Source: Kaistia soli DSM 19436 (GTDB taxonomy: Bacteria; Pseudomonadota; Alphaproteobacteria; Rhizobiales; Kaistiaceae). Taken from it: a DNA stretch of 64,000 bases. A program made the position numbers and the translations under genes. Under the pieces are notes generated by a model. The model was given only the letters and a program-made list of their open reading frames with translations, was not told the DNA's origin and did no database searches. The stretch spans positions 558,001 to 622,000 of the forward strand of contig NZ_FQUP01000003.1 in assembly GCF_900129325.1 (NCBI RefSeq), in the 5' to 3' direction. Positions 1-64,000 of the stretch are shown piece by piece (position 1 is the stretch's first letter; each line of letters starts with the position of its first letter).

Positions 1-801
1 GAGTCGGCCGAGAAGCGCGAAACGCTGCGCGAACTCATCCGCAACGCAGTCGATCTCAAGAACGCGATCATCTTCTGCAATCGCAAGCGCGAAGTCGCTG
101 TTCTCGCCCGCTCTCTGGAGAAGCATGGCTTCTCCGTCGGCGCATTGCACGGCGACATGGACCAGCGCGCCCGCATGGCTACGCTGGACGGCTTCAAGCA
201 TAACAAGATCACGCTGCTCGTCGCGAGCGACGTGGCGGCGCGCGGGCTCGATATCCCCGATGTCAGCCATGTCTTCAACTTCGACATCCCGACGCATGCC
301 GACGACTACGTCCACCGGATCGGCCGCACTGGCCGCGCCGGCCGGTCGGGTACAGCGATGACGTTGGTCGCTCCCGCTGACCAGAAATACCTTTCGGCGA
401 TCGACAAGCTGACCGGCGACGGCGTGAAATGGCTCGGCGATCCCGTCGGAGCCGCGCCAAGCCGCGAGCGGTCCGAGCGTCCGGAGCGTGCTGAACGCCC
501 CGAACGTGCGCCCCGCGCTGAACGCGCGCCTCGCGCACCGCGTGCAGCAGATACGGCCAAGTCCAGCGAGCCGCGCGAAAGCGTTGTCGAGGCGAAGCCC
601 GCCACGACCGCACCGCGCATCGCCGAAGAGCCCGTCCGTCCGAGCGCCGAGGGCCGCCGCGAGGCAACTCGCCGGCAGCAGACGGCACGCCCGGAGCGGC
701 CCCAGCGTCGCGACCGCGACGACGGTGGCGAGCGGGTTATCGGCCTTGGCGATCACGTGCCGCAATTCCTGCTACGCCCGGTTCGCCTCCCGTCCTCCTA
801 G
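1..801 (+). CDS. DEAD-box RNA helicase, C-terminal part (5' end outside window)
   Basis: The reading frame is open from base 1, so the start lies upstream. The visible part is the RecA-like helicase C domain. It has an AIIFCNRKREV segment (motif IV region), the ALHGDM segment, motif V as ARGLDIPDV, and motif VI as HRIGRTGRAGRSG, which bind RNA and the ATP gamma-phosphate. These motifs identify a superfamily 2 ATP-dependent RNA helicase of the RhlE/DeaD group, acting in ribosome assembly or mRNA turnover. After the core comes a basic low-complexity tail rich in Arg, Pro, Glu and Ala, with repeats such as RPERAERPERAPRAERAPRA. It ends in GLGDHVPQFLLRPV, a short C-terminal motif I associate with alphaproteobacterial members. 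The exact paralogue cannot be decided from half a protein. Confidence 0.93.
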   Translation, partial: ESAEKRETLRELIRNAVDLKNAIIFCNRKREVAVLARSLEKHGFSVGALHGDMDQRARMATLDGFKHNKITLLVASDVAARGLDIPDVSHVFNFDIPTHADDYVHRIGRTGRAGRSGTAMTLVAPADQKYLSAIDKLTGDGVKWLGDPVGAAPSRERSERPERAERPERAPRAERAPRAPRAADTAKSSEPRESVVEAKPATTAPRIAEEPVRPSAEGRREATRRQQTARPERPQRRDRDDGGERVIGLGDHVPQFLLRPVRLPSS

Positions 802-992
802 GATCGGGACAAAGACCATGCTGACGGCTGCCGCCGACGGCCCGTCGGTGTTAAGCGGCCGTTAGGCACGATTATCGACCGCGGATGCAGCGCAGCGGCG
901 CGACCGATTGTATTAGCTCCTCGTTAGAAATTCGCGTCCAGATTGCAGCCGACGAAGATTGATATTCGTTCGATGCGATTGGATGGGGGGCC

Positions 993-2030
993 ATGGTCGC
1001 ACGCAGCTTCGAGGATACGGCGCTGCTCGCGCAACGCGCGCTTGCGCTGCTGAAGGCTTATGACCTTCCGGCCGAGCCGCGCTACTATGCGCTTTGGTAT
1101 GCCTATGTGGCTGAGCGCGAACCGCTGCTCAACGAAGCCATCGACGGCATCATCCGCGAGCGCGGGCGTCTCTCGCTTGAGGAGGTGTCGACCCTCCAGC
1201 GCGCCTTTCTCGACGGCAGGACAGAGTCCGAGGCTGCCAGATGTCAGCCTGGCGAACCTGATCCGATCCTCGCCGCCATCGCGACCGCAGCACTCGACGG
1301 AGCTTCGGATGCGGCGCTTCGGCTCGCCGTGGCTCGTGACGCGATCAAGGACCAGGACACGCGGCACTCGACGGAAGATCTCGTCAACCGCCTCGTGACC
1401 GCCTCCCGCATCATCGACCAGCGCAAGCGGCGTATCGAAGCCGAACTGGCAGAAGCCCGCTCGGAGCTCGATATGCTGCAGACCAGCCTCGACCATGTCC
1501 GACACGAGTCGATGCGCGACCAGCTGACGACGCTCGCCAGCCGCAAACATTTCGACGACGCATTGGCGGCCGCAATCGGAGAAGCGACCACGACCGCGAC
1601 GCCGCTGTCTCTCTTGTTCACGGACATCGACAACTTCAAGTCGTTCAATGACCGGTATGGACACCAGACGGGCGACCACGTCCTGCGGCTTGTTGCGCTG
1701 GCCGCAAAGCAGAATATCCGCGGCCAGGACACGGCGTGCCGCTATGGCGGCGAGGAGTTCGCGATCATTCTGCCGCGGACACCGATCGCCCAGGCGACAA
1801 TTATCGGCGAGGCCATCCGGGAAGCGGTAATGAACCGCGAGATCCGGCAGAGGTCGACCGGCGAGCGGCTCAGCCGCGTCACGATCTCGATCGGCATTGC
1901 CAGCTTCCGTCCCGGCGACACCACACAGACAATGATTGAACGCGCCGACAGCTGCCTCTATGGCGCGAAGAGCGGTGGCCGCAACCTCGTTGTCGTCGAG
2001 GTCGACCCGCTACGGCGAAACTCCGCCTGA
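993..2030 (+). CDS. GGDEF domain diguanylate cyclase
   Basis: A 345-residue protein predicted to make cyclic di-GMP from two GTP. The C-terminal half is a GGDEF domain with active-site GGEEF in CRYGGEEFAIILPRT. Upstream of it is DQLTTLASRKHFDDAL, then the substrate segment LLFTDIDNFKSFND. An RxxD inhibitory site (RGQD) sits at the canonical distance before GGEEF, so product inhibition by c-di-GMP is expected. The N-terminal ~165 residues are helical, with a YYALWYAYV motif and no transmembrane segment, so the protein is probably cytosolic. The ATG at 993 follows a purine-rich GGATGGGGGG. It stands alone on the plus strand and converges on the Mla operon eight bases downstream. Confidence 0.93.
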   Translation: MVARSFEDTALLAQRALALLKAYDLPAEPRYYALWYAYVAEREPLLNEAIDGIIRERGRLSLEEVSTLQRAFLDGRTESEAARCQPGEPDPILAAIATAALDGASDAALRLAVARDAIKDQDTRHSTEDLVNRLVTASRIIDQRKRRIEAELAEARSELDMLQTSLDHVRHESMRDQLTTLASRKHFDDALAAAIGEATTTATPLSLLFTDIDNFKSFNDRYGHQTGDHVLRLVALAAKQNIRGQDTACRYGGEEFAIILPRTPIAQATIIGEAIREAVMNREIRQRSTGERLSRVTISIGIASFRPGDTTQTMIERADSCLYGAKSGGRNLVVVEVDPLRRNSA

Positions 2031-2038
2031 GAGGCGGG

Positions 2039-2698
2039 CTAGAGCTTCACCAGCACCCAGCGGGCGAGATCCACCAGCACGACGTCGAGCGCCGCATTGA
2101 GGCCCGCGATCGCCTCAGGTGCCGTATCGGCTGCAACCGGTGCGCTCGCCTTGAAGACCTTGGAATCGACGATGCGGCCGTTCCGGTCGTTCAGAATCCG
2201 CGCGGAGATTTCGACCTCGGCGGTCATTCCCGCCGGGCCGACCACGACGTTGAAACTGCGGATATCGGTCAGCAGCTGATAATCGATGGACAGGCCTTCG
2301 CCAGGGCGTCCGACGGCGTGAGCCTGCTTCGAACGCTCGAAAGTTTCGATGACGCGGGCCTGGAGGACGTTTGGCAGCGTGTCCGGATATTGAGCGTTCG
2401 GATAATAGGCCATGAGTGAGCCGCGCGAGACGACGATGCGCTGGCTGGCAAGGATCTGCAGCGCCGATGGTGCCGGCACCAGGATCTGCGCGCTGCCTGT
2501 GCTGCCAACCTTCGGCAGGTCGGTCGGTCCGGTGAGGTCATAGGTATTGGGTGGCGGCGTCGTCACCAGCTTGCTGACGCAGCCGGCGAGCAGCATGGCC
2601 ATGAAAACCGCCATGACGGCGCCATATGGCAGGGATCGCTTCATCTCAGCCATCGACGTCTGCCTCGCTCTGCCGGGAGTCGGGATCAGGGAGCTCAT
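2039..2698 (-). CDS. ABC-type transport auxiliary lipoprotein (PqiC/DUF330-like)
   Basis: Last gene of a lipid-transport operon. The 219-residue product has a lipobox LLAGC with the acylated Cys at about residue 40, so it is an outer-membrane or periplasmic lipoprotein. The remainder matches the ABC_trans_aux pattern (YDLTGPTDLP, ILVPAPSALQIL near the start, and a C-terminal segment on a lifetime of homologues ending in LVDLARWVLVKL). Such proteins partner MCE proteins to receive or deliver lipid at the outer membrane. The chosen ATG overlaps the mlaD stop as ATGA, which favours coupling. Internal Met codons 16 and 19 would give a more usual 20-residue signal peptide, so the true start may be near 2644-2653. 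Confidence 0.85.
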   Translation of the reverse strand: MSSLIPTPGRARQTSMAEMKRSLPYGAVMAVFMAMLLAGCVSKLVTTPPPNTYDLTGPTDLPKVGSTGSAQILVPAPSALQILASQRIVVSRGSLMAYYPNAQYPDTLPNVLQARVIETFERSKQAHAVGRPGEGLSIDYQLLTDIRSFNVVVGPAGMTAEVEISARILNDRNGRIVDSKVFKASAPVAADTAPEAIAGLNAALDVVLVDLARWVLVKL

Positions 2699-4065
2699 TT
2701 CCGGTTATAATCCTTGACCGTCGGATTGCCGAAGACGAAGCCCTGCGGGTTGTTCTGCACGGAATTCAGCGTGCGATTGAACTGGTTCGTGGCGCGCTGC
2801 AACTGAAGCACGAGTTGATCGACATTGCGAAGGCCCTGCCCCGTGAAGTCGGCGAGGTTCTTCGATATATCGTCGGCGCGGCCCGAGAAGGCGTCGGCAA
2901 CCTTGCGGATCGAGGTTGCCGCGGCGGCGGCTTCGCGGAAGAAGTTCTTGCCGTTTGGATCCTTCACAAGATCTTCGGCACCTCCGAGGATCGTGTCGAG
3001 GCGCGCGGAGGCCTGGTTGAGACGGCCCATCAGCTGATCCGTATTGGCAACGATCTGGTCGACCTGAGGCTGCTGCTTCTTGACGAAACCAACGAAATCG
3101 CGCGCATCGCTGACAGCCGCGCCGGCATCCGACACGATCTTGTTGATGTCGACCGTAGCAGTCTGAACGCGCCGCGCCACCGTAGCGATGTCCTGGATCG
3201 TGCTCTTCACCGCCTCAACCTGCACCGCCTCGACGATCTGGCGCGCTGAATCGAGCGTTCCGGAAAGCTGTTCCGAGACCTTCTTTATGTTGTCGACGAT
3301 CTGGGGGAACGAATCCGCCGCCGTCGAGAGCTTCGTCACGACGGTATCGATCTGGTTGATCGCATTGGCGACCTTGCTGGGGTCGACGGCCGCAAGGATG
3401 TTGTCGGCCTTGCCAACGAGGCCCTGGAGATTGCCGGAGAGATCGCCGATCTTCTTGGAGAGATCCGAGACATTGGCGAGGAAATCGTTGACGCCCTCGG
3501 AGTTGTCGGCCAGCGCGCTGGTGAACTTCTGGACGTTCGACAAAGTCACCTTGACCGAAGGCTCCGCCGTCTCGAGCACGGAATTGACCCGGTCGACCGT
3601 GACGTTCGCCTTCTTCAGCAGTTCCTGGGCGCTTTCGAGAATCTCGCTGAGGCCCGAGCCCTGCGCGATCAGCGTCGGGATCTCCTGCTCATCGAAAATG
3701 CTCGGCAGGTTGGCCGAGCCGCCGCGGAACTCGATCGATGCGATGCCGGTCAGGCCCTGGACGCCGACCGAGGCCTTGGTGTCGGACTTGATCGGCTGGT
3801 TCGGATCGACAGAGACCATCGCCTCAACCTGATTGGGATCCTGCGGGTTAATCCGAAGGCTGGTGACGTCGCCGATCCGGATGCCGTTGAAGAGCACCTG
3901 GCTGCCGGTGGCGAGGCCCGTCACGGAGCCCGGAATGAGCACGCGCATCGGCTTTCGAGCGCCGTTCTCGTCGTAACGCGCGAGCCAGTAGACGAAGGCG
4001 AAACAGGCGACGAGCACCGCGAGGGTGAAAATGCCGATCGTCGCGTAATTGGCGCGGGTTTCCAT
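2695..4065 (-). CDS. mlaD: MlaD-family MCE protein, lipid ABC transporter substrate-binding subunit
   Basis: A 456-residue inner-membrane-anchored MCE protein. One N-terminal transmembrane helix (about residues 8-28, IGIFTLAVLVACFAFVYWL) is followed by the MCE domain (PGSVTGLATGSQVLFNGIRIGDVTSL and QGLTGIASIEFRGG). A long periplasmic helical region follows, with heptad-like Val/Ile/Leu spacing and many Asn/Asp, up to the C-terminus. MCE proteins form hexameric rings that pass phospholipid between membranes. The length is well above the ~180 residues of E. coli MlaD and is closer to the extended MCE proteins that build a tunnel. It lies between mlaF (9-base gap) and the lipoprotein gene (ATGA overlap), so it is one operon. 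The symbol is by family; the lipid carried is not known. Confidence 0.92.
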   Translation of the reverse strand: METRANYATIGIFTLAVLVACFAFVYWLARYDENGARKPMRVLIPGSVTGLATGSQVLFNGIRIGDVTSLRINPQDPNQVEAMVSVDPNQPIKSDTKASVGVQGLTGIASIEFRGGSANLPSIFDEQEIPTLIAQGSGLSEILESAQELLKKANVTVDRVNSVLETAEPSVKVTLSNVQKFTSALADNSEGVNDFLANVSDLSKKIGDLSGNLQGLVGKADNILAAVDPSKVANAINQIDTVVTKLSTAADSFPQIVDNIKKVSEQLSGTLDSARQIVEAVQVEAVKSTIQDIATVARRVQTATVDINKIVSDAGAAVSDARDFVGFVKKQQPQVDQIVANTDQLMGRLNQASARLDTILGGAEDLVKDPNGKNFFREAAAAATSIRKVADAFSGRADDISKNLADFTGQGLRNVDQLVLQLQRATNQFNRTLNSVQNNPQGFVFGNPTVKDYNRK

Positions 4066-4074
4066 GCCTGTCGC

Positions 4075-4863
4075 CTATGCCTCCAGGCGGCGCGCACGCG
4101 TGCCGCGAAAATATTTCTGAACCCAGGGATTATCGAATTCGAGCATGTCCGCCATCGTTCCTTCTACCAGAACGTGACGGTCGCCAAGTACCGCGATTCG
4201 ATCACAGACGGTGTGCAAACTGTCGAGGTCGTGCGTGACCATAAAGACCGTCAGGCCGAGAGTCGCCCGCAGCGTCGCGATCAACTCGTCGAATTCGGCG
4301 GCGCCGATCGGGTCGAGACCTGAGGTGGGCTCGTCCAGGAAAACGATATCGGGATCCAACGCGAGCGCGCGGGCAAGACTGGCGCGCTTGATCATGCCGC
4401 CGGACAGCTCCGATGGCATGCGGTCCGCGGCCTCGGGCGCAAGGCCGACCAGCTCGATCTTCAGTCGTGCCAGCTCTTCCATCAAACGCGGCGACAGCCC
4501 CAGATGCTCGCGCATCGGGAACTCGACATTCTGCAAGACCGTCAGCGAGGAGAACAACGCGCCTTGCTGGAAAAGGACGCCCAGTCGCTGGTCAATCTGG
4601 GCCCGGATGGCCGGCTCAGCATCGTCGTAAGGCTGGCCGAGGATCTCGACCGAGCCGGCCACCTTGGCCTGCAGGCCGAGAATGGTCCTCAGCAGAACGG
4701 ACTTGCCCGTGCCGGAGGCGCCGACGATGCCGAGGATTTCGCCGCGATAGACGTCGATATCGAGATTTTCGAGGATCTTGCGTTCGCCGAAGCCAACCGT
4801 GATGCCGCGCCCCTTGATGACGATCTCGCTCTTGACCGGGACGGCGTTCTTGCGGACTGCCAT
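4075..4863 (-). CDS. mlaF: Lipid ABC transporter ATP-binding protein (MlaF family)
   Basis: A 262-residue cytoplasmic ATPase that drives the MlaE permease. It has Walker A GASGTGKS, Q-loop region LFQQGALFSSLTV, signature LSGGM, Walker B VFLDEPTSGLDP and H-loop MVTHD. The SGGMIKRASLARALALDPD run and the C-terminal YFRGTRARRLEA tail resemble MlaF, whose C-terminal extension reaches the partner subunit. The gene begins two bases after the mlaE stop codon, in the same operon, and mlaD follows. Confidence 0.94.
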   Translation of the reverse strand: MAVRKNAVPVKSEIVIKGRGITVGFGERKILENLDIDVYRGEILGIVGASGTGKSVLLRTILGLQAKVAGSVEILGQPYDDAEPAIRAQIDQRLGVLFQQGALFSSLTVLQNVEFPMREHLGLSPRLMEELARLKIELVGLAPEAADRMPSELSGGMIKRASLARALALDPDIVFLDEPTSGLDPIGAAEFDELIATLRATLGLTVFMVTHDLDSLHTVCDRIAVLGDRHVLVEGTMADMLEFDNPWVQKYFRGTRARRLEA

Positions 4864-4865
4864 GG

Positions 4866-6011
4866 TCAGTAGCTCACGGCGCTGAAATAGATGGCGAACA
4901 TGCCGTCGACGACGATCACCATGAAGATCGCCTTCACGACCGACGACGTGGTGCGGGCGCCGAGCGATTCGGCGCTTCCCTCGACGCGGAAGCCCTCGGT
5001 CGCCGCGATAATGCCGATGATCAGGGCCATGAACGGCGCCTTGATGAGGCCAACCATAAGCGTATTGACCGCCACCGCATCGCGCAGCCGCAAGATGAAG
5101 GCAGAGGGCGGCAGGCCGACATAAATCCAGCTGACGAGGCCGCCGCCGACGAGCGCCGCGAAATCCGAAATAATGGTCAGCAGCGGCAGCGCGATGATCA
5201 GCGCCAGGATGCGCGGCAGGACCAGCACCTCGTTGACGTCGAGGCCGATGACGTCGAGCGCGTCGATCTCCTCGCGCATCTTCATCGAGCCGATCTCGGC
5301 CGTGAATGCGCTGCCCGAGCGACCGGCGATCATGATGGCGGTCAGCAGCACGCCGAGTTCGCGCAGGACCAGCACGCCGACGAGATCGACCGCATAGACC
5401 TCGGCACCGAAGCTGCGCAACTGGAAAGCGCTCTGTTGCGCGATGATGGCACCGATCAGCAGCGACATCAGCGCGATGATCGGCACCGCGCGGAGGCCGG
5501 CGCGATCGATGTGATAGACGACCGAGGTAATGCGGAAGCGCGAAGGATGGCGAACCGCATTGAGAAGACCGACGGTGACGCCGCCAAGGATGTTGAGGCC
5601 GGCTTCGAGGTCGGAAACCGCGCCATACATCGCGCGGCCGATGCCCTCGAGAAGCTCCATCCCGACGCCGATCTGCTTCCGGCGTGGCGGTAGCTCGCGC
5701 TCGACGGATTCGAGCGCGGAGAGCAGGCGCATCACATTATCGGAGCCGCCTTCGACGTCGACTGATCCGCCTTTCGCCTTGATCTCCCGTTCGAGCCGGG
5801 TGATCAACCAGCCACCGGCCGTGTCGATATGGTCGACGTCGGAAAGATCAATCCGAGTTGCCTTGCCGGAGGCGGCGGCAACGGCCTTGTCGACCTCGCC
5901 CTCCAGATGGTCGGCGTTGCTTAGCGTCCACGGACCATGCGGAACGAGCCGAAGCCCGCCATCCGAATCGTTCGCTTCAAGATGCGCCGCTGCTTCTGCC
6001 GCCACAACCAT
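4866..6011 (-). CDS. mlaE: Lipid ABC transporter permease with N-terminal STAS domain (MlaE family)
   Basis: A 381-residue membrane permease. Residues ~15-115 form a STAS domain (WTLSNADHLEGEVDKA, IDLSDVDHIDTAGGWLI), the part supplied by separate MlaB in E. coli. The rest is the MlaE fold: five or so transmembrane helices with the family segment IAGRSGSAFTAEIGSMKMREEIDAL and a C-terminal IFMVIVVDGMFAIYFSAVSY. I chose the ATG at 6011 because the STAS domain begins just after it, a GAGGG lies about 13 bases upstream, and the reading frame further upstream has no domain character. It opens the operon mlaE-mlaF-mlaD-lipoprotein and is divergent from dgcN. Confidence 0.92.
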   Translation of the reverse strand: MVVAAEAAAHLEANDSDGGLRLVPHGPWTLSNADHLEGEVDKAVAAASGKATRIDLSDVDHIDTAGGWLITRLEREIKAKGGSVDVEGGSDNVMRLLSALESVERELPPRRKQIGVGMELLEGIGRAMYGAVSDLEAGLNILGGVTVGLLNAVRHPSRFRITSVVYHIDRAGLRAVPIIALMSLLIGAIIAQQSAFQLRSFGAEVYAVDLVGVLVLRELGVLLTAIMIAGRSGSAFTAEIGSMKMREEIDALDVIGLDVNEVLVLPRILALIIALPLLTIISDFAALVGGGLVSWIYVGLPPSAFILRLRDAVAVNTLMVGLIKAPFMALIIGIIAATEGFRVEGSAESLGARTTSSVVKAIFMVIVVDGMFAIYFSAVSY

Positions 6012-6154
6012 ACCGTTGATGAGCCCTCTTCGGACACGGTGCCCGAGGGCAGCCCTTGTGACGCCTTCAGGTCGCCCATAAGCTCCCGTCCGAAGCATCC
6101 TAGTGACACGATGATGGGAAGCCCGGCAAGCTCCCACTGAAAGGAAGCCGTTCG

Positions 6155-7180
6155 ATGCAGATCGTGACACCCTATCTGTTGTTTTTGGGTGACGTTCCCG
6201 ATGCCCTTGCGGCCAAAACCGCCCTCGGCATCGTCGACTGGCGGCCGGAATGGTGCGTCGGGCAATTGCGGCTTCCCGGCTGCAAGGCCGATGCGGGCGT
6301 GCCGGACATGACGATCGCCGAGGCGAAGGCCGCAGGCGTCGCAACCATGATCGTCGGGGCGGTCAATGCCGGCGGCGTTCTACCCGCGCATTGGGTCGCG
6401 ACGATCGTCGCCGCGCTCGACGCAGGCCTCGACGTCGCCAGCGGCCTGCATTCCCGCCTCGCCGACAGTCCGGCCATCCGTGAAGCGGCGGAGCGGAGCG
6501 GCCATGCGCTGCACGATGTTCGCCATTCGAGCGAGCGCTTCGCCACCGGCAAGGGAGCCAAGCGGACCGGCATGCGGCTGCTCACCGTCGGAACCGATTG
6601 CTCCGTCGGCAAGAAATACACGGCGTTGGCGCTTGAGAGTGGCATGCGCAGGGCCGGCCTCGACGCGGATTTCCGCGCAACAGGCCAGAGTGGCGTCTTC
6701 ATTTCCGGCCGTGGCGTCGCGATCGACGCCGTCGTCGCCGATTTCATCTCGGGAGCTGTCGAATGGATCGCCCCGGCGGCGGCACCCGATCACTGGGATC
6801 TCGTTGAGGGTCAGGGTTCGCTGTTCCACCCCTCTTTCGCCGGTGTATCGCTCGGCCTGCTGCATGGCGCGCAGCCCGATGCGTTCGTCGTCTGCCATGA
6901 ACCGACACGCAGCCACATGCGCGGCGTCGCTCATCCCCTGCCCTCGATCGAAGAGGTGATCGCGCTGACGATCACGTGCGGCCGGCTGACCAACCCGGCG
7001 ATCCGCTGCGTCGGCGTCGCGATCAATACCGCGGCCCTTTCGGACAGCGAAGCCGCGAGCCTGCTGCGCGAGACCGGCGCGAGGCTGGGGCTTCCGGCCG
7101 TCGATCCGATCCGGACCGGCGTCGAGCCGATCGTCGCGGAGATCGTCCGCCTCTATGGCGGAAGCGACAAGCCATCATGA
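6155..7180 (+). CDS. dgcN: N-acetyltransferase DgcN (DUF1611 family)
   Basis: A 341-residue protein of the DUF1611/P-loop family. The C-terminal domain has GTDCSVGKKYT, a phosphate-binding loop, and conserved VEGQGSLFHPSFAGVSLGLLHGAQPD and CHEPTRSHMRG. In the described D-glutamate pathway, DgcN acetylates D-glutamate and DgcA racemises the N-acetyl product to the L form. The gene here overlaps its enolase-superfamily partner by ATGA, the same pairing. The start at 6155 is preceded by GGAAG at seven bases. The neighbouring MFS transporter and dehydratase face it on the other strand. The assignment rests on the pair, since DUF1611 proteins were long of unknown function. Confidence 0.88.
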   Translation: MQIVTPYLLFLGDVPDALAAKTALGIVDWRPEWCVGQLRLPGCKADAGVPDMTIAEAKAAGVATMIVGAVNAGGVLPAHWVATIVAALDAGLDVASGLHSRLADSPAIREAAERSGHALHDVRHSSERFATGKGAKRTGMRLLTVGTDCSVGKKYTALALESGMRRAGLDADFRATGQSGVFISGRGVAIDAVVADFISGAVEWIAPAAAPDHWDLVEGQGSLFHPSFAGVSLGLLHGAQPDAFVVCHEPTRSHMRGVAHPLPSIEEVIALTITCGRLTNPAIRCVGVAINTAALSDSEAASLLRETGARLGLPAVDPIRTGVEPIVAEIVRLYGGSDKPS

Positions 7181-8163
7181 CCCTGCGCAAGCTGTCGGTC
7201 GCCATCGAACGCTGGCCGATCGCCGGTTCGTTCGTCATTTCCCGCGGCGCGCGCACCGAGGCGACCGTGGTCGTCGCGACGATCGAAGATGGCGATGATG
7301 TCGGGCGTGGGGAATGCGTTCCCTATGCCCGCTACGGCGAGACGGTCGAGGGCGTCGTCGAAACCATCCGCACACAAAGCTTCGCCATCGCCGGCGGAAT
7401 TGACCGCGTCGGCATGCAGGCCGCGCTTCCTCCCGGCGCCGCGCGTAACGCGCTTGATTGCGCGCTGTGGGATCTCGAGGCCAAGAAAAGCGGAATCAGC
7501 GTCACGGAACGGCTCGGGATGGCCGCGCCGAAGCCCCTCACAACCGCCTATACGTTGAGCCTCGGGACGCCCGACAGCATGGAGGCGGCAGCGCGCGCCG
7601 CAGCCGACCGGCCCCTGCTCAAGGTGAAGCTCGGCGGTGCAGGCGACGATGCGCGGATCGCCGCCGTCAGGCGTGGAGCCCCTACGGCCCGGCTCATCGT
7701 CGATGCCAACGAGGCGTGGGCGCCCGAGGAGTTCGTCTCCCTCATGCGGGCCTGCGCGAATGCCAGGGTGGAACTGATCGAACAGCCCCTGCCCGTCGGC
7801 GCTGACGACCTTCTGCGTGACACCGAGCGCCTCGTTCCTGTCTGCGCCGATGAAAGCCTGCACAGCGCGGAAGACTGCGTCGCGCTCGCAGACCGCTATG
7901 ACGCCGTGAACATCAAGCTCGACAAGACCGGCGGCCTCAGCGAAGCGCTCGGGGTGCTCGCGGCGGCCCGGGCCAACGGCCTCGCCGTCATGGTTGGCTG
8001 CATGGTCGGAACGTCGCTCGCCATGGCGCCAGCCGTGCTTCTGGCGCAGCAGGCTGACTTCGTCGATCTCGACGGGCCGCTCCTGCTCGCGCGCGACCGT
8101 GAACCCGGGCTCGATTATCGCGGAAGCTTGGTCAGTCCACCAACGCCCGCCCTTTGGGGCTGA
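7177..8163 (+). CDS. dgcA: N-acetyl-D-glutamate racemase DgcA (enolase superfamily, dipeptide-epimerase type)
   Basis: A 328-residue muconate-lactonizing-type enolase superfamily member. Visible catalytic elements are KVKLGG (catalytic KxK pair), metal ligands in VDANEAW, EQPL and CADES, and the second catalytic lysine in NIKLDKTGG. This residue set fits 1,1-proton transfer racemases such as L-Ala-D/L-Glu epimerase. Coupling to dgcN (start ATG overlaps its TGA) makes N-acetyl-glutamate the more likely substrate than a peptidoglycan dipeptide, although the latter cannot be excluded by sequence. The last 49 bases overlap the 3' end of the MFS gene on the other strand. Confidence 0.88.
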   Translation: MTLRKLSVAIERWPIAGSFVISRGARTEATVVVATIEDGDDVGRGECVPYARYGETVEGVVETIRTQSFAIAGGIDRVGMQAALPPGAARNALDCALWDLEAKKSGISVTERLGMAAPKPLTTAYTLSLGTPDSMEAAARAAADRPLLKVKLGGAGDDARIAAVRRGAPTARLIVDANEAWAPEEFVSLMRACANARVELIEQPLPVGADDLLRDTERLVPVCADESLHSAEDCVALADRYDAVNIKLDKTGGLSEALGVLAAARANGLAVMVGCMVGTSLAMAPAVLLAQQADFVDLDGPLLLARDREPGLDYRGSLVSPPTPALWG

Positions 8164-9314
8164 GCACGCAGACGCGCGACAACGATGATGATGACGGCAA
8201 GCGCGGCGAAGGCGCTCATGACCCAGTACGCATGCACGCCGAGCCGCTCATAGAGCGTACCCGCCATCAGTGTCGTCAGCGCCATCAGCCCGCCGGCGGA
8301 CATCATGCAGAGCCCCTGCGCCGAGGCTGTCATCTCTTCCGGGACCGTACGGGCAATCGCGAGCTGCATTCCGACGAATGTGGCGCCGAACGTGAAGGCG
8401 TGCAGCGACTGCAACAAGAAGGTCATGGCAAAGCTGGTGATGAGCGGCAGCAACGCCCATCGTATGACCGCGGCGAGCGCGCCCGCGAGGATCAGCGTCT
8501 CCGCTCTCAGCCGCAAAAACCGGCTGGAGATCGCGAACATCACGATCTCGGCGACGACCCCGGTTGCCCAAAGCACGCCGATTTCGCTGCCTGAAAAGCC
8601 GAGCGCCTGCCATTCGATCGTGCCGAAGGAATAGAAGATGCCGTGGCTGGCCTGGATCAGCCCGGTCGTGGAGGCGATGACCAGAAAGGATGGGCTGAGC
8701 AGGATCGTGCGAGCGGATTTGCGAGGCTGGCGGCTGGCATCGTCGGCAAGTCGCTCGGCCTTCGGCGTCACCGGCAGCAGAAACGCCACCGCAAGACAGG
8801 TGGCAAAGCCGGCGATGATCAGGGGTGCCAGGATTGGGGCGCCAAAAGCGCCAAAGATTACGCCCGCGCCGAGGCTGGCACAGACGAAGCTGATCGAGCC
8901 CCAGACGCGCATCCGGCCATAGTCGAGCCCGAACCGGCGCACGCCGGTGAGCGACAATGCATCGACCGCCGGCTGGATCAGTGACCAGGCGGTCACCGCG
9001 AGACCAGTCAGGACGAGGATCAGCAGATTGCCCTGGGCAAGCGTGGCCGGCACGAAGAACAGCAATCCGAGCAGGGCGAACAGGACGATCGCCATGCGGC
9101 GGTTCGGCGCGCGATCGGCCAGCCAGCTCCCCGCCGGCGTCGCGATCAGACGGGCGGCCAGCGGAAAGGCGAGGCAGGCGGCGATCTCCTGCGGCCCGAA
9201 GCCACGCTCCATCAGCCAGACGGGCAGGAACGGCACGGTGATGCCGCTCACCAGGAAGGACGCGGCATAGAAAAACGAAAGACGAGCGCTGAAAAGCGAT
9301 GGCGCGGCGTTCAT
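8115..9314 (-). CDS. MFS transporter (HcaT/PPP-like)
   Basis: A 399-residue integral membrane protein with about twelve hydrophobic helices. It has the MFS loop 2-3 pattern GSWLADRAPNRRM and an N-terminal region LSFFYAASFLVSGITVPFLPVWL, typical of the MFS_1-like/phenylpropionate permease group. The substrate is unknown. It points toward dgcN-dgcA, with its 3' end running into dgcA, and the PLP dehydratase lies upstream on the same strand 127 bases away. A role in moving an amino or organic acid is possible but only an inference. No strong Shine-Dalgarno sequence precedes the chosen ATG. Confidence 0.86.
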   Translation of the reverse strand: MNAAPSLFSARLSFFYAASFLVSGITVPFLPVWLMERGFGPQEIAACLAFPLAARLIATPAGSWLADRAPNRRMAIVLFALLGLLFFVPATLAQGNLLILVLTGLAVTAWSLIQPAVDALSLTGVRRFGLDYGRMRVWGSISFVCASLGAGVIFGAFGAPILAPLIIAGFATCLAVAFLLPVTPKAERLADDASRQPRKSARTILLSPSFLVIASTTGLIQASHGIFYSFGTIEWQALGFSGSEIGVLWATGVVAEIVMFAISSRFLRLRAETLILAGALAAVIRWALLPLITSFAMTFLLQSLHAFTFGATFVGMQLAIARTVPEEMTASAQGLCMMSAGGLMALTTLMAGTLYERLGVHAYWVMSAFAALAVIIIVVARLRAQPQRAGVGGLTKLPR

Positions 9315-9441
9315 GAGGGCAATCGATTTGGAGAAGGGAACGGCGCGGCGGGGGACCGCGCCTCAAGATCCGGCATCAGGTGTCAGAGGGTATCAACCGC
9401 CGCCTGCCAAGGCCATGGCCGACTGACGACCTTGTAGCCTC

Positions 9442-10416
9442 TCAATCGGCCGCGAGCGCACGCGCCAGCATGGCCGCGTCGATATTGCCGCCCGAGAGCA
9501 CGATGACCACGGTGCGACCGGCGACATTGAGACGACCCGACAGGAGAGCGGCGAGCGCGACCGCCCCGCCCGGCTCAACGACGAGTTTCAGGATGTGGAA
9601 GGCGAAGGCGACGGCTGCCAGGGCCTCGGCGTCGGAAACGGCGAGCGCGCCGGCGGCGAGGCGCTTGTTGATTCCGAACCCGATGGCGCCGGGCGCCGCA
9701 GCTTGCAGCGCGTCACAGACAGAGCCGGAGGCGGCGGCGTTGCGTTCGATACGGCCAGACGCCAGCGAACGTCCATAGTCGTCAAACGCCTGCGGCTCGA
9801 CGAGATGAACCGCCGCTTCGGGAACGCGGTGATGCATCGCTAGGGCGACGCCGGATGAAAGGCCGCCGCCGCCGCAGGGTACCAGCACGGCATCGGCACT
9901 CATTTCCCGCAGCGCGAGATCCTCGGCAATCTCCAGTCCGATCGTGCCCTGGCCGGCGATAACCAGAGGCTCGTTATACGGATGGATCAGCCGGGCGCCC
10001 GTTCGCGCCGTGATCTCCGCGGCGATTGCCTCGCGATCGGCGCCGCCGGCGCGGTGATAGGTGACCACGGTGGCGCCGAGCCGCCGTGTACCCTCGAGCT
10101 TCGCCTTCGGCGCATCGTCCGGCATGATGATGGTGGCGGAGACCCCAAAAAGCGCCGCAGCAGCCGCGACACCCTGCGCGTGATTGCCGGATGAGACGGC
10201 AACGACGCCGGCGGATCGCTCCGCTGCATGCAGTGCGGCAACAGCATTATAAGCGCCGCGAAACTTGAATGAGCCCGTCCGCTGGAGCGTTTCCGGCTTG
10301 ATCAGGATACGCCCGCCGAGGCGCGCGTCGAGCGCGGCGCTGGTGAGGAGTGGCGTTCGAACGGCCTCGCCGGCAATACGGCGGGCGGCGGCTTCGATGT
10401 CGTCGATGGTGACCAT
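9442..10416 (-). CDS. Threonine/serine dehydratase, PLP-dependent
   Basis: A 324-residue fold-type II PLP enzyme. The Schiff-base lysine is in GSFKFRGAYNA, the substrate-binding SSGNHAQGVA loop follows, and the phosphate-binding glycine loop is PCGGGGLSSG. It deaminates L-threonine or L-serine to a 2-keto acid and ammonia. There is no C-terminal ACT/regulatory domain, so it is of the short catabolic type (TdcB/Srr-like) rather than IlvA. Serine racemase activity is an alternative for this family. It is divergent from the AraC-family gene, with only 96 bases between them. Confidence 0.9.
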   Translation of the reverse strand: MVTIDDIEAAARRIAGEAVRTPLLTSAALDARLGGRILIKPETLQRTGSFKFRGAYNAVAALHAAERSAGVVAVSSGNHAQGVAAAAALFGVSATIIMPDDAPKAKLEGTRRLGATVVTYHRAGGADREAIAAEITARTGARLIHPYNEPLVIAGQGTIGLEIAEDLALREMSADAVLVPCGGGGLSSGVALAMHHRVPEAAVHLVEPQAFDDYGRSLASGRIERNAAASGSVCDALQAAAPGAIGFGINKRLAAGALAVSDAEALAAVAFAFHILKLVVEPGGAVALAALLSGRLNVAGRTVVIVLSGGNIDAAMLARALAAD

Positions 10417-10512
10417 GAAAGCTCGCTAGCAAGCGCGCGCCGCCGCCGCAAGGCCGATCAAGCGGCGCTCCTCGCGGCGGCTACGTTGTCCGGGACAGGG
10501 AGGCAATTGGCA

Positions 10513-11361
10513 ATGGCGATGGACACGGTCCGCAAGACGCTCTGGTACATCGAGAGCCATCTCGAACAACCAGTGACGCTGGACGAACTCGCGGCCATCG
10601 CTGGCATCTCGCGCTTCCATCTGTCGCGCAGCTTCGCGCAAGCGATCGGCCGTTCGGTCACCGCGCATCTGCGCGGACGACGCCTCAGCGAAGCCGCACG
10701 ACAACTGGTGGACGGGGCGCCCGACATCCTCTCTGTCGCGCTCGACGCGGGCTACGGCTCGCACGAGGCCTTCTCGCGGGCGTTTCGCGACCAGTTCGGC
10801 CGAACGCCGGACGATGTTCGCGCTGGCGCCGACCTGACATCCCTCAAGCTTGTGGAACCTATCCTGATGCCCGACACACCCATCACCGCCATCGAGACGC
10901 CCGAAATCCGCGCCGTCGACGGCCTGCTGCTCGCCGGATTGCGCCGATTCTTCACCTATGAGGATCGCGCCGGCATTCCGCTGCTCTGGCAGCGCTTCGG
11001 CCCGCATATCGACAACATTCCCGGCCAGATCAAAGGCGATGCCTATGGTGTCTGCCTGAAGGCCGATGGCGATCCGACCGACGGGTTCGACTACCTGGCG
11101 GCGGTGCCAATGCGCTCGCTGAACGATCTTCCGGACAGTTTGGTCGGCGTTCGCATTCCCCCGCTCACATTCGCCGTCTTCCAGCATCAGGGCCATGTTT
11201 CGAATATCGGCGCGACTTGTGCGGCAGCGGGCGAATGGCTCGCATCCGAACGACGGATGAAACCCGGGGTCGCGGTCATGATGGTCGAATATTACCCGCC
11301 GCAGTTCGATCCGCGCACCGGTCTGGGCGGTTGCGAGGTCTGGGTGCCCGTCAGCGACTGA
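10513..11361 (+). CDS. AraC family transcriptional regulator with GyrI-like effector domain
   Basis: A 282-residue regulator with the double helix-turn-helix at the N-terminus (LAAIAGISRFHLSRSFAQAIG and ALDAGYGSHEAFSRAFRDQF). A GyrI-like/Rob-type small-molecule binding domain follows from about residue 120 to the end (PITAIETPEIRAVDGLLLAG, with closing GCEVWVPV). This arrangement is shared with Rob, SoxS-type multidrug responders and YdeE-like proteins. The ATG at 10513 has AGGGAGG nine bases upstream. An in-frame TTG at 10486 is possible but has no such site. It lies head to head with the dehydratase gene and may regulate it; nothing in the sequence proves this. Confidence 0.92.
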   Translation: MAMDTVRKTLWYIESHLEQPVTLDELAAIAGISRFHLSRSFAQAIGRSVTAHLRGRRLSEAARQLVDGAPDILSVALDAGYGSHEAFSRAFRDQFGRTPDDVRAGADLTSLKLVEPILMPDTPITAIETPEIRAVDGLLLAGLRRFFTYEDRAGIPLLWQRFGPHIDNIPGQIKGDAYGVCLKADGDPTDGFDYLAAVPMRSLNDLPDSLVGVRIPPLTFAVFQHQGHVSNIGATCAAAGEWLASERRMKPGVAVMMVEYYPPQFDPRTGLGGCEVWVPVSD

Positions 11362-11369
11362 CGGTGCGC

Positions 11370-12401
11370 TCAGGCAAAGGCGTGACTGGCGAAGGTGCGA
11401 TGGACACCGGTCACGTTGTCGAGGAACTGCCGTGTCGCGGACTGCCATGAGTTCTGCAGCGCCACTTGTCGGCAGCGCTCGCGCGAGATCGCGAGTGCTG
11501 CCAGCGCCGCGGCCTGGAGATCGTCGTCGAGAATACCGGCGCCGGAATTGCCGACGACATCGCGAGGTCCTGCGACGGGAAAGGCGGCGACTGGAAGGCC
11601 CGAAGCCATCGCTTCCAGCATCACGACGCCGAAGGTGTCGGTGCGGCTTGGAAACACAAAGCAGTCCGAGGCAGCGTAGATGTCGGCGAGATCCGTGCCC
11701 ACCCGCGTGCCGAGAAACGAGACTTCGGGATGCGCGCGGCGCAGCCCGTCGAGAGCCGGTCCGTCGCCAACCACAACCTTACTGCCCGGCAGCTTCAGGT
11801 CGAGAAAGGCGCCGATATTCTTCTCGACCGCGACGCGACCGACATAGAGATAGATCGGCCGCGGCAGATCGAGCACCGCGCGGTTGCGTCCGGGGTGGAA
11901 TAACTCGGCATCGACGCCGCGCGACCAGCGCATCAAGTTGCGGAAGCCGCGCCCCCGCAGCTCCTGCTCGATCGAGCGGGTCGAGACCATGCAACCGGCG
12001 CCGGCATTGTGGAAATGGCGCAAGACGCCATAGCTCCAGTCGACCGGGACCGGCAGGCGGGCCGCCAGATATTCCGGAAAGCGGGTGTGATAGCTGGTCG
12101 TGAACAGCCGGCGCCGCTGGATGCACCAGCGCCTCACGGCAAAGCCGAGCGGCCCCTCGGTTGCGATATGGACGTGGTCCGGATCAACCGCGTCGAGCTT
12201 GCGCGCGATCGAGCCGGGCGGCGCCACCGTCAGGCGGATTTCTGGATAGGTCGGGCAAGGCACCGTGTTGAAGCCGTCGGGTGTCAACATGATCGCCTCG
12301 GCCCCGAGTTCAGGAAGGTGGCGCGCGAGGCGTTCGAGCGTCCGCACCACCCCGTTGATCTGGGGGTGCCAGGCGTCGCTCGCGATGAGGATCCGGCTCA
12401 T
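11370..12401 (-). CDS. Glycosyltransferase family 4 (GT-B fold)
   Basis: A 343-residue GT-B glycosyltransferase. The N-terminal half has SDAWHPQINGVVRTLERLA, as in GT4 lipid mannosyl/sulfoquinovosyl transferases. The C-terminal half binds the nucleotide sugar: YVGRVAVEKNI, GDGPALDGLRRAHP, and the EX7E-type motif in DTFGVVMLEAMASGLPV. The start ATG overlaps the stop of the LpxH-like gene (ATGA), so the two are coupled. Similar alphaproteobacterial GT4 enzymes make glycosyl-diacylglycerols under phosphate limitation, and this one could do so, but neither donor nor acceptor can be read here. Confidence 0.9.
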   Translation of the reverse strand: MSRILIASDAWHPQINGVVRTLERLARHLPELGAEAIMLTPDGFNTVPCPTYPEIRLTVAPPGSIARKLDAVDPDHVHIATEGPLGFAVRRWCIQRRRLFTTSYHTRFPEYLAARLPVPVDWSYGVLRHFHNAGAGCMVSTRSIEQELRGRGFRNLMRWSRGVDAELFHPGRNRAVLDLPRPIYLYVGRVAVEKNIGAFLDLKLPGSKVVVGDGPALDGLRRAHPEVSFLGTRVGTDLADIYAASDCFVFPSRTDTFGVVMLEAMASGLPVAAFPVAGPRDVVGNSGAGILDDDLQAAALAALAISRERCRQVALQNSWQSATRQFLDNVTGVHRTFASHAFA

Positions 12402-13207
12402 GCCGCGACCTGATCGACCTTCGTGTCGGGATCGACGACAAACGCCTCGTCCTTGGCGATGGCCGACCATCGCAGGATTTCGAGCCGGCCGTCATGATGC
12501 TCGGCGATCGCCGTGCAGCTTTCGACCCAGTCGCCTGTATTGATGTAGCGGATGCCGAAATCATCGTGCAGCGCCGCGTGATGGATGTGGCCGCAGACGA
12601 CGCCATCGGCGCCAACCCGCTTGGCCTCGGTGACGAGCGCGTTCTCGAAGGTTCCGATGAAATTGACGGCGTTCTTGACCTTGAGCTTCGCCCAGGCCGA
12701 CAGCGACCAGTAGTCGAAGCCGAGACGGCGGCGGATCTTGTTGAGGACGGTGTTGAGGCCGAGCGCCAGCGTGTAGGCGCCGTCACCGAGGAAGGCGAGC
12801 CACTTGGCGTGGCGCACGACCACGTCGAACTGGTCGCCATGGATCACCAACAGCCGTTTGCCGTCGGCGGTCTCATGCACGATGCTGTCGACAAGTTCGA
12901 CGCCGCCGAGCTGGGTGCCAAGATAATCGCGCAGGAATTCGTCGTGATTGCCGGGCAGGTAGACGAGCCGGGCGCCCTTGCGACCTTTCCGCAAGAGCTT
13001 CTGGACCACGTCGTTGTGCGACTGCGGCCAATACCAGCTCTTCTTCAGGCGCCAACCATCGACGATGTCCCCCACAAGGAAGATCGTCTCGGCGTCATGC
13101 CATTTCAGGAAGTCCAACAGAAGATCGACCTGGCTGCCACGCGTGCCAAGGTGAATATCCGAGAGGAACAACGTTCGAAGATGGCGGGGAGCAACCGCGA
13201 TCGACAT
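12398..13207 (-). CDS. Metallophosphoesterase, UDP-2,3-diacylglucosamine diphosphatase-like
   Basis: A 269-residue calcineurin-like phosphoesterase with all metal-binding blocks: SDIHLG, GDIVDGW, GNHDE, HGDQFD and GHIHHA. Order and spacing resemble LpxH, which cleaves UDP-2,3-diacylglucosamine in lipid A synthesis. Many alphaproteobacteria use LpxI for that step, so this enzyme may have another pyrophosphate substrate. The coupled GT4 gene directly downstream suggests a shared glycolipid pathway. It follows the LysE gene on the same strand by 92 bases. Confidence 0.88.
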   Translation of the reverse strand: MSIAVAPRHLRTLFLSDIHLGTRGSQVDLLLDFLKWHDAETIFLVGDIVDGWRLKKSWYWPQSHNDVVQKLLRKGRKGARLVYLPGNHDEFLRDYLGTQLGGVELVDSIVHETADGKRLLVIHGDQFDVVVRHAKWLAFLGDGAYTLALGLNTVLNKIRRRLGFDYWSLSAWAKLKVKNAVNFIGTFENALVTEAKRVGADGVVCGHIHHAALHDDFGIRYINTGDWVESCTAIAEHHDGRLEILRWSAIAKDEAFVVDPDTKVDQVAA

Positions 13208-13299
13208 GATCCTGATTCGTCCTCGGCTTATGGAAAATTAAAGACCGCTTAGCCCAAGCGAACAACAGATTTGTGACGCCACCGCCGCACGCTCCGTCG

Positions 13300-13893
13300 T
13301 CATAGCAGGGTCGGCACCATGCTCACGACCAAAAGTACCGCCATTGTCCCGTTGAAAATGGCAATCCGGCGGTCACTGTCGAGATAGTGCGAAATCGCCT
13401 TGCCGAACAGGCACCAGACGACCGTCGACGGAAACGCGGCGAGCGCGAAGGCCAGCGCAACGCGGGACGATGATGTAAGCGCTGCCTCATTGGGCGGGAC
13501 ATAGAGGGCGAGCGCGCTAACCGCCATGATCCAGGCCTTTGGGTTCACCCACTGGAACAGGGCCGCGGCGACGAAACTCATCGGCTTGCCGACCCGGATG
13601 CCCTCGCCATCGACGCGGCCCGCGAAAGCGAGCTTCCAGGCGAGGTAGACGAGATAGGCGAACGCGACATAAGCAAGGATGCGATGGACGAGAGGATAGG
13701 CCTCAAGCACGCCGCCAAGCCCCAGCCCGACCGCCAGCACCATGACGGGGAAACCGATGCTGACGCCGAGCATATGTGGCACGCTGCGGGCGAAGCCGAA
13801 ATTGGCCCCCGAGATCATCAGCATTGCGTTATTGGGCCCCGGCGTAAACGCGGTCACGAACGCGAAGCCGAGCAAGGCGAGCCATTGCTGCAT
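13300..13893 (-). CDS. LysE family amino acid exporter
   Basis: A 197-residue membrane protein with about six hydrophobic helices. It has the LysE/RhtB hallmark TPGPNNAMLMISGANFG near residue 17, and FQWVNPKAWIMA in the middle. Family members export amino acids such as lysine, homoserine or threonine, or their derivatives. GGGGAG lies eight bases before the ATG. The substrate cannot be predicted. Confidence 0.92.
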   Translation of the reverse strand: MQQWLALLGFAFVTAFTPGPNNAMLMISGANFGFARSVPHMLGVSIGFPVMVLAVGLGLGGVLEAYPLVHRILAYVAFAYLVYLAWKLAFAGRVDGEGIRVGKPMSFVAAALFQWVNPKAWIMAVSALALYVPPNEAALTSSSRVALAFALAAFPSTVVWCLFGKAISHYLDSDRRIAIFNGTMAVLLVVSMVPTLL

Positions 13894-14085
13894 GATGTTC
13901 TCCCCGCTGCTCCCCGGTTGTTCTCACGGGGGCGCCGACGGGTCAATCATCCTGACTTTCTCGCGGCCGAAAGGGCGCGGGCACCTGTTCCGCCGCGGCA
14001 ACAATGCATTGCTCAATGATCGCCTCGCGACGCTTGCATCGCTACGGTCGGTCGACCATGATCGCCGCCGCCAACACGGAGAATA

Positions 14086-14937
14086 ATGATGAAAATCCTA
14101 CGCTTCGGCGCCGCTGGCGCGGAGAAGCCGGGCCTGCTCGACAAGGACGGCACGATCCGCGATCTCTCGGGCGTCGTCTCCGACATCACCCCGGAAACGC
14201 TCAAGAATGGTGCGATCGCCAAGATCGCCGCTGTCGACCCCTCAACGCTTCCCGCCGTCGATCCCGGCGTCCGGCTCGGCCCGATCGTCGAGGGCGTCAG
14301 GAACTTCATCGCCGTCGGCCTCAACTATGTCGACCATGCGCATGAGACCGGCGCGGCGATTCCGTCGGAGCCGATTCTGTTCAACAAGGCGCCGAACTGC
14401 ATCGTCGGTCCGAACGACACGGTGACCATTCCGAAGAATTCGCAGAAGACCGACTGGGAAGTCGAGCTCGCGATCGTCATCGGCAAGACGGCCAGCTATA
14501 TCGATGAGGCCGATGCGCTCTCCTATGTGGCGGGCTTTGCCGTCTGCCACGACGTCTCCGAGCGCGCCTTCCAGACCGAGCGCGGCGGCCAGTGGATGAA
14601 GGGCAAGGGCTCGCCCACCTTCGGACCGCTCGGGCCGTGGCTGGTGACGCCTGACGAAGTTGCCGACGTGCAGAACCTCGACATGTTCCTGGATCTGAAC
14701 GGCACCCGTGCCCAGACCGGCAACACCAAGACCATGATCTTCGGCGTCGCCCATCTCGTGGCCTATATCAGCCAGTTCCTGCAGCTCGACCCCGGCGACG
14801 TCATCACGACCGGCACACCGCCCGGCGTCGGCATGGGCATGAAGCCGCCGCGGTTCCTGAAGGACGGCGACAGCGTGCGTCTCGGCATCACCGGCCTCGG
14901 CGAGCAGCAGCAGACGTTCCGCGCCTACAAGGCCTGA
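14086..14937 (+). CDS. Fumarylacetoacetate hydrolase family protein
   Basis: A 283-residue FAH-fold enzyme. The core runs FIAVGLNYVDHAHETGAAIPSEPILFNKAP, then the metal ligands in DWEVELAIVIGK and GFAVCHDVSERAFQ. The signature GKGSPTFGPLGPWLVTPDEV and the closing TTGTPPGVGMGMKPP follow. These enzymes cleave or hydrate beta-keto or acyl-pyruvate type acids. Close relatives include 2,4-didehydro-3-deoxy-L-rhamnonate hydrolase and proteins labelled ureidoglycolate lyase, so the exact substrate is open. GGAG precedes the first of two adjacent ATG codons. It stands alone and converges on thiD. Confidence 0.92.
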   Translation: MMKILRFGAAGAEKPGLLDKDGTIRDLSGVVSDITPETLKNGAIAKIAAVDPSTLPAVDPGVRLGPIVEGVRNFIAVGLNYVDHAHETGAAIPSEPILFNKAPNCIVGPNDTVTIPKNSQKTDWEVELAIVIGKTASYIDEADALSYVAGFAVCHDVSERAFQTERGGQWMKGKGSPTFGPLGPWLVTPDEVADVQNLDMFLDLNGTRAQTGNTKTMIFGVAHLVAYISQFLQLDPGDVITTGTPPGVGMGMKPPRFLKDGDSVRLGITGLGEQQQTFRAYKA

Positions 14938-14987
14938 CGTACCTCGCCCGTCGCGCTCGTCGCGGTGGGCTGCTTAACCGATCCTAT

Positions 14988-15019
14988 GAAGGCGCGCGGC
15001 TTGAAGCTTGCGCGCCTTC
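14988..15019. terminator. Bidirectional hairpin terminator between FAH gene and thiD
   Basis: A perfect 10-bp inverted repeat, GAAGGCGCGC at 14988-14997 and GCGCGCCTTC at 15010-15019, around a 12-base loop. It lies exactly between the ends of two convergent genes. There is no T-run on either side, so termination strength is uncertain. Confidence 0.65.
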
Positions 15020-15021
15020 GA

Positions 15022-15819
15022 CTACCACCAGGCATGGAAATGATGCACGGGGCCATGGCCCTTGCCGATCGTCAGGCGATCGGCCGCCGCGATGGCCTCG
15101 GTCACATAGCGCTTGCCGGTCGCGACGGCTGTCTCGAGATCCTCGCCCCGCGCCAGAGCGGCAGCGATCGCTGAGGAAAGCGTACATCCCGTGCCATGGG
15201 TGTTGCGGGTCGCAATGCGCGGCGCGCGATACCAGCGGCTCCCCGTGGGGGTCAGCAGGAGGTCGGCGCTTTCATCACCCTCTCCATGCCCCCCTTTCAG
15301 CAGGACGGCCCTGGCGCCCAGTGCCAGGATTTCCGCGGCCTGCGCCTCCATCTCGGCTTCGCTCGAGGCGACCTCGCCGCCGACGAGCCGCGCCGCCTCG
15401 CGCATATTGGGCGTCAGCAGAGCAGCACGTGGGAGCAATTCGCGGATCAGCACCGAGACGGCCTCCTCGCGCAACAGCATGTCGCCGCTGGTCGCAACCA
15501 TGACCGGGTCGAAAACGACCTTGGCCTGCTGCCACCGGTCAAGCCCCGACGCGACCGCCGTGATGACTGCGGGCTGCGACAGCATGCCGATCTTTACGGC
15601 ATCGACCGACAGGTCGGAAAAGACGGCATCGATCTCGGCCGTGACGAACTCCGGCGGCACGTCGTGGATGGCGGTGACACCGAGCGTATTCTGCGCCGTC
15701 AGCGCGGTGATCACCGACGCGCCATAGACGCCGAGTGCGGAAAACGTCTTGAGGTCCGCCTGGATGCCAGCGCCGCCGCCCGAATCCGAGCCCGCGATGG
15801 TCACTGCGATCGCCGTCAT
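15022..15819 (-). CDS. thiD: Bifunctional hydroxymethylpyrimidine kinase/phosphomethylpyrimidine kinase
   Basis: A 265-residue ribokinase-fold kinase that phosphorylates HMP and HMP-P for thiamine synthesis. Visible are the N-terminal substrate loop AGSDSGGGAGIQADLKTFSA, DPVMVATSGD in the centre, LLTPNMREAARL, and the anion hole and catalytic Asp-equivalent region THGTGCTLSSA. The ATG at 15819 has AGGAGAG six bases upstream. The EamA gene lies 16 bases before it, so the two are probably cotranscribed. No thiamine pyrophosphate riboswitch is visible upstream. A TenA homologue of the salvage pathway lies 19 kb away in this window. Confidence 0.95.
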   Translation of the reverse strand: MTAIAVTIAGSDSGGGAGIQADLKTFSALGVYGASVITALTAQNTLGVTAIHDVPPEFVTAEIDAVFSDLSVDAVKIGMLSQPAVITAVASGLDRWQQAKVVFDPVMVATSGDMLLREEAVSVLIRELLPRAALLTPNMREAARLVGGEVASSEAEMEAQAAEILALGARAVLLKGGHGEGDESADLLLTPTGSRWYRAPRIATRNTHGTGCTLSSAIAAALARGEDLETAVATGKRYVTEAIAAADRLTIGKGHGPVHHFHAWW

Positions 15820-15835
15820 GGGCTCTCCTCTTCTG

Positions 15836-16774
15836 TCAGGTTTCAGGATCGAAGGATGTCGCCGCGGCGGTTTCACGGGCGCGGCGCCGCCCCAGCTGCT
15901 GCTCGCGATAGATAACGAACATTCCCGATCCAATCACGATCGCCGACCCGGTCAGCATGGTGAGGCCGGGCAGCGTATCGAACAGGACATAGCCGACGAG
16001 GATGGCCCAGACCATGGATACATATTCGAAGGGCGCGATCAGCGAGGCCTCGCCATAGCGATAGCTCTGCGTCAACAGGACCTGCCCTATCCCGCCTGCA
16101 ATGCCGCAGCCGACGAGAAGGACCCATTCACCTGCTGCTGGCATGACCCAGCCGAAGGGCGACGTCACCAGCATGAACAGCGCCGTGAAGATCGAGAAAT
16201 AGACGACGATCGTCGCGGGAGACTCCGACCAGGTCAGTCGGCGAGTCTGTGTCGCGGCAAGCGCCCCGAAGGTCGCACCCGCCAACGCGAACATCGCGCC
16301 GATCGCGCTTCGGTCGGGGCCTTGCGGCTCGACATAGCCCGAGAGAATCACCACGACCCCGATCAGCCCGACGACGACCGCCGTCCAGCGATAGATGCGG
16401 ATCACCTCGCCGAGCAGGACGACGGCAAAGATCACGGTCAGCAGCGGCGCGGCATAACCGATGGCAGTCGCATCGGAAAGCGGCAGGAGGCCGAGCGCCG
16501 TGAAGCCGCAGAACATCGAGGATGCGCCCGCGATCGACCGCAGCAGATGACCCGAGATTCGCGGGGTGACGAACACGGTCGGAAGCTGTCCCCGCGAGCC
16601 GACCCAGATCAGCACCGGGATGAGCGCGAATGCGGAGCGGAAAAACGCCACCTCGCCCGCGGGAATGCGATCCGCCAACAGCTTGATCTGCGTGGCCATC
16701 GCCGTGAACGCGATGGTCGAAATCACTTTCAGCAGCACCCCGAACAGCGGATGCCTGTGATGGGCGGTTTCCAT
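15836..16774 (-). CDS. EamA/DMT family transporter
   Basis: A 312-residue protein with about ten transmembrane helices in two EamA repeats (LLGEVIRIYRWTAVVVGLIGVVVIL ends the first; PFEYVSMVWAILVGYVLFDTLPG lies in the second). It is of the RhaT/S-adenosylmethionine-uptake-like drug/metabolite group. The ATG at 16774 starts the first helix region properly; the frame upstream is not membrane-like. The thiD gene follows after 16 bases, which raises the possibility of a pyrimidine or vitamin-precursor substrate, but this is inference. Confidence 0.86.
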   Translation of the reverse strand: METAHHRHPLFGVLLKVISTIAFTAMATQIKLLADRIPAGEVAFFRSAFALIPVLIWVGSRGQLPTVFVTPRISGHLLRSIAGASSMFCGFTALGLLPLSDATAIGYAAPLLTVIFAVVLLGEVIRIYRWTAVVVGLIGVVVILSGYVEPQGPDRSAIGAMFALAGATFGALAATQTRRLTWSESPATIVVYFSIFTALFMLVTSPFGWVMPAAGEWVLLVGCGIAGGIGQVLLTQSYRYGEASLIAPFEYVSMVWAILVGYVLFDTLPGLTMLTGSAIVIGSGMFVIYREQQLGRRRARETAAATSFDPET

Positions 16775-17073
16775 GTCATTTCGGGGCCTCTGACGGGCCC
16801 GTTTCCAAATGGGGCGACCACCGGCCGCATCTTCAAATGTCGATTGCCCGCCCCAAATCGAGACTGACGCCACCTTCGCGACGAAAGCGGAAGCGTCCCG
16901 AACGCTCTCGAAACCGCGGAGAAAGGTTCGAACGGGACAGGAAACAGCATAGGTCGGGATCGTGGCGCGGCGCAACCGCCGACAGCACGTTCCAGCCTAT
17001 GCCTTTTCCCCGCCGGAATCGCATGTTAGAGCCATCGTCATCACCGCGGCGATGTGGATTCTCCGGCCTTCCC

Positions 17074-17496
17074 ATGACATTCAGCTTCGTGCGCCGTTGC
17101 GGCGCGATCGGCCTCGTTGCCGCAGGAACTCTGCTCGCGCTCGCGTTGCCGGCCTCGGCCGAGCGGATCACCAACCCGGTTGCCGAATTTGCCGGTCTCG
17201 ACAAGATCACCGGCCGCATCATCACCTTCGACGTCTATATGAACGAGACGGTGCAGTTCGGCGCGCTACAGGTGACGCCGCGCGTCTGCTATTCGCGCCC
17301 GCCGACCGAACCGCCCCAGACGGACGCCTTCGTCGAGGTCGACGAGATCACCCTCGCCCGCAAGGTGCGCCGCATCTTCACGGGTTGGATGTTCGCGGAC
17401 AGCCCGGGCCTTCATGCCGTCGACCACGCCGTCTATGACGTCTGGCTCGCCAACTGCAAGACTTCGTCGACCGTCGCGCCACCGGCCAAGCCGTAG
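17074..17496 (+). CDS. DUF2155 domain-containing periplasmic protein
   Basis: A 140-residue protein with a cleavable signal peptide ([20 protein letters not shown], cut after PASA). The DUF2155 body has [20 protein letters not shown], the [10 protein letters not shown] cysteine, and a C-terminal DVWLANC with a second cysteine that could form a disulfide. The function is unknown. In related genomes it commonly sits next to a complex I accessory gene and aat; here aat is its convergent neighbour, and the two genes overlap by 64 bases. Confidence 0.85.
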
Positions 17497-18110
17497 AAAT
17501 TGCCGTCGATCGTCAGCGCTGCTTCAAGCTTTTCGTGATAGACGTCGCGATCGATCTCGATCGCGCCGAAGCGCTGGAGATGCTCGGTGGTGAACTGAGC
17601 GTCGAGCAGGCTGAAACCGCCGGCCTTCAGCCGCGCCACAAGATAGACCAGCGCGATCTTCGATGCGTCGGTCGCATGGCTGAACATGCTTTCACCGAAA
17701 AAGGCGCCGCGCAGCCGCACGCCATAGAGCCCGCCCACCAGCTTGCCATCCTGCCAAGCTTCGATGGTGTGGCAGAAGCCGAGCTCGAACAATTCGCCAT
17801 AGAGACGCCGAATGCGGCTGTTGATCCAGGTCTTGTCGCGATAGGTCGAGCGCGGGCCGCCGGCACAGCCCTCGATCACGCCCTCGAAATCGGTATCCAC
17901 GCGGATTTCATACGGTTCGGCGCGCATCGTGCGCGCGAGGCGCCGTGGCACATGGAACCGCTCAAGCGGAAAGATGCCGCGGCTCTCGGGTTCGATCCAG
18001 TAGAGACCGGGATCGTCCGCCGAATCCGACATCGGAAAGATACCGCAGGCATAAGCCTTCAGCAGCACCTGCGGGGTGATCTGGAGCGTGGAATTCGACT
18101 GTCTGGCCAT
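17433..18110 (-). CDS. aat: Leucyl/phenylalanyl-tRNA--protein transferase
   Basis: A 225-residue enzyme of the bacterial N-end rule. It transfers Leu or Phe from tRNA to proteins starting with Arg or Lys, marking them for ClpAP. Family blocks are [68 protein letters not shown] and [16 protein letters not shown]. The ATG at 18110 was chosen because conserved sequence begins immediately. A 193-base gap separates it from accC, upstream on the same strand. Its 3' end overlaps the DUF2155 gene on the other strand. Confidence 0.95.
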
Positions 18111-18303
18111 GCTTCGTCCGCGTGGGCACGGTCCGGAGACGAGCTCTCCTGCCGCATTGATGCCTGACGCGCCCGCCCCGGCGACGAATCGCAGCATGCC
18201 ACGCGAAGCGCCGGGACAGAAGGGGCGACGCGCCGTCACCACCGGGCGGCGCACATACCTCACAGGAAGCGGTAGTGAGGCAGGGGGACCCGCCCTCGCC
18301 TCT

Positions 18304-19647
18304 TTACTGGTCGACCGCCAGCTTCTTCTCGAGCCAGTGGATGTCGTAGCGGCCGTCGGCGATGTCCTGGTCGTCGACAAGGTCGCGGAACAACGGAATC
18401 GTCGTCTTGATCCCGTCGACCACGAACTCATCGAGCGCCCGGCGGAGCCGCATCATGCATTCGACGCGATTGCGACCATGCACGATGAGCTTGCCGATCA
18501 GGCTGTCGTAGTAAGGCGGGATCTTGTAGCCCTGATAGACGCCTGAATCGACTCGGACGCCAAGGCCGCCCGGCGGGTGGAAATAGGTGATGAGACCCGG
18601 CGACGGGGTGAACGTGCGCGGATCCTCCGCATTGATACGGCACTCGATCGCGTGGCCCTGGAACTTGACCTCTTCCTGGCGGAACGAAAGACCACTTCCG
18701 GCGGCAACGCGGATCTGCTCGTTGACGAGATCGATGCCCGTCACCGCCTCCGTCACCGGATGCTCCACCTGCAGGCGGGTGTTCATCTCAATGAAGTAGA
18801 ATTCGCCGTTTTCGTAGAGGAATTCGATCGTGCCAGCACCGGAATAGCCGAGATCGCCGATCGCCTTGGCGCAGACGGCGCCGATGCGGTCGCGTTCCTC
18901 GGCGTTGAGAGCCGGTGAGCCGGCCTCTTCCCAGACCTTCTGGTGGCGGCGCTGCAGCGAGCAGTCGCGTTCGCCGAGGTGAACGGCATAGCCCTTGCCG
19001 TCGCCGAGAACCTGAATCTCGATATGCCGGGGCTTCTCGAGATACTTCTCCATATAGACGGCGTCGTCGCCGAAGGCGGCCTTCGATTCCGAGCGGGCCG
19101 TCGCATAGGCGATCGGCAGTTCAGCCGCCGAGCGGGCGACCTTCATGCCACGACCGCCGCCGCCGGCCGAAGCCTTGATCAGCACGGGATAGCCGATTTC
19201 GGCGGCGATCTTCAGCGCGTCGGCCTCGTCCTTCAACGCACCGGCGGAACCCGGAACGACCGGAATGCCAAGGCGCTGCGCCGTACGCTTCGCCTCGATC
19301 TTGTCGCCCATGATGCGGATGTGATTGGAGCTCGGCCCGATAAAGGTGAGGTTGTGTGCCTCGAGGATCTCGGCGAACCGCGCATTCTCGGACAGGAAGC
19401 CGTAGCCCGGATGCACAGCATCGGCGCCCGTGATCTCGCAGGCAGCGAGGATCGAGGCGACGTTGAGATAGCTGTCGCGTGCCGGCGGCGGGCCGATGCA
19501 GACGCTTTCGTCGGCGAGACGCACATGCATCGCATCGGCATCGGCGGTCGAATGAACGGCCACAGTCTCGATACCGAGTTCCTTGCAGGCGCGAAGCACC
19601 CGGAGGGCGATCTCGCCGCGATTCGCTATGAGGATCTTGTTGAACAT
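18304..19647 (-). CDS. accC: Acetyl-CoA carboxylase, biotin carboxylase subunit
   Basis: A 447-residue ATP-grasp enzyme that carboxylates biotin on AccB, the first step of fatty acid synthesis. It begins [21 protein letters not shown], with [15 protein letters not shown], the glycine-rich ATP lid [14 protein letters not shown], metal ligands in [16 protein letters not shown], and the CRINAEDP segment near residue 340. Two starts are possible: the ATG at 19647, which fits the family N-terminus [11 protein letters not shown], or a GTG at 19665 overlapping the accB stop as GTGA. It is in the aroQ-accB-accC operon. Confidence 0.97.
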
Positions 19648-19661
19648 CGGCTGATTGGTGC

Positions 19662-20123
19662 TCACTCGATGATCAACAGCGGTTCGCCGTATTCGACCGG
19701 CTGCCCGTCCGTGACCATGATCGCCTTCACGGTACCTGCCCGCGGCGCAGGAATCTGGTTCATCGTCTTCATCGCTTCGACGATCAGCAGCGTCTGCCCC
19801 TCGCGGACCGTATCGCCGATTTCGACGAAGGTCTTGGCGCCGGGCTCAGGCGAACGATAGGCGGTGCCGACCATCGGCGAAGGCACGACGCCCGGATGGC
19901 CGACGAGGCTCGTCTCGGCAGGAACGACGACAGCAGCGACGGGTGCCGCCTGCGGCGCCTGGGGAGCCATCTGATAGGCGACGGGCGCCGCCTGCAGATT
20001 GCGCGCGACGCGGATGCGCAGATCGCCATGTTCGACCTCGATCTCGCTGAGATCCGTCTCCGTCAGCAATGTCGCCAGCTGGCGGATCAGTTCCTGATCG
20101 ATGGTCGATGTCTTGTTCGTCAT
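19662..20123 (-). CDS. accB: Acetyl-CoA carboxylase, biotin carboxyl carrier protein
   Basis: A 153-residue protein with an N-terminal helical region, a Pro/Ala-rich hinge (about residues 44-78) and the C-terminal biotinyl domain. The biotin attachment site is Lys119 in [10 protein letters not shown], and the start of the domain is [16 protein letters not shown]. It carries carboxybiotin from AccC to the carboxyltransferase. It lies 40 bases after aroQ and runs into accC, in one operon. Confidence 0.96.
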
Positions 20124-20163
20124 GAGCTTCGCACTTTCATGGAGCGACCTTGCCTTGTCCGTG

Positions 20164-20601
20164 TCAGACGACGTGCGGCTGAAGCGCCGTCAGCGCCAGC
20201 TGGTAGCCGAGCGGGCCGAACCCGCAGATGACGCCGAGGGCGGCCGGAGAAATATAGGAGTGGTGGCGGAACGTCTCCCGGGCGAAGACATTCGACAGAT
20301 GCACTTCGATCGTCGGCAGGGCAACCGCACGAATGGCGTCATGCAACGCGATCGATGTGTGGGTGTAGGCGCCGGGATTGATGACGATGCCACGGCAGCG
20401 CCCGAGCGCTTCATGGATCCAGTCGACCAGCATGCCTTCATGATTGGACTGGCGGAAGTCGACACTGATGCCGAGGCCGGCGCCGAAAGCCGTCGTCTCC
20501 GTCTCGATCTCCGCAAGTGTCCGTGCGCCGTAGACGCCGGGTTCCCGCTTGCCGAGCATGTTGAGATTGGGGCCGTTGAGGACCAGGACCGAAATCGTCA
20601 T
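20164..20601 (-). CDS. aroQ: Type II 3-dehydroquinate dehydratase
   Basis: A 145-residue dodecamer-forming enzyme of the shikimate pathway. It has [18 protein letters not shown] (Arg and the catalytic Tyr at about 24), [13 protein letters not shown], the catalytic His in [12 protein letters not shown], and [18 protein letters not shown]. First gene of aroQ-accB-accC. A hairpin terminator of the upstream dsbA-like gene lies between, so the operon should have its own promoter within 20602-20695. Confidence 0.96.
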
Positions 20602-20695
20602 CGAATGGCTTCTGCCGCAACCGTTGACCGCGACCAGCCACGCAAAGGCGCGTGGGCCGGAGCGCGCCGGTTATAGGGGGTCGGCCGGCAAAGGA

Positions 20696-20724
20696 AAAGC
20701 CCCGCCCTTGGAAGGCGAAGCTTT
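20696..20724 (-). terminator. Rho-independent terminator after the DsbA-family gene
   Basis: On the minus strand AAAGCTTCGCC (20724-20714) pairs with GGCGGGGCTTT (20706-20696) through 11 bp including two G-U pairs, with a 7-base loop and a short T-run ending the stem. It starts 26 bases beyond the DsbA-family stop codon. Confidence 0.7.
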
Positions 20725-20750
20725 GTGGATTTCAGGGCGTCGACAAACAA

Positions 20751-21578
20751 TCAGCAGGTCGCCTGGCCGCAGTCGCGGACCGACTTGATCTTCTGCTTCA
20801 GCGTGTCGTAGCCGACCGCGCCAACGACGACATCGCCCTGCAGGACATAGGTCGGCGTCCCGTTGATGCCGAGCGCCTGCGCAAGGCCATATGATTCGTT
20901 GATCGTCGCAGCGACCTCCGGCTCCTTCAGCCGCGCCTTGACGGCGTCGGGGTCGAGGCCGATATCGGCCGCAACCGCCAGCGCGCGGGCGCCGTTGACC
21001 TCGCCTTTGCTCATAAGCAGTTCATCGAAGAAGCCCTGGTACTTGTCGGGCGCCATCTCGTGAACGACGACCGCGACTTGCGCGGCCTCCTCGGAGCCAG
21101 GCCCGAGAACCGGGAATTCCTTCAGCACGACGCGGAGACCCTTGTCCTCCTCCATCAGCTGCTTCAGGTCGGCATGGGCGCGCTTGCAGTATCCGCAGTT
21201 GTAGTCGAAGAACTCGACAAGCGTGACATCGCCATTGGGATTGCCGAGCACGACCTGGCGCTTCGAATTGAAGAGGAGGTCGGAATATTTGGCGACATTC
21301 GCCTTCTTGGCGTCCGATTCGGCCACCTGCTGGCGACGATCGAGCTCCTGCATCGCATCGCGGATGACCTCCGGATGCTGCATCAGATAGTCCTTGACGA
21401 TCGCGCCGATGGCCTCCTGCTGCGTCTTGTCGAAAGCGGTCTGGTCGGCATTGGCGACTGAAGGTCCGGCGGCCAGGCCGGCAATGACGATCGCCGCGGC
21501 GAAGCCGGCGCCGCTCGCCCTGCGCAACGCGCGGCGCGCTGCCGCCCGGTAGGGGCTTATCGGGGAAATCTCGAACAT
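20751..21578 (-). CDS. DsbA family thioredoxin-fold protein
   Basis: A 275-residue secreted oxidoreductase. The N-terminal ~44 residues form a signal sequence (GFAAAIVIAGLAAGPSVANA). An alpha-helical segment comes next, then a DsbA domain with active-site CGYC at residues 128-131 in FFDYNCGYCKRAH, and a cis-proline loop GINGTPTYVL near 241. It probably introduces or isomerises disulfides in the periplasm, like Com1/BdbD. Two further cysteines lie near the C-terminus (DCGQATC), which may form a structural disulfide. It has its own downstream terminator. Confidence 0.92.
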   Translation of the reverse strand: MFEISPISPYRAAARRALRRASGAGFAAAIVIAGLAAGPSVANADQTAFDKTQQEAIGAIVKDYLMQHPEVIRDAMQELDRRQQVAESDAKKANVAKYSDLLFNSKRQVVLGNPNGDVTLVEFFDYNCGYCKRAHADLKQLMEEDKGLRVVLKEFPVLGPGSEEAAQVAVVVHEMAPDKYQGFFDELLMSKGEVNGARALAVAADIGLDPDAVKARLKEPEVAATINESYGLAQALGINGTPTYVLQGDVVVGAVGYDTLKQKIKSVRDCGQATC

Positions 21579-21646
21579 GAAGAGCGGACCCTTGCTGGAA
21601 ATGAAGGCGACGGCGGCCGGATAAGATCGTACCGCGAGGATTGGGC

Positions 21647-23050
21647 TCAGCCCGGTTTTGCTGGAGTATAGGACACGATGTCATCGGCACGAAGCCAGGC
21701 AGGCGAGCCACGCTTCAGCGCGGCCTGCGCGCGTGTGGCATGCCGCTTGGCGTCGGCATAATTGCCAGCAGCGAACTCGCCCTGCGCGGTAGCGAGATCC
21801 GCCATGGCAATATCACCGCGGATCGCATAGGCGCGGGCCAGGCTGCGATAGCCGATGGGCACTTCGGGATCGTCGCGAAGTCCGATGGTAAGGTTCTTCA
21901 CGGCCTCGTCGACCGTCTTCGGATCGCCCGTTTCGACAAGCGCCTGACCGAGCATGATCTTGAGCAGGCCAGAGCGCGGCGCGAACGCAACCGCCTTGCG
22001 AAGGCCCGGCACGGCAAGGCCGGCACGGCCGTTCTCGAGCTCGATCTGGCCCTGCAACTCCCAGAAATAGGGATTTTTCGGCTGCGCTCGCAAAAGGCCG
22101 TCAAGCATTGTGAGGGCGCCCTGCGCATTGCCGTTGCGATAGGCGGCGATCGTGCGGGCATATTGCGCCGGTAGCGACGTGTCGCTCGGCGGATAACGGC
22201 GCATGATTGTGTCCAGGTCGCCGGTAAAGCCGACAAGCTTGGCGCGCACCATGTCGTGTCGCGCCTGAAGCGCCGCTGGGTCCTTGGTGTTGTAATAGGG
22301 GCTGGCCTTCGCCTCGCGCTCGATCAAGTCGATGCGCTCGCGCGGCATCGGATGGCTCTGCAGATAAGGATTGACGCCCCGGGCAGAGAACAGCGTGTTG
22401 TCGGCGAAGCGGTTGAACGTCGTCAGCATGCCCTTGGCCGACTGGCCGCTCTTTTTGAGATAGGTGAGCGCCGATTGATCGGCGGCCATCTCCTCCGAGC
22501 GCTGGTACCCAAGCAGCGAGCGGCGCGCGGCCTCGCTCGATCCGGCGACGATGCCGCCGCCCGCGCGCGCTGCATCGGGCGAACCCGAAGCGGAGCCGGC
22601 AATGGCGGCACCGATGCCGGCGATCGCGCCGATCGTGGCGAGCGTGTTGGCACGGTCGACCTGCTCGCGCAGCTTGGTCTGATGATCCCCGGCGAGGTGA
22701 CCGGTCTCATGCGCCAGCACCCCGATCAGTTCATTCGGCGTCTTCGAGTCGATAATCGCGCCGGTGTTCACAACGAGCTTCTGGCCGGTGGCGACGAAGG
22801 CGTTGAATGACGGATCCTCGACCAGGAACAGCTCGACGGCACTGGAACGGACACCGGCCGCCTTGAAGATCGGGCGGATATAGTCCTGGATCAGCGCCTC
22901 GGTCTCGGCATCGCGGATGAAATTCCGCTTATCGGCACTCTGGGCCCATGCGGGCGACAGACACATCGTCGAGACCAATGACAGCCCGGCCGCAGATACG
23001 ACCAGACCGCGCGCCATCCCTCGTAGCCTTCGCCCCGCCGCCGTCAGCAT
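21647..23050 (-). CDS. M48 family metalloprotease with TPR region (BepA-like)
   Basis: A 467-residue secreted Zn protease. After a signal peptide (GLVVSAAGLSLVSTMCLSPAWA) comes the M48 domain with zinc motif HETGH at 114-118 and the third ligand in SEEMAADQSAL. An SHPMPRERIDLIE block follows, and the C-terminal ~170 residues form TPR-like helical repeats (PKNPYFWELQGQIELENGRA, RSLARAYAIRGDIAMADLA). This is the BepA layout, a periplasmic protease and chaperone for outer-membrane protein assembly. The ATG at 23050 has GAAGG three bases upstream. It is divergent from the aminotransferase gene. Confidence 0.92.
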   Translation of the reverse strand: MLTAAGRRLRGMARGLVVSAAGLSLVSTMCLSPAWAQSADKRNFIRDAETEALIQDYIRPIFKAAGVRSSAVELFLVEDPSFNAFVATGQKLVVNTGAIIDSKTPNELIGVLAHETGHLAGDHQTKLREQVDRANTLATIGAIAGIGAAIAGSASGSPDAARAGGGIVAGSSEAARRSLLGYQRSEEMAADQSALTYLKKSGQSAKGMLTTFNRFADNTLFSARGVNPYLQSHPMPRERIDLIEREAKASPYYNTKDPAALQARHDMVRAKLVGFTGDLDTIMRRYPPSDTSLPAQYARTIAAYRNGNAQGALTMLDGLLRAQPKNPYFWELQGQIELENGRAGLAVPGLRKAVAFAPRSGLLKIMLGQALVETGDPKTVDEAVKNLTIGLRDDPEVPIGYRSLARAYAIRGDIAMADLATAQGEFAAGNYADAKRHATRAQAALKRGSPAWLRADDIVSYTPAKPG

Positions 23051-23178
23051 GCCTTCAAAGCCCGTTCTTCCTCTCGAAGGCCCGGCACTGTAAAAGCGCG
23101 GCCATCGCGTAGTCAGCCTATCGATGGCCAGATCAATTGGGCAATAGCAAGACTTGGCCCGCAAGGACAACAAGCGGC

Positions 23179-24369
23179 ATGAATAGAGACGAACAAGTTC
23201 CGTTGATCGAACGGTCCGATGGCCCATCGCGACGCAGCGCCGTCGCGCCCTTCATCGCCATGGACGTCAAATCTGCGGCCAATGCCCTTGAGGCAGCCGG
23301 CCAGCGTGTCCTGCACATGGAGATCGGCGAACCAGGTGCATCGACGCCGCGATTGGTCCGTGAGGCCGCGCGCGCGGCGCTCGATGGCGGCCGGCTCGGC
23401 TATACCGAGGCGCTCGGCTGGCGGCCCCTGCGCGAGCGGATCGCTCGCCACTATGAAGAGCTGTATGGCGTTACGGTCCCCACCTCGCGCATCGCTGTGA
23501 CAACCGGCTCATCCGCGGGCTTCAACCTCGCCTTCCTCGCCGCATTCGATCATGGCGATCGTGTCGCGATCGCGGCGCCCGGCTATCCGGCCTATCGCAA
23601 TATCCTCGCAGCGCTCGGCCTGCATGTTGTCGAACTGCCGACTTCCGCGCGGGACCGCCATGCCGTGACGCCGGAAATGCTGGAGCGGGCCCATGCCAGC
23701 GGGCCGCTCGCCGGCGTGCTGATAGCGAGCCCCGCCAACCCGACCGGCACGATGATGACGCCCGCGGCGCTCGCCGCGCTGATCGCCACCGCCGACCGGC
23801 TCGGCATCCGCTTCATCTCGGACGAGATCTATCATCGCCTCGTCTATGAAGGCACGGAAACAACCGCGCTCGCCTTCTCGGACGAGGCGATCGTCATCAA
23901 TTCGTTCTCGAAATATTACTGCATGACCGGTTGGCGCATCGGCTGGATGGTCTTGCCGGAAACGCTGGTCAGGCCAGTCGAGCGCATCGGCCAGAGCCTC
24001 TACATCTCGGCGCCCGATCTCTCGCAGCGGGCAGCACTTGCGGCCTTCGAGGCGACGGAGGAATTGGAGGAAATCAAGGCCGGCTACGCCGCCAATCGCC
24101 GCCTGCTGCTCGAGCGTCTTCCCGAGATCGGCTTCGACGATTTCTTTCCCGTCGACGGCGCGTTCTACGTCTATGCCTCGACACGGCGCTTCACTAACGA
24201 TTCCGCCGCCTTTGCCAAGGCCATGCTGGCCGAAGCCGGCGTCGCGGCAACGCCCGGGCTCGACTTCGACCGCGCACGCGGCGACGGCTATATCCGCTTT
24301 TCTTTCGCCGGCGCCGAAGCTGAAATCGCGGAAGCCGTCGATCGAATCGCAGGCTGGCTGAAGCGCTGA
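23179..24369 (+). CDS. Class I/II pyridoxal phosphate-dependent aminotransferase
   Basis: A 396-residue fold-type I aminotransferase of the AspC/alanine-transaminase type. It shows GEPGASTPRLVREAARAAL, YTEALGWRPLRERIARHY, TTGSSAGFNLAF for cofactor binding, SPANPTG, ISDEIYHRLVY, and the PLP lysine in NSFSKYYCMTGWRIGW. The C-terminal Arg that holds the substrate carboxylate is in GYIRFSFA. The substrate is not decided by sequence. It converges on the ROK gene with a 10-base gap. Confidence 0.92.
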   Translation: MNRDEQVPLIERSDGPSRRSAVAPFIAMDVKSAANALEAAGQRVLHMEIGEPGASTPRLVREAARAALDGGRLGYTEALGWRPLRERIARHYEELYGVTVPTSRIAVTTGSSAGFNLAFLAAFDHGDRVAIAAPGYPAYRNILAALGLHVVELPTSARDRHAVTPEMLERAHASGPLAGVLIASPANPTGTMMTPAALAALIATADRLGIRFISDEIYHRLVYEGTETTALAFSDEAIVINSFSKYYCMTGWRIGWMVLPETLVRPVERIGQSLYISAPDLSQRAALAAFEATEELEEIKAGYAANRRLLLERLPEIGFDDFFPVDGAFYVYASTRRFTNDSAAFAKAMLAEAGVAATPGLDFDRARGDGYIRFSFAGAEAEIAEAVDRIAGWLKR

Positions 24370-24379
24370 AGGATGCCGT

Positions 24380-25663
24380 TCAGGCTTTGGCCGCCATTCC
24401 GACAGCTGGGAGCGCCGGGCGGCGGCGCGGCGGGACCGGCTCGTGGTCCGAGCTTGCGAATACCTCGCGATCAAGCCGCTGCAGGGCACCGGCGAGGATG
24501 CCGACATCGACGAGATCGTCTTCGGGTGAGAGCACCTCGATCTCGGTCATGTCGGCGATCTCGGTCACCAAACCCTCCTGGATGCCTGTCCTGAAGCCTT
24601 GCTGCATAAGATCGAAGGCAGCGATGCCGCGCCCGGTGAGCACGACGCGCCCCGGATTGATGAGCCCCATCAGACGGGACAGTCCGTAGCCGAGCGCAAG
24701 GCCCGCCTGGTGATAGGCCGTGCGAGCGCGGTCGTCGCCCGCCCGCGCGCGCGCCTCGAGCTTCGCCATGGTTTCAGCGTCGGGATCAATGTCGGCCGGC
24801 GGCTCGTCGGGCGGCAGCCGCTCGATGGAGCGATAAATGGCGTAGTCGGCGACATAGGCTTCGACACAGCCGCGCCGTCCGCAACGACAGAGAGGCCCGC
24901 CCGGTACGTGATTGGTATGCCCGAACTCGGCGCCGGAGCCGAACGCGCCCGAGAACAGGCGGCCATTGACGTAAAGGCCCATACCGATGCCATAGGCAAT
25001 GAAGATGATCGCGAACGTGCCGCCGTAATGCACCGGGTCGCGCGAGTTCAGCGCCTGCGCCATCATGTCGACGTCATTGGTCATCGACACGGGAACGCCG
25101 AGCGACTCGCTGAGCGGACCCGGCACAGCGCCTACATCGACGGAGACGGTAGGGCTCCAGACGAGACGGCCGGTGGTCCGGTCGACGACACCCGGGATCG
25201 CGATGGGGATTTCGGGGACCTGGCCGAGCGGAACGTCACGCTGGCGAAGATAGTTCCGGATCGCGGCAGCGAGCCTCGGCACAAATTGCGGCGCATCGGC
25301 ACCCATTGTCGGGATCGGCAGACGGGTTCGGTCGACGAGATGGCCCGAATAATCCGACAGGATCAGCGTGACCGAATTCAACGAAATCTTGACGCCAAGC
25401 ACATAGCCGGCCTCGGGATTGAGTGACAGTGCGACGCGCGGACGACCCCGCCCAAGCGGTTTCTCGGCCTTGTCGTCGATCGCGGCCGTCACGATGAGAT
25501 TTTCGGCGAGGAGATCGCCGGTGATGGCCGAAATCGTCGCCGGGCTCAGACCAGTCGCCCGGCCGAGTTCGACCCGCGCCATCATGCCGACCCGCCGCAG
25601 CGCCTCGAGCACTAAGCCGCGGTTCTGACGGCGAACCAGTTCGGTGTCGGCTTTGCTTTGCAA
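24380..25663 (-). CDS. ROK family transcriptional regulator
   Basis: A 427-residue NagC/XylR-type repressor. The N-terminal winged helix-turn-helix (MARVELGRATGLSPATISAI) is followed by a sugar-kinase-like ROK domain with GVKISLNSVTLILSD, MTNDVDMMAQAL, GSGAEFGH and the zinc-binding CRCGRRGCVE signature. The DNA-binding domain shows a regulator rather than a kinase. It is divergent from pgi with about 170 bases between, so control of pgi or of sugar use is a reasonable guess but unproven. Confidence 0.93.
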   Translation of the reverse strand: MQSKADTELVRRQNRGLVLEALRRVGMMARVELGRATGLSPATISAITGDLLAENLIVTAAIDDKAEKPLGRGRPRVALSLNPEAGYVLGVKISLNSVTLILSDYSGHLVDRTRLPIPTMGADAPQFVPRLAAAIRNYLRQRDVPLGQVPEIPIAIPGVVDRTTGRLVWSPTVSVDVGAVPGPLSESLGVPVSMTNDVDMMAQALNSRDPVHYGGTFAIIFIAYGIGMGLYVNGRLFSGAFGSGAEFGHTNHVPGGPLCRCGRRGCVEAYVADYAIYRSIERLPPDEPPADIDPDAETMAKLEARARAGDDRARTAYHQAGLALGYGLSRLMGLINPGRVVLTGRGIAAFDLMQQGFRTGIQEGLVTEIADMTEIEVLSPEDDLVDVGILAGALQRLDREVFASSDHEPVPPRRRPALPAVGMAAKA

Positions 25664-25831
25664 GACTTCACTCTGACAGACTCGTAATCCAACGCGGGCG
25701 AGAATGGGCGATCGGGCTTAGCTTTCCAAGGACTTTCGAGCCGAGCCTCCAGCGTGCGGCCAGCCTTGCCTGGGAGCGACCGGCGTCGTATGTCGTCATG
25801 GCCCCGCCCCGATGCGAAGGATGCACGCCAT

Positions 25832-27484
25832 ATGACCGCCGTCAGAACAGCCGCTGCGGCGGCCGAAGTTGCCAACGCCTTCTCGGCCCTTCGTGGTCAC
25901 AAGGACCGCGTGGAAGCGCAGTCGATGCGCCAGATGTTCGCGGCCGATCCGCAGCGCTTCCAGAAGCTTTCGCTGACGGTCGACGGATTGCTGCTCGATT
26001 ATTCGAAGAACCGGCTCGATACGGCCGCCGTGGTAGCGCTTCTCGATCTCGCGCGCGCTGCCGGGGTCGAGGCGCGCCGGGCGCAGATGTTCGCTGGCGA
26101 GAAGATCAACGTCACCGAAAACCGCGCCGTGCTGCATATCGCCCTGCGCGCACAGCCGGGCGAATCCTATGTGGTCGACGGCAAGAACGTCGTCGAAGAG
26201 GTCCATTCGGTGCTGGACGCCATGGCAGCCTTTGCCAACGGCGTCCGCAGCGGCGCGATCGCCGGCAAGGGTGGCAAGATCACCGACGTCGTCAATATCG
26301 GCATCGGCGGCTCGGATCTGGGTCCAGCCATGGTGACGCTGGCGCTGAGCCCCTATCACGACGGCCCGCGCTCGCATTTTGTTTCCAATGTCGACGGCGC
26401 CCATATCCATGACACGCTCGCCGGCCTCGATCCGGCGACGACGCTGTTCCTCGTCGCCTCCAAGACCTTCACCACTATCGAGACCATGACCAATGCCGGC
26501 ACGGCGCGGAAATGGATCGTCGATGCGCTCGGCGAAGAGGCCGTCGGCGATCATTTCGCCGCGATGTCGACGGCGCTCGACAAGGTCAACGCCTTCGGCA
26601 TCGCCAGCGACCGCACCTTCGGGTTCTGGGACTGGGTCGGCGGCCGCTATTCGGTCTGGTCGGCGATCGGCCTGCCAGTGATGCTCGCCATCGGACCGGA
26701 CAATTTCGGCGACTTCCTTGCCGGCGCCCATGCGATGGACCATCACTTCCTCGACGCGCCGCTTGACCGCAACCTGCCGGTGCTGCTGGCGCTGGTCGGC
26801 ATCTGGAACCGCAACGTGCTCGGCTTTCCGGCCAAGGCGGTGCTGGCCTATGACCAGCGCATGCTCCGCTTTGCCGCCTATCTCCAGCAGCTCGACATGG
26901 AATCGAACGGCAAGCGCGTGACGCTCGACGGCAGCTCGGTCTCGCATTCGACCGGACCGCTCGTCTGGGGCGAGCCCGGGGCCAACGGCCAGCACGCCTT
27001 CTACCAGCTGCTGCATCAGGGCACCGATCCGATCCCGGGCGACTTCCTCGTCGCAGCACGGGCGCATGAGCCCGACGACATCCATCATCGACTGCTGCTC
27101 GCCAACTGCCTGGCACAGACCGAAGCGCTGATGAAGGGCCGCACGACGGACGAAGCGCGCGCCGAGCTACTCGCCGAAGGCAAGGTGCCGACCGAGGCCG
27201 ACCGTCTCGCTCCGCACAAGACTTTCCCGGGCAACCGGCCGACCAACACCATCCTCTACACGCTGCTAGATCCCTTCACGCTCGGCCGCCTGATCGCACT
27301 CTATGAGCATCAGGTGTTCGTGCAGGGCACGATCTGGGGCATCGATTCGTTCGACCAGTGGGGCGTGGAACTGGGCAAGCAGCTCGCCAAGGAACTGCTG
27401 CCGATGATCGAAGGCACGGAAAGCGCGGACAAGCGCGACGCTTCGACCGCCGGCCTCGTCGCCGCGATCGCCGCCCTGCGGTAA
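25832..27484 (+). CDS. pgi: Glucose-6-phosphate isomerase
   Basis: A 550-residue enzyme interconverting glucose-6-phosphate and fructose-6-phosphate. It contains [31 protein letters not shown] for phosphate binding, the signature [18 protein letters not shown] around residue 265, [18 protein letters not shown], and the C-terminal [27 protein letters not shown] block with the active-site Lys. AAGGA precedes the ATG at 25832. It is followed by a hairpin shared with the convergent crp-like gene. Confidence 0.98.
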
Positions 27485-27516
27485 CGGCCGCAGAGCCAGG
27501 GGTCTGCGAGGAAAGT

Positions 27517-27547
27517 CTGGATTGTCGGTTCAAGGCCGGCAATCCAG
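27517..27547. terminator. Bidirectional hairpin between pgi and the Crp/Fnr gene
   Basis: Arms CTGGATTGTCGG (27517-27528) and CCGGCAATCCAG (27536-27547) pair over 12 bp with one G-U pair and a 7-base loop. They lie between two convergent stop codons. No clear T-run follows. Confidence 0.65.
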
Positions 27548-27593
27548 CTCTTCCCGGTCGCGCGATGCGGCGAAGCCTGACGGCGCCGTCCGC

Positions 27594-28271
27594 TTAGCCT
27601 TCCTTGACCGAGCGATGGACGATGATGTGATGGCCGTCGATCGAAAGGCGGCCCTCCTTGATCAGGGCTCGGATCTGCTTGTTCACGGCTTCACGGCTCG
27701 CGCCGAGCATCTGCGCCAGCGTCCCCTGCGTGAGGTCGAGCTCGACAACCGCCTGGTCACGGTCGATGCGACCATGGATCAGTGCGAGCTGGCGCAGAAG
27801 CACCAGCAGGCGGTGACGAAGATCATGAAAGACGGCCCGGTTGACCTGGTCGTTGGTCTGGCGCAACCGCTCGCAGAGGCTGAGAATGATCTGTCGCTGC
27901 AGCCGCGGCGATGAATCGAGCAGCGACATGAAGGGCTGACGCGGGACGAAGATCATCTGCGTCGGCGTCAAGGTTGCCGCACCGGCGCTGCGCGGCAGGC
28001 CATCGATCAGCGCGATCTCGCCGATCATCTCGCCTTCCTCGAAAAGCTGGATGGTGAGTTCGCGGCCGTCTTCGGCCGTCAGAAAGATGCGGACGATCCC
28101 GGTAGCAACGGCATAGAGCCCATCGGATTCATCGCCCTGCGCGAAAAGAACGGCCTCGGCGGGATGCGTCGTGACGCGGGCAATCTGCGCGAGGCGGACG
28201 AGATCATCACGTTCGAGGCCATTGAAGAAGCTCGTTCGCCCGAGCCTCGTGACGATGTCCGCAATCTGCAC
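27594..28271 (-). CDS. Crp/Fnr family transcriptional regulator
   Basis: A 225-residue regulator. The cyclic-nucleotide-binding-like beta roll covers residues 15-125 (FNGLERDDLVRLAQIARVTTHPAEAVLFAQGDESDGLYAVATGIVRIF and GEMIGEIALIDGLPRSAGA). A dimer helix and a winged helix-turn-helix follow (LTQGTLAQMLGASREAVNKQIRALIKEG). No N-terminal cysteine cluster is present, so it is not an FNR-type oxygen sensor. The start is a GTG at 28271 preceded by GAGAGG. It is transcribed in the same direction as the TetR gene 47 bases upstream. Confidence 0.92.
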   Translation of the reverse strand: MQIADIVTRLGRTSFFNGLERDDLVRLAQIARVTTHPAEAVLFAQGDESDGLYAVATGIVRIFLTAEDGRELTIQLFEEGEMIGEIALIDGLPRSAGAATLTPTQMIFVPRQPFMSLLDSSPRLQRQIILSLCERLRQTNDQVNRAVFHDLRHRLLVLLRQLALIHGRIDRDQAVVELDLTQGTLAQMLGASREAVNKQIRALIKEGRLSIDGHHIIVHRSVKEG

Positions 28272-28318
28272 TGCCGCCTCTCCCCGAAAACCTTCAATCC
28301 CCGAAGCTGATTACCATT

Positions 28319-28897
28319 TCACGACTCCCCGGACGAGAGGTCAACCATGGGCCCCGCCGCAATCATGCGCTCGACGATGAGGTGGCCGAGCCGGCGCGGC
28401 GGGTTGGTGGAGATGAGGCCGAGCTTGCCGGAGACGGCGAGCGTCGAGATGCCATGCAGCGCTCCCCACATCGCGACAACAGCCTCGCGCCGCGACGGCT
28501 CGGGCCAGGCTTTCATCACCGGTGCGAGCGCGGCAACAGCGCCGTCCACAAGCCCGGCAAGGCCATCGCGGTACCAATCGGGCAGTGACGTGCCTTCCGG
28601 CAGCCGGTGCTCGAACAGGACGGACCAGAGCTGGGGTTCGCTCTCGACGAAGTCGAAATAGGCATCGACCAGCGCAGACGGCCGCGCCGCGTCATCGTCC
28701 GTCGCGGCCGCCATCGCGAGCGCGGCCCGCAGCCGTTCCAACGTCTCGCCGTTCATTGTGACGATGAGCGCGTCCAGATTGTCGAACAGGTTGTAGAGCG
28801 TGCCTGGCGCATAACCGATGCGCTCGGCGACACGGCGCACCGTTAGACCGCGCAGACCCTCTGCAGCACCGATTGCGCGCGCAGCGTCCAGCGCCAT
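28319..28897 (-). CDS. TetR family transcriptional regulator
   Basis: The canonical part from the first ATG is 192 residues: helix-turn-helix LTVRRVAERIGYAPGTLYNLFDNLDALI and a TetR C-terminal ligand domain (FDFVESEPQLWSVLFEHRLPEG, AMWGALHGISTLAVSGKLGLI). TetR proteins normally have 10-20 residues before this point. Fourteen more codons, reading LARRNDHSPDDLRR, lie in frame upstream of the ATG and look like the normal family N-terminus. They begin at a CTG (28939) with GGAG six bases before it, and no ATG, GTG or TTG is in frame before the next stop. The real start is therefore probably 28939. Tandem operators lie in the divergent promoter region at 29001-29045. Confidence 0.9.
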   Translation of the reverse strand: MALDAARAIGAAEGLRGLTVRRVAERIGYAPGTLYNLFDNLDALIVTMNGETLERLRAALAMAAATDDDAARPSALVDAYFDFVESEPQLWSVLFEHRLPEGTSLPDWYRDGLAGLVDGAVAALAPVMKAWPEPSRREAVVAMWGALHGISTLAVSGKLGLISTNPPRRLGHLIVERMIAAGPMVDLSSGES

Positions 28898-29000
28898 GCG
28901 GCGCAGATCGTCCGGCGAGTGATCGTTGCGACGTGCCAGGATCCCCTCCCACCGATTAGGCTCGGCGCAACGCCGAACCGCAGGGCATCAATAGCACATA

Positions 29001-29045
29001 TTGAACGTCGTTCAAAATACTGCTAGATAATTGAACACCGTTCAG
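29001..29045. promoter_or_regulatory. Two tandem TetR-type operator palindromes
   Basis: TTGAACGTCGTTCAA at 29001-29015 is a perfect 6+3+6 palindrome. TTGAACACCGTTCAG at 29031-29045 is the same site with one mismatch. Their centres are 30 bp apart, close to three helical turns, so two dimers would bind the same DNA face. They lie between the divergent TetR gene and the acyltransferase fusion gene, starting 47 bases before the ATG of the latter. Confidence 0.85.
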
Positions 29046-29091
29046 AACAATCGTGCTTGCCACGTCGATCAAAGAGACAGACGCTCACACC

Positions 29092-32000
29092 ATGAACGCC
29101 ACCCCGCATAGCCACGACGCCACGCCCTCGCTCATCGGCACGCGAGGCTTTCTCCCGCTCTTCATCGTGCAATGGTTCGGCGCCTTCGCCGACAATGCCC
29201 TCAAGAGCGCCTTCGGCTTCATGGTGGCCTATGGTGGCGCTGACCTCTTCGGCCTCTCGCCCCAAGTCGCGGTGACGCTGGGCGGCGCGGTGTTCATGCT
29301 GCCCTTCTTCCTGTTTTCGGGCCTTTCGGGACGTCTCTCCGACAGCATCGACAAGCAGATCGTCGTGCGCTGGACGCGCCTCGCCGAAGTCATCCTCGCC
29401 ATTATCTCGTCGATCGCGATCATGATCCATTCGGCGCCGCTCGCCCTCACCGGCATGTTTCTCTATGCGGTGCAGTCGACGATCTTCGGGCCGGCGAAAT
29501 ACGCGATCCTGCCGCAGATGGTGGAGCGGAACAGGCTGGTCGCCGCCAATGCGCTGTTCGAAGGCTCAACCTTCGTCGCGATCCTGCTCGGCACGCTGTT
29601 TGGCGGCCTGACGATCGGCCTCGGCGGCACATGGATTGCGGTCGCCGGGCTCGTCGGCGCGGCACTCATCGGCGCCGTAGCGGCGTTCTTCGTGCCTTCG
29701 GCGCCGCCCTCTCCAGACGCGGCACCATTCCGCTTCTCGATCATCGAGGCCAATCGCGGCGCCTTCGTCGCCATCCGCCGGCGGAAGTCGGTCTTCCTTG
29801 CGGTGCTTGGCATCTCCTGGTTCTGGATGATCGGCCTCATCGTGATGTCGCTCTTCCCGGAATTCGCGAAGTCGACGCTGAAGGTCGACGAGATCGTCGC
29901 CAACCTGCTCGTCGCCGCCTTCGTCGTCGGCATCGCGCTCGGCTCAGCCGCGACCAGCAAGCTGCTAGCCGGACAGATATCGGCCCGCCACACGCCGATC
30001 GGCGGCCTCATCATGGCCTTCTTCCTGATCGACCTCTCCTTCTCGGCCGTTCATCTCGGCGGGATGCCGGGCGCGGACATGCTGGATGTGTTCGCCTTTG
30101 CTTCGTCGGCGGCGGGGCTTCGCGTGCTGCTCGATCTCGTCGGCATCGCGTTTGGCGGCGGTCTCTTCACGGTACCGCTCTATGCGATGCTGCAATCGCG
30201 CGCCGCCGACAATGAGCGCTCGGCAGCGATCGCCGGCAACAACATCATGAATGCCGCGCTGATGGTCGCCGGCACCATCGCTGCGGCTGGTCTCCTCGCC
30301 GTCGGCGTGACGACGCTGCAGCTCCTGTTCTGGCTCGGCATCGCCAATATCGGCGCCGCCTTCGTCTGCCTGAAGCTGATGCCCGACGAGATCGTGAAGG
30401 CATTCGGGCATCGGCTGCTGCAACTGCTTTTCGGCGCGCGCGTCGAGGGCGCCGACAACTATGGTGACGGCGAGGATGCCGCCGTCGTGGTGGTCAACCA
30501 CACCTCGTTTCTCGATGCGGTGCTGATCGGCTGCCTGCTGCCGGGCAAGCCCGTCTTTGCCATCAATTCCTTCATTGCCGACCGCTGGTGGGTCAAGCCG
30601 GCCTTCCGCTTCTTCGAACTCGTGCCCGTTGATCCGACCAGCCCGTTCTCGGTGCGCCGCATGGTGAAGCTGGTGAAGGAGGGACGCCGGCTGGTGATTT
30701 TCCCGGAGGGGCGGATCACGGTCACCGGCGCGCTGATGAAGGTCTATGGTGGGCCGGCGATGATCGCGGCGCTGGCGGACGTGCCGATCATCCCCGTGCG
30801 CATCGTCGGCGCCCAGTATTCGATCTTCTCGCGGCTGAAAGGCAAGGTTCGACGTCGTCTTCTGCCGCGCATGCACCTGACGGTCCTGCCACCGCGGCGC
30901 ATGGCCCTCACCGAGGGAGTGGTCGGCCGTCGCCGCCGCGCCGAAGCCGGTGCGCATCTGCAGGACATCATGACGGAGATGGTCTTCTCGACCAGCGAGC
31001 CGGCCCGCACGCTGTTCGAAAGCCTCGTCCATGCCCGTCATCTCAATGGCAGCCGGCCGGTGCTCGAAGACGTCACGCGTGCGCCGGTCGGTTATCGTGA
31101 GATCATCCGCGGCGCCTTTGCGCTCGGACGCCCCATCGCGGCGATGACGGCGCCGGCCGAGCGGGTGGGCTTGCTGTTGCCCAACACCATCGCGGCGGTC
31201 GTGACGTTCTTTGCGCTTCAGGCGACCGGCCGCGTCCCGGCGATGTTGAACTTCTCGGCCGGACCAGCAGCGATCGACGCGGCGCGACGCTCGGCCGAGA
31301 TCAAGGTCGTGCTGACCTCGCGCCAATTTGTCGAGAAGGGCCGACTGCAACCGCTCGTCAGTGCGCTCGCCCCGCATTGCCGCATCGTCTATCTCGAGGA
31401 CCTTCGCGGAGAGGTCGGCATTGTCGCAAAGCTCCTGGCGCTCCTTGGCGGCATCGCACCGTTAGCCATGAGCCGTCTCGCATTCCGCCGGGCCGCAACG
31501 GCACAAGATGAAGCCGTCGTGCTGTTCACCTCGGGCTCGGAAGGCCTGCCGAAGGGCGTTTCGCTCAGCCATGCCGCCATCGAATCGAACCGGATGCAGA
31601 TTTCGAGCGTCATCGACTTCTCGCGCGAGGATATTGTGCTCAACGCATTGCCGATCTTCCACGCCTTCGGGCTGACGGCGGGGTGCCTCCTGCCGCTCTA
31701 TTCCGGCGTGCGGCAGATGCTCTATCCCTCGCCTCTGCATTACCGGATCGTGCCGGAGATCGCTTATGACGTGAACGCGACCATCCTGTTCGGGACCGAT
31801 ACGTTTCTTGCCGGCTATGCCCGCATGGCCCACCCTTATGACTTCTACAGCCTGCGCTATGTTTTTGCCGGCGCCGAGGCGGTGAAGCCGGAAACACGGC
31901 GGGTCTATGCCGAGAAATTCGGGCTGCGCATTCTGGAGGGCTACGGCGCGACGGAGACCGCACCCGTCATCGCCATCAACACGCCGATGGCGAACAAGCC

Positions 32001-32583
32001 GGGCTCGGTCGGCAAGGCGCTGCCGGGCATCGAGACCCGGCTCGAACCGATCGCCGGCATGACTGAGGGCGGCCGCCTGCTGGTGCGCGGTCCCAATGTC
32101 ATGCGCGGCTATTTGCGCGCCGATGCGCCGGGCCAGCTCGAACCTGTGGCCGACGGCTGGTATGACACGGGCGACATCGTCACGATGGACGAACGCGGCT
32201 TCATCACCATTGCTGGACGCGTCAAGCGCTTCGCCAAAGTTGGCGGTGAGATGGTCTCGCTGGCCGCCATCGAGGTGCTCGCCAACGAGTTCTGGCCGGA
32301 GCATGCGAGCGGCGCTGCCGCGATCCCGAATGAGCGGAAGGGCGAGGAAATCGTCCTGATAACCGAGCGGCCGGCGCCCGACCTTGGCGAACTGCAGCGC
32401 TTCGGCCGCGCGCGGGGGTTATCGGAGATCCAGCTTCCCAAGGCCGTGCTGACGGTGGCGGAACTGCCATTGCTCGGCTCGGGCAAGCTTGACCTTGCCG
32501 CACTCAAGACCATTGCGCTGACGGCGCGGACTGGCAGCGGCTCGGCGACTGCTGCGGCCGAGGTTGCCGCCATCAATCCTTAA
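29092..32583 (+). CDS. MFS / PlsC acyltransferase / acyl-ACP synthetase fusion (Aas-like, LplT-Aas type)
   Basis: A 1163-residue three-domain protein. Residues ~1-400 form an MFS transporter of the LplT lysophospholipid-flippase type (LFIVQWFGAFADNALKSAFGF, ESTF-like FGPAKYAILPQ). Residues ~430-620 form a PlsC acyltransferase with catalytic NHTSFLD and FPEGRITVTG. Residues ~680-1150 form an AMP-binding acyl-ACP synthetase with FTSGSEGLPKGVSLSH, YGATETAPVIAIN and YDTGDIVTMDERGF. It is expected to bring lysophospholipid across the inner membrane and re-acylate it. E. coli splits these functions between LplT and Aas. The ATG at 29092 was chosen; a GTG at 29053 is possible but lies close to the operator. 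Confidence 0.93.
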   Translation: MNATPHSHDATPSLIGTRGFLPLFIVQWFGAFADNALKSAFGFMVAYGGADLFGLSPQVAVTLGGAVFMLPFFLFSGLSGRLSDSIDKQIVVRWTRLAEVILAIISSIAIMIHSAPLALTGMFLYAVQSTIFGPAKYAILPQMVERNRLVAANALFEGSTFVAILLGTLFGGLTIGLGGTWIAVAGLVGAALIGAVAAFFVPSAPPSPDAAPFRFSIIEANRGAFVAIRRRKSVFLAVLGISWFWMIGLIVMSLFPEFAKSTLKVDEIVANLLVAAFVVGIALGSAATSKLLAGQISARHTPIGGLIMAFFLIDLSFSAVHLGGMPGADMLDVFAFASSAAGLRVLLDLVGIAFGGGLFTVPLYAMLQSRAADNERSAAIAGNNIMNAALMVAGTIAAAGLLAVGVTTLQLLFWLGIANIGAAFVCLKLMPDEIVKAFGHRLLQLLFGARVEGADNYGDGEDAAVVVVNHTSFLDAVLIGCLLPGKPVFAINSFIADRWWVKPAFRFFELVPVDPTSPFSVRRMVKLVKEGRRLVIFPEGRITVTGALMKVYGGPAMIAALADVPIIPVRIVGAQYSIFSRLKGKVRRRLLPRMHLTVLPPRRMALTEGVVGRRRRAEAGAHLQDIMTEMVFSTSEPARTLFESLVHARHLNGSRPVLEDVTRAPVGYREIIRGAFALGRPIAAMTAPAERVGLLLPNTIAAVVTFFALQATGRVPAMLNFSAGPAAIDAARRSAEIKVVLTSRQFVEKGRLQPLVSALAPHCRIVYLEDLRGEVGIVAKLLALLGGIAPLAMSRLAFRRAATAQDEAVVLFTSGSEGLPKGVSLSHAAIESNRMQISSVIDFSREDIVLNALPIFHAFGLTAGCLLPLYSGVRQMLYPSPLHYRIVPEIAYDVNATILFGTDTFLAGYARMAHPYDFYSLRYVFAGAEAVKPETRRVYAEKFGLRILEGYGATETAPVIAINTPMANKPGSVGKALPGIETRLEPIAGMTEGGRLLVRGPNVMRGYLRADAPGQLEPVADGWYDTGDIVTMDERGFITIAGRVKRFAKVGGEMVSLAAIEVLANEFWPEHASGAAAIPNERKGEEIVLITERPAPDLGELQRFGRARGLSEIQLPKAVLTVAELPLLGSGKLDLAALKTIALTARTGSGSATAAAEVAAINP

Positions 32584-32680
32584 CCCGGCCGGCCGATAGT
32601 CCATGAACTGGGTCGCCGCCGATCCGCTCGACAGCCAGGCGCATGGCGGCTAGGTTCAGACCATTCCTGTGGGGGTTGCC

Positions 32681-32818
32681 ATGCGTATTGCCATTGCTTT
32701 GATCGTTACCGTTTTCGCGCTCGCCGGTTGCCAGACGGCCCAGCAGGCCGGTTCGCCGGGTTCCTGCAACCAAGCCGGTTCGACGATGGATGCGCCGGTC
32801 ATGTGCCCCGGCATGTGA
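32681..32818 (+). CDS. Small lipoprotein, 45 residues
   Basis: A short gene reading MRIAIALIVTVFALAGCQTA, then a Gly/Ser/Gln-rich tail that ends MCPGM. Basic residue 2, a hydrophobic core and lipobox LAGC with Cys17 form a complete lipoprotein signal, leaving a mature peptide of about 29 residues with three cysteines (17, 29 and 42). GGGGG lies five bases before the ATG. It follows the fusion gene by 97 bases and is closed by a strong hairpin. No function is recognised. Its size resembles entericidin-type lipoproteins, but the sequence does not prove this. Confidence 0.7.
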   Translation: MRIAIALIVTVFALAGCQTAQQAGSPGSCNQAGSTMDAPVMCPGM

Positions 32819-32855
32819 GGCGTCTCTGGCCAAGCTGAGGCTGGATCGTATCTTT

Positions 32856-32880
32856 TCGCGAGGCGCTCGGCGCCTCGCGA
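32856..32880. terminator. Perfect hairpin between small lipoprotein and DUF3313 gene
   Basis: TCGCGAGGCGC (32856-32866) and GCGCCTCGCGA (32870-32880) form an 11-bp perfect stem with a 3-base TCG loop. It sits between two convergent genes and probably ends both transcripts. No T-run follows on the minus strand. Confidence 0.65.
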
Positions 32881-32902
32881 TGTTCCTGATCGACCGCCGC
32901 CG

Positions 32903-33766
32903 CTAATAGGTTGCGGCGGTCCTGGGCGTGGGGCTTACGCCGCCCTTGTCGGTCCATTCCGGCGGGGCGCCGACGGCGCCGCTGATCAGTCCAGCGACAC
33001 CCGGCGCGCGGCCATAGATGTCGCAGCCGGAGTCGGTTGGTTTTCCATCGGCGAGGTATCTGATCTTGCGCATCGACGGCGGTGCCAAGCCGCCCTTGAA
33101 CGGTGTCTTTCCGGTGACGACCATCTTGCTGAAATCATCGCCGAACGCGCTGGCCAGTTCATAGGCGTCGCCCGAGGTCGAGACCCTGGCCGAACCGGAC
33201 AGGAAGTTGGCGCCGCGTCCCCACACCATGGCGGCAACCGGGTCGCCGGACGGGTTCGTGGCCTGCGCCTCCATCGACAAGCTACCCATGCCAATCGGCA
33301 GCCTTGGAACCGGCACCGGAATGCCGGGCAGCAGGACCGACTTTGCAACAGACGCCACTTTCGATACGCCCACTGCCTTCTCGTCCGTCGGGATCATATG
33401 CGTGACAACGGCATGAACCGTCAGGTCCGCTTCGGCCGAAGTCACCACGCGATAGTGATCGCTTAGTCCGAAACAGAGCGATCGATCGACCGAATTGGTT
33501 ATCAGCTTCCGTTGCGCCTCCGAGATCGGCACCTTCTTCGCTTCGTCGGAAAAGACCGTTGGCACCAGCCGAACCGTCTTTGCGGACAGCACGGTCGGTG
33601 CATCGACGTAGAGCCGGGACTTGGTGAGCACGCCGTCCGATTCGGCGAGATTGTCATAAGAGGACAGCGATCCAGCGTGATCGAGGGGGGCGTTGGCACA
33701 GCCGGCGATCCAAAGCGGCATGGCGATCAGCAAAGCCGTGCCGCCCAATCGTCTCCGGCCTGTCAT
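32903..33766 (-). CDS. DUF3313 domain-containing lipoprotein
   Basis: A 287-residue lipoprotein with signal sequence LGGTALLIAMPLWIAGC (lipobox IAGC near residue 23). The DUF3313 body begins GSLSSYDNLAESDGVLTKSRLYVD and has VLLPGIPVPVPRLPIGMGSLSMEAQA toward the middle. The function of the family is unknown. GGAG is eight bases before the ATG at 33766. It is transcribed alone, with the minus-strand suf operon tail upstream. Confidence 0.82.
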   Translation of the reverse strand: MTGRRRLGGTALLIAMPLWIAGCANAPLDHAGSLSSYDNLAESDGVLTKSRLYVDAPTVLSAKTVRLVPTVFSDEAKKVPISEAQRKLITNSVDRSLCFGLSDHYRVVTSAEADLTVHAVVTHMIPTDEKAVGVSKVASVAKSVLLPGIPVPVPRLPIGMGSLSMEAQATNPSGDPVAAMVWGRGANFLSGSARVSTSGDAYELASAFGDDFSKMVVTGKTPFKGGLAPPSMRKIRYLADGKPTDSGCDIYGRAPGVAGLISGAVGAPPEWTDKGGVSPTPRTAATY

Positions 33767-33836
33767 GTATGGGATCTCCAAGGAGCAGCGAGTGGCTTCC
33801 GCAACGCACCATGACATAAACGCGCCGAGATGCGGA

Positions 33837-34214
33837 CTATGTCGCGTCCGCGGCGGTCAGGTTTTTCCTGCGCGGCTTGGCCGGCTTGTTCATCTGCGCA
33901 CGCGTCGATACGTCAATGGCGGCAAGCGCCCAGTCGCGCAGCTCGTCGGGTTCGTCGAGCAGCCGTTCGGGGATCGTCCAGTAGCTTATGCTCATGACCT
34001 TGCCATCCCGACGGGCATAGGTGAACGGCCCGCACCCCTCGGCCTCGAAACCTGCTTGGTTGCCGGCGTCGACCTTCAGGTGGATGGTGCCGTTGATAAC
34101 GATCGCGAACATCAATCCGTCGCGAAATACCCCACTGCCGCCGAACATGCGGCGGAAAGTGACGCGGCCAACCGGTTCGAACAATTCGGCGAGAAATTCG
34201 TGATCGGTAGCCAT
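33837..34214 (-). CDS. TfoX/Sxy N-terminal domain protein
   Basis: A 125-residue protein with the TfoX N-terminal fold: FLAELFEPVGRVTFRRMFGGSGVFRDGLMFAIV and TYARRDGKVMSISYWTIPERLLDEPDELRDWA. Full TfoX competence regulators have an additional C-terminal domain that is absent here, and a competence role is not implied. The ATG at 34214 has GAGGG six bases upstream. It lies 8 bases after tenA, at the end of the suf transcription unit. Confidence 0.85.
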   Translation of the reverse strand: MATDHEFLAELFEPVGRVTFRRMFGGSGVFRDGLMFAIVINGTIHLKVDAGNQAGFEAEGCGPFTYARRDGKVMSISYWTIPERLLDEPDELRDWALAAIDVSTRAQMNKPAKPRRKNLTAADAT

Positions 34215-34222
34215 TGGTACCC

Positions 34223-34894
34223 TCAAGCGGCGAGTGACAGCCCCATTTGCCAGAAATCCGCTTCCAACCTGACCGCCTCGTCAAATGTCGCGAGCAGGCG
34301 TGGATAACGCGCCTCGGTCAGAAACAGCGCTGCAAGGCGATCGATCTGCGCGAGGCTATCGGCGGCCAGCGCCTGATAACCCTCGCCCGCATATTCACGG
34401 ATCCACGGCGCATAGGCATTGCTGCCGTCATTGAGACCGCTGCCACTTGCCGCCAGCGCACTGCCGATTTCGGCGTAGCCGACGACGCAGGGCGACAGCG
34501 CCACGACGAGATCAAGCATGTCTCCGCGAAGGCCGGCTTCCTGTACGAAGCGGGTATAGGCGACGGTCGCGCGCGCCTGCCGCGTGGAAGCCACGGCATC
34601 GGGCGAAAGTCCCCATTCGGCGCAAAGGCGCAGATGCAGGCTGGTCTCGCCGAGGATCGCGGCGATGCCGTCCGAAGCCTTCCTCATCTCGGCAAGATCA
34701 GGCGCCTTGTAAACGCCGATCGCATAGGCGCGGGCGAACTCGATCAGGAAGAGATAGTCCTGGACCAGATAGTGCTGGAAACTCGCGCGCGGCAACGAGC
34801 CGTCGCCGAGACCGCGCACGAAAACATGGTCGACATAGCTCGACCATGCAGGCGCGGCATCGCGCTTCAGCCGCTCGAAAAGCACTGACGACAT
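34223..34894 (-). CDS. tenA: TenA family thiaminase II / aminopyrimidine aminohydrolase
   Basis: A 223-residue haem-oxygenase-fold protein that hydrolyses aminomethyl-HMP to HMP in thiamine salvage. The nucleophile is Cys136 in ALSPCVVGYAEIG, and the catalytic Glu is in LEADFWQMGLSLA near the C-terminus. FQHYLVQDYLFLIEFARAYA is the substrate-site helix. It starts 10 bases after sufA, so it is read from the suf transcript. A thiD gene, which would act on the product, is elsewhere in the window. Confidence 0.93.
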   Translation of the reverse strand: MSSVLFERLKRDAAPAWSSYVDHVFVRGLGDGSLPRASFQHYLVQDYLFLIEFARAYAIGVYKAPDLAEMRKASDGIAAILGETSLHLRLCAEWGLSPDAVASTRQARATVAYTRFVQEAGLRGDMLDLVVALSPCVVGYAEIGSALAASGSGLNDGSNAYAPWIREYAGEGYQALAADSLAQIDRLAALFLTEARYPRLLATFDEAVRLEADFWQMGLSLAA

Positions 34895-34904
34895 TCGTGA
34901 AGGC

Positions 34905-35288
34905 TTAGCTGGCGGCGGAGGCGCCGGGCATCTCGGCCGGCTTCAGCATCACCGATTCGCCGCAGCCGCAGGCCGAAACCTCGTTCGGATTGCGAAACAC
35001 GAAGCCGGAGCGAAGCTTGGTCGTCTCGAAGTCCATGACCGTGCCGAGCAGGAACAGCACCGCCGACGGATCGACGAAGACGCTGACGCCCTTCTCCTCG
35101 ATGCGCTCGTCCTTGGCCTCGGGCGCCGCGACCTTCTGCATGGTGTATTCCATGCCAGCGCAGCCGCCCTTCTTGATGCCGATCCTGAGGCCGGCAACGG
35201 GTTCGTCCGCGTCCTCGACGATCTCGCGGATGCGCCCGGCAGCGGCCTCGGTCAGCGACATGACGGCAAAGCGTGAGCGAACGCCCAT
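34905..35288 (-). CDS. sufA: SufA/IscA-type iron-sulfur cluster carrier
   Basis: A 127-residue A-type carrier that accepts clusters from SufBCD and passes them to apoproteins. The three cluster cysteines are present: one in KKGGCAGMEYTM and two in the C-terminal SACGCGESV. GAGGAG is seven bases before the ATG at 35288. It follows the VOC gene by 102 bases in the suf operon. Confidence 0.94.
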   Translation of the reverse strand: MGVRSRFAVMSLTEAAAGRIREIVEDADEPVAGLRIGIKKGGCAGMEYTMQKVAAPEAKDERIEEKGVSVFVDPSAVLFLLGTVMDFETTKLRSGFVFRNPNEVSACGCGESVMLKPAEMPGASAAS

Positions 35289-35390
35289 GGCTCTTCTCCT
35301 CGCAGCGCGCAATCCAGGCGCCGCATGCATATGATCAGTTAGCCCTAAGATCGGTGATCCCGGGGCCATCGGCAAGGGCTGCCGCGCGTC

Positions 35391-35840
35391 TCAGTCCGAT
35401 TCCGGGTCGTTGGCCCAGATGCCCGGCGTCGCGAGTTCGACGGCGTGGCCATCGGGATCGCTGAAATAGAGGCTGCGGCCGCCCTGCGGCCACTTCATTT
35501 CGCCCGTAAGCGCCACGCCATTCGCCGCAAGATGGCTGCGCCAGGCCTCGAACGTGCTAGCCGGAATGCGGAGCGCGAAATGCAGGGGGCCATGGCCGTC
35601 ATGGGCGGGAATTGTTCCGCCGGGCAGCGCGATATCGGCAAGCGTGCCACCGCGGCGAAAGACGAGCAGCACGCTCGACGGGCCGGCATCGAGCGCAGCG
35701 AAACGCAGATCGCCCTCCCCGGCCATCAGTTTGAGCCCGAGGACATCGCGATAGAAGGCAACCGCACGCGCGACGTCGTCGACATAGAGGGCGGTTTCGA
35801 GCACGCCGGTGATCGGCGGCGCGGATGCAACCTCCACCAT
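35391..35840 (-). CDS. VOC family protein (glyoxalase/dioxygenase fold)
   Basis: A 149-residue single-chain protein with two beta-alpha-beta-beta-beta modules (LETALYVDDVARAVAFYRDVLGLKLM and GPLHFALRIPASTFEAWRSHLAANG, then YFSDPDGHAVELATPGIW). Candidate metal ligands are His in LHFAL and Glu in VELATPG. The substrate is unknown. It starts 2 bases after the sufT stop, inside the suf operon, an unusual place for such a gene. Confidence 0.9.
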   Translation of the reverse strand: MVEVASAPPITGVLETALYVDDVARAVAFYRDVLGLKLMAGEGDLRFAALDAGPSSVLLVFRRGGTLADIALPGGTIPAHDGHGPLHFALRIPASTFEAWRSHLAANGVALTGEMKWPQGGRSLYFSDPDGHAVELATPGIWANDPESD

Positions 35841-35842
35841 TC

Positions 35843-36253
35843 TCAGTACCAGTCGAGCGCGACCCGCGCCTCGTCCGACATGCGATCCTGCGACCAGGGC
35901 GGATCGAAGGTCATGGTCACGTCGACCCGTCCGACCCCCGGAATTGCGCCGACCGCATTTTCCACCCAGCCGGGCATTTCGCCTGCAACCGGACAGCCGG
36001 GCGCGGTCAGCGTCATGTCGATGGCGATGTTGCGATCGTCGTCGACATCGATCTTGTAGATGAGACCTAGCTCATAGATATCGGCCGGGATTTCGGGGTC
36101 ATAGACCGTCTTGAGAGCAGCGATGATATCGGCCGTGAGCTGTTCGAGCTCAGCGGCTGGGATCGAGCTCGGCGCGGCAAGTGGCAGCGCGCTGTCTTCT
36201 GCTGCGTCTGCTGCTTGGTCGACGATCCCGGTCATGGCGACGTCCTCGGACAT
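35843..36253 (-). CDS. sufT: SUF system Fe-S assembly protein, MIP18/DUF59 family
   Basis: A 136-residue protein. An Ala-rich N-terminal ~35 residues is followed by the DUF59 domain: IIAALKTVYDPEIPADIYELGLIY, MTLTAPGCPVAGEMPGWVENAV with the conserved Cys, and VTMTFDPPWSQDRMSDEARVAL. It helps mature Fe-S proteins. The N-terminal extension is typical of the SUF-associated subgroup. It lies 9 bases after sufS. Confidence 0.92.
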   Translation of the reverse strand: MSEDVAMTGIVDQAADAAEDSALPLAAPSSIPAAELEQLTADIIAALKTVYDPEIPADIYELGLIYKIDVDDDRNIAIDMTLTAPGCPVAGEMPGWVENAVGAIPGVGRVDVTMTFDPPWSQDRMSDEARVALDWY

Positions 36254-36262
36254 GTCAAATCC

Positions 36263-37507
36263 TCAACTGAAGAAGCGCTGCGCCTTGAGCAGCGCTTCGG
36301 CGAGGCGATCCACCTCAGCCATGGTGTTGTAGAGGCCGAACGAGGCCCGGCAAGTCGAGGTGACGCCGAAGCGACGCAGCAAAGGCTGGGCGCAATGCGT
36401 GCCGGCCCGCACCGCTACGCCCTCGCGATCGATGATGGTCGAGATGTCGTGAGCATGCGCCCCGGCCATTTCGAACGAGATGATCGCGCCCTTGTCCGGC
36501 GTCGTGCCGAAGATCCTGAGGCTGTTGATCGCCGACAGGCGCTCCTGCGCATAGACGGCCAGGCTATGCTCATGCGCAGCGATGTTGACGCGCCCGAGCC
36601 GCTCCATATAGTCGAGCGACGCGCCGAGCCCGATCGCCTGAACGATCGGCGGCGTCCCGGCCTCGAAACGGTGCGGTGGCTCGGCATAGGTGACGGCCGT
36701 GCCCGTGACGTCACGGATCATCTCGCCGCCGCCCATATAAGGCGGCATCGCCTCAAGCAGCGCTTTCTTGGCATAGAGAACGCCGATGCCCGTCGGACCA
36801 TAGACCTTGTGCCCGGTGAAGGCATAGAAATCGGCATCGAGGTCGCGCACATCGACCGGCAGGTGTACCGCGGCCTGGCTGCCGTCGATCAGCACCTTGA
36901 CGCCATGCGCGTGGGCAATGCGGATGACCTCCTTCACTGGCACGATCGTGCCGGTGACATTGGACATATGCGTGATCGCCACGATCTTGGTCCGCGGCGT
37001 GATCAGCTTCTCGAAGACGTCGAGCCGGAACGCGCCGTCCTCGTCGACCGGCGCCCACTTGATCACCGCGCCCTTGCGTTCGCGATGGAAATGCCAGGGC
37101 ACGATGTTCGAATGGTGCTCGAGGATCGAGAGAATGATCTCGTCGCCCTCGCCGATCGCCATGCGGCCGAAGGAGTCCGCGACGAGGTTGATCGCCTCGG
37201 TCGAGGACCGGGTGAAGATGATCTCGTCGGTCGAGCCGGCATTCAGGAAGCGGCGCACGGTTTCACGTGCGTTTTCATAAGCTTCCGTGGCAGCGTTCGA
37301 GAGATAGTGCAGGCCGCGATGGACGTTGGCATAGTCCTCGGTATAGGCCCTCATCACCGCATCGAGCATGGCCTGCGGCTTCTGGGCCGAGGCGCCGTTG
37401 TCGAGATAGACGAGCGGCTTGCCATAGACCTGCTTCGACAGGATCGGGAAGTCCCGCCTGACCGCCTCGACGTCATAGGGCGCCGCCTCGGCTTCGATAA
37501 TGGTCAT
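36263..37507 (-). CDS. sufS: SufS-type cysteine desulfurase (class II)
   Basis: A 414-residue PLP enzyme that takes sulfur from cysteine. The PLP lysine is in FTGHKVYGPTGIGVLYAKK, the active-site cysteine in RAGTHCAQPLLRRFG, and the N-terminal segment is FPILSKQVYGKPLVYLDNGA. ATG at 37507 overlaps the sufD stop (ATGA). It is the second desulfurase of the operon; the first is a class I enzyme at 41242-42396. Confidence 0.96.
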   Translation of the reverse strand: MTIIEAEAAPYDVEAVRRDFPILSKQVYGKPLVYLDNGASAQKPQAMLDAVMRAYTEDYANVHRGLHYLSNAATEAYENARETVRRFLNAGSTDEIIFTRSSTEAINLVADSFGRMAIGEGDEIILSILEHHSNIVPWHFHRERKGAVIKWAPVDEDGAFRLDVFEKLITPRTKIVAITHMSNVTGTIVPVKEVIRIAHAHGVKVLIDGSQAAVHLPVDVRDLDADFYAFTGHKVYGPTGIGVLYAKKALLEAMPPYMGGGEMIRDVTGTAVTYAEPPHRFEAGTPPIVQAIGLGASLDYMERLGRVNIAAHEHSLAVYAQERLSAINSLRIFGTTPDKGAIISFEMAGAHAHDISTIIDREGVAVRAGTHCAQPLLRRFGVTSTCRASFGLYNTMAEVDRLAEALLKAQRFFS

Positions 37508-38811
37508 GCCAGCGTCTTCCGTCCGGCCAGCCAATCGCGGGCGATCTGTTCGAACGCCTCGCCGATCGCCTCGTCACCAAGGCCCTCGATCGCCTCGGCG
37601 AGGAACGCGGTGACCAGTAACGTCTCTGCCTCGGCCCGCGGCAGGCCGCGCGAAAGCAGATAGAACAGCATGTCCTCGTCGATCTCGCCCGAGGTCGCGC
37701 CATGCGCGCACTGGACGTCGTCGGCGAAGATCTCCAGCTCCGGCTTGACCGAGAAGGACGCATCCTCCGAGAGGAGCAGCCCTTGCGTCATCATCTTGCC
37801 GTCGACCTTCTGGGCGCCGGGACGCACGACGATGCGGCCCTGGAAGATGCCCTCGGCCTTGCCGTCCATCACCGCCTTGAACAGTTCGCGGCTGGCGCCG
37901 TTCGGCACCGCATGGTCGACGCCGAGCATGATGTCGGCATGCTGCTTGCCGCCGATCATGGTGGCGCCGAAGAGTCCGGCGCGTGCGAATTCGCCGCCAT
38001 AGGTGACGAAGCTCTGCGAGCGCGAAATTGCGGCGCCGGTCATCAGTGTCAGATGATCGAACTGGCTCTCGCCGCCGATGGAGACAGCCGTCGTGCCGAG
38101 ATGCACCGCCGCGTCCCCCTCAGCCTGCAGCTTGGCCCAAGTCACCTTGGCGCGATCACCGATGACTGCCTCGGTGACGATATTGGCAACGGAGGCAGCG
38201 GCATTCGGGCCCGTGAAAGTCTCCACGACACGCAGAGACGCTCCAGCGCCAACGGTCACGACATTGCGTGCAAACACCGAATAGGCGCCGCTCGTGACAT
38301 GCGCGATCTCGACGGCGCGGGTGACGTCGAGCCCGGCCGGAACGCGAACCGCGACCCCGCCAGCCATCATCGCCGTGTTGAGGGTCACCATCGCATCGTC
38401 GAGCCGGCCGGCCAGCGCCCCGACGCGCTCGTCGCCCTGGTCCAACAGCGTGTCGAGACCCGTCACCTCGACACCGGCGAGGCCCGAGAGATCGGAGAGG
38501 TCGGGCCGATAGATGCCGTCGAGGATCACCAGCCGCGCCCTGTCGAGCCCCGGCAGGAGGTCCGCGATCGCGATGGAAGCAGGCTCGGCTGGCGGCGCCG
38601 GCGGCACGCTGCGCAGCAGCGCGCGCAGGTCCGTATAGCGCCAGGCCTCGGTGCGCCGATGCGGCAGTCCCTTTTTCTGGAACGCATCGAAGGCAACGAC
38701 GCGCGCGGCGGCGACGCCGGCATCGCCCGGCAGATCGCCGCGCGCGGCCGAGAAGGCGTCGGCCAACGTGACCTCCGCCGGCGTGTGCAGGATGCGGGGT
38801 TCAGCGTTCAT
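37504..38811 (-). CDS. sufD: Fe-S cluster assembly protein SufD
   Basis: A 435-residue scaffold partner of SufB and SufC. The C-terminal core is recognisable in FSVKPELEIFADDVQCAHGATSGEIDEDMLFYLLSRGLPRAEAETLLV, with the conserved Cys and His, and in GASRELFKAVMDGKAEGIFQGRIVVRPGAQ. Either the ATG at 38811 or a GTG at 38823 overlapping the sufC stop (GTGA) may be the start. No Shine-Dalgarno sequence is seen, consistent with coupling. Confidence 0.95.
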   Translation of the reverse strand: MNAEPRILHTPAEVTLADAFSAARGDLPGDAGVAAARVVAFDAFQKKGLPHRRTEAWRYTDLRALLRSVPPAPPAEPASIAIADLLPGLDRARLVILDGIYRPDLSDLSGLAGVEVTGLDTLLDQGDERVGALAGRLDDAMVTLNTAMMAGGVAVRVPAGLDVTRAVEIAHVTSGAYSVFARNVVTVGAGASLRVVETFTGPNAAASVANIVTEAVIGDRAKVTWAKLQAEGDAAVHLGTTAVSIGGESQFDHLTLMTGAAISRSQSFVTYGGEFARAGLFGATMIGGKQHADIMLGVDHAVPNGASRELFKAVMDGKAEGIFQGRIVVRPGAQKVDGKMMTQGLLLSEDASFSVKPELEIFADDVQCAHGATSGEIDEDMLFYLLSRGLPRAEAETLLVTAFLAEAIEGLGDEAIGEAFEQIARDWLAGRKTLA

Positions 38812-38819
38812 GACGGCAC

Positions 38820-39572
<753 letters not shown>

Positions 39573-39618
39573 CTTGATTTGTCCGTTCATTCCGGCGGCC
39601 ACACTTCGCACCGCCGTC

Positions 39619-39693
39619 ATGGCCAGGATAGTCCCGGCCATCAACGTCTGATCATCCACCGCCGAAGTCGTGATGCCCGGGCAAGCCGGACAT
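39619..39693. repeat. Pair of REP-like palindromes between sufB and sufC
   Basis: Palindrome 1 has arms ATGGCCAGG (39619-39627) and CCCGGCCAT (39633-39641) with one mismatch and a 5-base loop. Palindrome 2 has arms ATGCCCGG (39673-39680) and CCGGACAT (39686-39693) with one mismatch. Both resemble the GTCATG-CCGGG short palindromes frequent between genes in Hyphomicrobiales. They occupy the 141-base gap within the operon. Confidence 0.6.
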
Positions 39694-39713
39694 GACGGTG
39701 GAAAAGCGAATGA

Positions 39714-41192
<1,479 letters not shown>

Positions 41193-41241
41193 TTCCAACT
41201 CCGTCGCCGCGGTTTCAAGGACCGCGGGTTGAGCAGTGCTT

Positions 41242-42396
41242 TCAGGCGGCGCGCGTCATGCCCGGCCTCAGCCGCGACATGACCCGTCCCCAGACTTCAC
41301 CAAACCTAGATATGTCGTCTTCCGTCGTTTCCCAGCCGAAGCTGAGCCTTACTACCGACCCTGCGCGCGTATCAGCAAGGCGCATCGCCTTCATGACATG
41401 CGAGACCTGAACCTTGCCGGACGAACAGGCGGAGCCTGCCGATATGGCGATGCCTTCGAGATCGAAGGCAATCACCAGCGTCTCCGCGCGGAGACCATCC
41501 ACGGCAAGCGCCGCCGTCTGCGGCAGCCTTTCGGCACCGCCGCCGACGAGAATGGCTTCCGGCAGCGCCGCGAGGCGATCACGCCAGGCGTGCCATTCAT
41601 CGGCGCGCCCGAGATCATCGGCGGATGCAGCAGCGGCGGCACCGAAGCCAGCGATCGCAGCCACATTCTCCGTGCCGGCACGGGCATATTTTTCCTGCCC
41701 GCCACCGGTCACAAGCGGCAGCGGCGCGGCGAGATCGCCGCCGAGAATGATGGCGCCAATGCCCTGCGGGCCGCCGATCTTGTGCGCCGAAAGGGTCAGG
41801 AAGTCGACGCCCAAGGCTGCGATGTCGATCGGGATGCGTCCTGCCGCCTGGATCGCATCGGCATGAACCAGAGCGCCGAAACGCCCCGCGAGGCGCGCAA
41901 CCTCTGCAACGGGCTGGATCGTGCCGGTCTCGTTGTTGGCGAGCATGACCGAAATGAGCGCGCGCTGGTCCCTTGGCAGTGCGGTCAGAGCCTCTTCGAG
42001 ACGATCCAGACGAATGACGCCCTCGTCGTCAACTTCGACGCGATCGATCTGATCGGCAGCGAAGCGTCCGCCGGCCAAGACCGAAGGATGTTCCGTGGCG
42101 CCCATAACGAGACGATCGAGCCGGATTTCTCCCGCGCCGACACGCTGGCGTGGCGACAGGACCGTGACATTCGCCTCGGTGCCCCCGCTCGTGAAGATGA
42201 CGCGATCCGCAGAGCCGCCGACCAGTGCTGCCACCTGCCGCCGGGCGGTCTCGACGCGGCCGCGTGCCGCCCTGCCCTCAGAATGAACGGATGATGGATT
42301 TCCGACGGACTGCAACGCCTCGATCATGGCCACGCGGGCCTGCGGGCGCAGCGGGGCACCTGCATTGTAATCGAGATAGATTCGCGCCCGCGTCAA
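41242..42396 (-). CDS. Cysteine desulfurase, IscS/NifS type (class I)
   Basis: A 384-residue PLP enzyme at the head of the suf operon. It starts [19 protein letters not shown], with [23 protein letters not shown], the PLP lysine in [15 protein letters not shown] and the flexible active-site loop [14 protein letters not shown] that defines class I. The best start is a TTG at 42396 with GGAGG five bases before it, giving [11 protein letters not shown]. No nearer ATG exists. That GGAGG lies inside a hairpin (42402-42423), so translation may be regulated. Comparable alphaproteobacterial operons begin with such a gene. Confidence 0.93.
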
Positions 42397-42552
42397 AGCC
42401 GCCTCCAGGCACCCAGCCTGAGGCCGGGTCCAGACCCGCCGCCAATGGCAGGGTCCATGTCGCATTATGCTTGAAATCCGCACCCTGCATCATGCTACAA
42501 GGCCGGCTTCCCGGCCGGGCTGCGTCCGACCGTTCCATTCGAACTGTTCTAA
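42397..42552 (-). promoter_or_regulatory. Structured suf operon leader with a possible Irr-type box
   Basis: Reading on the minus strand, TTAGAACAGTTCGAA (42552-42538) is a near-perfect dyad. Its TTAGAA/TTC-AA halves look like the iron control element bound by Irr in rhizobia. After it come a 6-bp hairpin with arms GGCCGG and CCGGCC (42516-42501), a 5-bp GGGTC/GACCC hairpin (42437-42426), and a hairpin at 42423-42402 that pairs CCTCAGGC with GCCT-GAGG, one base bulged. The last one includes the GGAGG ribosome binding site. Hairpins are read directly; the Irr assignment is inference. Confidence 0.45.
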
Positions 42553-42648
42553 GGTGTTCTAGAAACCCTGAGGATCAGAGTCAAGTTCCGGAGCCGCTCC
42601 CATAGCAGGGTTTTGGCCGCAGGAACACGCCAGAGGTACGCGCCGTCC

Positions 42649-43305
42649 ATGCCCGAAATCATCTTCACCGGCCCTGCCGGCCGTATCGAAGGACGCTATC
42701 AGCCGTCCAAGACGAAGAACGGCCCGATCGCCATCATCCTGCATCCGCATCCGCAATTCGGCGGCACGATGAACAATGCGATCACCTATCAGCTGTTTTA
42801 CATGTTCGCGAAGCGCGGCTTCGCGGTTCTGCGCTTCAATTTCCGCGGCGTCGGCCGCAGCCAGGGCGAATTCGACCATGGCGAAGGTGAGCTTTCGGAT
42901 GCCGCTTCGGCGCTCGACTGGGCGCAGACGGTCCATCCTGACGCACGCGCCTGCTGGGTCGCCGGTTTCTCGTTCGGCTCGTGGATCGGCATGCAGCTCC
43001 TGATGCGGCGGCCGGAGATCGAGGGCTTCATCTCGATTGCTCCCCAGGCCAATCTCTACGACTTCTCGTTCCTCGCGCCCTGCCCGTCCTCCGGCCTGAT
43101 CGTCCATGGCGACCAGGACAAGGTCGCGCCGCCCAAGGACGTCCAGACGCTCGTCGACAAGCTGAAGACCCAGAAGGGTATTATCGTCGAGCAGACGATC
43201 ATGCCGGGTGCCAACCACTTCTTCGAAGGCCAGGTCGAGCCGCTGATCGACATTTGCGGCGCCTATGTCGACAAGCGCCTGAAGGCGATCACCGAAGCCG
43301 CATAA
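42649..43305 (+). CDS. Alpha/beta hydrolase
   Basis: A 218-residue serine hydrolase. It starts with a short beta segment, then PIAIILHPHPQFGGTMNN (oxyanion region) and LRFNFRGVGRSQGEFDHGEGEL. The nucleophile is in AGFSFGSWIG, the Asp in VHGDQDKVAPP and the His in MPGANHFFEGQ. It resembles the YfhR/dienelactone-hydrolase subgroup of unknown substrate. AGAGG lies 13 bases upstream of the ATG. It is divergent from the suf operon. Confidence 0.9.
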   Translation: MPEIIFTGPAGRIEGRYQPSKTKNGPIAIILHPHPQFGGTMNNAITYQLFYMFAKRGFAVLRFNFRGVGRSQGEFDHGEGELSDAASALDWAQTVHPDARACWVAGFSFGSWIGMQLLMRRPEIEGFISIAPQANLYDFSFLAPCPSSGLIVHGDQDKVAPPKDVQTLVDKLKTQKGIIVEQTIMPGANHFFEGQVEPLIDICGAYVDKRLKAITEAA

Positions 43306-43375
43306 CCCGCGCAGGTTGCGCAAGATCAAGGCGATCTCTCCTCTGTCCGTCATTCTTGATGGCGGAGGCATGGAG

Positions 43376-44011
43376 ATGGACGTTTTGCGCTTCGGTTTCT
43401 GGTCGGCGATCGCCGCTTTCGTCTTCAGCATCGGCTACGGCATCCCGCAGATCCTGCAGGTTGCCGGAGTCCTTCGCTTTCCCGTTGACGAGATCCTGAT
43501 CTTCGCGCCGTCGCTGGCGCTGGCGCCGAGCTTCGTTCTCGCGATGGCGGGCCTGCATGCGACGCAGCCGGCGCCGCTGCGGGTCTGGAGCCTTGCCGGC
43601 CTCTCGCTGGCTGTGATGTATGCGACGCTGGTCAGCATCGTCTACGTGATCCAGCTTTCGGCCGTCATTCCGGCAAAGCTTGCCGGTGGCAATGCGATTT
43701 CGACGCTTTTTGGCTGCTGCGCGCTCGGCAACCCGCTGACAGGCGTCGACCTACTCGGCTACACCCTGATGAGCCTCGCCACCTTGGTCGCGGCGCCCAG
43801 CTTACCGGCAGGCTCTGCTCTCCGTCGCTGCTTCATCGCCAACGGCCTGCTCGCTCCATTCCTGATCCTGCAGACGGTCTGGCCGGGGCTGATCTGGATT
43901 GGCGCCCTGTGGCTCATCAGCTTTCCGCTGGCGATGGCGCTGCTGGCGCGCGACTTCAAGCGGACCGCAGCCACTAGTGCGGCTGTTCCTCGTCGAGGGG
44001 CATTGTGGTGA
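43376..44011 (+). CDS. Membrane protein of unknown function
   Basis: A 211-residue protein with about six hydrophobic helices (FGFWSAIAAFVFSIGYGIPQIL, SLALAPSFVLAMAGLHA, LSLAVMYATLVSIVYVIQL and three more) and a short basic C-terminus. I do not recognise a family. The ATG at 43376 has GGAGG seven bases upstream. Its last 38 bases overlap the antiporter gene on the opposite strand. Confidence 0.75.
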   Translation: MDVLRFGFWSAIAAFVFSIGYGIPQILQVAGVLRFPVDEILIFAPSLALAPSFVLAMAGLHATQPAPLRVWSLAGLSLAVMYATLVSIVYVIQLSAVIPAKLAGGNAISTLFGCCALGNPLTGVDLLGYTLMSLATLVAAPSLPAGSALRRCFIANGLLAPFLILQTVWPGLIWIGALWLISFPLAMALLARDFKRTAATSAAVPRRGALW

Positions 44012-45833
44012 CGGCTGCGGCGAGCGCCGCCGCACGCGCCGCCGTCTTGCGGATCCGGCGCTCCTTCAGATAGGCGACGATTTCGCGCCGGTTCTGGAAC
44101 AACGGCAATTTGCGGCGCGGCGCGCGACGCTCCAGGGCGAGCCCAACCTCGGCGATCTCGTCGTGATCGTCCAGCCGGCGGACGATGAGATCCACGGGCC
44201 CGGCCGCGACGCGGTCGCCCTCTTCGATATCCCCCGCAAGCGAGCGGCGCATGAAGCCCGCGACGGTTTCGCTTGCCTCCTCCGCGGTCAGCTCGAAGCC
44301 ATAGGCCTCGGCGAGGTCGCCGAGCTTGACGTCGGGCTCTATGGCGAAATCCCCGAACAGCGCCGAAGCGTCAGCGCTATCGGCAGGCCTCGCAAACAAC
44401 TGGTCGAGCAGGCGGACATGCTCGGTGGCCGCAATAATATAGACCTGATCCCCCGCTACGAGCGGGCCCGCCGCCTCGAAGCGCAGCGAGCGGCCATCGC
44501 GCAGGATCAGCGCCGGACGGGCCCAGCGCGGAATCCGCCGCCCCCGACCAACGGCGCTTTCGGGCATCACGCGATAGGTGACGATCTCATGATCGCCGCG
44601 GCCGGGGAGCTCGATATCGACGCGCTCGACCGGGCCATAGCGCGCCGGCACCACGAGGCCGAGCCAGCGGGCGACCGGCGCGATCGTCCAGCCCTGCAGC
44701 ACCAGCGAGCAGAGGACGACGATGAAGGCGACGTTGAACATCATCTGCCCGTGTGAGACGCCGCCAACCATCGGCAGGATCGCCAGCAGGATAGAAACCG
44801 CGCCGCGCAGCCCGACCCAGGCGACGAAGGCGGTTTCATTACGCGAGAAGCCGAACGGCACCAGGCAAAGCCAGACGGCGACCGGCCGCGCGATGAAGAT
44901 CAGCACCGCGGCGATCCCGAGCGCCGGCAGCAGCACGCTCCCGAACTCGCTCGGCGTCGCCAGGAGGCCGAGTGTCAGGAACATCGCGATCTGCGCCAGC
45001 CAGCTCATGCCCTGCAGCACGCGCCGGAGCGCCAGGATCTGGCGCATGCGGACATTGCCGCAGATCAGGCCAGCAACATAGACGGCCAGGAATCCGCTGG
45101 CCCCGCCAATGCCTGTGGCGGCGAACAGTACAAGCACGAGCGCCATCACCAGGATCGGATAAAGCGCCGACTCCAGTTCCACCCTGTTGACGATGCGCAC
45201 GATGACGAAACCGCCGATGAGACCGGTGATCGAGCCGACGCCGATCTGCAGGAAGAAGGATCGCAGCAGGCTGAGAAAGGCTTCGCCCTCGCCGGCAGCG
45301 GCTGTGGCGATCCCGACCAGCGCCACCGTGAGGAAGATCGCCATCGGATCGTTGGAACCGGATTCGACTTCAAGTGAGGACCGCACACGCTCGCGCAGCG
45401 AGATGCCGCCGACGCGGAGCAGGAAGAACACCGCCGCCGCATCGGTCGATGCCACGATCGTGCCGAGCAGCATGGCCGAGATCCAGTCCCAGCCGAAGAC
45501 GAAGCGCGCCGCGAGGCCAACGATCCCTGCCGTGACCAGCACGCCGATCGTCGCGAGCGTCAGCGCCGGCAGCGCGGCCGCGCGAAAGGCCGAGGACTTG
45601 GTCTCGAAGCCGCTTTCGAACAGGATGATGGCGAGCGCGATCGAGCCGATGAAATAAGCGACGCGGCCATCGCTGAAATGAATGCCGAGTCCATCCTCGC
45701 CGGCCAGAAGACCGAGCAGGAGAAACACGAGCAGCAGCGGTGCGCCGAACCTCGTCGAGAAGATCGAGGTAAACACCGCCACGCCGACAAGCAGCGAACC
45801 GATCAGGATGGCGACATACATGCTCTCGATCAT
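43974..45833 (-). CDS. Potassium/proton antiporter, NhaP2/CvrA type
   Basis: A 619-residue CPA1-family exchanger. The N-terminal ~390 residues form the transport domain with twelve or so helices (LLLVFLLLGLLAGEDGLGIHF, STDAAAVFFLLR, EVESGSNDPMAIFLTVALVG, with Asn-Asp-type motif SNDP, and FVAWVGLRGAVSILLAILP). The C-terminal 200 residues hold an RCK_C/TrkA-C-like regulatory domain and a CorC-type segment (SALFGDFAIEPDVKLGDLAEAYGFEL). It exchanges K+ or other cations for protons. I use the ATG at 45833. Confidence 0.9.
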   Translation of the reverse strand: MIESMYVAILIGSLLVGVAVFTSIFSTRFGAPLLLVFLLLGLLAGEDGLGIHFSDGRVAYFIGSIALAIILFESGFETKSSAFRAAALPALTLATIGVLVTAGIVGLAARFVFGWDWISAMLLGTIVASTDAAAVFFLLRVGGISLRERVRSSLEVESGSNDPMAIFLTVALVGIATAAAGEGEAFLSLLRSFFLQIGVGSITGLIGGFVIVRIVNRVELESALYPILVMALVLVLFAATGIGGASGFLAVYVAGLICGNVRMRQILALRRVLQGMSWLAQIAMFLTLGLLATPSEFGSVLLPALGIAAVLIFIARPVAVWLCLVPFGFSRNETAFVAWVGLRGAVSILLAILPMVGGVSHGQMMFNVAFIVVLCSLVLQGWTIAPVARWLGLVVPARYGPVERVDIELPGRGDHEIVTYRVMPESAVGRGRRIPRWARPALILRDGRSLRFEAAGPLVAGDQVYIIAATEHVRLLDQLFARPADSADASALFGDFAIEPDVKLGDLAEAYGFELTAEEASETVAGFMRRSLAGDIEEGDRVAAGPVDLIVRRLDDHDEIAEVGLALERRAPRRKLPLFQNRREIVAYLKERRIRKTAARAAALAAAVTTMPLDEEQPH

Positions 45834-45996
45834 GGGGCGTAGAAGCTCGCTTCTCCTTCGGCGTGGACCAGATGAGCCCGCGCGCTGTCGAACGATTCGC
45901 AAGATAGCGGCGGGGCGCGGCGCCAGCGTGGCGGCCGTGGAACAAGATGGCAGCCGTTGGCCCAAGACAATAAGGCAGCGCCCGGAGAGGCCCCTG

Positions 45997-47097
45997 TCAA
46001 GGGAGCGACAGCACGCCGCCGGACATCGGCTCGGGACAGCCGGTGGTTTCGGGAAAGCTGATCGGCAGGCCGGCGCGGTTTCTTGCCGCAAGATAGGCGA
46101 AGGCCTGCGCCTCGATGAAGTCGACCGACCAGCCATGCGCGTCGGCGGTGGTGACATCCGCCCGGCTCATCGCGGCCAGCTGGCGAAGAATCGCGGGATT
46201 ATGCGCGCCGCCACCGCAGACGACGATCCGGTCGGCGCCGCCGGCAAGCGCGATGCCGCGCGCGATCGATTCGGCTGTGAAGGCGGCGAGCGTCGCAGCC
46301 GCATCGGCCGTCGACAGCCGCGCCACCGGCGCGCGCGAGAACGCGTCGCGATCGAGCGATTTCGGCGGCTTCAAGTCGAACCAGGGATCGGCGATCAGCT
46401 CGGCCAGCGTCTGCGCCTGCACCTGCCCCGAGAGCGACATGAGTCCGTCGCGATCCATGGCGGCGCCCGTACGCTCACGCATCAGATCGTCGATCAGTGC
46501 ATTGCCTGGGCCTGTGTCGAAAGCAATCAGCGATCCATCGGCGGCGACTCGGGTGACATTCGCGACACCGCCGATATTCACCACGGCGACATCGCCCGAA
46601 AGCCCTGCAGCCCGGACGAGCGCGCGATGAAAGATCGGCACCAGGGGCGCGCCCTGCCCGCCCGCGGCAACATCTGCGGCCCTGAAATCATGAACGACTG
46701 GGATGCCGAGCCTTTTTGCCAGCGCCGCGCCATCGCCGATCTGCACCGTCAGCCGCCGCGCTGGCGCATGGAAGACGGTCTGGCCGTGGAAGCCGACCAG
46801 CGAAACCCTGACGGCGTCAACATCTTCGCGCGCCAGCAAGTGCTCGACCGTTTCGGCATGCGCGTCGGTGACGATGCGCTCCGCCTCTGCAAGGACGCCG
46901 GGCCGCGCCGTCCGGTCGGTCAGCGTGGTGGCCGCGGCGAGCGCTGCGCGCAGCACGGCCCGCTCATCTTCGGAATACGGACGAAAGGCCGTCGGGCCGA
47001 ACGCTTCGACATCCTCGCCATCGGTGGCGATCAAGGCCGCGTCGATGCCATCCATCGACGTGCCGCTCATCAAGCCCACCGCAACAATCCTGCGCAT
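45997..47097 (-). CDS. anmK: Anhydro-N-acetylmuramic acid kinase
   Basis: A 366-residue kinase that hydrolyses and phosphorylates anhydro-MurNAc in cell-wall recycling. It begins VGLMSGTSMDGIDAALI, has SLVGFHGQTVFH, QIGDGAALAKRLGIPVVHDFRAADVAAGGQGAPLVP, NIGGVANVT and DTGPGN. GGGAT precedes the ATG at 47097. It is divergent from the aromatic leader and DAHP synthase gene. Confidence 0.96.
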   Translation of the reverse strand: MRRIVAVGLMSGTSMDGIDAALIATDGEDVEAFGPTAFRPYSEDERAVLRAALAAATTLTDRTARPGVLAEAERIVTDAHAETVEHLLAREDVDAVRVSLVGFHGQTVFHAPARRLTVQIGDGAALAKRLGIPVVHDFRAADVAAGGQGAPLVPIFHRALVRAAGLSGDVAVVNIGGVANVTRVAADGSLIAFDTGPGNALIDDLMRERTGAAMDRDGLMSLSGQVQAQTLAELIADPWFDLKPPKSLDRDAFSRAPVARLSTADAAATLAAFTAESIARGIALAGGADRIVVCGGGAHNPAILRQLAAMSRADVTTADAHGWSVDFIEAQAFAYLAARNRAGLPISFPETTGCPEPMSGGVLSLP

Positions 47098-47165
47098 GAT
47101 TCGGATCCCGTCTCCTGCCCGCGGGCCTTGTTTCGCCAGCTGCAGCGCCTCCGTCAATGAAGGAG

Positions 47166-47194
47166 GTGACAAACGCCTGCGGCTCGGCTATAGC
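47166..47194 (+). promoter_or_regulatory. Candidate sigma-70 promoter for the aromatic leader
   Basis: GTGACA (47166-47171) and TATAGC (47189-47194) are separated by 17 bases, a standard housekeeping spacing. Transcription would start about 7 bases further, at 47201-47202, which is the A of the leader ATG or the base before it. Prediction is by eye only. Confidence 0.55.
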
Positions 47195-47201
47195 CTCGCC
47201 C

Positions 47202-47288
47202 ATGAGCCTCTCTGCCCGCACCTTCTTCTTTGGCTGGTACTTTAGCTATCCGTTGCCGGCGGCGGAGGCAGGAGCGCGCTCGAAGTAG
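47202..47288 (+). CDS. Aromatic amino acid leader peptide for DAHP synthase
   Basis: A 28-codon reading frame, MSLSARTFFFGWYFSY and then a Pro/Ala/Gly-rich tail ending in Lys and TAG. Seven of residues 8-16 are aromatic: four Phe, one Trp and two Tyr. It lies 21 bases before a strong intrinsic terminator and 88 bases before the DAHP synthase start. This is the architecture of transcription attenuation by ribosome stalling. There is no Shine-Dalgarno sequence in the 20 bases upstream, and the likely transcription start is at the ATG, which fits leaderless translation as described for rhizobial trpL. Confidence 0.85.
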   Translation: MSLSARTFFFGWYFSYPLPAAEAGARSK

Positions 47289-47309
47289 AAGATCGAAGCA
47301 TCCCCCACC

Positions 47310-47339
47310 AAGCCGCCAAACCGAGTTGGCGGCTTTTTT
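47310..47339 (+). terminator. Attenuator terminator upstream of DAHP synthase
   Basis: AGCCGCCAA (47311-47319) and TTGGCGGCT (47326-47334) form a perfect stem of at least 9 bp around ACCGAG, followed by a T-run to 47339. A GGCGGC within the leader (47258-47263) can pair with GCCGCC (47312-47317), the 5' arm, giving an alternative antiterminator. Stalling at the aromatic codons (47223-47249) would leave 47258 onward free for that pairing. Confidence 0.88.
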
Positions 47340-47376
47340 GTTGGCCGCTGCCGGGAAACTCCAAGGAGCCCGAACC

Positions 47377-48465
47377 GTGCCCGACACCACAGACGATCTG
47401 CGCATCAGCGCATTGAAGGAACTCTCGCCACCCGCAGCCGTGATGGCCGAGTTCCCCCGCACCGATGCTGCGAGCCTGACGGTCGCGACGAGCCGCCGCG
47501 CGCTGCATGACATTCTGCATGGCCGCGACGATCGCCTCGCCGTCGTGATCGGCCCCTGCTCGATCCACGATCCAGAGGCAGCCATCGACTACGCCCACCG
47601 CCTCGTCGAAGAGCGCAAGCGTCTTGGCTCCGAGCTTGAGATTGTCATGCGCGTCTATTTCGAGAAGCCGCGCACAACGGTCGGGTGGAAGGGCCTTATC
47701 AACGATCCCGACCTCGATGGAAGCTTCCATATCGACAAGGGCCTGCGCCGCGCGCGCAGCCTGCTGCTCGAGATCAACAAGCTCGGTCTGCCGGCCGGCT
47801 CCGAATTCCTCGACATGACGACGCCGCAATATTTCGCCGATCTCGTCGGCTGGGGCGCCATCGGCGCGCGGACGACCGAGAGCCAGGTGCATCGCGAGCT
47901 GGCTTCCGGCCTCTCCTGCCCGGTCGGCTTCAAGAACGGCACTGACGGCAATGTGAAGATCGCGGTCGACGCGGTTCTCTCCGCCTCGCAGCCGCATCAT
48001 TTCCTGGCGGTGACCAAGGAGGGACGCTCGGCGATCGCCGCCACGACCGGCAATGACGACTGCCACATCATCCTGCGTGGCGGCAAGGCGCCGAACTATG
48101 ACGCGGCAAGCGTCGATGCGGCTGCCGCTGAACTCGCCAAGGCCGGGCTGCCACCCTTCCTGATGATCGATGCCAGCCACGCCAACAGCCTGAAGAAGCC
48201 CGAAAACCAGCCGCGCGTCTGCGATGAGATCGGCGCACAGATTGCCGCCGGCGATGACCGCATCATGGGCGTGATGATCGAAAGCAATCTCGTTGCCGGC
48301 CGGCAGGATCTCGTGCCGGGACGTCCGCTGGTCTATGGCCAGAGCATCACCGATGGCTGCATCGACTGGCAGACCTCGGTCGGCGTGCTCGAACGGCTTG
48401 CCGAAGCGGTCGCGCACCGGCGCGAACGCAGCCGGCCGGAAGCACGGCTCGCCGCCGCAGTCTGA
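47377..48465 (+). CDS. 3-deoxy-7-phosphoheptulonate synthase (class I, AroF/G/H type)
   Basis: A 362-residue enzyme that condenses PEP and erythrose-4-phosphate, the first step to Phe, Tyr and Trp. It has VVIGPCSIHDPEAAIDYAHRL, RVYFEKPRTTVGWKGLINDPDLDGSF, GSEFLDMTTPQYFADLVGWGAIGARTTESQVHR, CHIILRGGKAPNYD and MIDASHANS. These are class I alpha signatures with PEP- and metal-binding residues. The start is GTG at 47377 with AAGGAG eight bases upstream. An attenuator with a Phe/Trp/Tyr leader precedes it, and tyrS follows. Most alphaproteobacteria also carry a plant-type (class II) enzyme; which isoform the organism relies on cannot be judged here. Confidence 0.95.
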   Translation: MPDTTDDLRISALKELSPPAAVMAEFPRTDAASLTVATSRRALHDILHGRDDRLAVVIGPCSIHDPEAAIDYAHRLVEERKRLGSELEIVMRVYFEKPRTTVGWKGLINDPDLDGSFHIDKGLRRARSLLLEINKLGLPAGSEFLDMTTPQYFADLVGWGAIGARTTESQVHRELASGLSCPVGFKNGTDGNVKIAVDAVLSASQPHHFLAVTKEGRSAIAATTGNDDCHIILRGGKAPNYDAASVDAAAAELAKAGLPPFLMIDASHANSLKKPENQPRVCDEIGAQIAAGDDRIMGVMIESNLVAGRQDLVPGRPLVYGQSITDGCIDWQTSVGVLERLAEAVAHRRERSRPEARLAAAV

Positions 48466-48572
48466 CCGGGTCGCAGGAAACCCGGGTTACAGCAAACCTG
48501 GCCGTCGCTGATGATCTTTTCGGCGGCGGCTGCTAAAGCCTGCCGCGCCACCCACTCTGTCGAGATGATGCC

Positions 48573-49826
48573 ATGACCGCGTTCAAGTCCGATTTCCTGC
48601 AGGTGCTCAGCGAGCGCGGGCTCATCCATCAGATTTCAGACCCTGAGGGACTCGACGCACAGTGCATCAAGGGGCCGATCACGGCCTATGTCGGTTATGA
48701 CGCGACGGCGACCAGCCTCCATATCGGCAATCTGATTTCCGCGACTATGCTGCACTGGTTGCAGGAGACCGGACATCGGCCGATCGCCTTGATGGGCGGC
48801 GGCACGTCGATGGTCGGCGACCCCTCGTTCCGCGACGACCAGCGCAAGCTGCTGACCATCGAGGAAATCGACCGCAACATTGCCGGCATCAAGCAGATCT
48901 TCTCGCGCATCCTGCGCTTCGGCGAAGGGCCGGGCGACGCGATCATGGTCAACAATGCCGACTGGCTGCTGAAGCTCAACTATGTGGAGTTCCTGCGCGA
49001 TGTCGGCCGGCACTTCTCGGTCAATCGCATGCTTTCCTTCGATTCGGTGAAGCTGCGGCTCGATCGCGAGCAGTCGCTCTCCTTCCTCGAATTCAACTAC
49101 ATGATCATGCAGGGCTACGACTTCGTCGAGCTCAACCGCCGCTATGACTGCGTGCTGCAGATGGGCGGCTCCGACCAGTGGGGCAACATCATCAATGGCG
49201 TCGACCTGGCCCACCGGATGGACCGACCGCAGCTCTATGCGCTGACGACGCCGCTGCTCACCACCTCATCGGGCGCCAAGATGGGCAAGACGGCGAAGGG
49301 CGCCGTCTGGCTCAATGGCGACCTCTTCAGCCCCTATGATTTCTGGCAGTATTTCCGCAACACCGAGGATGCCGATGTCGGCCGCTTCCTGAAGATCTTC
49401 ACGCGCCTGCCGCTGTCCGAGATCGCGCGGCTCGAGGCGCTTGGCGGTGCCGAGATCAACGACGCGAAGAAGATCCTGGCCACCGAGGCGACCGCGGTCG
49501 TGCATGGCCGCGGAGCCGCCGAAGCCGCCGCTGAGACGGCGCGCCAGACCTTCGAGGAAGGCGCGCTCGCCGAGTCGCTGCCGACCATCGAAGTTCCTGC
49601 AGCCGAATTCGAGGCAGGGATTGGCGCGCTCGGTCTTTTCGTCCGCGCCGGCCTCGTCGCCTCGAACGGCGAGGCACGGCGCCAGATCAAGGGCGGCGGC
49701 CTCAGGGTGAACGATGCCGCCCTTTCCGACGAGAAGGCGATGATCGGCCCCGGCCTGCTGACGCCTGAAGGCGTCGTCAAGCTTTCGCTCGGCCGCAAGA
49801 AGCACGTCCTGATCCGCCCGGCCTGA
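48573..49826 (+). CDS. tyrS: Tyrosyl-tRNA synthetase
   Basis: A 417-residue class I aminoacyl-tRNA synthetase. It has the HIGH-type motif HIGN at residues 50-53, the KMSKS-type loop [10 protein letters not shown] around 233, [16 protein letters not shown] for tyrosine binding, and a C-terminal S4 RNA-binding domain ([19 protein letters not shown]). It lies 107 bases after DAHP synthase with no obvious terminator in between. Confidence 0.97.
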
Positions 49827-49838
49827 CCGGAAACGGCC

Positions 49839-50651
49839 TCAGGGCATCGCCTCGACCACGATGGCCCGGATGGCACCTTCGATCGGTCCCGATCCGAACC
49901 GCCGCTCGAGCGCCTCGGCAGCCTTATCCGTCGCCTCCATGAGCCCGCCCGGTCGTCGTGTCTCGATCTCGGCGCGCATCGGCGTGCCCTGGCAGTAGGT
50001 CATGGCGACCTCTCTTGCCGAGCCGCCATGGCTGATGCGCGCGACGGTCTGCATGTCGATGGACCCGAAACCCGCCGCGGTGAGGTCGGCGCGGATGCGG
50101 GCCTGATCGAAATGGCCGTGCGGCGTGCGCGCCATGAAGAGCGGCGGATCCTCGGGAAACATCGCTCCAAGCGCCATCGTCACGGTCTCGGCGAACACAT
50201 TGGCGGGCAGCGCATCCCAGACATTGAAGACATAGCGCCCGCCCGGACGGAGCAGCCGCAGGGCCTCGCGATAAGCCTTCACCTTGTCGGGGAAGAACAT
50301 CACGCCGAACTGGCAGGCGACCACGTCGAAGCCACCATCTTCGAACGGCAAGGCCATGGCGTCGGCGATCTGGAAGGTGATGCGCTTGTCGTCGGCTTGC
50401 TGCGCGATCGCTCGGTCGAGCATCGGCTGATTAAGATCAGTGGCGATGATGGTTGCATCGGCAGGAAGCCGCGCAGCGAGCGCGCGCGTCAGGGCGCCCG
50501 TTCCCGCTGCGATTTCCAGCAGGCGTTTGGGACGTGCCGCGGCGATTCGCTCGGCGAGATCGTCGGCATAGGTCTGGAAGATCAGCGGGACCAGGAAACG
50601 ATCATAGAGATCAGGAATAGCACCCGCGAAGACAGCGTCGTTGGTGTTCAT
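49839..50651 (-). CDS. Class I SAM-dependent methyltransferase
   Basis: A 270-residue enzyme with the SAM-binding glycine motif LLEIAAGTGALTRALA, motif II ATDLNQPMLDRA, IADAMALPFEDGGFDVVACQFGVMFF and the post-motif LRLLRPGGRYVFNVW. It looks like a small-molecule methyltransferase of the UbiE/YcgJ group. The substrate is unknown. GGAGAG precedes the ATG at 50651. It converges on tyrS. Confidence 0.9.
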   Translation of the reverse strand: MNTNDAVFAGAIPDLYDRFLVPLIFQTYADDLAERIAAARPKRLLEIAAGTGALTRALAARLPADATIIATDLNQPMLDRAIAQQADDKRITFQIADAMALPFEDGGFDVVACQFGVMFFPDKVKAYREALRLLRPGGRYVFNVWDALPANVFAETVTMALGAMFPEDPPLFMARTPHGHFDQARIRADLTAAGFGSIDMQTVARISHGGSAREVAMTYCQGTPMRAEIETRRPGGLMEATDKAAEALERRFGSGPIEGAIRAIVVEAMP

Positions 50652-50730
50652 GATTTCTCTCCGAGGCGCGCCGAAATTCGGGCGCCCCGCCATGAATACA
50701 CCCGACGAGGTCCCGAAACGAGACGGGGCG

Positions 50731-53700
50731 TCAGTTGACCGGGAACTCGAAGATCTTCCGGAAGATGCCGGGCGTGATCATCGACAACGGATTGACCGTG
50801 AGGCTCGGGCCGGAAATCGGTCCTTCAACCTTGAACGTCACGCCAAACAACCCGCCTTGGCTGCCGCCGCCCAGCGCGAGGCCGATCAGCGGCAGGCGGC
50901 CGAACAGGTTGTTGACCGCATAGGCAGGCAGATAGGTTCCGGCGACGGAGATCACCTGCTTGGCGAGGTCGATCGTGCCGTTGAGCGTCGCGCCGACCGT
51001 TGCGCCGCGCAGCACGGCGTCCTCGATAACGATGAGCGAGCCGCGCTTAGTATAATCGAGCCGCATCCGGTCGAAGGGAACGTGATCGGGATCGAGACCA
51101 CTCGGCTGGGCGGCCTCACCGGTGCCTGTCGAGGCCGAAACCAGCTTTCGCATCGAGGCTTCGTCGACGATTGCGAAACTCGCTACGTCGAACACGCCGG
51201 AGAATGGTCCCTTGGCGCCGCTTCGCTCGCCCGACAGGCGGAGCTTGCCGCCGCTGATCCGCCGATAGAGATCGACAAAGCTGAACAGATTGCCGGCATC
51301 GGCGGATTGGAGGTCGAGGCTTGCACCCGAAGATCCGCTGTCCTTGTAGACCATCGCGACGCCGCCGCCAGGCAGCGAACCCTTGAGGCTCGCCTTGCCA
51401 ACGGCGCCGTTGTTCGTGGAAACCAGAATGGCGCTATTCGAGAGCGTGACCTGGCCGAAGCCGGTGATGCTGTCGATCTTCGCATCGACCGACAGCGAAG
51501 CCGCGCTGTCATCCGGCGATGGCGTGTTGGACTTCAACTGCGCGATCAGCCCGCGCGCGTCGAAGGAAGCGCCACGCGCCGTGATCTGGTAGCCGTCGCC
51601 CTTGCGGACCAGCGCCACCGAGATCTGGTCGCCCTTGCGCAGCGCAAAGCGATCGATATCGGCCGAAACGAGCCCATATTTGGCATCGAGGACAGCTTTG
51701 CCACGGAAACCGAAGCCGTCGCCGGTCGCCACCATATTGTCGACGAGGAAGCCCCCATCCGGGCGCGGCACCATGTCGAACACGAGCTTGGCGGGCACGC
51801 CGATGCCCTTGGTCCAGCCGAGGGCCTGCAGCATGAGCCGTGCCTGCTTCAGGTCGAATTCATAGTGCTGGCCCTTACGGCCATCGCCAAGATCGGTGAT
51901 CGAGGCGCCGACCGTGCCGCCGAGCATGTTGTCGAGGCCGATGCCGAGACGCTTGCGGGCATCGGCATCGAGGACGAGCTGAACGCTGCGCCGTGCCGCC
52001 TCGCTGTCGCCATCTCCCGTCCGCAGGGGCTGCGTCAGGTCGATCGTGGCCGGCACGCCGTTGATCGTCGCCTTGCCGTTGATCGAGAAGGCGTCGGCGC
52101 TCGCCGTCATGGCGAAAGCGCCGCCCTTGATGATGCGGTCTTCGATCGGCGCTGTGCTCGCGAAATTGGTCGTGTCGAGCGTTGCACTCCATTTGATGTC
52201 GCTCGGCAGCAGTCCCGGCTTCAGCGGCATGGTGATCGACAGGCTGCCGCGTCCGTCGCCAGAGAGATTGGCTGGATTGATGCCATTTCGCGACATCGCA
52301 CGCATCGGCTCGGAATTCGCGATCTCGGCGATGGCGCCAACATCGCCCTCGAACTGTGTCTCGATCCGGCTTTCGGCATTGGCCACCGCCGTATTGGGCA
52401 CGGCGAAGATGCCGGCCGTGATGTCGACCGACTTGCCCGAGGGCGCGGTGATCGTGCCCTTGTCGATATCGATGCCGAAGGTCGAGCCGGCGACCACGGC
52501 ATTGCCGCTGACATTGGTGATGGCCGGGATCGTGCCAACCGTCGTGAAGCTGACATCCTCGAGGCGAGCGTCGAGGCGCATGTAGTTTTCCGGCATGGTG
52601 ACGCGCTCGCCGGTCCACAAGACGCCGCCCGGAACCGCCGCCTCGAAATGGCCCGAGGCGATGCGGCCGCCGATCACATGCTCCAGAACCCATTTGCGCG
52701 CCGGGCCGGCCAGTGTCGGGGGCCAGATTTGCTTCAGGGCCGAAATCGACATCGGCGTGAATGAGGCCGAGAGTGCCATCGAGGGCGTCGCCCCTTCCAG
52801 CCCGAGCGTTCCAGCGGCGGCAACCGAGGCGACGGGCGTGGTGATGTCAAAATCGGTGATGTCGATGCGCTTACCGGGAAAATCCGCCGTCCCGACCAGA
52901 GCGATGCGGTCGGCGACGATGGGTGGCGAGTTGCTGTCGCTCGCCAGCATGGCGCCGCGGGATTCGAACTCGAAGCTGTAACGGCCATCGGATCGGTCCT
53001 CGAGCGGCTTGATCGCGCCGGTCAGAACGGCCGACGTCGGACCGAACTGGAAATTCGAGGGTTCCAGAATGAGGCTGCGCCGGGCGATGTCCCAATGGAC
53101 GCGGATCGTCGCCTCGTCCAGCAACACGGTATCCTTGCCGAAGCCGGACACAAACTTGCCGGCGCCGAGATCGAAACGGAGCTGCGCATCCTTGACGTCG
53201 CCATCCGCGCCGAGCACGACCGTCGCGCGGCCGAACAGCGGAATGTCGGAGACGATCAGGCTCTCGGGACGGCCGAAATTCGGCTCGATGTCGGCGAGGG
53301 TCAGCTGGGAAAAGGAGAGCGTCAGATTGCGGTCGCCGGTCTTCGGATCAAGCGAGCGCTCGCCCACGATCCCCCACCGGCCGGCATAGCCCGATGTGGC
53401 GAAAGTCGCCTTGATCGTTCCGCCGGGATCGAGGTTGAGCGAGAGATCGGTATGCGGGAAGACGCGCTGCTGCAGCTTCTTGGCGTCCCAGATGTGGATC
53501 GTCGCGGCGTCCACATTGAGGCGCTGGAAGTTGCGCGCGATCGCCGCGTCGATGGCCGGCTCCAGACCGCCATTCATGATATGGAGCGCCGTGAACAGGT
53601 CGGGGAAGCCGCCATCGATCGCGTCGAGGGCCGGGGGCGGCGTGGACCGGTCTGCCGCTGCCGGTTTCACGGCGGCCGAGGCAGGAACAACGTGATCCGC

Positions 53701-54174
53701 CGTGCCGAGATAGATGCGTCCGTCGCCGCCGCGCACCAGCGAGACGTCCGGATCACTCACCTCGACCTGTGTGATATCGAGGCGAAGACGCAGCAGAGAC
53801 AGCGGATCGATGCCGAGGCGCAAGGTCGGGATATGCGCCACCGAACCATGACCGCGATCGTCGACCCTGATTTCGTCGAAACGGGCCATCAGGCCCATCA
53901 CGGGATCGACGTCGATCATGGCCGCGCCGACCGTGACATCATATCCGGGGCCGAGCTGGCGGCTGATCGTCTCGGCGACGCGCTCGCGCAGCACGCCGAG
54001 CTCTACGGGTCCGGACGCAAGAATGAAGGCGAGAGCGACGAAAAGCACGATCAGCATCAGGGCGAGCGTGCTCGCAATGCGCAGCATGATGCCCAGCCGC
54101 CCGCGCCGGCGCATCGGTACCTTGGCCGCGAGCGGTCGGTGGGCCCGCGCCGAGGGAAACTGGTCGAGCCGCAT
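50731..54174 (-). CDS. AsmA/YhdP-like protein with DUF3971 region
   Basis: A 1147-residue protein with one N-terminal transmembrane helix (LALMLIVLFVALAFILASG, after a basic cytoplasmic stretch) and a long periplasmic part rich in beta structure, typical of AsmA-like lipid-transfer proteins that bridge the envelope. Toward the C-terminus are the AsmA-C-type features RMRLDYTKRGSLIVIEDAVLRGATVGATLNGTIDLAK and FGVTFKVEGPISGPSLTVNPLSMITPGIFRKIF. Such proteins help carry phospholipid to the outer membrane. The window also holds an Mla operon; a relation is plausible but not shown. Confidence 0.88.
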   Translation of the reverse strand: MRLDQFPSARAHRPLAAKVPMRRRGRLGIMLRIASTLALMLIVLFVALAFILASGPVELGVLRERVAETISRQLGPGYDVTVGAAMIDVDPVMGLMARFDEIRVDDRGHGSVAHIPTLRLGIDPLSLLRLRLDITQVEVSDPDVSLVRGGDGRIYLGTADHVVPASAAVKPAAADRSTPPPALDAIDGGFPDLFTALHIMNGGLEPAIDAAIARNFQRLNVDAATIHIWDAKKLQQRVFPHTDLSLNLDPGGTIKATFATSGYAGRWGIVGERSLDPKTGDRNLTLSFSQLTLADIEPNFGRPESLIVSDIPLFGRATVVLGADGDVKDAQLRFDLGAGKFVSGFGKDTVLLDEATIRVHWDIARRSLILEPSNFQFGPTSAVLTGAIKPLEDRSDGRYSFEFESRGAMLASDSNSPPIVADRIALVGTADFPGKRIDITDFDITTPVASVAAAGTLGLEGATPSMALSASFTPMSISALKQIWPPTLAGPARKWVLEHVIGGRIASGHFEAAVPGGVLWTGERVTMPENYMRLDARLEDVSFTTVGTIPAITNVSGNAVVAGSTFGIDIDKGTITAPSGKSVDITAGIFAVPNTAVANAESRIETQFEGDVGAIAEIANSEPMRAMSRNGINPANLSGDGRGSLSITMPLKPGLLPSDIKWSATLDTTNFASTAPIEDRIIKGGAFAMTASADAFSINGKATINGVPATIDLTQPLRTGDGDSEAARRSVQLVLDADARKRLGIGLDNMLGGTVGASITDLGDGRKGQHYEFDLKQARLMLQALGWTKGIGVPAKLVFDMVPRPDGGFLVDNMVATGDGFGFRGKAVLDAKYGLVSADIDRFALRKGDQISVALVRKGDGYQITARGASFDARGLIAQLKSNTPSPDDSAASLSVDAKIDSITGFGQVTLSNSAILVSTNNGAVGKASLKGSLPGGGVAMVYKDSGSSGASLDLQSADAGNLFSFVDLYRRISGGKLRLSGERSGAKGPFSGVFDVASFAIVDEASMRKLVSASTGTGEAAQPSGLDPDHVPFDRMRLDYTKRGSLIVIEDAVLRGATVGATLNGTIDLAKQVISVAGTYLPAYAVNNLFGRLPLIGLALGGGSQGGLFGVTFKVEGPISGPSLTVNPLSMITPGIFRKIFEFPVN

Positions 54175-54367
54175 TGTCAGGCGTCAAAACCCTCTGTCGC
54201 TGCAAAAGCAGGTATGACTGCGGTCTTGCTGACCACAGATCCGGCGGCATCAACGCCATAGGCGGCCAAGCCGCGCAATTCGCGGGGCGTCCGTCTCTTC
54301 ATACCTTGTAACCTATTCCCGTTTTTTGTTTCTGAGGCCAGACAAACCCGACAAAAGGAAGGCAAGA

Positions 54368-54835
54368 ATGGGCCAGCTCGCCCCAGGAGACAACGCCCCT
54401 TCGTTTGAACTCCCCACCGATGACGGGGGTTCCGCGTCGCTCGCGGCCTTTCGCGGCCGGAAGCTCGTGATCTTCTTCTATCCGGGCGACGACACCCCGA
54501 CCTGCACCACCGAAGCGCTGGATTTTACCACGGCCATGGCCGATTTCGAGGCGGCTGGAACGACGGTTCTCGGCATCTCGCCTGATTCGGTAAAATCGCA
54601 TGCGCGGTTCAGGCAGAAGCGCGGACTTGGCGTCTTGCTCGCGTCAGACGAGACGAAGGACGTCGTCGAAGCCTATGGCGTCTGGCAAGAGAAGCAGATG
54701 TATGGCCGGACCTATATGGGCGTCGTACGCACCACATTCCTGATCGATGCCGAAGGCCGCATCGCCCGCATCTGGCCGAAGCTCAAAGTGAAGGGCCATG
54801 TCGCCGAAGTGCTGGCTGCAGCAAGGGCGCTGTGA
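54368..54835 (+). CDS. bcp: Peroxiredoxin, BCP/PrxQ type, lacking the usual resolving cysteine
   Basis: A 155-residue thiol peroxidase. The peroxidatic Cys46 is in FYPGDDTPTCTTEALDF. The position five residues on, Cys in E. coli BCP, is Leu51, and no other Cys is present, so this is a 1-Cys version. RTTFLIDAEGRIARIWPKLKVKGH forms the C-terminal strand. GGAAGG is six bases before the ATG at 54368. The DUF455 gene overlaps its stop, so they are coupled. Confidence 0.93.
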   Translation: MGQLAPGDNAPSFELPTDDGGSASLAAFRGRKLVIFFYPGDDTPTCTTEALDFTTAMADFEAAGTTVLGISPDSVKSHARFRQKRGLGVLLASDETKDVVEAYGVWQEKQMYGRTYMGVVRTTFLIDAEGRIARIWPKLKVKGHVAEVLAAARAL

Positions 54836-55662
54836 CGATCATGACCACCGCTTTCGCCAGCCTCGCCGATGCCTCGGCCAAGATCGTCGCTACCGCCGAT
54901 CTCGACGAGAAGGTCGACATCGCGTTTGCGGCCGCCAAGGCCTGGTTTGGACGGCGGCTGTCGCTGCGCGGCGCCGAGGACCGACCGATGCCGGACCGGC
55001 CCGGCCGCCCGGAACGGCCGCTGCTCGTACCGCCGCGGGCCCTCCCGAAGCGCTCGGTCGCCTCCCCTCAGGGCCGGACTGCGCTGATCCATTCACTCGC
55101 CCATATCGAGTTGAATGCGGTCGACCTGACCTGGGACCTTGTCGGCCGCTTCGCCCGCGTGCCGATGCCGCGCTCGTTTTTCGACAACTGGGTGCAGGTG
55201 GGGCTCGAGGAAGCGAAGCACTTCTCGCTGCTCGCCGACCATCTTCGCGCGATCGGCTCCGCCTATGGCGACCTGCCCGCGCATGACGGGCTCTGGCAGG
55301 CGACACAGGAAACCGGGCACGACCTCATGGCGCGCCTCGCCGTCCTGCCTCTGGTGCTTGAAGCGCGCGGGCTCGACGTCACCCCGCCTCTGATCGGCAA
55401 GCTGGCGGAACAGGGCGACGAGCCCGGCGCCGGTATCCTTGAGATCATCTACCGCGACGAGCGGCGCCACGTCGCCTTCGGCTGCAAGTGGTTCCGCTTC
55501 CTGTGCGACCGTCATGGGCTCGCGCCCGAGCCGACCTTCCGGAAGCTCGTGATCAAGCATTTCCGCGGACCGCTGAAGCCCCCCTTCAACGACGCCGCAC
55601 GCGCCGAGGCCGGCATGACTCCCGGTTTCTACCGGCCGCTCGTCCGCGCGCTCGACGTGTAG
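54832..55662 (+). CDS. Ferritin-like DUF455 family protein
   Basis: A 276-residue helical protein of the DUF455 group. Possible metal ligands are HSLAHIELNAVDL, VGLEEAKHF and IIYRDERRHVAFG, the ExxH pattern of ferritin-like di-iron sites. The function is not established. GTG at 54832 overlaps the bcp stop and has AAGGG four bases upstream; an in-frame ATG at 54841 is the other choice. Its link with bcp suggests an oxidative or metal stress setting. Confidence 0.85.
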   Translation: MTIMTTAFASLADASAKIVATADLDEKVDIAFAAAKAWFGRRLSLRGAEDRPMPDRPGRPERPLLVPPRALPKRSVASPQGRTALIHSLAHIELNAVDLTWDLVGRFARVPMPRSFFDNWVQVGLEEAKHFSLLADHLRAIGSAYGDLPAHDGLWQATQETGHDLMARLAVLPLVLEARGLDVTPPLIGKLAEQGDEPGAGILEIIYRDERRHVAFGCKWFRFLCDRHGLAPEPTFRKLVIKHFRGPLKPPFNDAARAEAGMTPGFYRPLVRALDV

Positions 55663-55675
55663 CCATGGCGCGAGG

Positions 55676-55694
55676 GTAACCAAGGTTTAACCTT
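55676..55694 (+). promoter_or_regulatory. CtrA-like box upstream of first M23 gene
   Basis: GTAA (55676-55679), 7 bases, TTAA (55687-55690), followed by CC. The CtrA consensus is TTAA-N7-TTAA. The centre also forms a palindrome AAGGTTTAACCTT (55682-55694). The TTAA ends 81 bases before the ATG. A matching site precedes the next M23 gene. Confidence 0.55.
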
Positions 55695-55771
55695 AACGCT
55701 TTCTAATCAGCGATGAACCGGCTGCCCCTGAAAGCGCCGGCTGCGGTCATCATCGCCAGGTTGAAGCGCCC

Positions 55772-57070
55772 ATGCTGCCGAATGCCAGAGCTGCTCCAAA
55801 CCGGCCGGCTTCCTCTCCCGACGCCCGGCAGGCCGCCAACCAGAACCGCGTCGCCAAACCGCCGAAAGTCGAGACTCGCGTCATCATCGCGCGCGGCGAC
55901 CGCCTGCAGGCTGTCCATTTCAGCCCAAGGCTGATGGCTGTCGCGGGCGCCTGCTTCGTGCTCTTTTCAGTCTTCTATTTCGCGTCGACCGCCTATCTCG
56001 TCTTCCGTGACGACTGGCTGCGGCAGGACAGCGGCGCCGAGGCAGTGCTGCGCGAGACCTATGAGGACCGCATCTCGGCGCTACGCAACGAGATCGAGCG
56101 CATCACCTCGCGCCGCATGGTCGATCACGCCACCGTCGAGCAGAAGGTCGAGCAGCTTCTCGATCGCCAGGACGAGCTCGGCCAGCGACAGGACATGCTG
56201 GCACGGCTGACCGAGGCCGCGCGGAAGGCCGGTTTCGACGTCGCACCGCCCCCGCCACCGCGCAAGGATGGCAAGCAGGCGAGTGCCGACGACGCCATCG
56301 CCGTGCCCAGCCTCACCCTTGCCAGCGCAGCAGGCGGCACGCAGCGCGATCCGCTCGCCCCCCTGCCCGGCACGGACCGTATCGCCTCGATCGAAAGCGA
56401 CATTGCCGCCATGGAGACGGCGCAGGACGCAACGGTCACGAAGCTCGCCAGCGGCGTGACGACCCGCGCCGACCGGATCGCGGCACTTTTGAAACGCGTC
56501 GGACGCAAGGTTCCGCGGCCTCTGGCCGAGGACGATGTCGGCGGCCCCTTCGTTCCCCTGCCGATGGCAACCGAGCCCGACCGTTTCGCGAGCGGCGTCG
56601 CGGTGCTGTCGGCCGAGCTCGACCGGCTCGCCACCGTCCGCAAAGTTGCGCTCTCGCTGCCCTGGAGCCAGCCGATCGCCAATGCGCCGATCTCCAGCGG
56701 ATTCGGGCCGCGTCTCGATCCCTTCCTCGGCCGGCCGGCGATGCATACCGGCATCGATTTCCGCGCGCCGCGCGACTATCCCGCGCGCGCCGTCGCCGCC
56801 GGGCGCGTGATCGCGGCGGAATGGAACGGCGGCTATGGCAACATGGTCGACGTCGATCACGGCAACGGTGTGGTGACCCGCTACGGCCATCTCGCTTCGA
56901 TCTCGGTCCGGGTCGGCGATAACGTGGCGGCCGGAGGCAAGATCGGCCGGGTCGGCTCGACCGGGCGCTCGACCGGACCGCATCTCCATTACGAGATCCG
57001 CGTCGATGGCGAGGCGATCGATCCGATGCGCTTCCTGATCGCCGGCAAGGAAATGACGCAGCTGCTGTAG
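55772..57070 (+). CDS. M23 family metallopeptidase with coiled coil (paralogue 1)
   Basis: A 432-residue inner-membrane-anchored peptidoglycan hydrolase candidate. One transmembrane helix (about residues 54-74, MAVAGACFVLFSVFYFASTAYL) is followed by a coiled coil (YEDRISALRNEIERITSRR, VEQKVEQLLDRQDELGQRQDML). A linker and the C-terminal LytM domain come next. The zinc ligands fit MHTGIDFRA (His, Asp) and HLHYE (His), and the domain ends at the C-terminus. It resembles EnvC/DipM-type division factors. It shares high sequence with the following gene. Confidence 0.92.
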   Translation: MLPNARAAPNRPASSPDARQAANQNRVAKPPKVETRVIIARGDRLQAVHFSPRLMAVAGACFVLFSVFYFASTAYLVFRDDWLRQDSGAEAVLRETYEDRISALRNEIERITSRRMVDHATVEQKVEQLLDRQDELGQRQDMLARLTEAARKAGFDVAPPPPPRKDGKQASADDAIAVPSLTLASAAGGTQRDPLAPLPGTDRIASIESDIAAMETAQDATVTKLASGVTTRADRIAALLKRVGRKVPRPLAEDDVGGPFVPLPMATEPDRFASGVAVLSAELDRLATVRKVALSLPWSQPIANAPISSGFGPRLDPFLGRPAMHTGIDFRAPRDYPARAVAAGRVIAAEWNGGYGNMVDVDHGNGVVTRYGHLASISVRVGDNVAAGGKIGRVGSTGRSTGPHLHYEIRVDGEAIDPMRFLIAGKEMTQLL

Positions 57071-57226
57071 CCGCTCGTGCGCGTCGCCGCTCGCGGCCCC
57101 CTAATCTTATGCACAGGACGCCGACAGCGGACGCCGGCTACAGCGGCCTATTCCCGCCGTTTTGCAGTCGGCGCGCGCCAACGTCGACCCCGCTCTCCTC
57201 AATTCTTCGGCTTTTGATGCATGCCC

Positions 57227-57245
57227 GTAACAGAGGGTTAACCCT
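57227..57245 (+). promoter_or_regulatory. CtrA-like box upstream of second M23 gene
   Basis: GTAA (57227-57230), 7 bases, TTAA (57238-57241), followed by CC. The palindrome AGGGTTAACCCT lies at 57234-57245. The TTAA ends 82 bases before the ATG, one base different from the first paralogue. 15 of 19 positions match the site at 55676. Confidence 0.55.
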
Positions 57246-57323
57246 GCCGAGTCTGTAGTGAGATGTCGGCCGCTCCTCTTCGGACGGCCCCCGCCATATT
57301 CCGCGCCAGGTTGAACCGACGCC

Positions 57324-58697
57324 ATGCAGACTGCTCACCGCCAGCCCTCGCACGCCCCTGCGCAGCCCTCGGGGCGCCCAGCAGCGAAGCGGAGACCGGC
57401 GCCCCGTCAGAAGCCAGCCAGAGCGGGAACGCGCGTCATCGTCGCCCATGGCGACATTTTCCATGCCGTGCATGTCAGCCGCCGCCTGGTCGCGCTGATC
57501 GGACTCGGCCTGCTTCTGCTGGTTGGCCTCTCTGCCGGCGGCGTCGCGCTCTACCTCGGCGGAGAGAAGGCTCCGATCTTCACCGAGGCCGACGAAGCCG
57601 TCTTGCGCCAGGCGATGGAGACCGTCATCCGCCAGCGTCGCGAGGCTGAGCTGAAGGCCAAGCTTTCGCACGACTATGAGAACAGACTGGCCGATCTCCG
57701 GGGCGAAATGGACCGCCTCACAGAGCGGCAGCAAATCGACAAATCCACCGTCGAACAGGCCGTCGGACGTGTTCTCGACCGCCAGGAACAGCTCGCCAAA
57801 CGGCAGGACCTTCTGGCGCGGATCACCGACGCGGCCAAGCGGGCAGGGTTCGACGTGAAGGTGCCGGTCGCGACGCCGCGGCCCAAGAAGGGCAGCAAGA
57901 ACAGCAGCCCGAGTGCCAGCGCCGCGCCTGTCGCCAGGCCCAGCGTTCAACTCGCCAGCGTCGTCGGCGGCGCTGGCCATTTGAAGCCTGCGGACGTGGC
58001 GCGCATCGCAAAGATCGAGACCGACGTCGATGCCATGGAGCGGGCGCAGGAAGCGACGGTGGCCGGGCTTACCCGCTCGGTCGCATCGCGCGCCGACCGC
58101 ATCGCCGCCGTGCTTCAGAAGGTCGGGCGCAAGGCACCGGGCGGCCGCAGCAACGACGACGCCGTTGGCGGGCCCTTCGTCCCGCTGCCGGACGATCCCA
58201 GCCCAGCACGCTTCGCTCTCGGCGTGAAGACGCTGAGCGCCGAGCTCGACCGCCTTGCCGCCACGCGCCGCATCGCCCTGTCGCTCCCCTGGGACGCGCC
58301 GCTCGGCAACGCGCCGATCTCCAGCGGCTTCGGCGCACGCACCGACCCCTTCCTCGGCCGCCCGGCCATGCATACCGGCGTCGATTTCCGTGCGCCGATG
58401 GGTTATTCGGCGCCGGCCGCGCTCGGCGGTACGGTCGTCTCGGCGGGCTGGGAGGGCGGCTATGGCAACATGGTCGATATCGATCACGGCAATGGCATCG
58501 TGACACGCTACGGTCATCTGTCGGCGATCAAGGTCAAGGTCGGGCAGAAGGTTGCCGAAGGCCAGGAGATCGGCAAGGTCGGTTCGACCGGCCGTTCGAC
58601 CGGAACGCATCTCCACTATGAGATCCGCATCAACGGCAAGCCGATCGATCCGATGACCTATATTGTTCCAGGTCGGGAAATGTCACGGCTGCTCTAG
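57324..58697 (+). CDS. M23 family metallopeptidase with coiled coil (paralogue 2)
   Basis: A 457-residue paralogue of the preceding gene with the same layout: a basic Pro-rich cytoplasmic N-terminus, one transmembrane helix (LVALIGLGLLLLVGLSAGGVALYL), a coiled coil (EMDRLTERQQIDKSTVEQAV), a linker with Lys/Ser-rich stretch, and a LytM domain with PISSGFGARTDPFLGRPAMHTGVDFRAP and HLHYEIRINGKPIDPM. All three zinc ligands are kept, so it should be active if the fold is. The two genes are separated by 253 bases, each with its own promoter element. Confidence 0.92.
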   Translation: MQTAHRQPSHAPAQPSGRPAAKRRPAPRQKPARAGTRVIVAHGDIFHAVHVSRRLVALIGLGLLLLVGLSAGGVALYLGGEKAPIFTEADEAVLRQAMETVIRQRREAELKAKLSHDYENRLADLRGEMDRLTERQQIDKSTVEQAVGRVLDRQEQLAKRQDLLARITDAAKRAGFDVKVPVATPRPKKGSKNSSPSASAAPVARPSVQLASVVGGAGHLKPADVARIAKIETDVDAMERAQEATVAGLTRSVASRADRIAAVLQKVGRKAPGGRSNDDAVGGPFVPLPDDPSPARFALGVKTLSAELDRLAATRRIALSLPWDAPLGNAPISSGFGARTDPFLGRPAMHTGVDFRAPMGYSAPAALGGTVVSAGWEGGYGNMVDIDHGNGIVTRYGHLSAIKVKVGQKVAEGQEIGKVGSTGRSTGTHLHYEIRINGKPIDPMTYIVPGREMSRLL

Positions 58698-58748
58698 GCG
58701 GAGCGCCGGCATGACAATGATCCTGCCGGACACCTCTGGAGTATCGAC

Positions 58749-59450
58749 ATGACGCCAATCCTGCTTGTCCCCGGCCTGCTCTGCACGTCCGAGGTGTTCA
58801 CCCCTCAGATCCCGGCGCTTTGGCCCTACGGTCCCGTCACCATAGCCTCGACATCGATTGGCACTACGATGGCGGAAATGGCTGCGGCGATCCTCGCCGA
58901 CGCTCCGCCCCGTTTCGCACTCGGCGGCATCTCGATGGGCGGCTATCTCGCTTTCGAGATCATGCGGCAGGCGCCCGGGCGCGTCACACGACTCGCCCTC
59001 ATCAGCACCTCGGCGCGGCCTGATACGCCCGACCAGACCGCAGCACGAAGAGCCATGGTTGCTGCGGCCCGGCGGGATGACTTCGCGGCACTGATTGCGG
59101 CCTCCACCACAGCCATCATGCATCCAGATCAGCGCGGCGACGCCAGCCTTGTCGCCACGAATGTCCGTATGGGCCTGGTCATTGGCATCGAAGGGTTCGC
59201 GCGCCAGCAAGAGGCCGTTATCGGCCGGCCCGATTCGCTGCCGGACCTGGCTGCCATCACCGTGCCGACGACCGTCATTGTCGGCGACAGCGATCCGCTG
59301 GCGCCGCCGGAGCGGGCCGCGGAAATCGCAGCCGGCGTCGCGGGTGCAAGGCTTGTGACCATTCCACGATGCGGCCATTGCTCAGCGCTCGAACAGCCTG
59401 AAGCCGTGAATCAAGCGCTTGTCGATTGGATCAACGCCGCAGCCGGCTGA
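58749..59450 (+). CDS. Alpha/beta hydrolase
   Basis: A 233-residue serine hydrolase. LLVPGLLCTSEVF has the oxyanion loop, the nucleophile is in LGGISMGGYLAFEIM, the Asp in VGDSDPLAPPE, and the His in RCGHCSALEQP. The substrate is unknown. GGAG is eight bases before the ATG. It lies 51 bases after the second M23 gene, probably on the same transcript, and converges on prfB. Confidence 0.9.
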   Translation: MTPILLVPGLLCTSEVFTPQIPALWPYGPVTIASTSIGTTMAEMAAAILADAPPRFALGGISMGGYLAFEIMRQAPGRVTRLALISTSARPDTPDQTAARRAMVAAARRDDFAALIAASTTAIMHPDQRGDASLVATNVRMGLVIGIEGFARQQEAVIGRPDSLPDLAAITVPTTVIVGDSDPLAPPERAAEIAAGVAGARLVTIPRCGHCSALEQPEAVNQALVDWINAAAG

Positions 59451-59462
59451 ATCGTCAGGCGG

Positions 59463-59501
59463 CGCTCACGCATGAGCGGACGCGCGGGCGAAACCCGCGC
59501 G
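59463..59501. terminator. Two hairpins between the hydrolase gene and prfB
   Basis: CGCTCA/TGAGCG (59463-59468 and 59473-59478) and a perfect 8-bp stem CGCGCGGG/CCCGCGCG (59481-59488 and 59494-59501, loop CGAAA) lie between two convergent genes. No T-run follows, so they may be bidirectional terminators or only block exonucleases. Confidence 0.5.
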
Positions 59502-59508
59502 CACGTTG

Positions 59509-60637
59509 TCAATCGATGTCAGAGACCTCGACATCATTGCCACCGAGGCGCTGCGCCAGCGCGGCCTCCATGAAGTCATTGAGGTCGCCATTGAGGACCG
59601 TCTGCGGGTCCGTGCTTTCCACCCCCGTGCGCAGATCCTTCACAAGCTGATAGGGCTGCAGCACATAGGACCGGATCTGGTGGCCCCAGCCAATGTCCTT
59701 CTTGGTGGACTCGGTCGCCATCGCTGCCGCCTCGCGGCGCTCCAGCTCGGCCTCGTAGAGACGGGCGCGCAGCATATCCCAGGCGGCGGCCCGGTTCTTG
59801 TGCTGCGAGCGCTCGTTCTGGCACTGCACGACGATACCTGACGGCATGTGCGTGATGCGGACCGCCGAGTCGGTCGTGTTGATATGCTGGCCGCCAGCGC
59901 CTTGCGCGCGATATGTATCGATGCGGCAGTCGCTCTCGTTGATCTCGATATCGATCGAATCGTCGACGACCGGATAGACCCAGATGCTGGCGAACGAGGT
60001 ATGCCGGCGCGCGCTGCTGTCATAGGGCGAAATGCGAACGAGGCGATGGACGCCCGATTCGGTCTTCAGCCAACCATAGGACTGCTCGCCCTTGACCAGG
60101 ATCGTCGCCGACTTGATGCCGGCTTCTTCGCCGTCATGCACTTCGAGCAGTTCCACCTTCTTGCCGGTGTGCTCCGCCCAGCGGGTATACATGCGCAGCA
60201 GCATGTTGGCCCAATCCTGGCTCTCGGTGCCGCCCGCGCCGGCATGGACCTCGACATAGGTGTCGTTGCCATCGGCTTCGCCCGACAGCATCGAGTTGAT
60301 CTGCCGGCGGCGCACCTCGTCCTTCAACGCGAAGATTGCCGCCTCAGCCTCGGCGACGATCGAGGGATCGCCCTCTGCGTCGCCGAGCTCGATCAGTTCC
60401 AGATTATCGGCGAGATCGCGCTCGGTGACCTCGACAGCCTTGATGCCGTCTTCGAGATTCTGACGCTCGCGCATCAGCTTCTGCGCCTTCTGCGGATCGT
60501 CCCAGAAGGTCGGCGTCTCGGAAAGCGCGTTCAGTTCAAGAAGGCGACGCTTGGCACGATCCCAGTCAAAGATGCCTCCTCAGCAGGGTTATGCCCTGCT
60601 TGATTTCGTCGACGATCGTCTCGATCTCGGCTCGCAT
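59509..60637 (-). CDS. prfB: Peptide chain release factor 2, with programmed +1 frameshift
   Basis: Recognises UGA and UAA stop codons. The gene starts at the ATG at 60637; 23 sense codons are followed by an in-frame TGA (60568-60566). The product continues in the +1 frame from 60567 to the stop at 59509, giving about 375 residues. The frameshift site is AGGAGG-CAT-CTT-TGA-C, nearly the E. coli one. The GGQ motif is [12 protein letters not shown]. The stop-codon-reading tripeptide is SPY ([15 protein letters not shown]) rather than the E. coli SPF. A conceptual translation from the downstream ATG at 60474 would lose 54 residues and is wrong. Confidence 0.97.
60566..60580 (-). promoter_or_regulatory. 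prfB +1 frameshift site
   Basis: The internal Shine-Dalgarno AGGAGG (60580-60575) is three bases before CTT (60571-60569) and the TGA stop with C after it. When RF2 is scarce, the ribosome pauses and slips from CTT to TTT, skipping one base, which is autoregulation. Confidence 0.95.
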
Positions 60638-60739
60638 ATGCTAGGAATCCAGCTCGTGATGGCGTTGGGCGGGGGTTCGCCCCGCAGCGTGGCGCGACCA
60701 TAGTGGCGCCCTTCCCGCCTGTAAACCTGAGAGGCGCGC

Positions 60740-61360
60740 ATGACCGATCACCAGACCAAAGCTCATCCGGCAAATCATCGTCTGGCCGGAGCGCTCGCCG
60801 CAATGCTCCTGTTTGCCGCTGTCCCAGCCGCCTTTGCCGACGGCACGATGGCCGATCGCATACTGACACCGGCCGACAAGGCGCGACTCGCATCGTTCGA
60901 AACGGCCAGGCGTGACGCCATCGCGGAGGCTAGGGCCGGCGGCAGCAAGGCCGACCTCGCCACGCTCGACGAAGTGCTCGCAGGCGGGCCGGAGCCGATC
61001 CTCGGCGTTGATATCCGCGGCGATTATCGCTGCCGCACGATCAAGCTGGGCGGAAATCTGCCGCTCTCCGTCTATGGCTGGTTCAAATGCCGGATCGACG
61101 AGGACGATATCGGCTACCGCCTCGTCAAGACGAGCGGCTCGCAACGCCTCTCCGGCCACTTCATCGACGACAGCGAAAAGCGCCTCATCTTCTACGGCGC
61201 CGGGCACTATGCCGACGAGAAGCCCCGCGCCTACAAATCCGACGCGGCGCGCGACATGATCGGCATTTTCGTCAAAGCGGGCGCCAAGCGCTACCGCCTC
61301 GAACTGCCGCTGCCAAAGGTCGAGTCGACGTTCGACATTATCGAACTGGTGAAGAAGTAG
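60740..61360 (+). CDS. DUF4893 domain-containing secreted protein
   Basis: A 206-residue protein with a signal peptide (RLAGALAAMLLFAAVPAAFA, cut near residue 33) and a body with DYRCRTIKLGGNLPLSVYGWFKCRI (two cysteines) and LSGHFIDDSEKRLIFYGAGHYADEKPRAY. Function is unknown. It is divergent from prfB and ends 3 bases from the convergent nucleotidyltransferase gene. Confidence 0.85.
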   Translation: MTDHQTKAHPANHRLAGALAAMLLFAAVPAAFADGTMADRILTPADKARLASFETARRDAIAEARAGGSKADLATLDEVLAGGPEPILGVDIRGDYRCRTIKLGGNLPLSVYGWFKCRIDEDDIGYRLVKTSGSQRLSGHFIDDSEKRLIFYGAGHYADEKPRAYKSDAARDMIGIFVKAGAKRYRLELPLPKVESTFDIIELVKK

Positions 61361-61363
61361 TCG

Positions 61364-62110
61364 TCAAACGCGACGCGCGGTTGCCGGAGCCACGCGCCGA
61401 TAACCATCGAACAGCGGCCCACCGTGACGAGCAAGTTCGCTCGCCACCAGCCTCATCAGCGGCTCGACATTGCCATTTGAGCCTGCGTGGAATGCGTTCT
61501 CGAAAGATTGGGCCAGCGCCGTATCCAACCTCGCGATGAGCCGGGGCGCCCATTTCCCGCTGCCGGTCCAGCGACCGCGCCCCCGCAGGATCAGGTCCGC
61601 CAAGGGTTGGTAGAGAGACGCGGCAATGGCGCGCCGCTCGTTGACCGGCCTCTGCCCGCCCAGATCATCGCAAAGATCCGTGACGGCGTAGCGCAAGTCG
61701 TCCAGCCGCTCCCGATCGAGCGGCGGCGGACCGAGGGCGAGAAGCGACGCGGCGCGCTCCTGCGCTTCCTTGGCGCCTTCAAGATCTCGACCGAGGGCCA
61801 CCCCTTCGGCAACCATCTGGACAATCGCCGGCCGCCCCTTGGCGATGTCCTCATCGCTGAACCAGTTCAGCGTGTCGATGTCATGCACGAACGCTTCGAC
61901 GGGAAATCCGTGGGCGATGAACGACTCGCGCCAGGCGGCGTCGAGCCTTTCGAAAACCACGACGAGATCGATATCCGATCCCGAGACGCCCTCGCCCCGA
62001 ATGATCGATCCCGCGGCGAGCCCGAAGCGCGCCGCAGGATATCGCTCCTCGAGGACGGCTTCGGCGGCCGCGATAGCGGCCGCCCGGAGATCGCTCTGCC
62101 TGTCATTCAT
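61364..62110 (-). CDS. Nucleotidyltransferase domain protein
   Basis: A 248-residue protein with an N-terminal Pol beta-type nucleotidyltransferase domain. The motif is GLAAGSIIRGEGVSGSDIDLVVVFE, giving the G-S and D-x-D metal ligands. The C-terminal part is helical (LADLILRGRGRWTGSGKWAPRLI). It could be an aminoglycoside-adenylyl-type or MNT-like enzyme. No HEPN partner is encoded nearby, so a toxin-antitoxin reading is not supported. It follows mgtE on the same strand by 40 bases. Confidence 0.85.
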   Translation of the reverse strand: MNDRQSDLRAAAIAAAEAVLEERYPAARFGLAAGSIIRGEGVSGSDIDLVVVFERLDAAWRESFIAHGFPVEAFVHDIDTLNWFSDEDIAKGRPAIVQMVAEGVALGRDLEGAKEAQERAASLLALGPPPLDRERLDDLRYAVTDLCDDLGGQRPVNERRAIAASLYQPLADLILRGRGRWTGSGKWAPRLIARLDTALAQSFENAFHAGSNGNVEPLMRLVASELARHGGPLFDGYRRVAPATARRV

Positions 62111-62150
62111 CGTCTTTCGCCACGATTGTCGGAATGCTGCCCGTGCGCTT

Positions 62151-63518
62151 CTAGAGCAGCGTCCCGTGCAGGATCACCGATGCGATCGAGAAGTAGATTA
62201 CGAGGCCGGTGACATCGACCAGCGTCGCGACGAAGGGCGCCGAGGCGCTGGCCGGATCGAAGCCGAGGCGCTTCAGCACGAACGGGAGCATCGACCCCGT
62301 CATCGAGCCGAAGGTGACAATGCCGACGAGACCGGCGCCAACCGTGAGTGCGACCAGGAACCAGAACTGCCCGTAGTCGTGCAGGCCGAGCATTTGCCAG
62401 GCGGTAATGCGTGCAAAGCCGAGCGTGCCGAGGACCAGGCCGAGCGAAAGGCCGCTCGGTAGCTCCCGCAGCGCCACACGCCACCAGTCGCGCAGCCGGA
62501 TCTCGCCGAGTGCCAGCGCCCGGATGATCAGCGACGTCGCCTGCGAGCCCGAATTGCCGCCCGAGCTCATGATCAGCGGGATGAACAGCGTCAGCACGAT
62601 CGCCTTTTCGAGCTCGGTCTCGAAATGCTGCATCGCTGTCGCCGTCAGCATCTCGCCGATGAACAGCGCCGACAGCCAGCCGGCGCGCTTCTTCATCATG
62701 CGGAGGAAGCTGATCTCCATGTAGGGCTCGTCCAGCGCCTCCATGCCGCCGAACTTCTGCACATCCTCGGTGGTCTCCTGGAAGATGGCGTCGATGATGT
62801 CGTCGACCGTGACGATGCCCACGACATGGTGGCGCTCGTCGACCACCGGGACGGCCAAAAGGTCGTATTTCGAGAAGAGACGCGCCGTCTCCTCCTGGTC
62901 GGTCGTCGGGGTGACCGTGATCGGCCGGCTGTGGCGCGCGGCCGTCAGCACCGGCGCTGCCGGATCGGTCGTGATCAACCGGCGCAGCGTTGCGGTCTGC
63001 AGCAGCGCTCCGGTCTCGGGATGCAGCAGGCAGATCGTGTAGATCGTCTCCCGGCTCTTCTCGACCTGGCGGATATAGTCGAGCGTCGCAGCCACCGTCC
63101 AATTGGCGGGGACGCTCACCACTTCGGTCGTCATGATCGCGCCGGCGCTCCCCTCGGGATAGCGGGCAAGACGCGAGACGGCAGACCGTGTTTCATGGTC
63201 GAGACGGGCGATCAGGCGGGAGCGCTGCGGCTCATCGATCTCGCTGAGAAGATCGGTGGCGCGGTCGGCCGACATGCCGGACAGCAACTTGGCTGCCCGA
63301 TCGATCGGCATGCTGGAGACGACATCGGCCGCATCGTCGAATTCAGGCTGATCAAGCAGTTCGACCGCCCGATCATAGGGCAGGCCCGCCAGGACATCAG
63401 CGGCTTGATCAGGTTCCTGTTCGTTCAGATGCTCGACGACATCTGCAACATGGCCGTGCTGCAAATCGAGCACGACTTCGGGCGCATCCGCGCCGCGGAG
63501 GGCGTTGATTTCTTCCAT
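62151..63518 (-). CDS. mgtE: Magnesium transporter MgtE
   Basis: A 455-residue Mg2+ channel. The N-terminal MgtE_N repeats (DVLAGLPYDRAVELLDQPEFDDAADVVSSMP) sense Mg2+, two CBS domains follow (residues ~130-260), and the C-terminal half has five helices with LIMSSGGNSGSQATSLIIRALALGEI, which forms the pore, and DVTGLVIYFSIASVIL. The start at 63518 has GAGGTGAG two bases upstream, which is paired in a leader hairpin. Confidence 0.95.
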   Translation of the reverse strand: MEEINALRGADAPEVVLDLQHGHVADVVEHLNEQEPDQAADVLAGLPYDRAVELLDQPEFDDAADVVSSMPIDRAAKLLSGMSADRATDLLSEIDEPQRSRLIARLDHETRSAVSRLARYPEGSAGAIMTTEVVSVPANWTVAATLDYIRQVEKSRETIYTICLLHPETGALLQTATLRRLITTDPAAPVLTAARHSRPITVTPTTDQEETARLFSKYDLLAVPVVDERHHVVGIVTVDDIIDAIFQETTEDVQKFGGMEALDEPYMEISFLRMMKKRAGWLSALFIGEMLTATAMQHFETELEKAIVLTLFIPLIMSSGGNSGSQATSLIIRALALGEIRLRDWWRVALRELPSGLSLGLVLGTLGFARITAWQMLGLHDYGQFWFLVALTVGAGLVGIVTFGSMTGSMLPFVLKRLGFDPASASAPFVATLVDVTGLVIYFSIASVILHGTLL

Positions 63519-63520
63519 GA

Positions 63521-63561
63521 CTCACCTCATTGCGGCCGGCCGCCGGGCCGGTCACGGTGAG
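63521..63561 (-). promoter_or_regulatory. mgtE leader hairpin covering the ribosome binding site
   Basis: CTCACC (63521-63526) pairs with GGTGAG (63556-63561), and inside it CCGGCC (63536-63541) pairs with GGCCGG (63546-63551) around four bases. On the minus strand the outer arm contains the GGTGAG ribosome binding site two bases from the mgtE ATG. The standard M-box magnesium riboswitch is not recognised. Confidence 0.55.
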
Positions 63562-63748
63562 CCGATCGGACGAGCGATCAGGCCGTGAGGGCCACGGGCG
63601 GCAGACTCAATCGACTTCGACTGTCGCTTGGCATTTCGTCCTGCGGGTTCAGTTGAACGGCCTTGAAACAGGGGCCGTACAGCCAAGCTGGGTGCGCCAA
63701 AGAGGCTGTTAGGTCAAGTGAATTTCCGTTAGGCCGCCTGCGGCATCC

Positions 63749-64000
63749 TTACCGGAGCGCGACGAGGACAGAGCCGGTCGCGATGAGGAGAATGCCCAGC
63801 CAGTTGCGCGGCGAAAGCCGCTCGCCGAGCAGCACGACGCCAGCGATTGCGACCAGCACGACGCTAAGCTTGTCGACCGGCGCGACGCGGGCGGCATCGC
63901 CAAGTTTCAGGGCGCGGAAATAGCAGAGCCAGGAGGCGCCCGTGGCGAATCCTGAGAGCACGAGAAACGCGTAGCTCCTGGAGGAGACCGTTCCGAAGGG
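63749..64000 (-). CDS. EamA family transporter, C-terminal part (5' end outside window)
   Basis: The frame is open to the right edge. The visible 83 residues contain three hydrophobic segments (LVLSGFATGASWLCYFRALKLG, VAPVDKLSVVLVAIAGVVLLGE and NWLGILLIATGSVLVAL) and the EamA motif VAPVDKLSVVLVA. It matches the half-size DMT proteins of about 140 residues. No substrate can be named. It is separated from mgtE by 230 bases. Confidence 0.82.
   Translation of the reverse strand, partial: PFGTVSSRSYAFLVLSGFATGASWLCYFRALKLGDAARVAPVDKLSVVLVAIAGVVLLGERLSPRNWLGILLIATGSVLVALR

Follow-up and report, generated by a model that had tools for sequence, protein, structure and literature searches.

A conserved aromatic leader peptide and predicted transcription attenuator upstream of type I DAHP synthase genes in alpha- and betaproteobacteria and Xanthomonadales

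A short open reading frame dense in codons for phenylalanine, tryptophan and tyrosine, followed by a terminator and then by the gene for a type I DAHP synthase, is found in the window analysed here (64,000 nucleotides of Kaistia soli DSM 19436, contig NZ_FQUP01000003.1), and the same arrangement recurs in alpha- and betaproteobacteria and in Xanthomonadales. Sequence and comparison give us high confidence that this region is a ribosome-mediated transcription attenuator controlling the synthase, and it apparently belongs to a genuine, conserved attenuator family that has gone unreported. Aromatic amino acid synthesis begins with DAHP synthase, which is best known for its allosteric feedback and, in enteric bacteria, for repression by TyrR and TrpR; if this reading is true across the three groups, many plant symbionts and soil bacteria control that entry step by tRNA charging. 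The mechanism itself is textbook; the three-amino-acid run, the breadth of occurrence and the probable leaderless start in alphaproteobacteria lift the family above a routine new member of its class, and the element offers a convenient system for testing whether three amino acids can be integrated by a single ribosome-driven switch.

In the proposed mechanism, RNA polymerase would start at or beside the leader AUG, and a ribosome would translate the 28-codon leader. In a shortage of charged Phe-, Trp- or Tyr-tRNA, translation would pause with the ribosome within codons 8-16 and covering an RNA segment (segment 1), and the freed segment 2 (47255-47269) would pair with segment 3 (47310-47319); because segment 3 would then be paired with segment 2, the terminator formed by segments 3 and 4 could not form, and the synthase would be transcribed. 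With enough charged tRNA, the ribosome would pass and leave, segment 2 would pair with segment 1 or be briefly covered, and, with segment 2 so occupied, the terminator would form and a short RNA ending near 47339 would be released. An earlier, sequence-only reading of the window had proposed the same course of stalling, antiterminator formation and synthase expression, and that proposal is supported, at the level of sequence, by 19 of 19 relatives, by compensatory changes, and by modelled refolding in 78 of 78 loci among the matches listed.

Leader peptide, promoter and adjacent genes

The leader reading frame (28 codons and a stop, 47202-47288, forward strand) translates to MSLSARTFFFGWYFSYPLPAAEAGARSK, a translation that confirms the run Phe-Phe-Phe-Gly-Trp-Tyr-Phe-Ser-Tyr at residues 8-16, as first read; its codons (47223-47249, forward strand), the putative regulatory codons, encode an aromatic run that is conserved. 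Across six frames of the 64-kb window this run is the sole nine-residue stretch with at least seven aromatic residues, and no such stretch arose either in five block shuffles of the window or in 5000 shuffles of the 206-nt upstream region; aromatic residues make up 26% of the leader, as compared with 4.4% of the synthase. No leader peptide profile was matched in NCBIfam (11 peptides) or Pfam (10 peptides). An in-frame start further upstream, at 47157, which would produce a 43-residue frame, is less likely: it would precede the promoter, and a relative (L002) has isoleucine at that position.

That promoter comprises a -35 hexamer GTGACA (47166-47171, forward strand, with the same motif and spacing in relatives), a 17-nt spacer, and a -10 hexamer TATAGC (47189-47194, forward strand, placed from the sequence and from comparison with alphaproteobacterial loci) that ends 7 nt before the leader ATG. 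Among the matches listed, a GTGACA-like box separated by 17 nt from a TA-rich -10 box that ends 6-9 nt before the ATG is present in 35 of 38 alphaproteobacterial loci, which were assigned to that class by hand and partly on kinship, as compared with a shuffle average of 0.1 for such a promoter at 5-9 nt. The same arrangement stands upstream of most of the loci L001-L019, L023-L030, L133 and L134, the last two having been read by eye. A stricter generic promoter scan of the window listed no promoter at 47166-47194. Since the promoter lies 6-9 nt before the ATG, transcripts would be expected to start at or beside it; in alphaproteobacteria the leader AUG is thus probably the very 5' end of the mRNA, which would in that case be leaderless. 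In other lineages the promoter signal is weaker and passes in 13 of 31 scored loci (5.95 in shuffles), seven of the 13 at 7-9 nt, among the matches listed. Xanthomonadales carry a TATCA(A/C) box 7-9 nt before the ATG, Massilia-type loci have their box 25-27 nt from the ATG, and in Burkholderia-type loci it lies farther still (by eye); because this distance varies between lineages, the leaderless feature appears to be lineage-specific.

Downstream of the leader, a Shine-Dalgarno-like AAGGAG (47363-47368, forward strand) precedes the GTG start of the type I DAHP synthase gene (AroFGH family, 47377-48465, forward strand), the presumptive regulated gene, whose product scores 522.3 bits against TIGR00034 (cut-off 173.2). 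The K. soli genome encodes one type I and one type II DAHP synthase; no leader was found beside the type II gene (L022), where the 400 nt upstream contain no run of five T's and the nearest aromatic stretch, of four in nine, ends 411 nt upstream. The neighbouring gene tyrS (48573-49826, forward strand, TIGR00234) had been suggested to share the read-through transcript, and read-through into it is possible, since the terminator scan found no terminator between the two genes (48466-48572). However, tyrS occurs in the flanks (approximately 1.5 kb for the relatives and up to 2.5 kb for the named genomes) of 13 of 99 loci among the matches listed, all of them from the same genus as the window, and is therefore rejected as part of the system; anmK, like tyrS, was found over the same flanks only in these 13 own-genus loci, again among the matches listed.

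Distribution and linkage to the synthase

A search of 61 genomes of close relatives, including that of K. soli itself, produced matches in 20 genomes at 21 places, from which 19 full-length loci (the window's among them) were kept and two short, weak matches (L020 and L021) were left out. Close relatives lacking the aromatic run or the terminator, which the sequence-only reading had named as evidence against its model, were looked for, and all 19 loci were found to have an aromatic leader frame together with a CCGC(C/T)-type terminator; their leader sequences differ, as illustrated by MTFAATTYAWYFSYPLALAEVGVRAV and MITTATFFWYFSYPLPAEAIARV.

A wider survey of named genomes gave at least 80 loci, representing the nearest part, and 99 loci together with the relatives. 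Among the matches listed, 84 of these 99 loci have a reading frame with at least four aromatic residues in nine, and 78 of the 84 also have the terminator; the loci with both elements, in which the order of elements is constant and their spacing narrow, belong to alpha- and betaproteobacteria and to Xanthomonadales (among them Devosia, Bradyrhizobium, Mesorhizobium, Methylosinus, Caulobacter, Burkholderia and relatives, Massilia and relatives, Bordetella, Xanthomonas, Stenotrophomonas, Dyella and Rhodanobacter). On a synthase tree built by a quick method from 99 rows, also among the matches listed, a split divides the rows into sets of 85 and 14, and the leader is present in 79 of the larger set and in 1 of the smaller, which includes the Enterovibrio and Serratia enzymes; for this comparison L031 and L077 were scored as leader-bearing by eye, and L087, with only 61 nt upstream, as being without a leader. 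The leader label requires at least eight changes on the tree, so that losses or gains have occurred, between which the tree does not distinguish.

Several individual loci deserve separate description. In Candidatus Burkholderia humilis (L031) the leader seems to be shifted out of its usual frame, possibly as a sign of decaying regulation. Two Paracoccus loci (L133 and L134) carry synthase and leader, with compensated antiterminator and terminator arms, on plasmids of 654 and 672 kb; in the incomplete gene table of PLSDB neither plasmid has an entry at the leader. The laboratory strain Paracoccus denitrificans PD1222 has the element. Proteobacterial-type DAHP synthases are also present in metagenome-assembled genomes from two other phyla, an Anaerolineae (L097) and a Melainabacteria (L078), as a result of either transfer or binning error; L097 has an aromatic reading frame upstream without the usual terminator.

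Rfam 15 gave no match above the gathering score in 18 relatives, and in the window a single unrelated match (E 4.5) below its gathering score. For this element without an Rfam match, the covariance model R1, built from 44 sequences with terminator pairs only, is usable. In 240 genomes of the class, R1 gave six strong matches (at least 93 bits), corresponding exactly to the six genomes that have this synthase, in one of which (G589) leader and synthase are on different contigs; weak matches (at most 35 bits) in 57 genomes of the class look like bare terminators, and no synthase was found near them in any of 24 loci. When applied to 398 Pseudomonadota genomes, the model matched 48 at E<=1e-9, once each, and the best 30 of the 48 loci contain the synthase in 30 of 30 cases and, by script, an aromatic leader within 230 nt in 27. 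Three strong matches with synthase (L189, L191 and L192) have no aromatic reading frame that the script could find within 230 nt. Because R1 was built from such loci their recovery was to be expected; what is informative is that the matches are linked to the synthase and occur once per genome. A DNA pattern for WYFSYP-like leaders matched 34 of 397 genomes of the order, and its reversed control approximately 37, so that only the gene context of the matches is informative; of 30 loci from the 34 pattern matches, 21 precede the synthase and share TGGTA(C/T)TTTAGCTATCC, while nine look like chance matches.

Terminator, antiterminator and their covariation

The terminator first described as a 9-bp stem with a T run at 47311-47339 was found, with ten pairs and a loop of six, as a stem at 47310-47335 followed by T's. 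Its 5' arm AAGCCGCCAA (segment 3, 47310-47319, forward strand), also the predicted partner of the antiterminator, was placed by terminator scan and covariation, and its 3' arm TTGGCGGCTT with the T run (segment 4, 47326-47339, forward strand) by the same evidence and by the sequence. Folded alone, the terminator has an energy of -16.8 kcal/mol (z -4.45; none of 200 shuffles as stable); approximately one terminator-like site is expected by chance in the 1551-base stretch scanned, and the weight of the terminator therefore rests on position and conservation.

Segment 2 (GCCGGCGGCGGAGGC, 47255-47269, forward strand), the candidate antiterminator half, was delimited by folding and comparison, and its core GGCGGC is at 47258-47263, where the first reading had placed it. 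The same reading held that a ribosome at the stop (47286) would cover this core, which proved incorrect, in that a ribosome of ordinary footprint would reach back only to about 47268. Among loci the segment is most often CTGGCGG, encoding Leu-Ala-(Glu/Asp), and since it resembles the 3' arm of the terminator it would compete for the 5' arm. The core starts 7-20 nt past the last aromatic codon, and at 11 nt in 39 of 73 loci among the matches listed; five of the 78 loci lack an (A/G)GCGG core and are excluded from this count.

Segment 1 (47206-47219, forward strand), found by folding of the window, would pair with segment 2 when the ribosome is absent. When free, the window RNA as far as the terminator loop adopts the 1:2 fold, and with its first 48 or 57 nt hidden it folds 2:3 (-24.3 or -20.3 kcal/mol), the exposed pieces showing no significant stability against shuffles (z -1.47 and -0.86). 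The overall folding energy of the leader RNA is unremarkable and uninformative (z 0.39), and the GGCGGC/GCCGCC helix of the window is equalled or beaten in 13 of 200 shuffles; for these two reasons the window alone is no proof of a switch.

Across the 78 loci among the matches listed, in folds made without shuffle control, a modelled stall on at least one aromatic codon leaves at least four antiterminator pairs in all 78, and stalls on every aromatic codon still permit the antiterminator in 75; the best fold of the free full RNA has the terminator in 75 loci and not in three, and segment 2 pairs with segment 1 in 39. For 36 of 78 loci, among the matches listed, more than 10 of 200 simple shuffles yield a 2:3 helix at least as good as the native one. 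Segment 2 is probably masked by segment 1, a pairing to which covariation lends no support. The stop codon lies 5 nt past the segment 2 core in six Oxalobacteraceae loci, where a ribosome at the stop would cover the core, and 20 nt past it in 35 of 76 loci among the matches listed, where masking would therefore have to be provided by segment 1 or by passing ribosomes. Stop-codon distance did not separate loci with the 1:2 helix from those without it (76 of 78 loci, two dropped, among the matches listed), and the 1:2 hairpin, counted on a 44-sequence alignment, is 66.6% paired, double changes being no more frequent than expected.

That alignment (A2) comprises 42 of 57 non-redundant references and two Paracoccus rows, and omits 15 references, including all nine Oxalobacteraceae rows; the 2:3 and 3:4 counts were therefore repeated on a MAFFT alignment (A3) of 59 sequences, containing all 57 references and the two Paracoccus rows, and the 1:2 count and the covariance model come from A2 only. 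In A3, the 2:3 helix is paired in 82.6% of cells, as compared with 17-49% when slid by 1-3 columns, and displays 21 double-change cells, where shuffles average 6.1 and none of 500 reaches that number; the terminator helix is 95.1% paired, with 37 double-change cells against 11.8. Such cells are common to related rows, and independent events are therefore few. On strict measures the 2:3 helix has four pairs changed on both sides against 2.4 (44 of 500 shuffles as high) and ten further pair types against 8.4 (71 of 500), so that two of the five covariation measures for the antiterminator are not clearly above shuffles; the terminator has three double-change pairs against 2.3 (209 of 500) and eight pair types against 6.7 (105 of 500). 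In 41 of the 59 sequences the two bases of the outermost pair (column 66 with 132) do not match. In A2, the 2:3 helix is 83.0% paired with 10 double changes against 2.9, and the terminator 96.9% paired with 21 against 5.7, the strict measures being at chance for both.

The clearest compensatory changes are those of the Paracoccus plasmids, which were reached by a separate route, and in which the arm CCGCTGG accompanies a segment 2 of CCAGCGG, most loci having CCGCCAG with CTGGCGG. In a swap test with segment 2 chosen blind to the terminator, 160 of 312 flank pairs were obtained against a swap mean of 146.1 (0 of 2000 as high). When the peptide was kept and synonymous codons were redrawn, p<=0.05 was reached in just 7 of 78 loci (median p 0.26; window p 0.12; among the matches listed); because a synonymous redraw often pairs equally well, the peptide and RNA constraints are confounded, and part of the RNA pairing appears to come free with the peptide, or the reverse. 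Pairing and comparison together indicate that the 2:3 antiterminator would exclude the terminator.

Amino acid input, alternative readings and known leaders

Among the matches listed, the leader carries codons for all three pathway products in 61 of 78 cases, for Phe and Tyr without Trp in 16, and for Phe and Trp without Tyr in one; residue totals over these 78 leaders are 247 F, 191 Y and 67 W. We infer control by all three amino acids, which would carry equal weight. A possible but clearly less probable reading is that the same attenuator operates with only one or two effective aromatic amino acids, the others being neutral or concerned with timing: the 16 leaders without Trp and the predominance of Phe would fit it, as would AroR of Corynebacterium glutamicum, which has Phe-Tyr-Phe yet, in the accessible text of its description, answers Phe limitation and not Tyr limitation (PMC11802643), but the 61 leaders keep all three residues, with Trp within the run in distant lineages, the segment 2 core follows all of the aromatic codons, and a modelled stall at any of these codons permits the antiterminator in 75 of 78 loci among the matches listed.

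Several genera (L106-L118, L125-L132) from two families of the order share TTTAGCTATCC (Phe-Ser-Tyr-Pro) in their leaders, nucleotide for nucleotide, and a Methylosinus leader has it too. A control by all three amino acids could be extended to a widespread, undescribed proteobacterial OR gate with three inputs, in which a leaderless mini-mRNA would sense when Phe, Tyr or Trp runs short and switch on the shared first step of the pathway, its released RNA or peptide also acting in trans in the manner of rnTrpL/peTrpL; we regard this extension as unlikely. Also unlikely is the reading that the leader peptide or the released short RNA also acts in trans, like Sinorhizobium rnTrpL/peTrpL, and that conservation reflects that role too. 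The conservation of some non-aromatic residues and codons, as in the TTTAGCTATCC shared across genera, and a probable leaderless start like that of rnTrpL both bear in its favour, but the conservation of Leu-Ala-Glu is largely explained by the RNA segment encoded there, and the C-terminal leader residues differ between lineages. That the frame encodes a small functional protein, or is a chance frame beside an unrelated terminator with no attenuation, is highly improbable: it could draw on the fact that peptide and RNA conservation are not fully separable, but 0 of 5000 shuffles give the aromatic run, element order is constant and spacing narrow, and there are both linkage to one enzyme in the loci checked and compensatory changes between leader and terminator.

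The preferred reading, a ribosome-mediated attenuator, places the element beside the pheL, trpL, ilv and thr leaders of Escherichia coli, in which mutually exclusive hairpins are driven by ribosome position, and which serve other genes and amino acids. Since more than one amino acid acts on the ilv and thr leaders, combined sensing, which the sequence-only reading had set against classic leaders for single amino acids, is not new. That reading knew of no published description of this particular leader, and none was found in the accessible portions of the open-access literature; DAHP-synthase leaders as such are published for C. glutamicum and Acholeplasma. An aroR leader before aroF of C. glutamicum was reportedly treated by Neshat et al. 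in 2014.

A search of accessible open-access texts for a description of the proteobacterial leader family found none. The main text of a survey of premature terminators (PMC2965389) mentions neither DAHP, phenylalanine nor aromatic, and such a leader is unmentioned in the accessible text of a Streptomyces lividans survey (PMC8079986), a Bradyrhizobium start-site map (PMC4842269) and a study of the S. meliloti small proteome (PMC10117765). In the portions available, other sources name TyrR and TrpR as the repressors acting on aroF and aroH of E. coli (PMC11802643), put forward a leader hypothesis for aroF of E. coli and Shewanella (PMC2659441), and report putative attenuators before a Vibrio DAHP synthase-tyrA operon (PMC1173090).

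Three described systems are closest to the present one, as judged from the accessible text of their sources. The C. glutamicum aroR leader before aroF (PMC4046766, PMC11802643) combines, as is predicted here, an aromatic leader peptide and attenuation before a DAHP synthase gene; it differs in belonging to an actinobacterium and in having Phe-Tyr-Phe without Trp, a distinction drawn from its description. The Acholeplasma uORFC-13-1 motif before aroF (PMC8632094), with 24 examples confined to Acholeplasma and environmental sequences, shares a leader frame with a Phe codon and a terminator before a DAHP synthase gene; unlike the element described here, it is presented with at least one Phe codon, and no run of three amino acids is described for it. 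The rnTrpL/peTrpL system of S. meliloti senses Trp only, lies upstream of trpE(G), and has a demonstrated function in trans (PMC7298713); like the attenuator predicted here, it is alphaproteobacterial and ribosome-mediated, and its transcript is reported to start at the leader ATG (PMC7298713, PMC10117765), as is predicted for the leader of K. soli.
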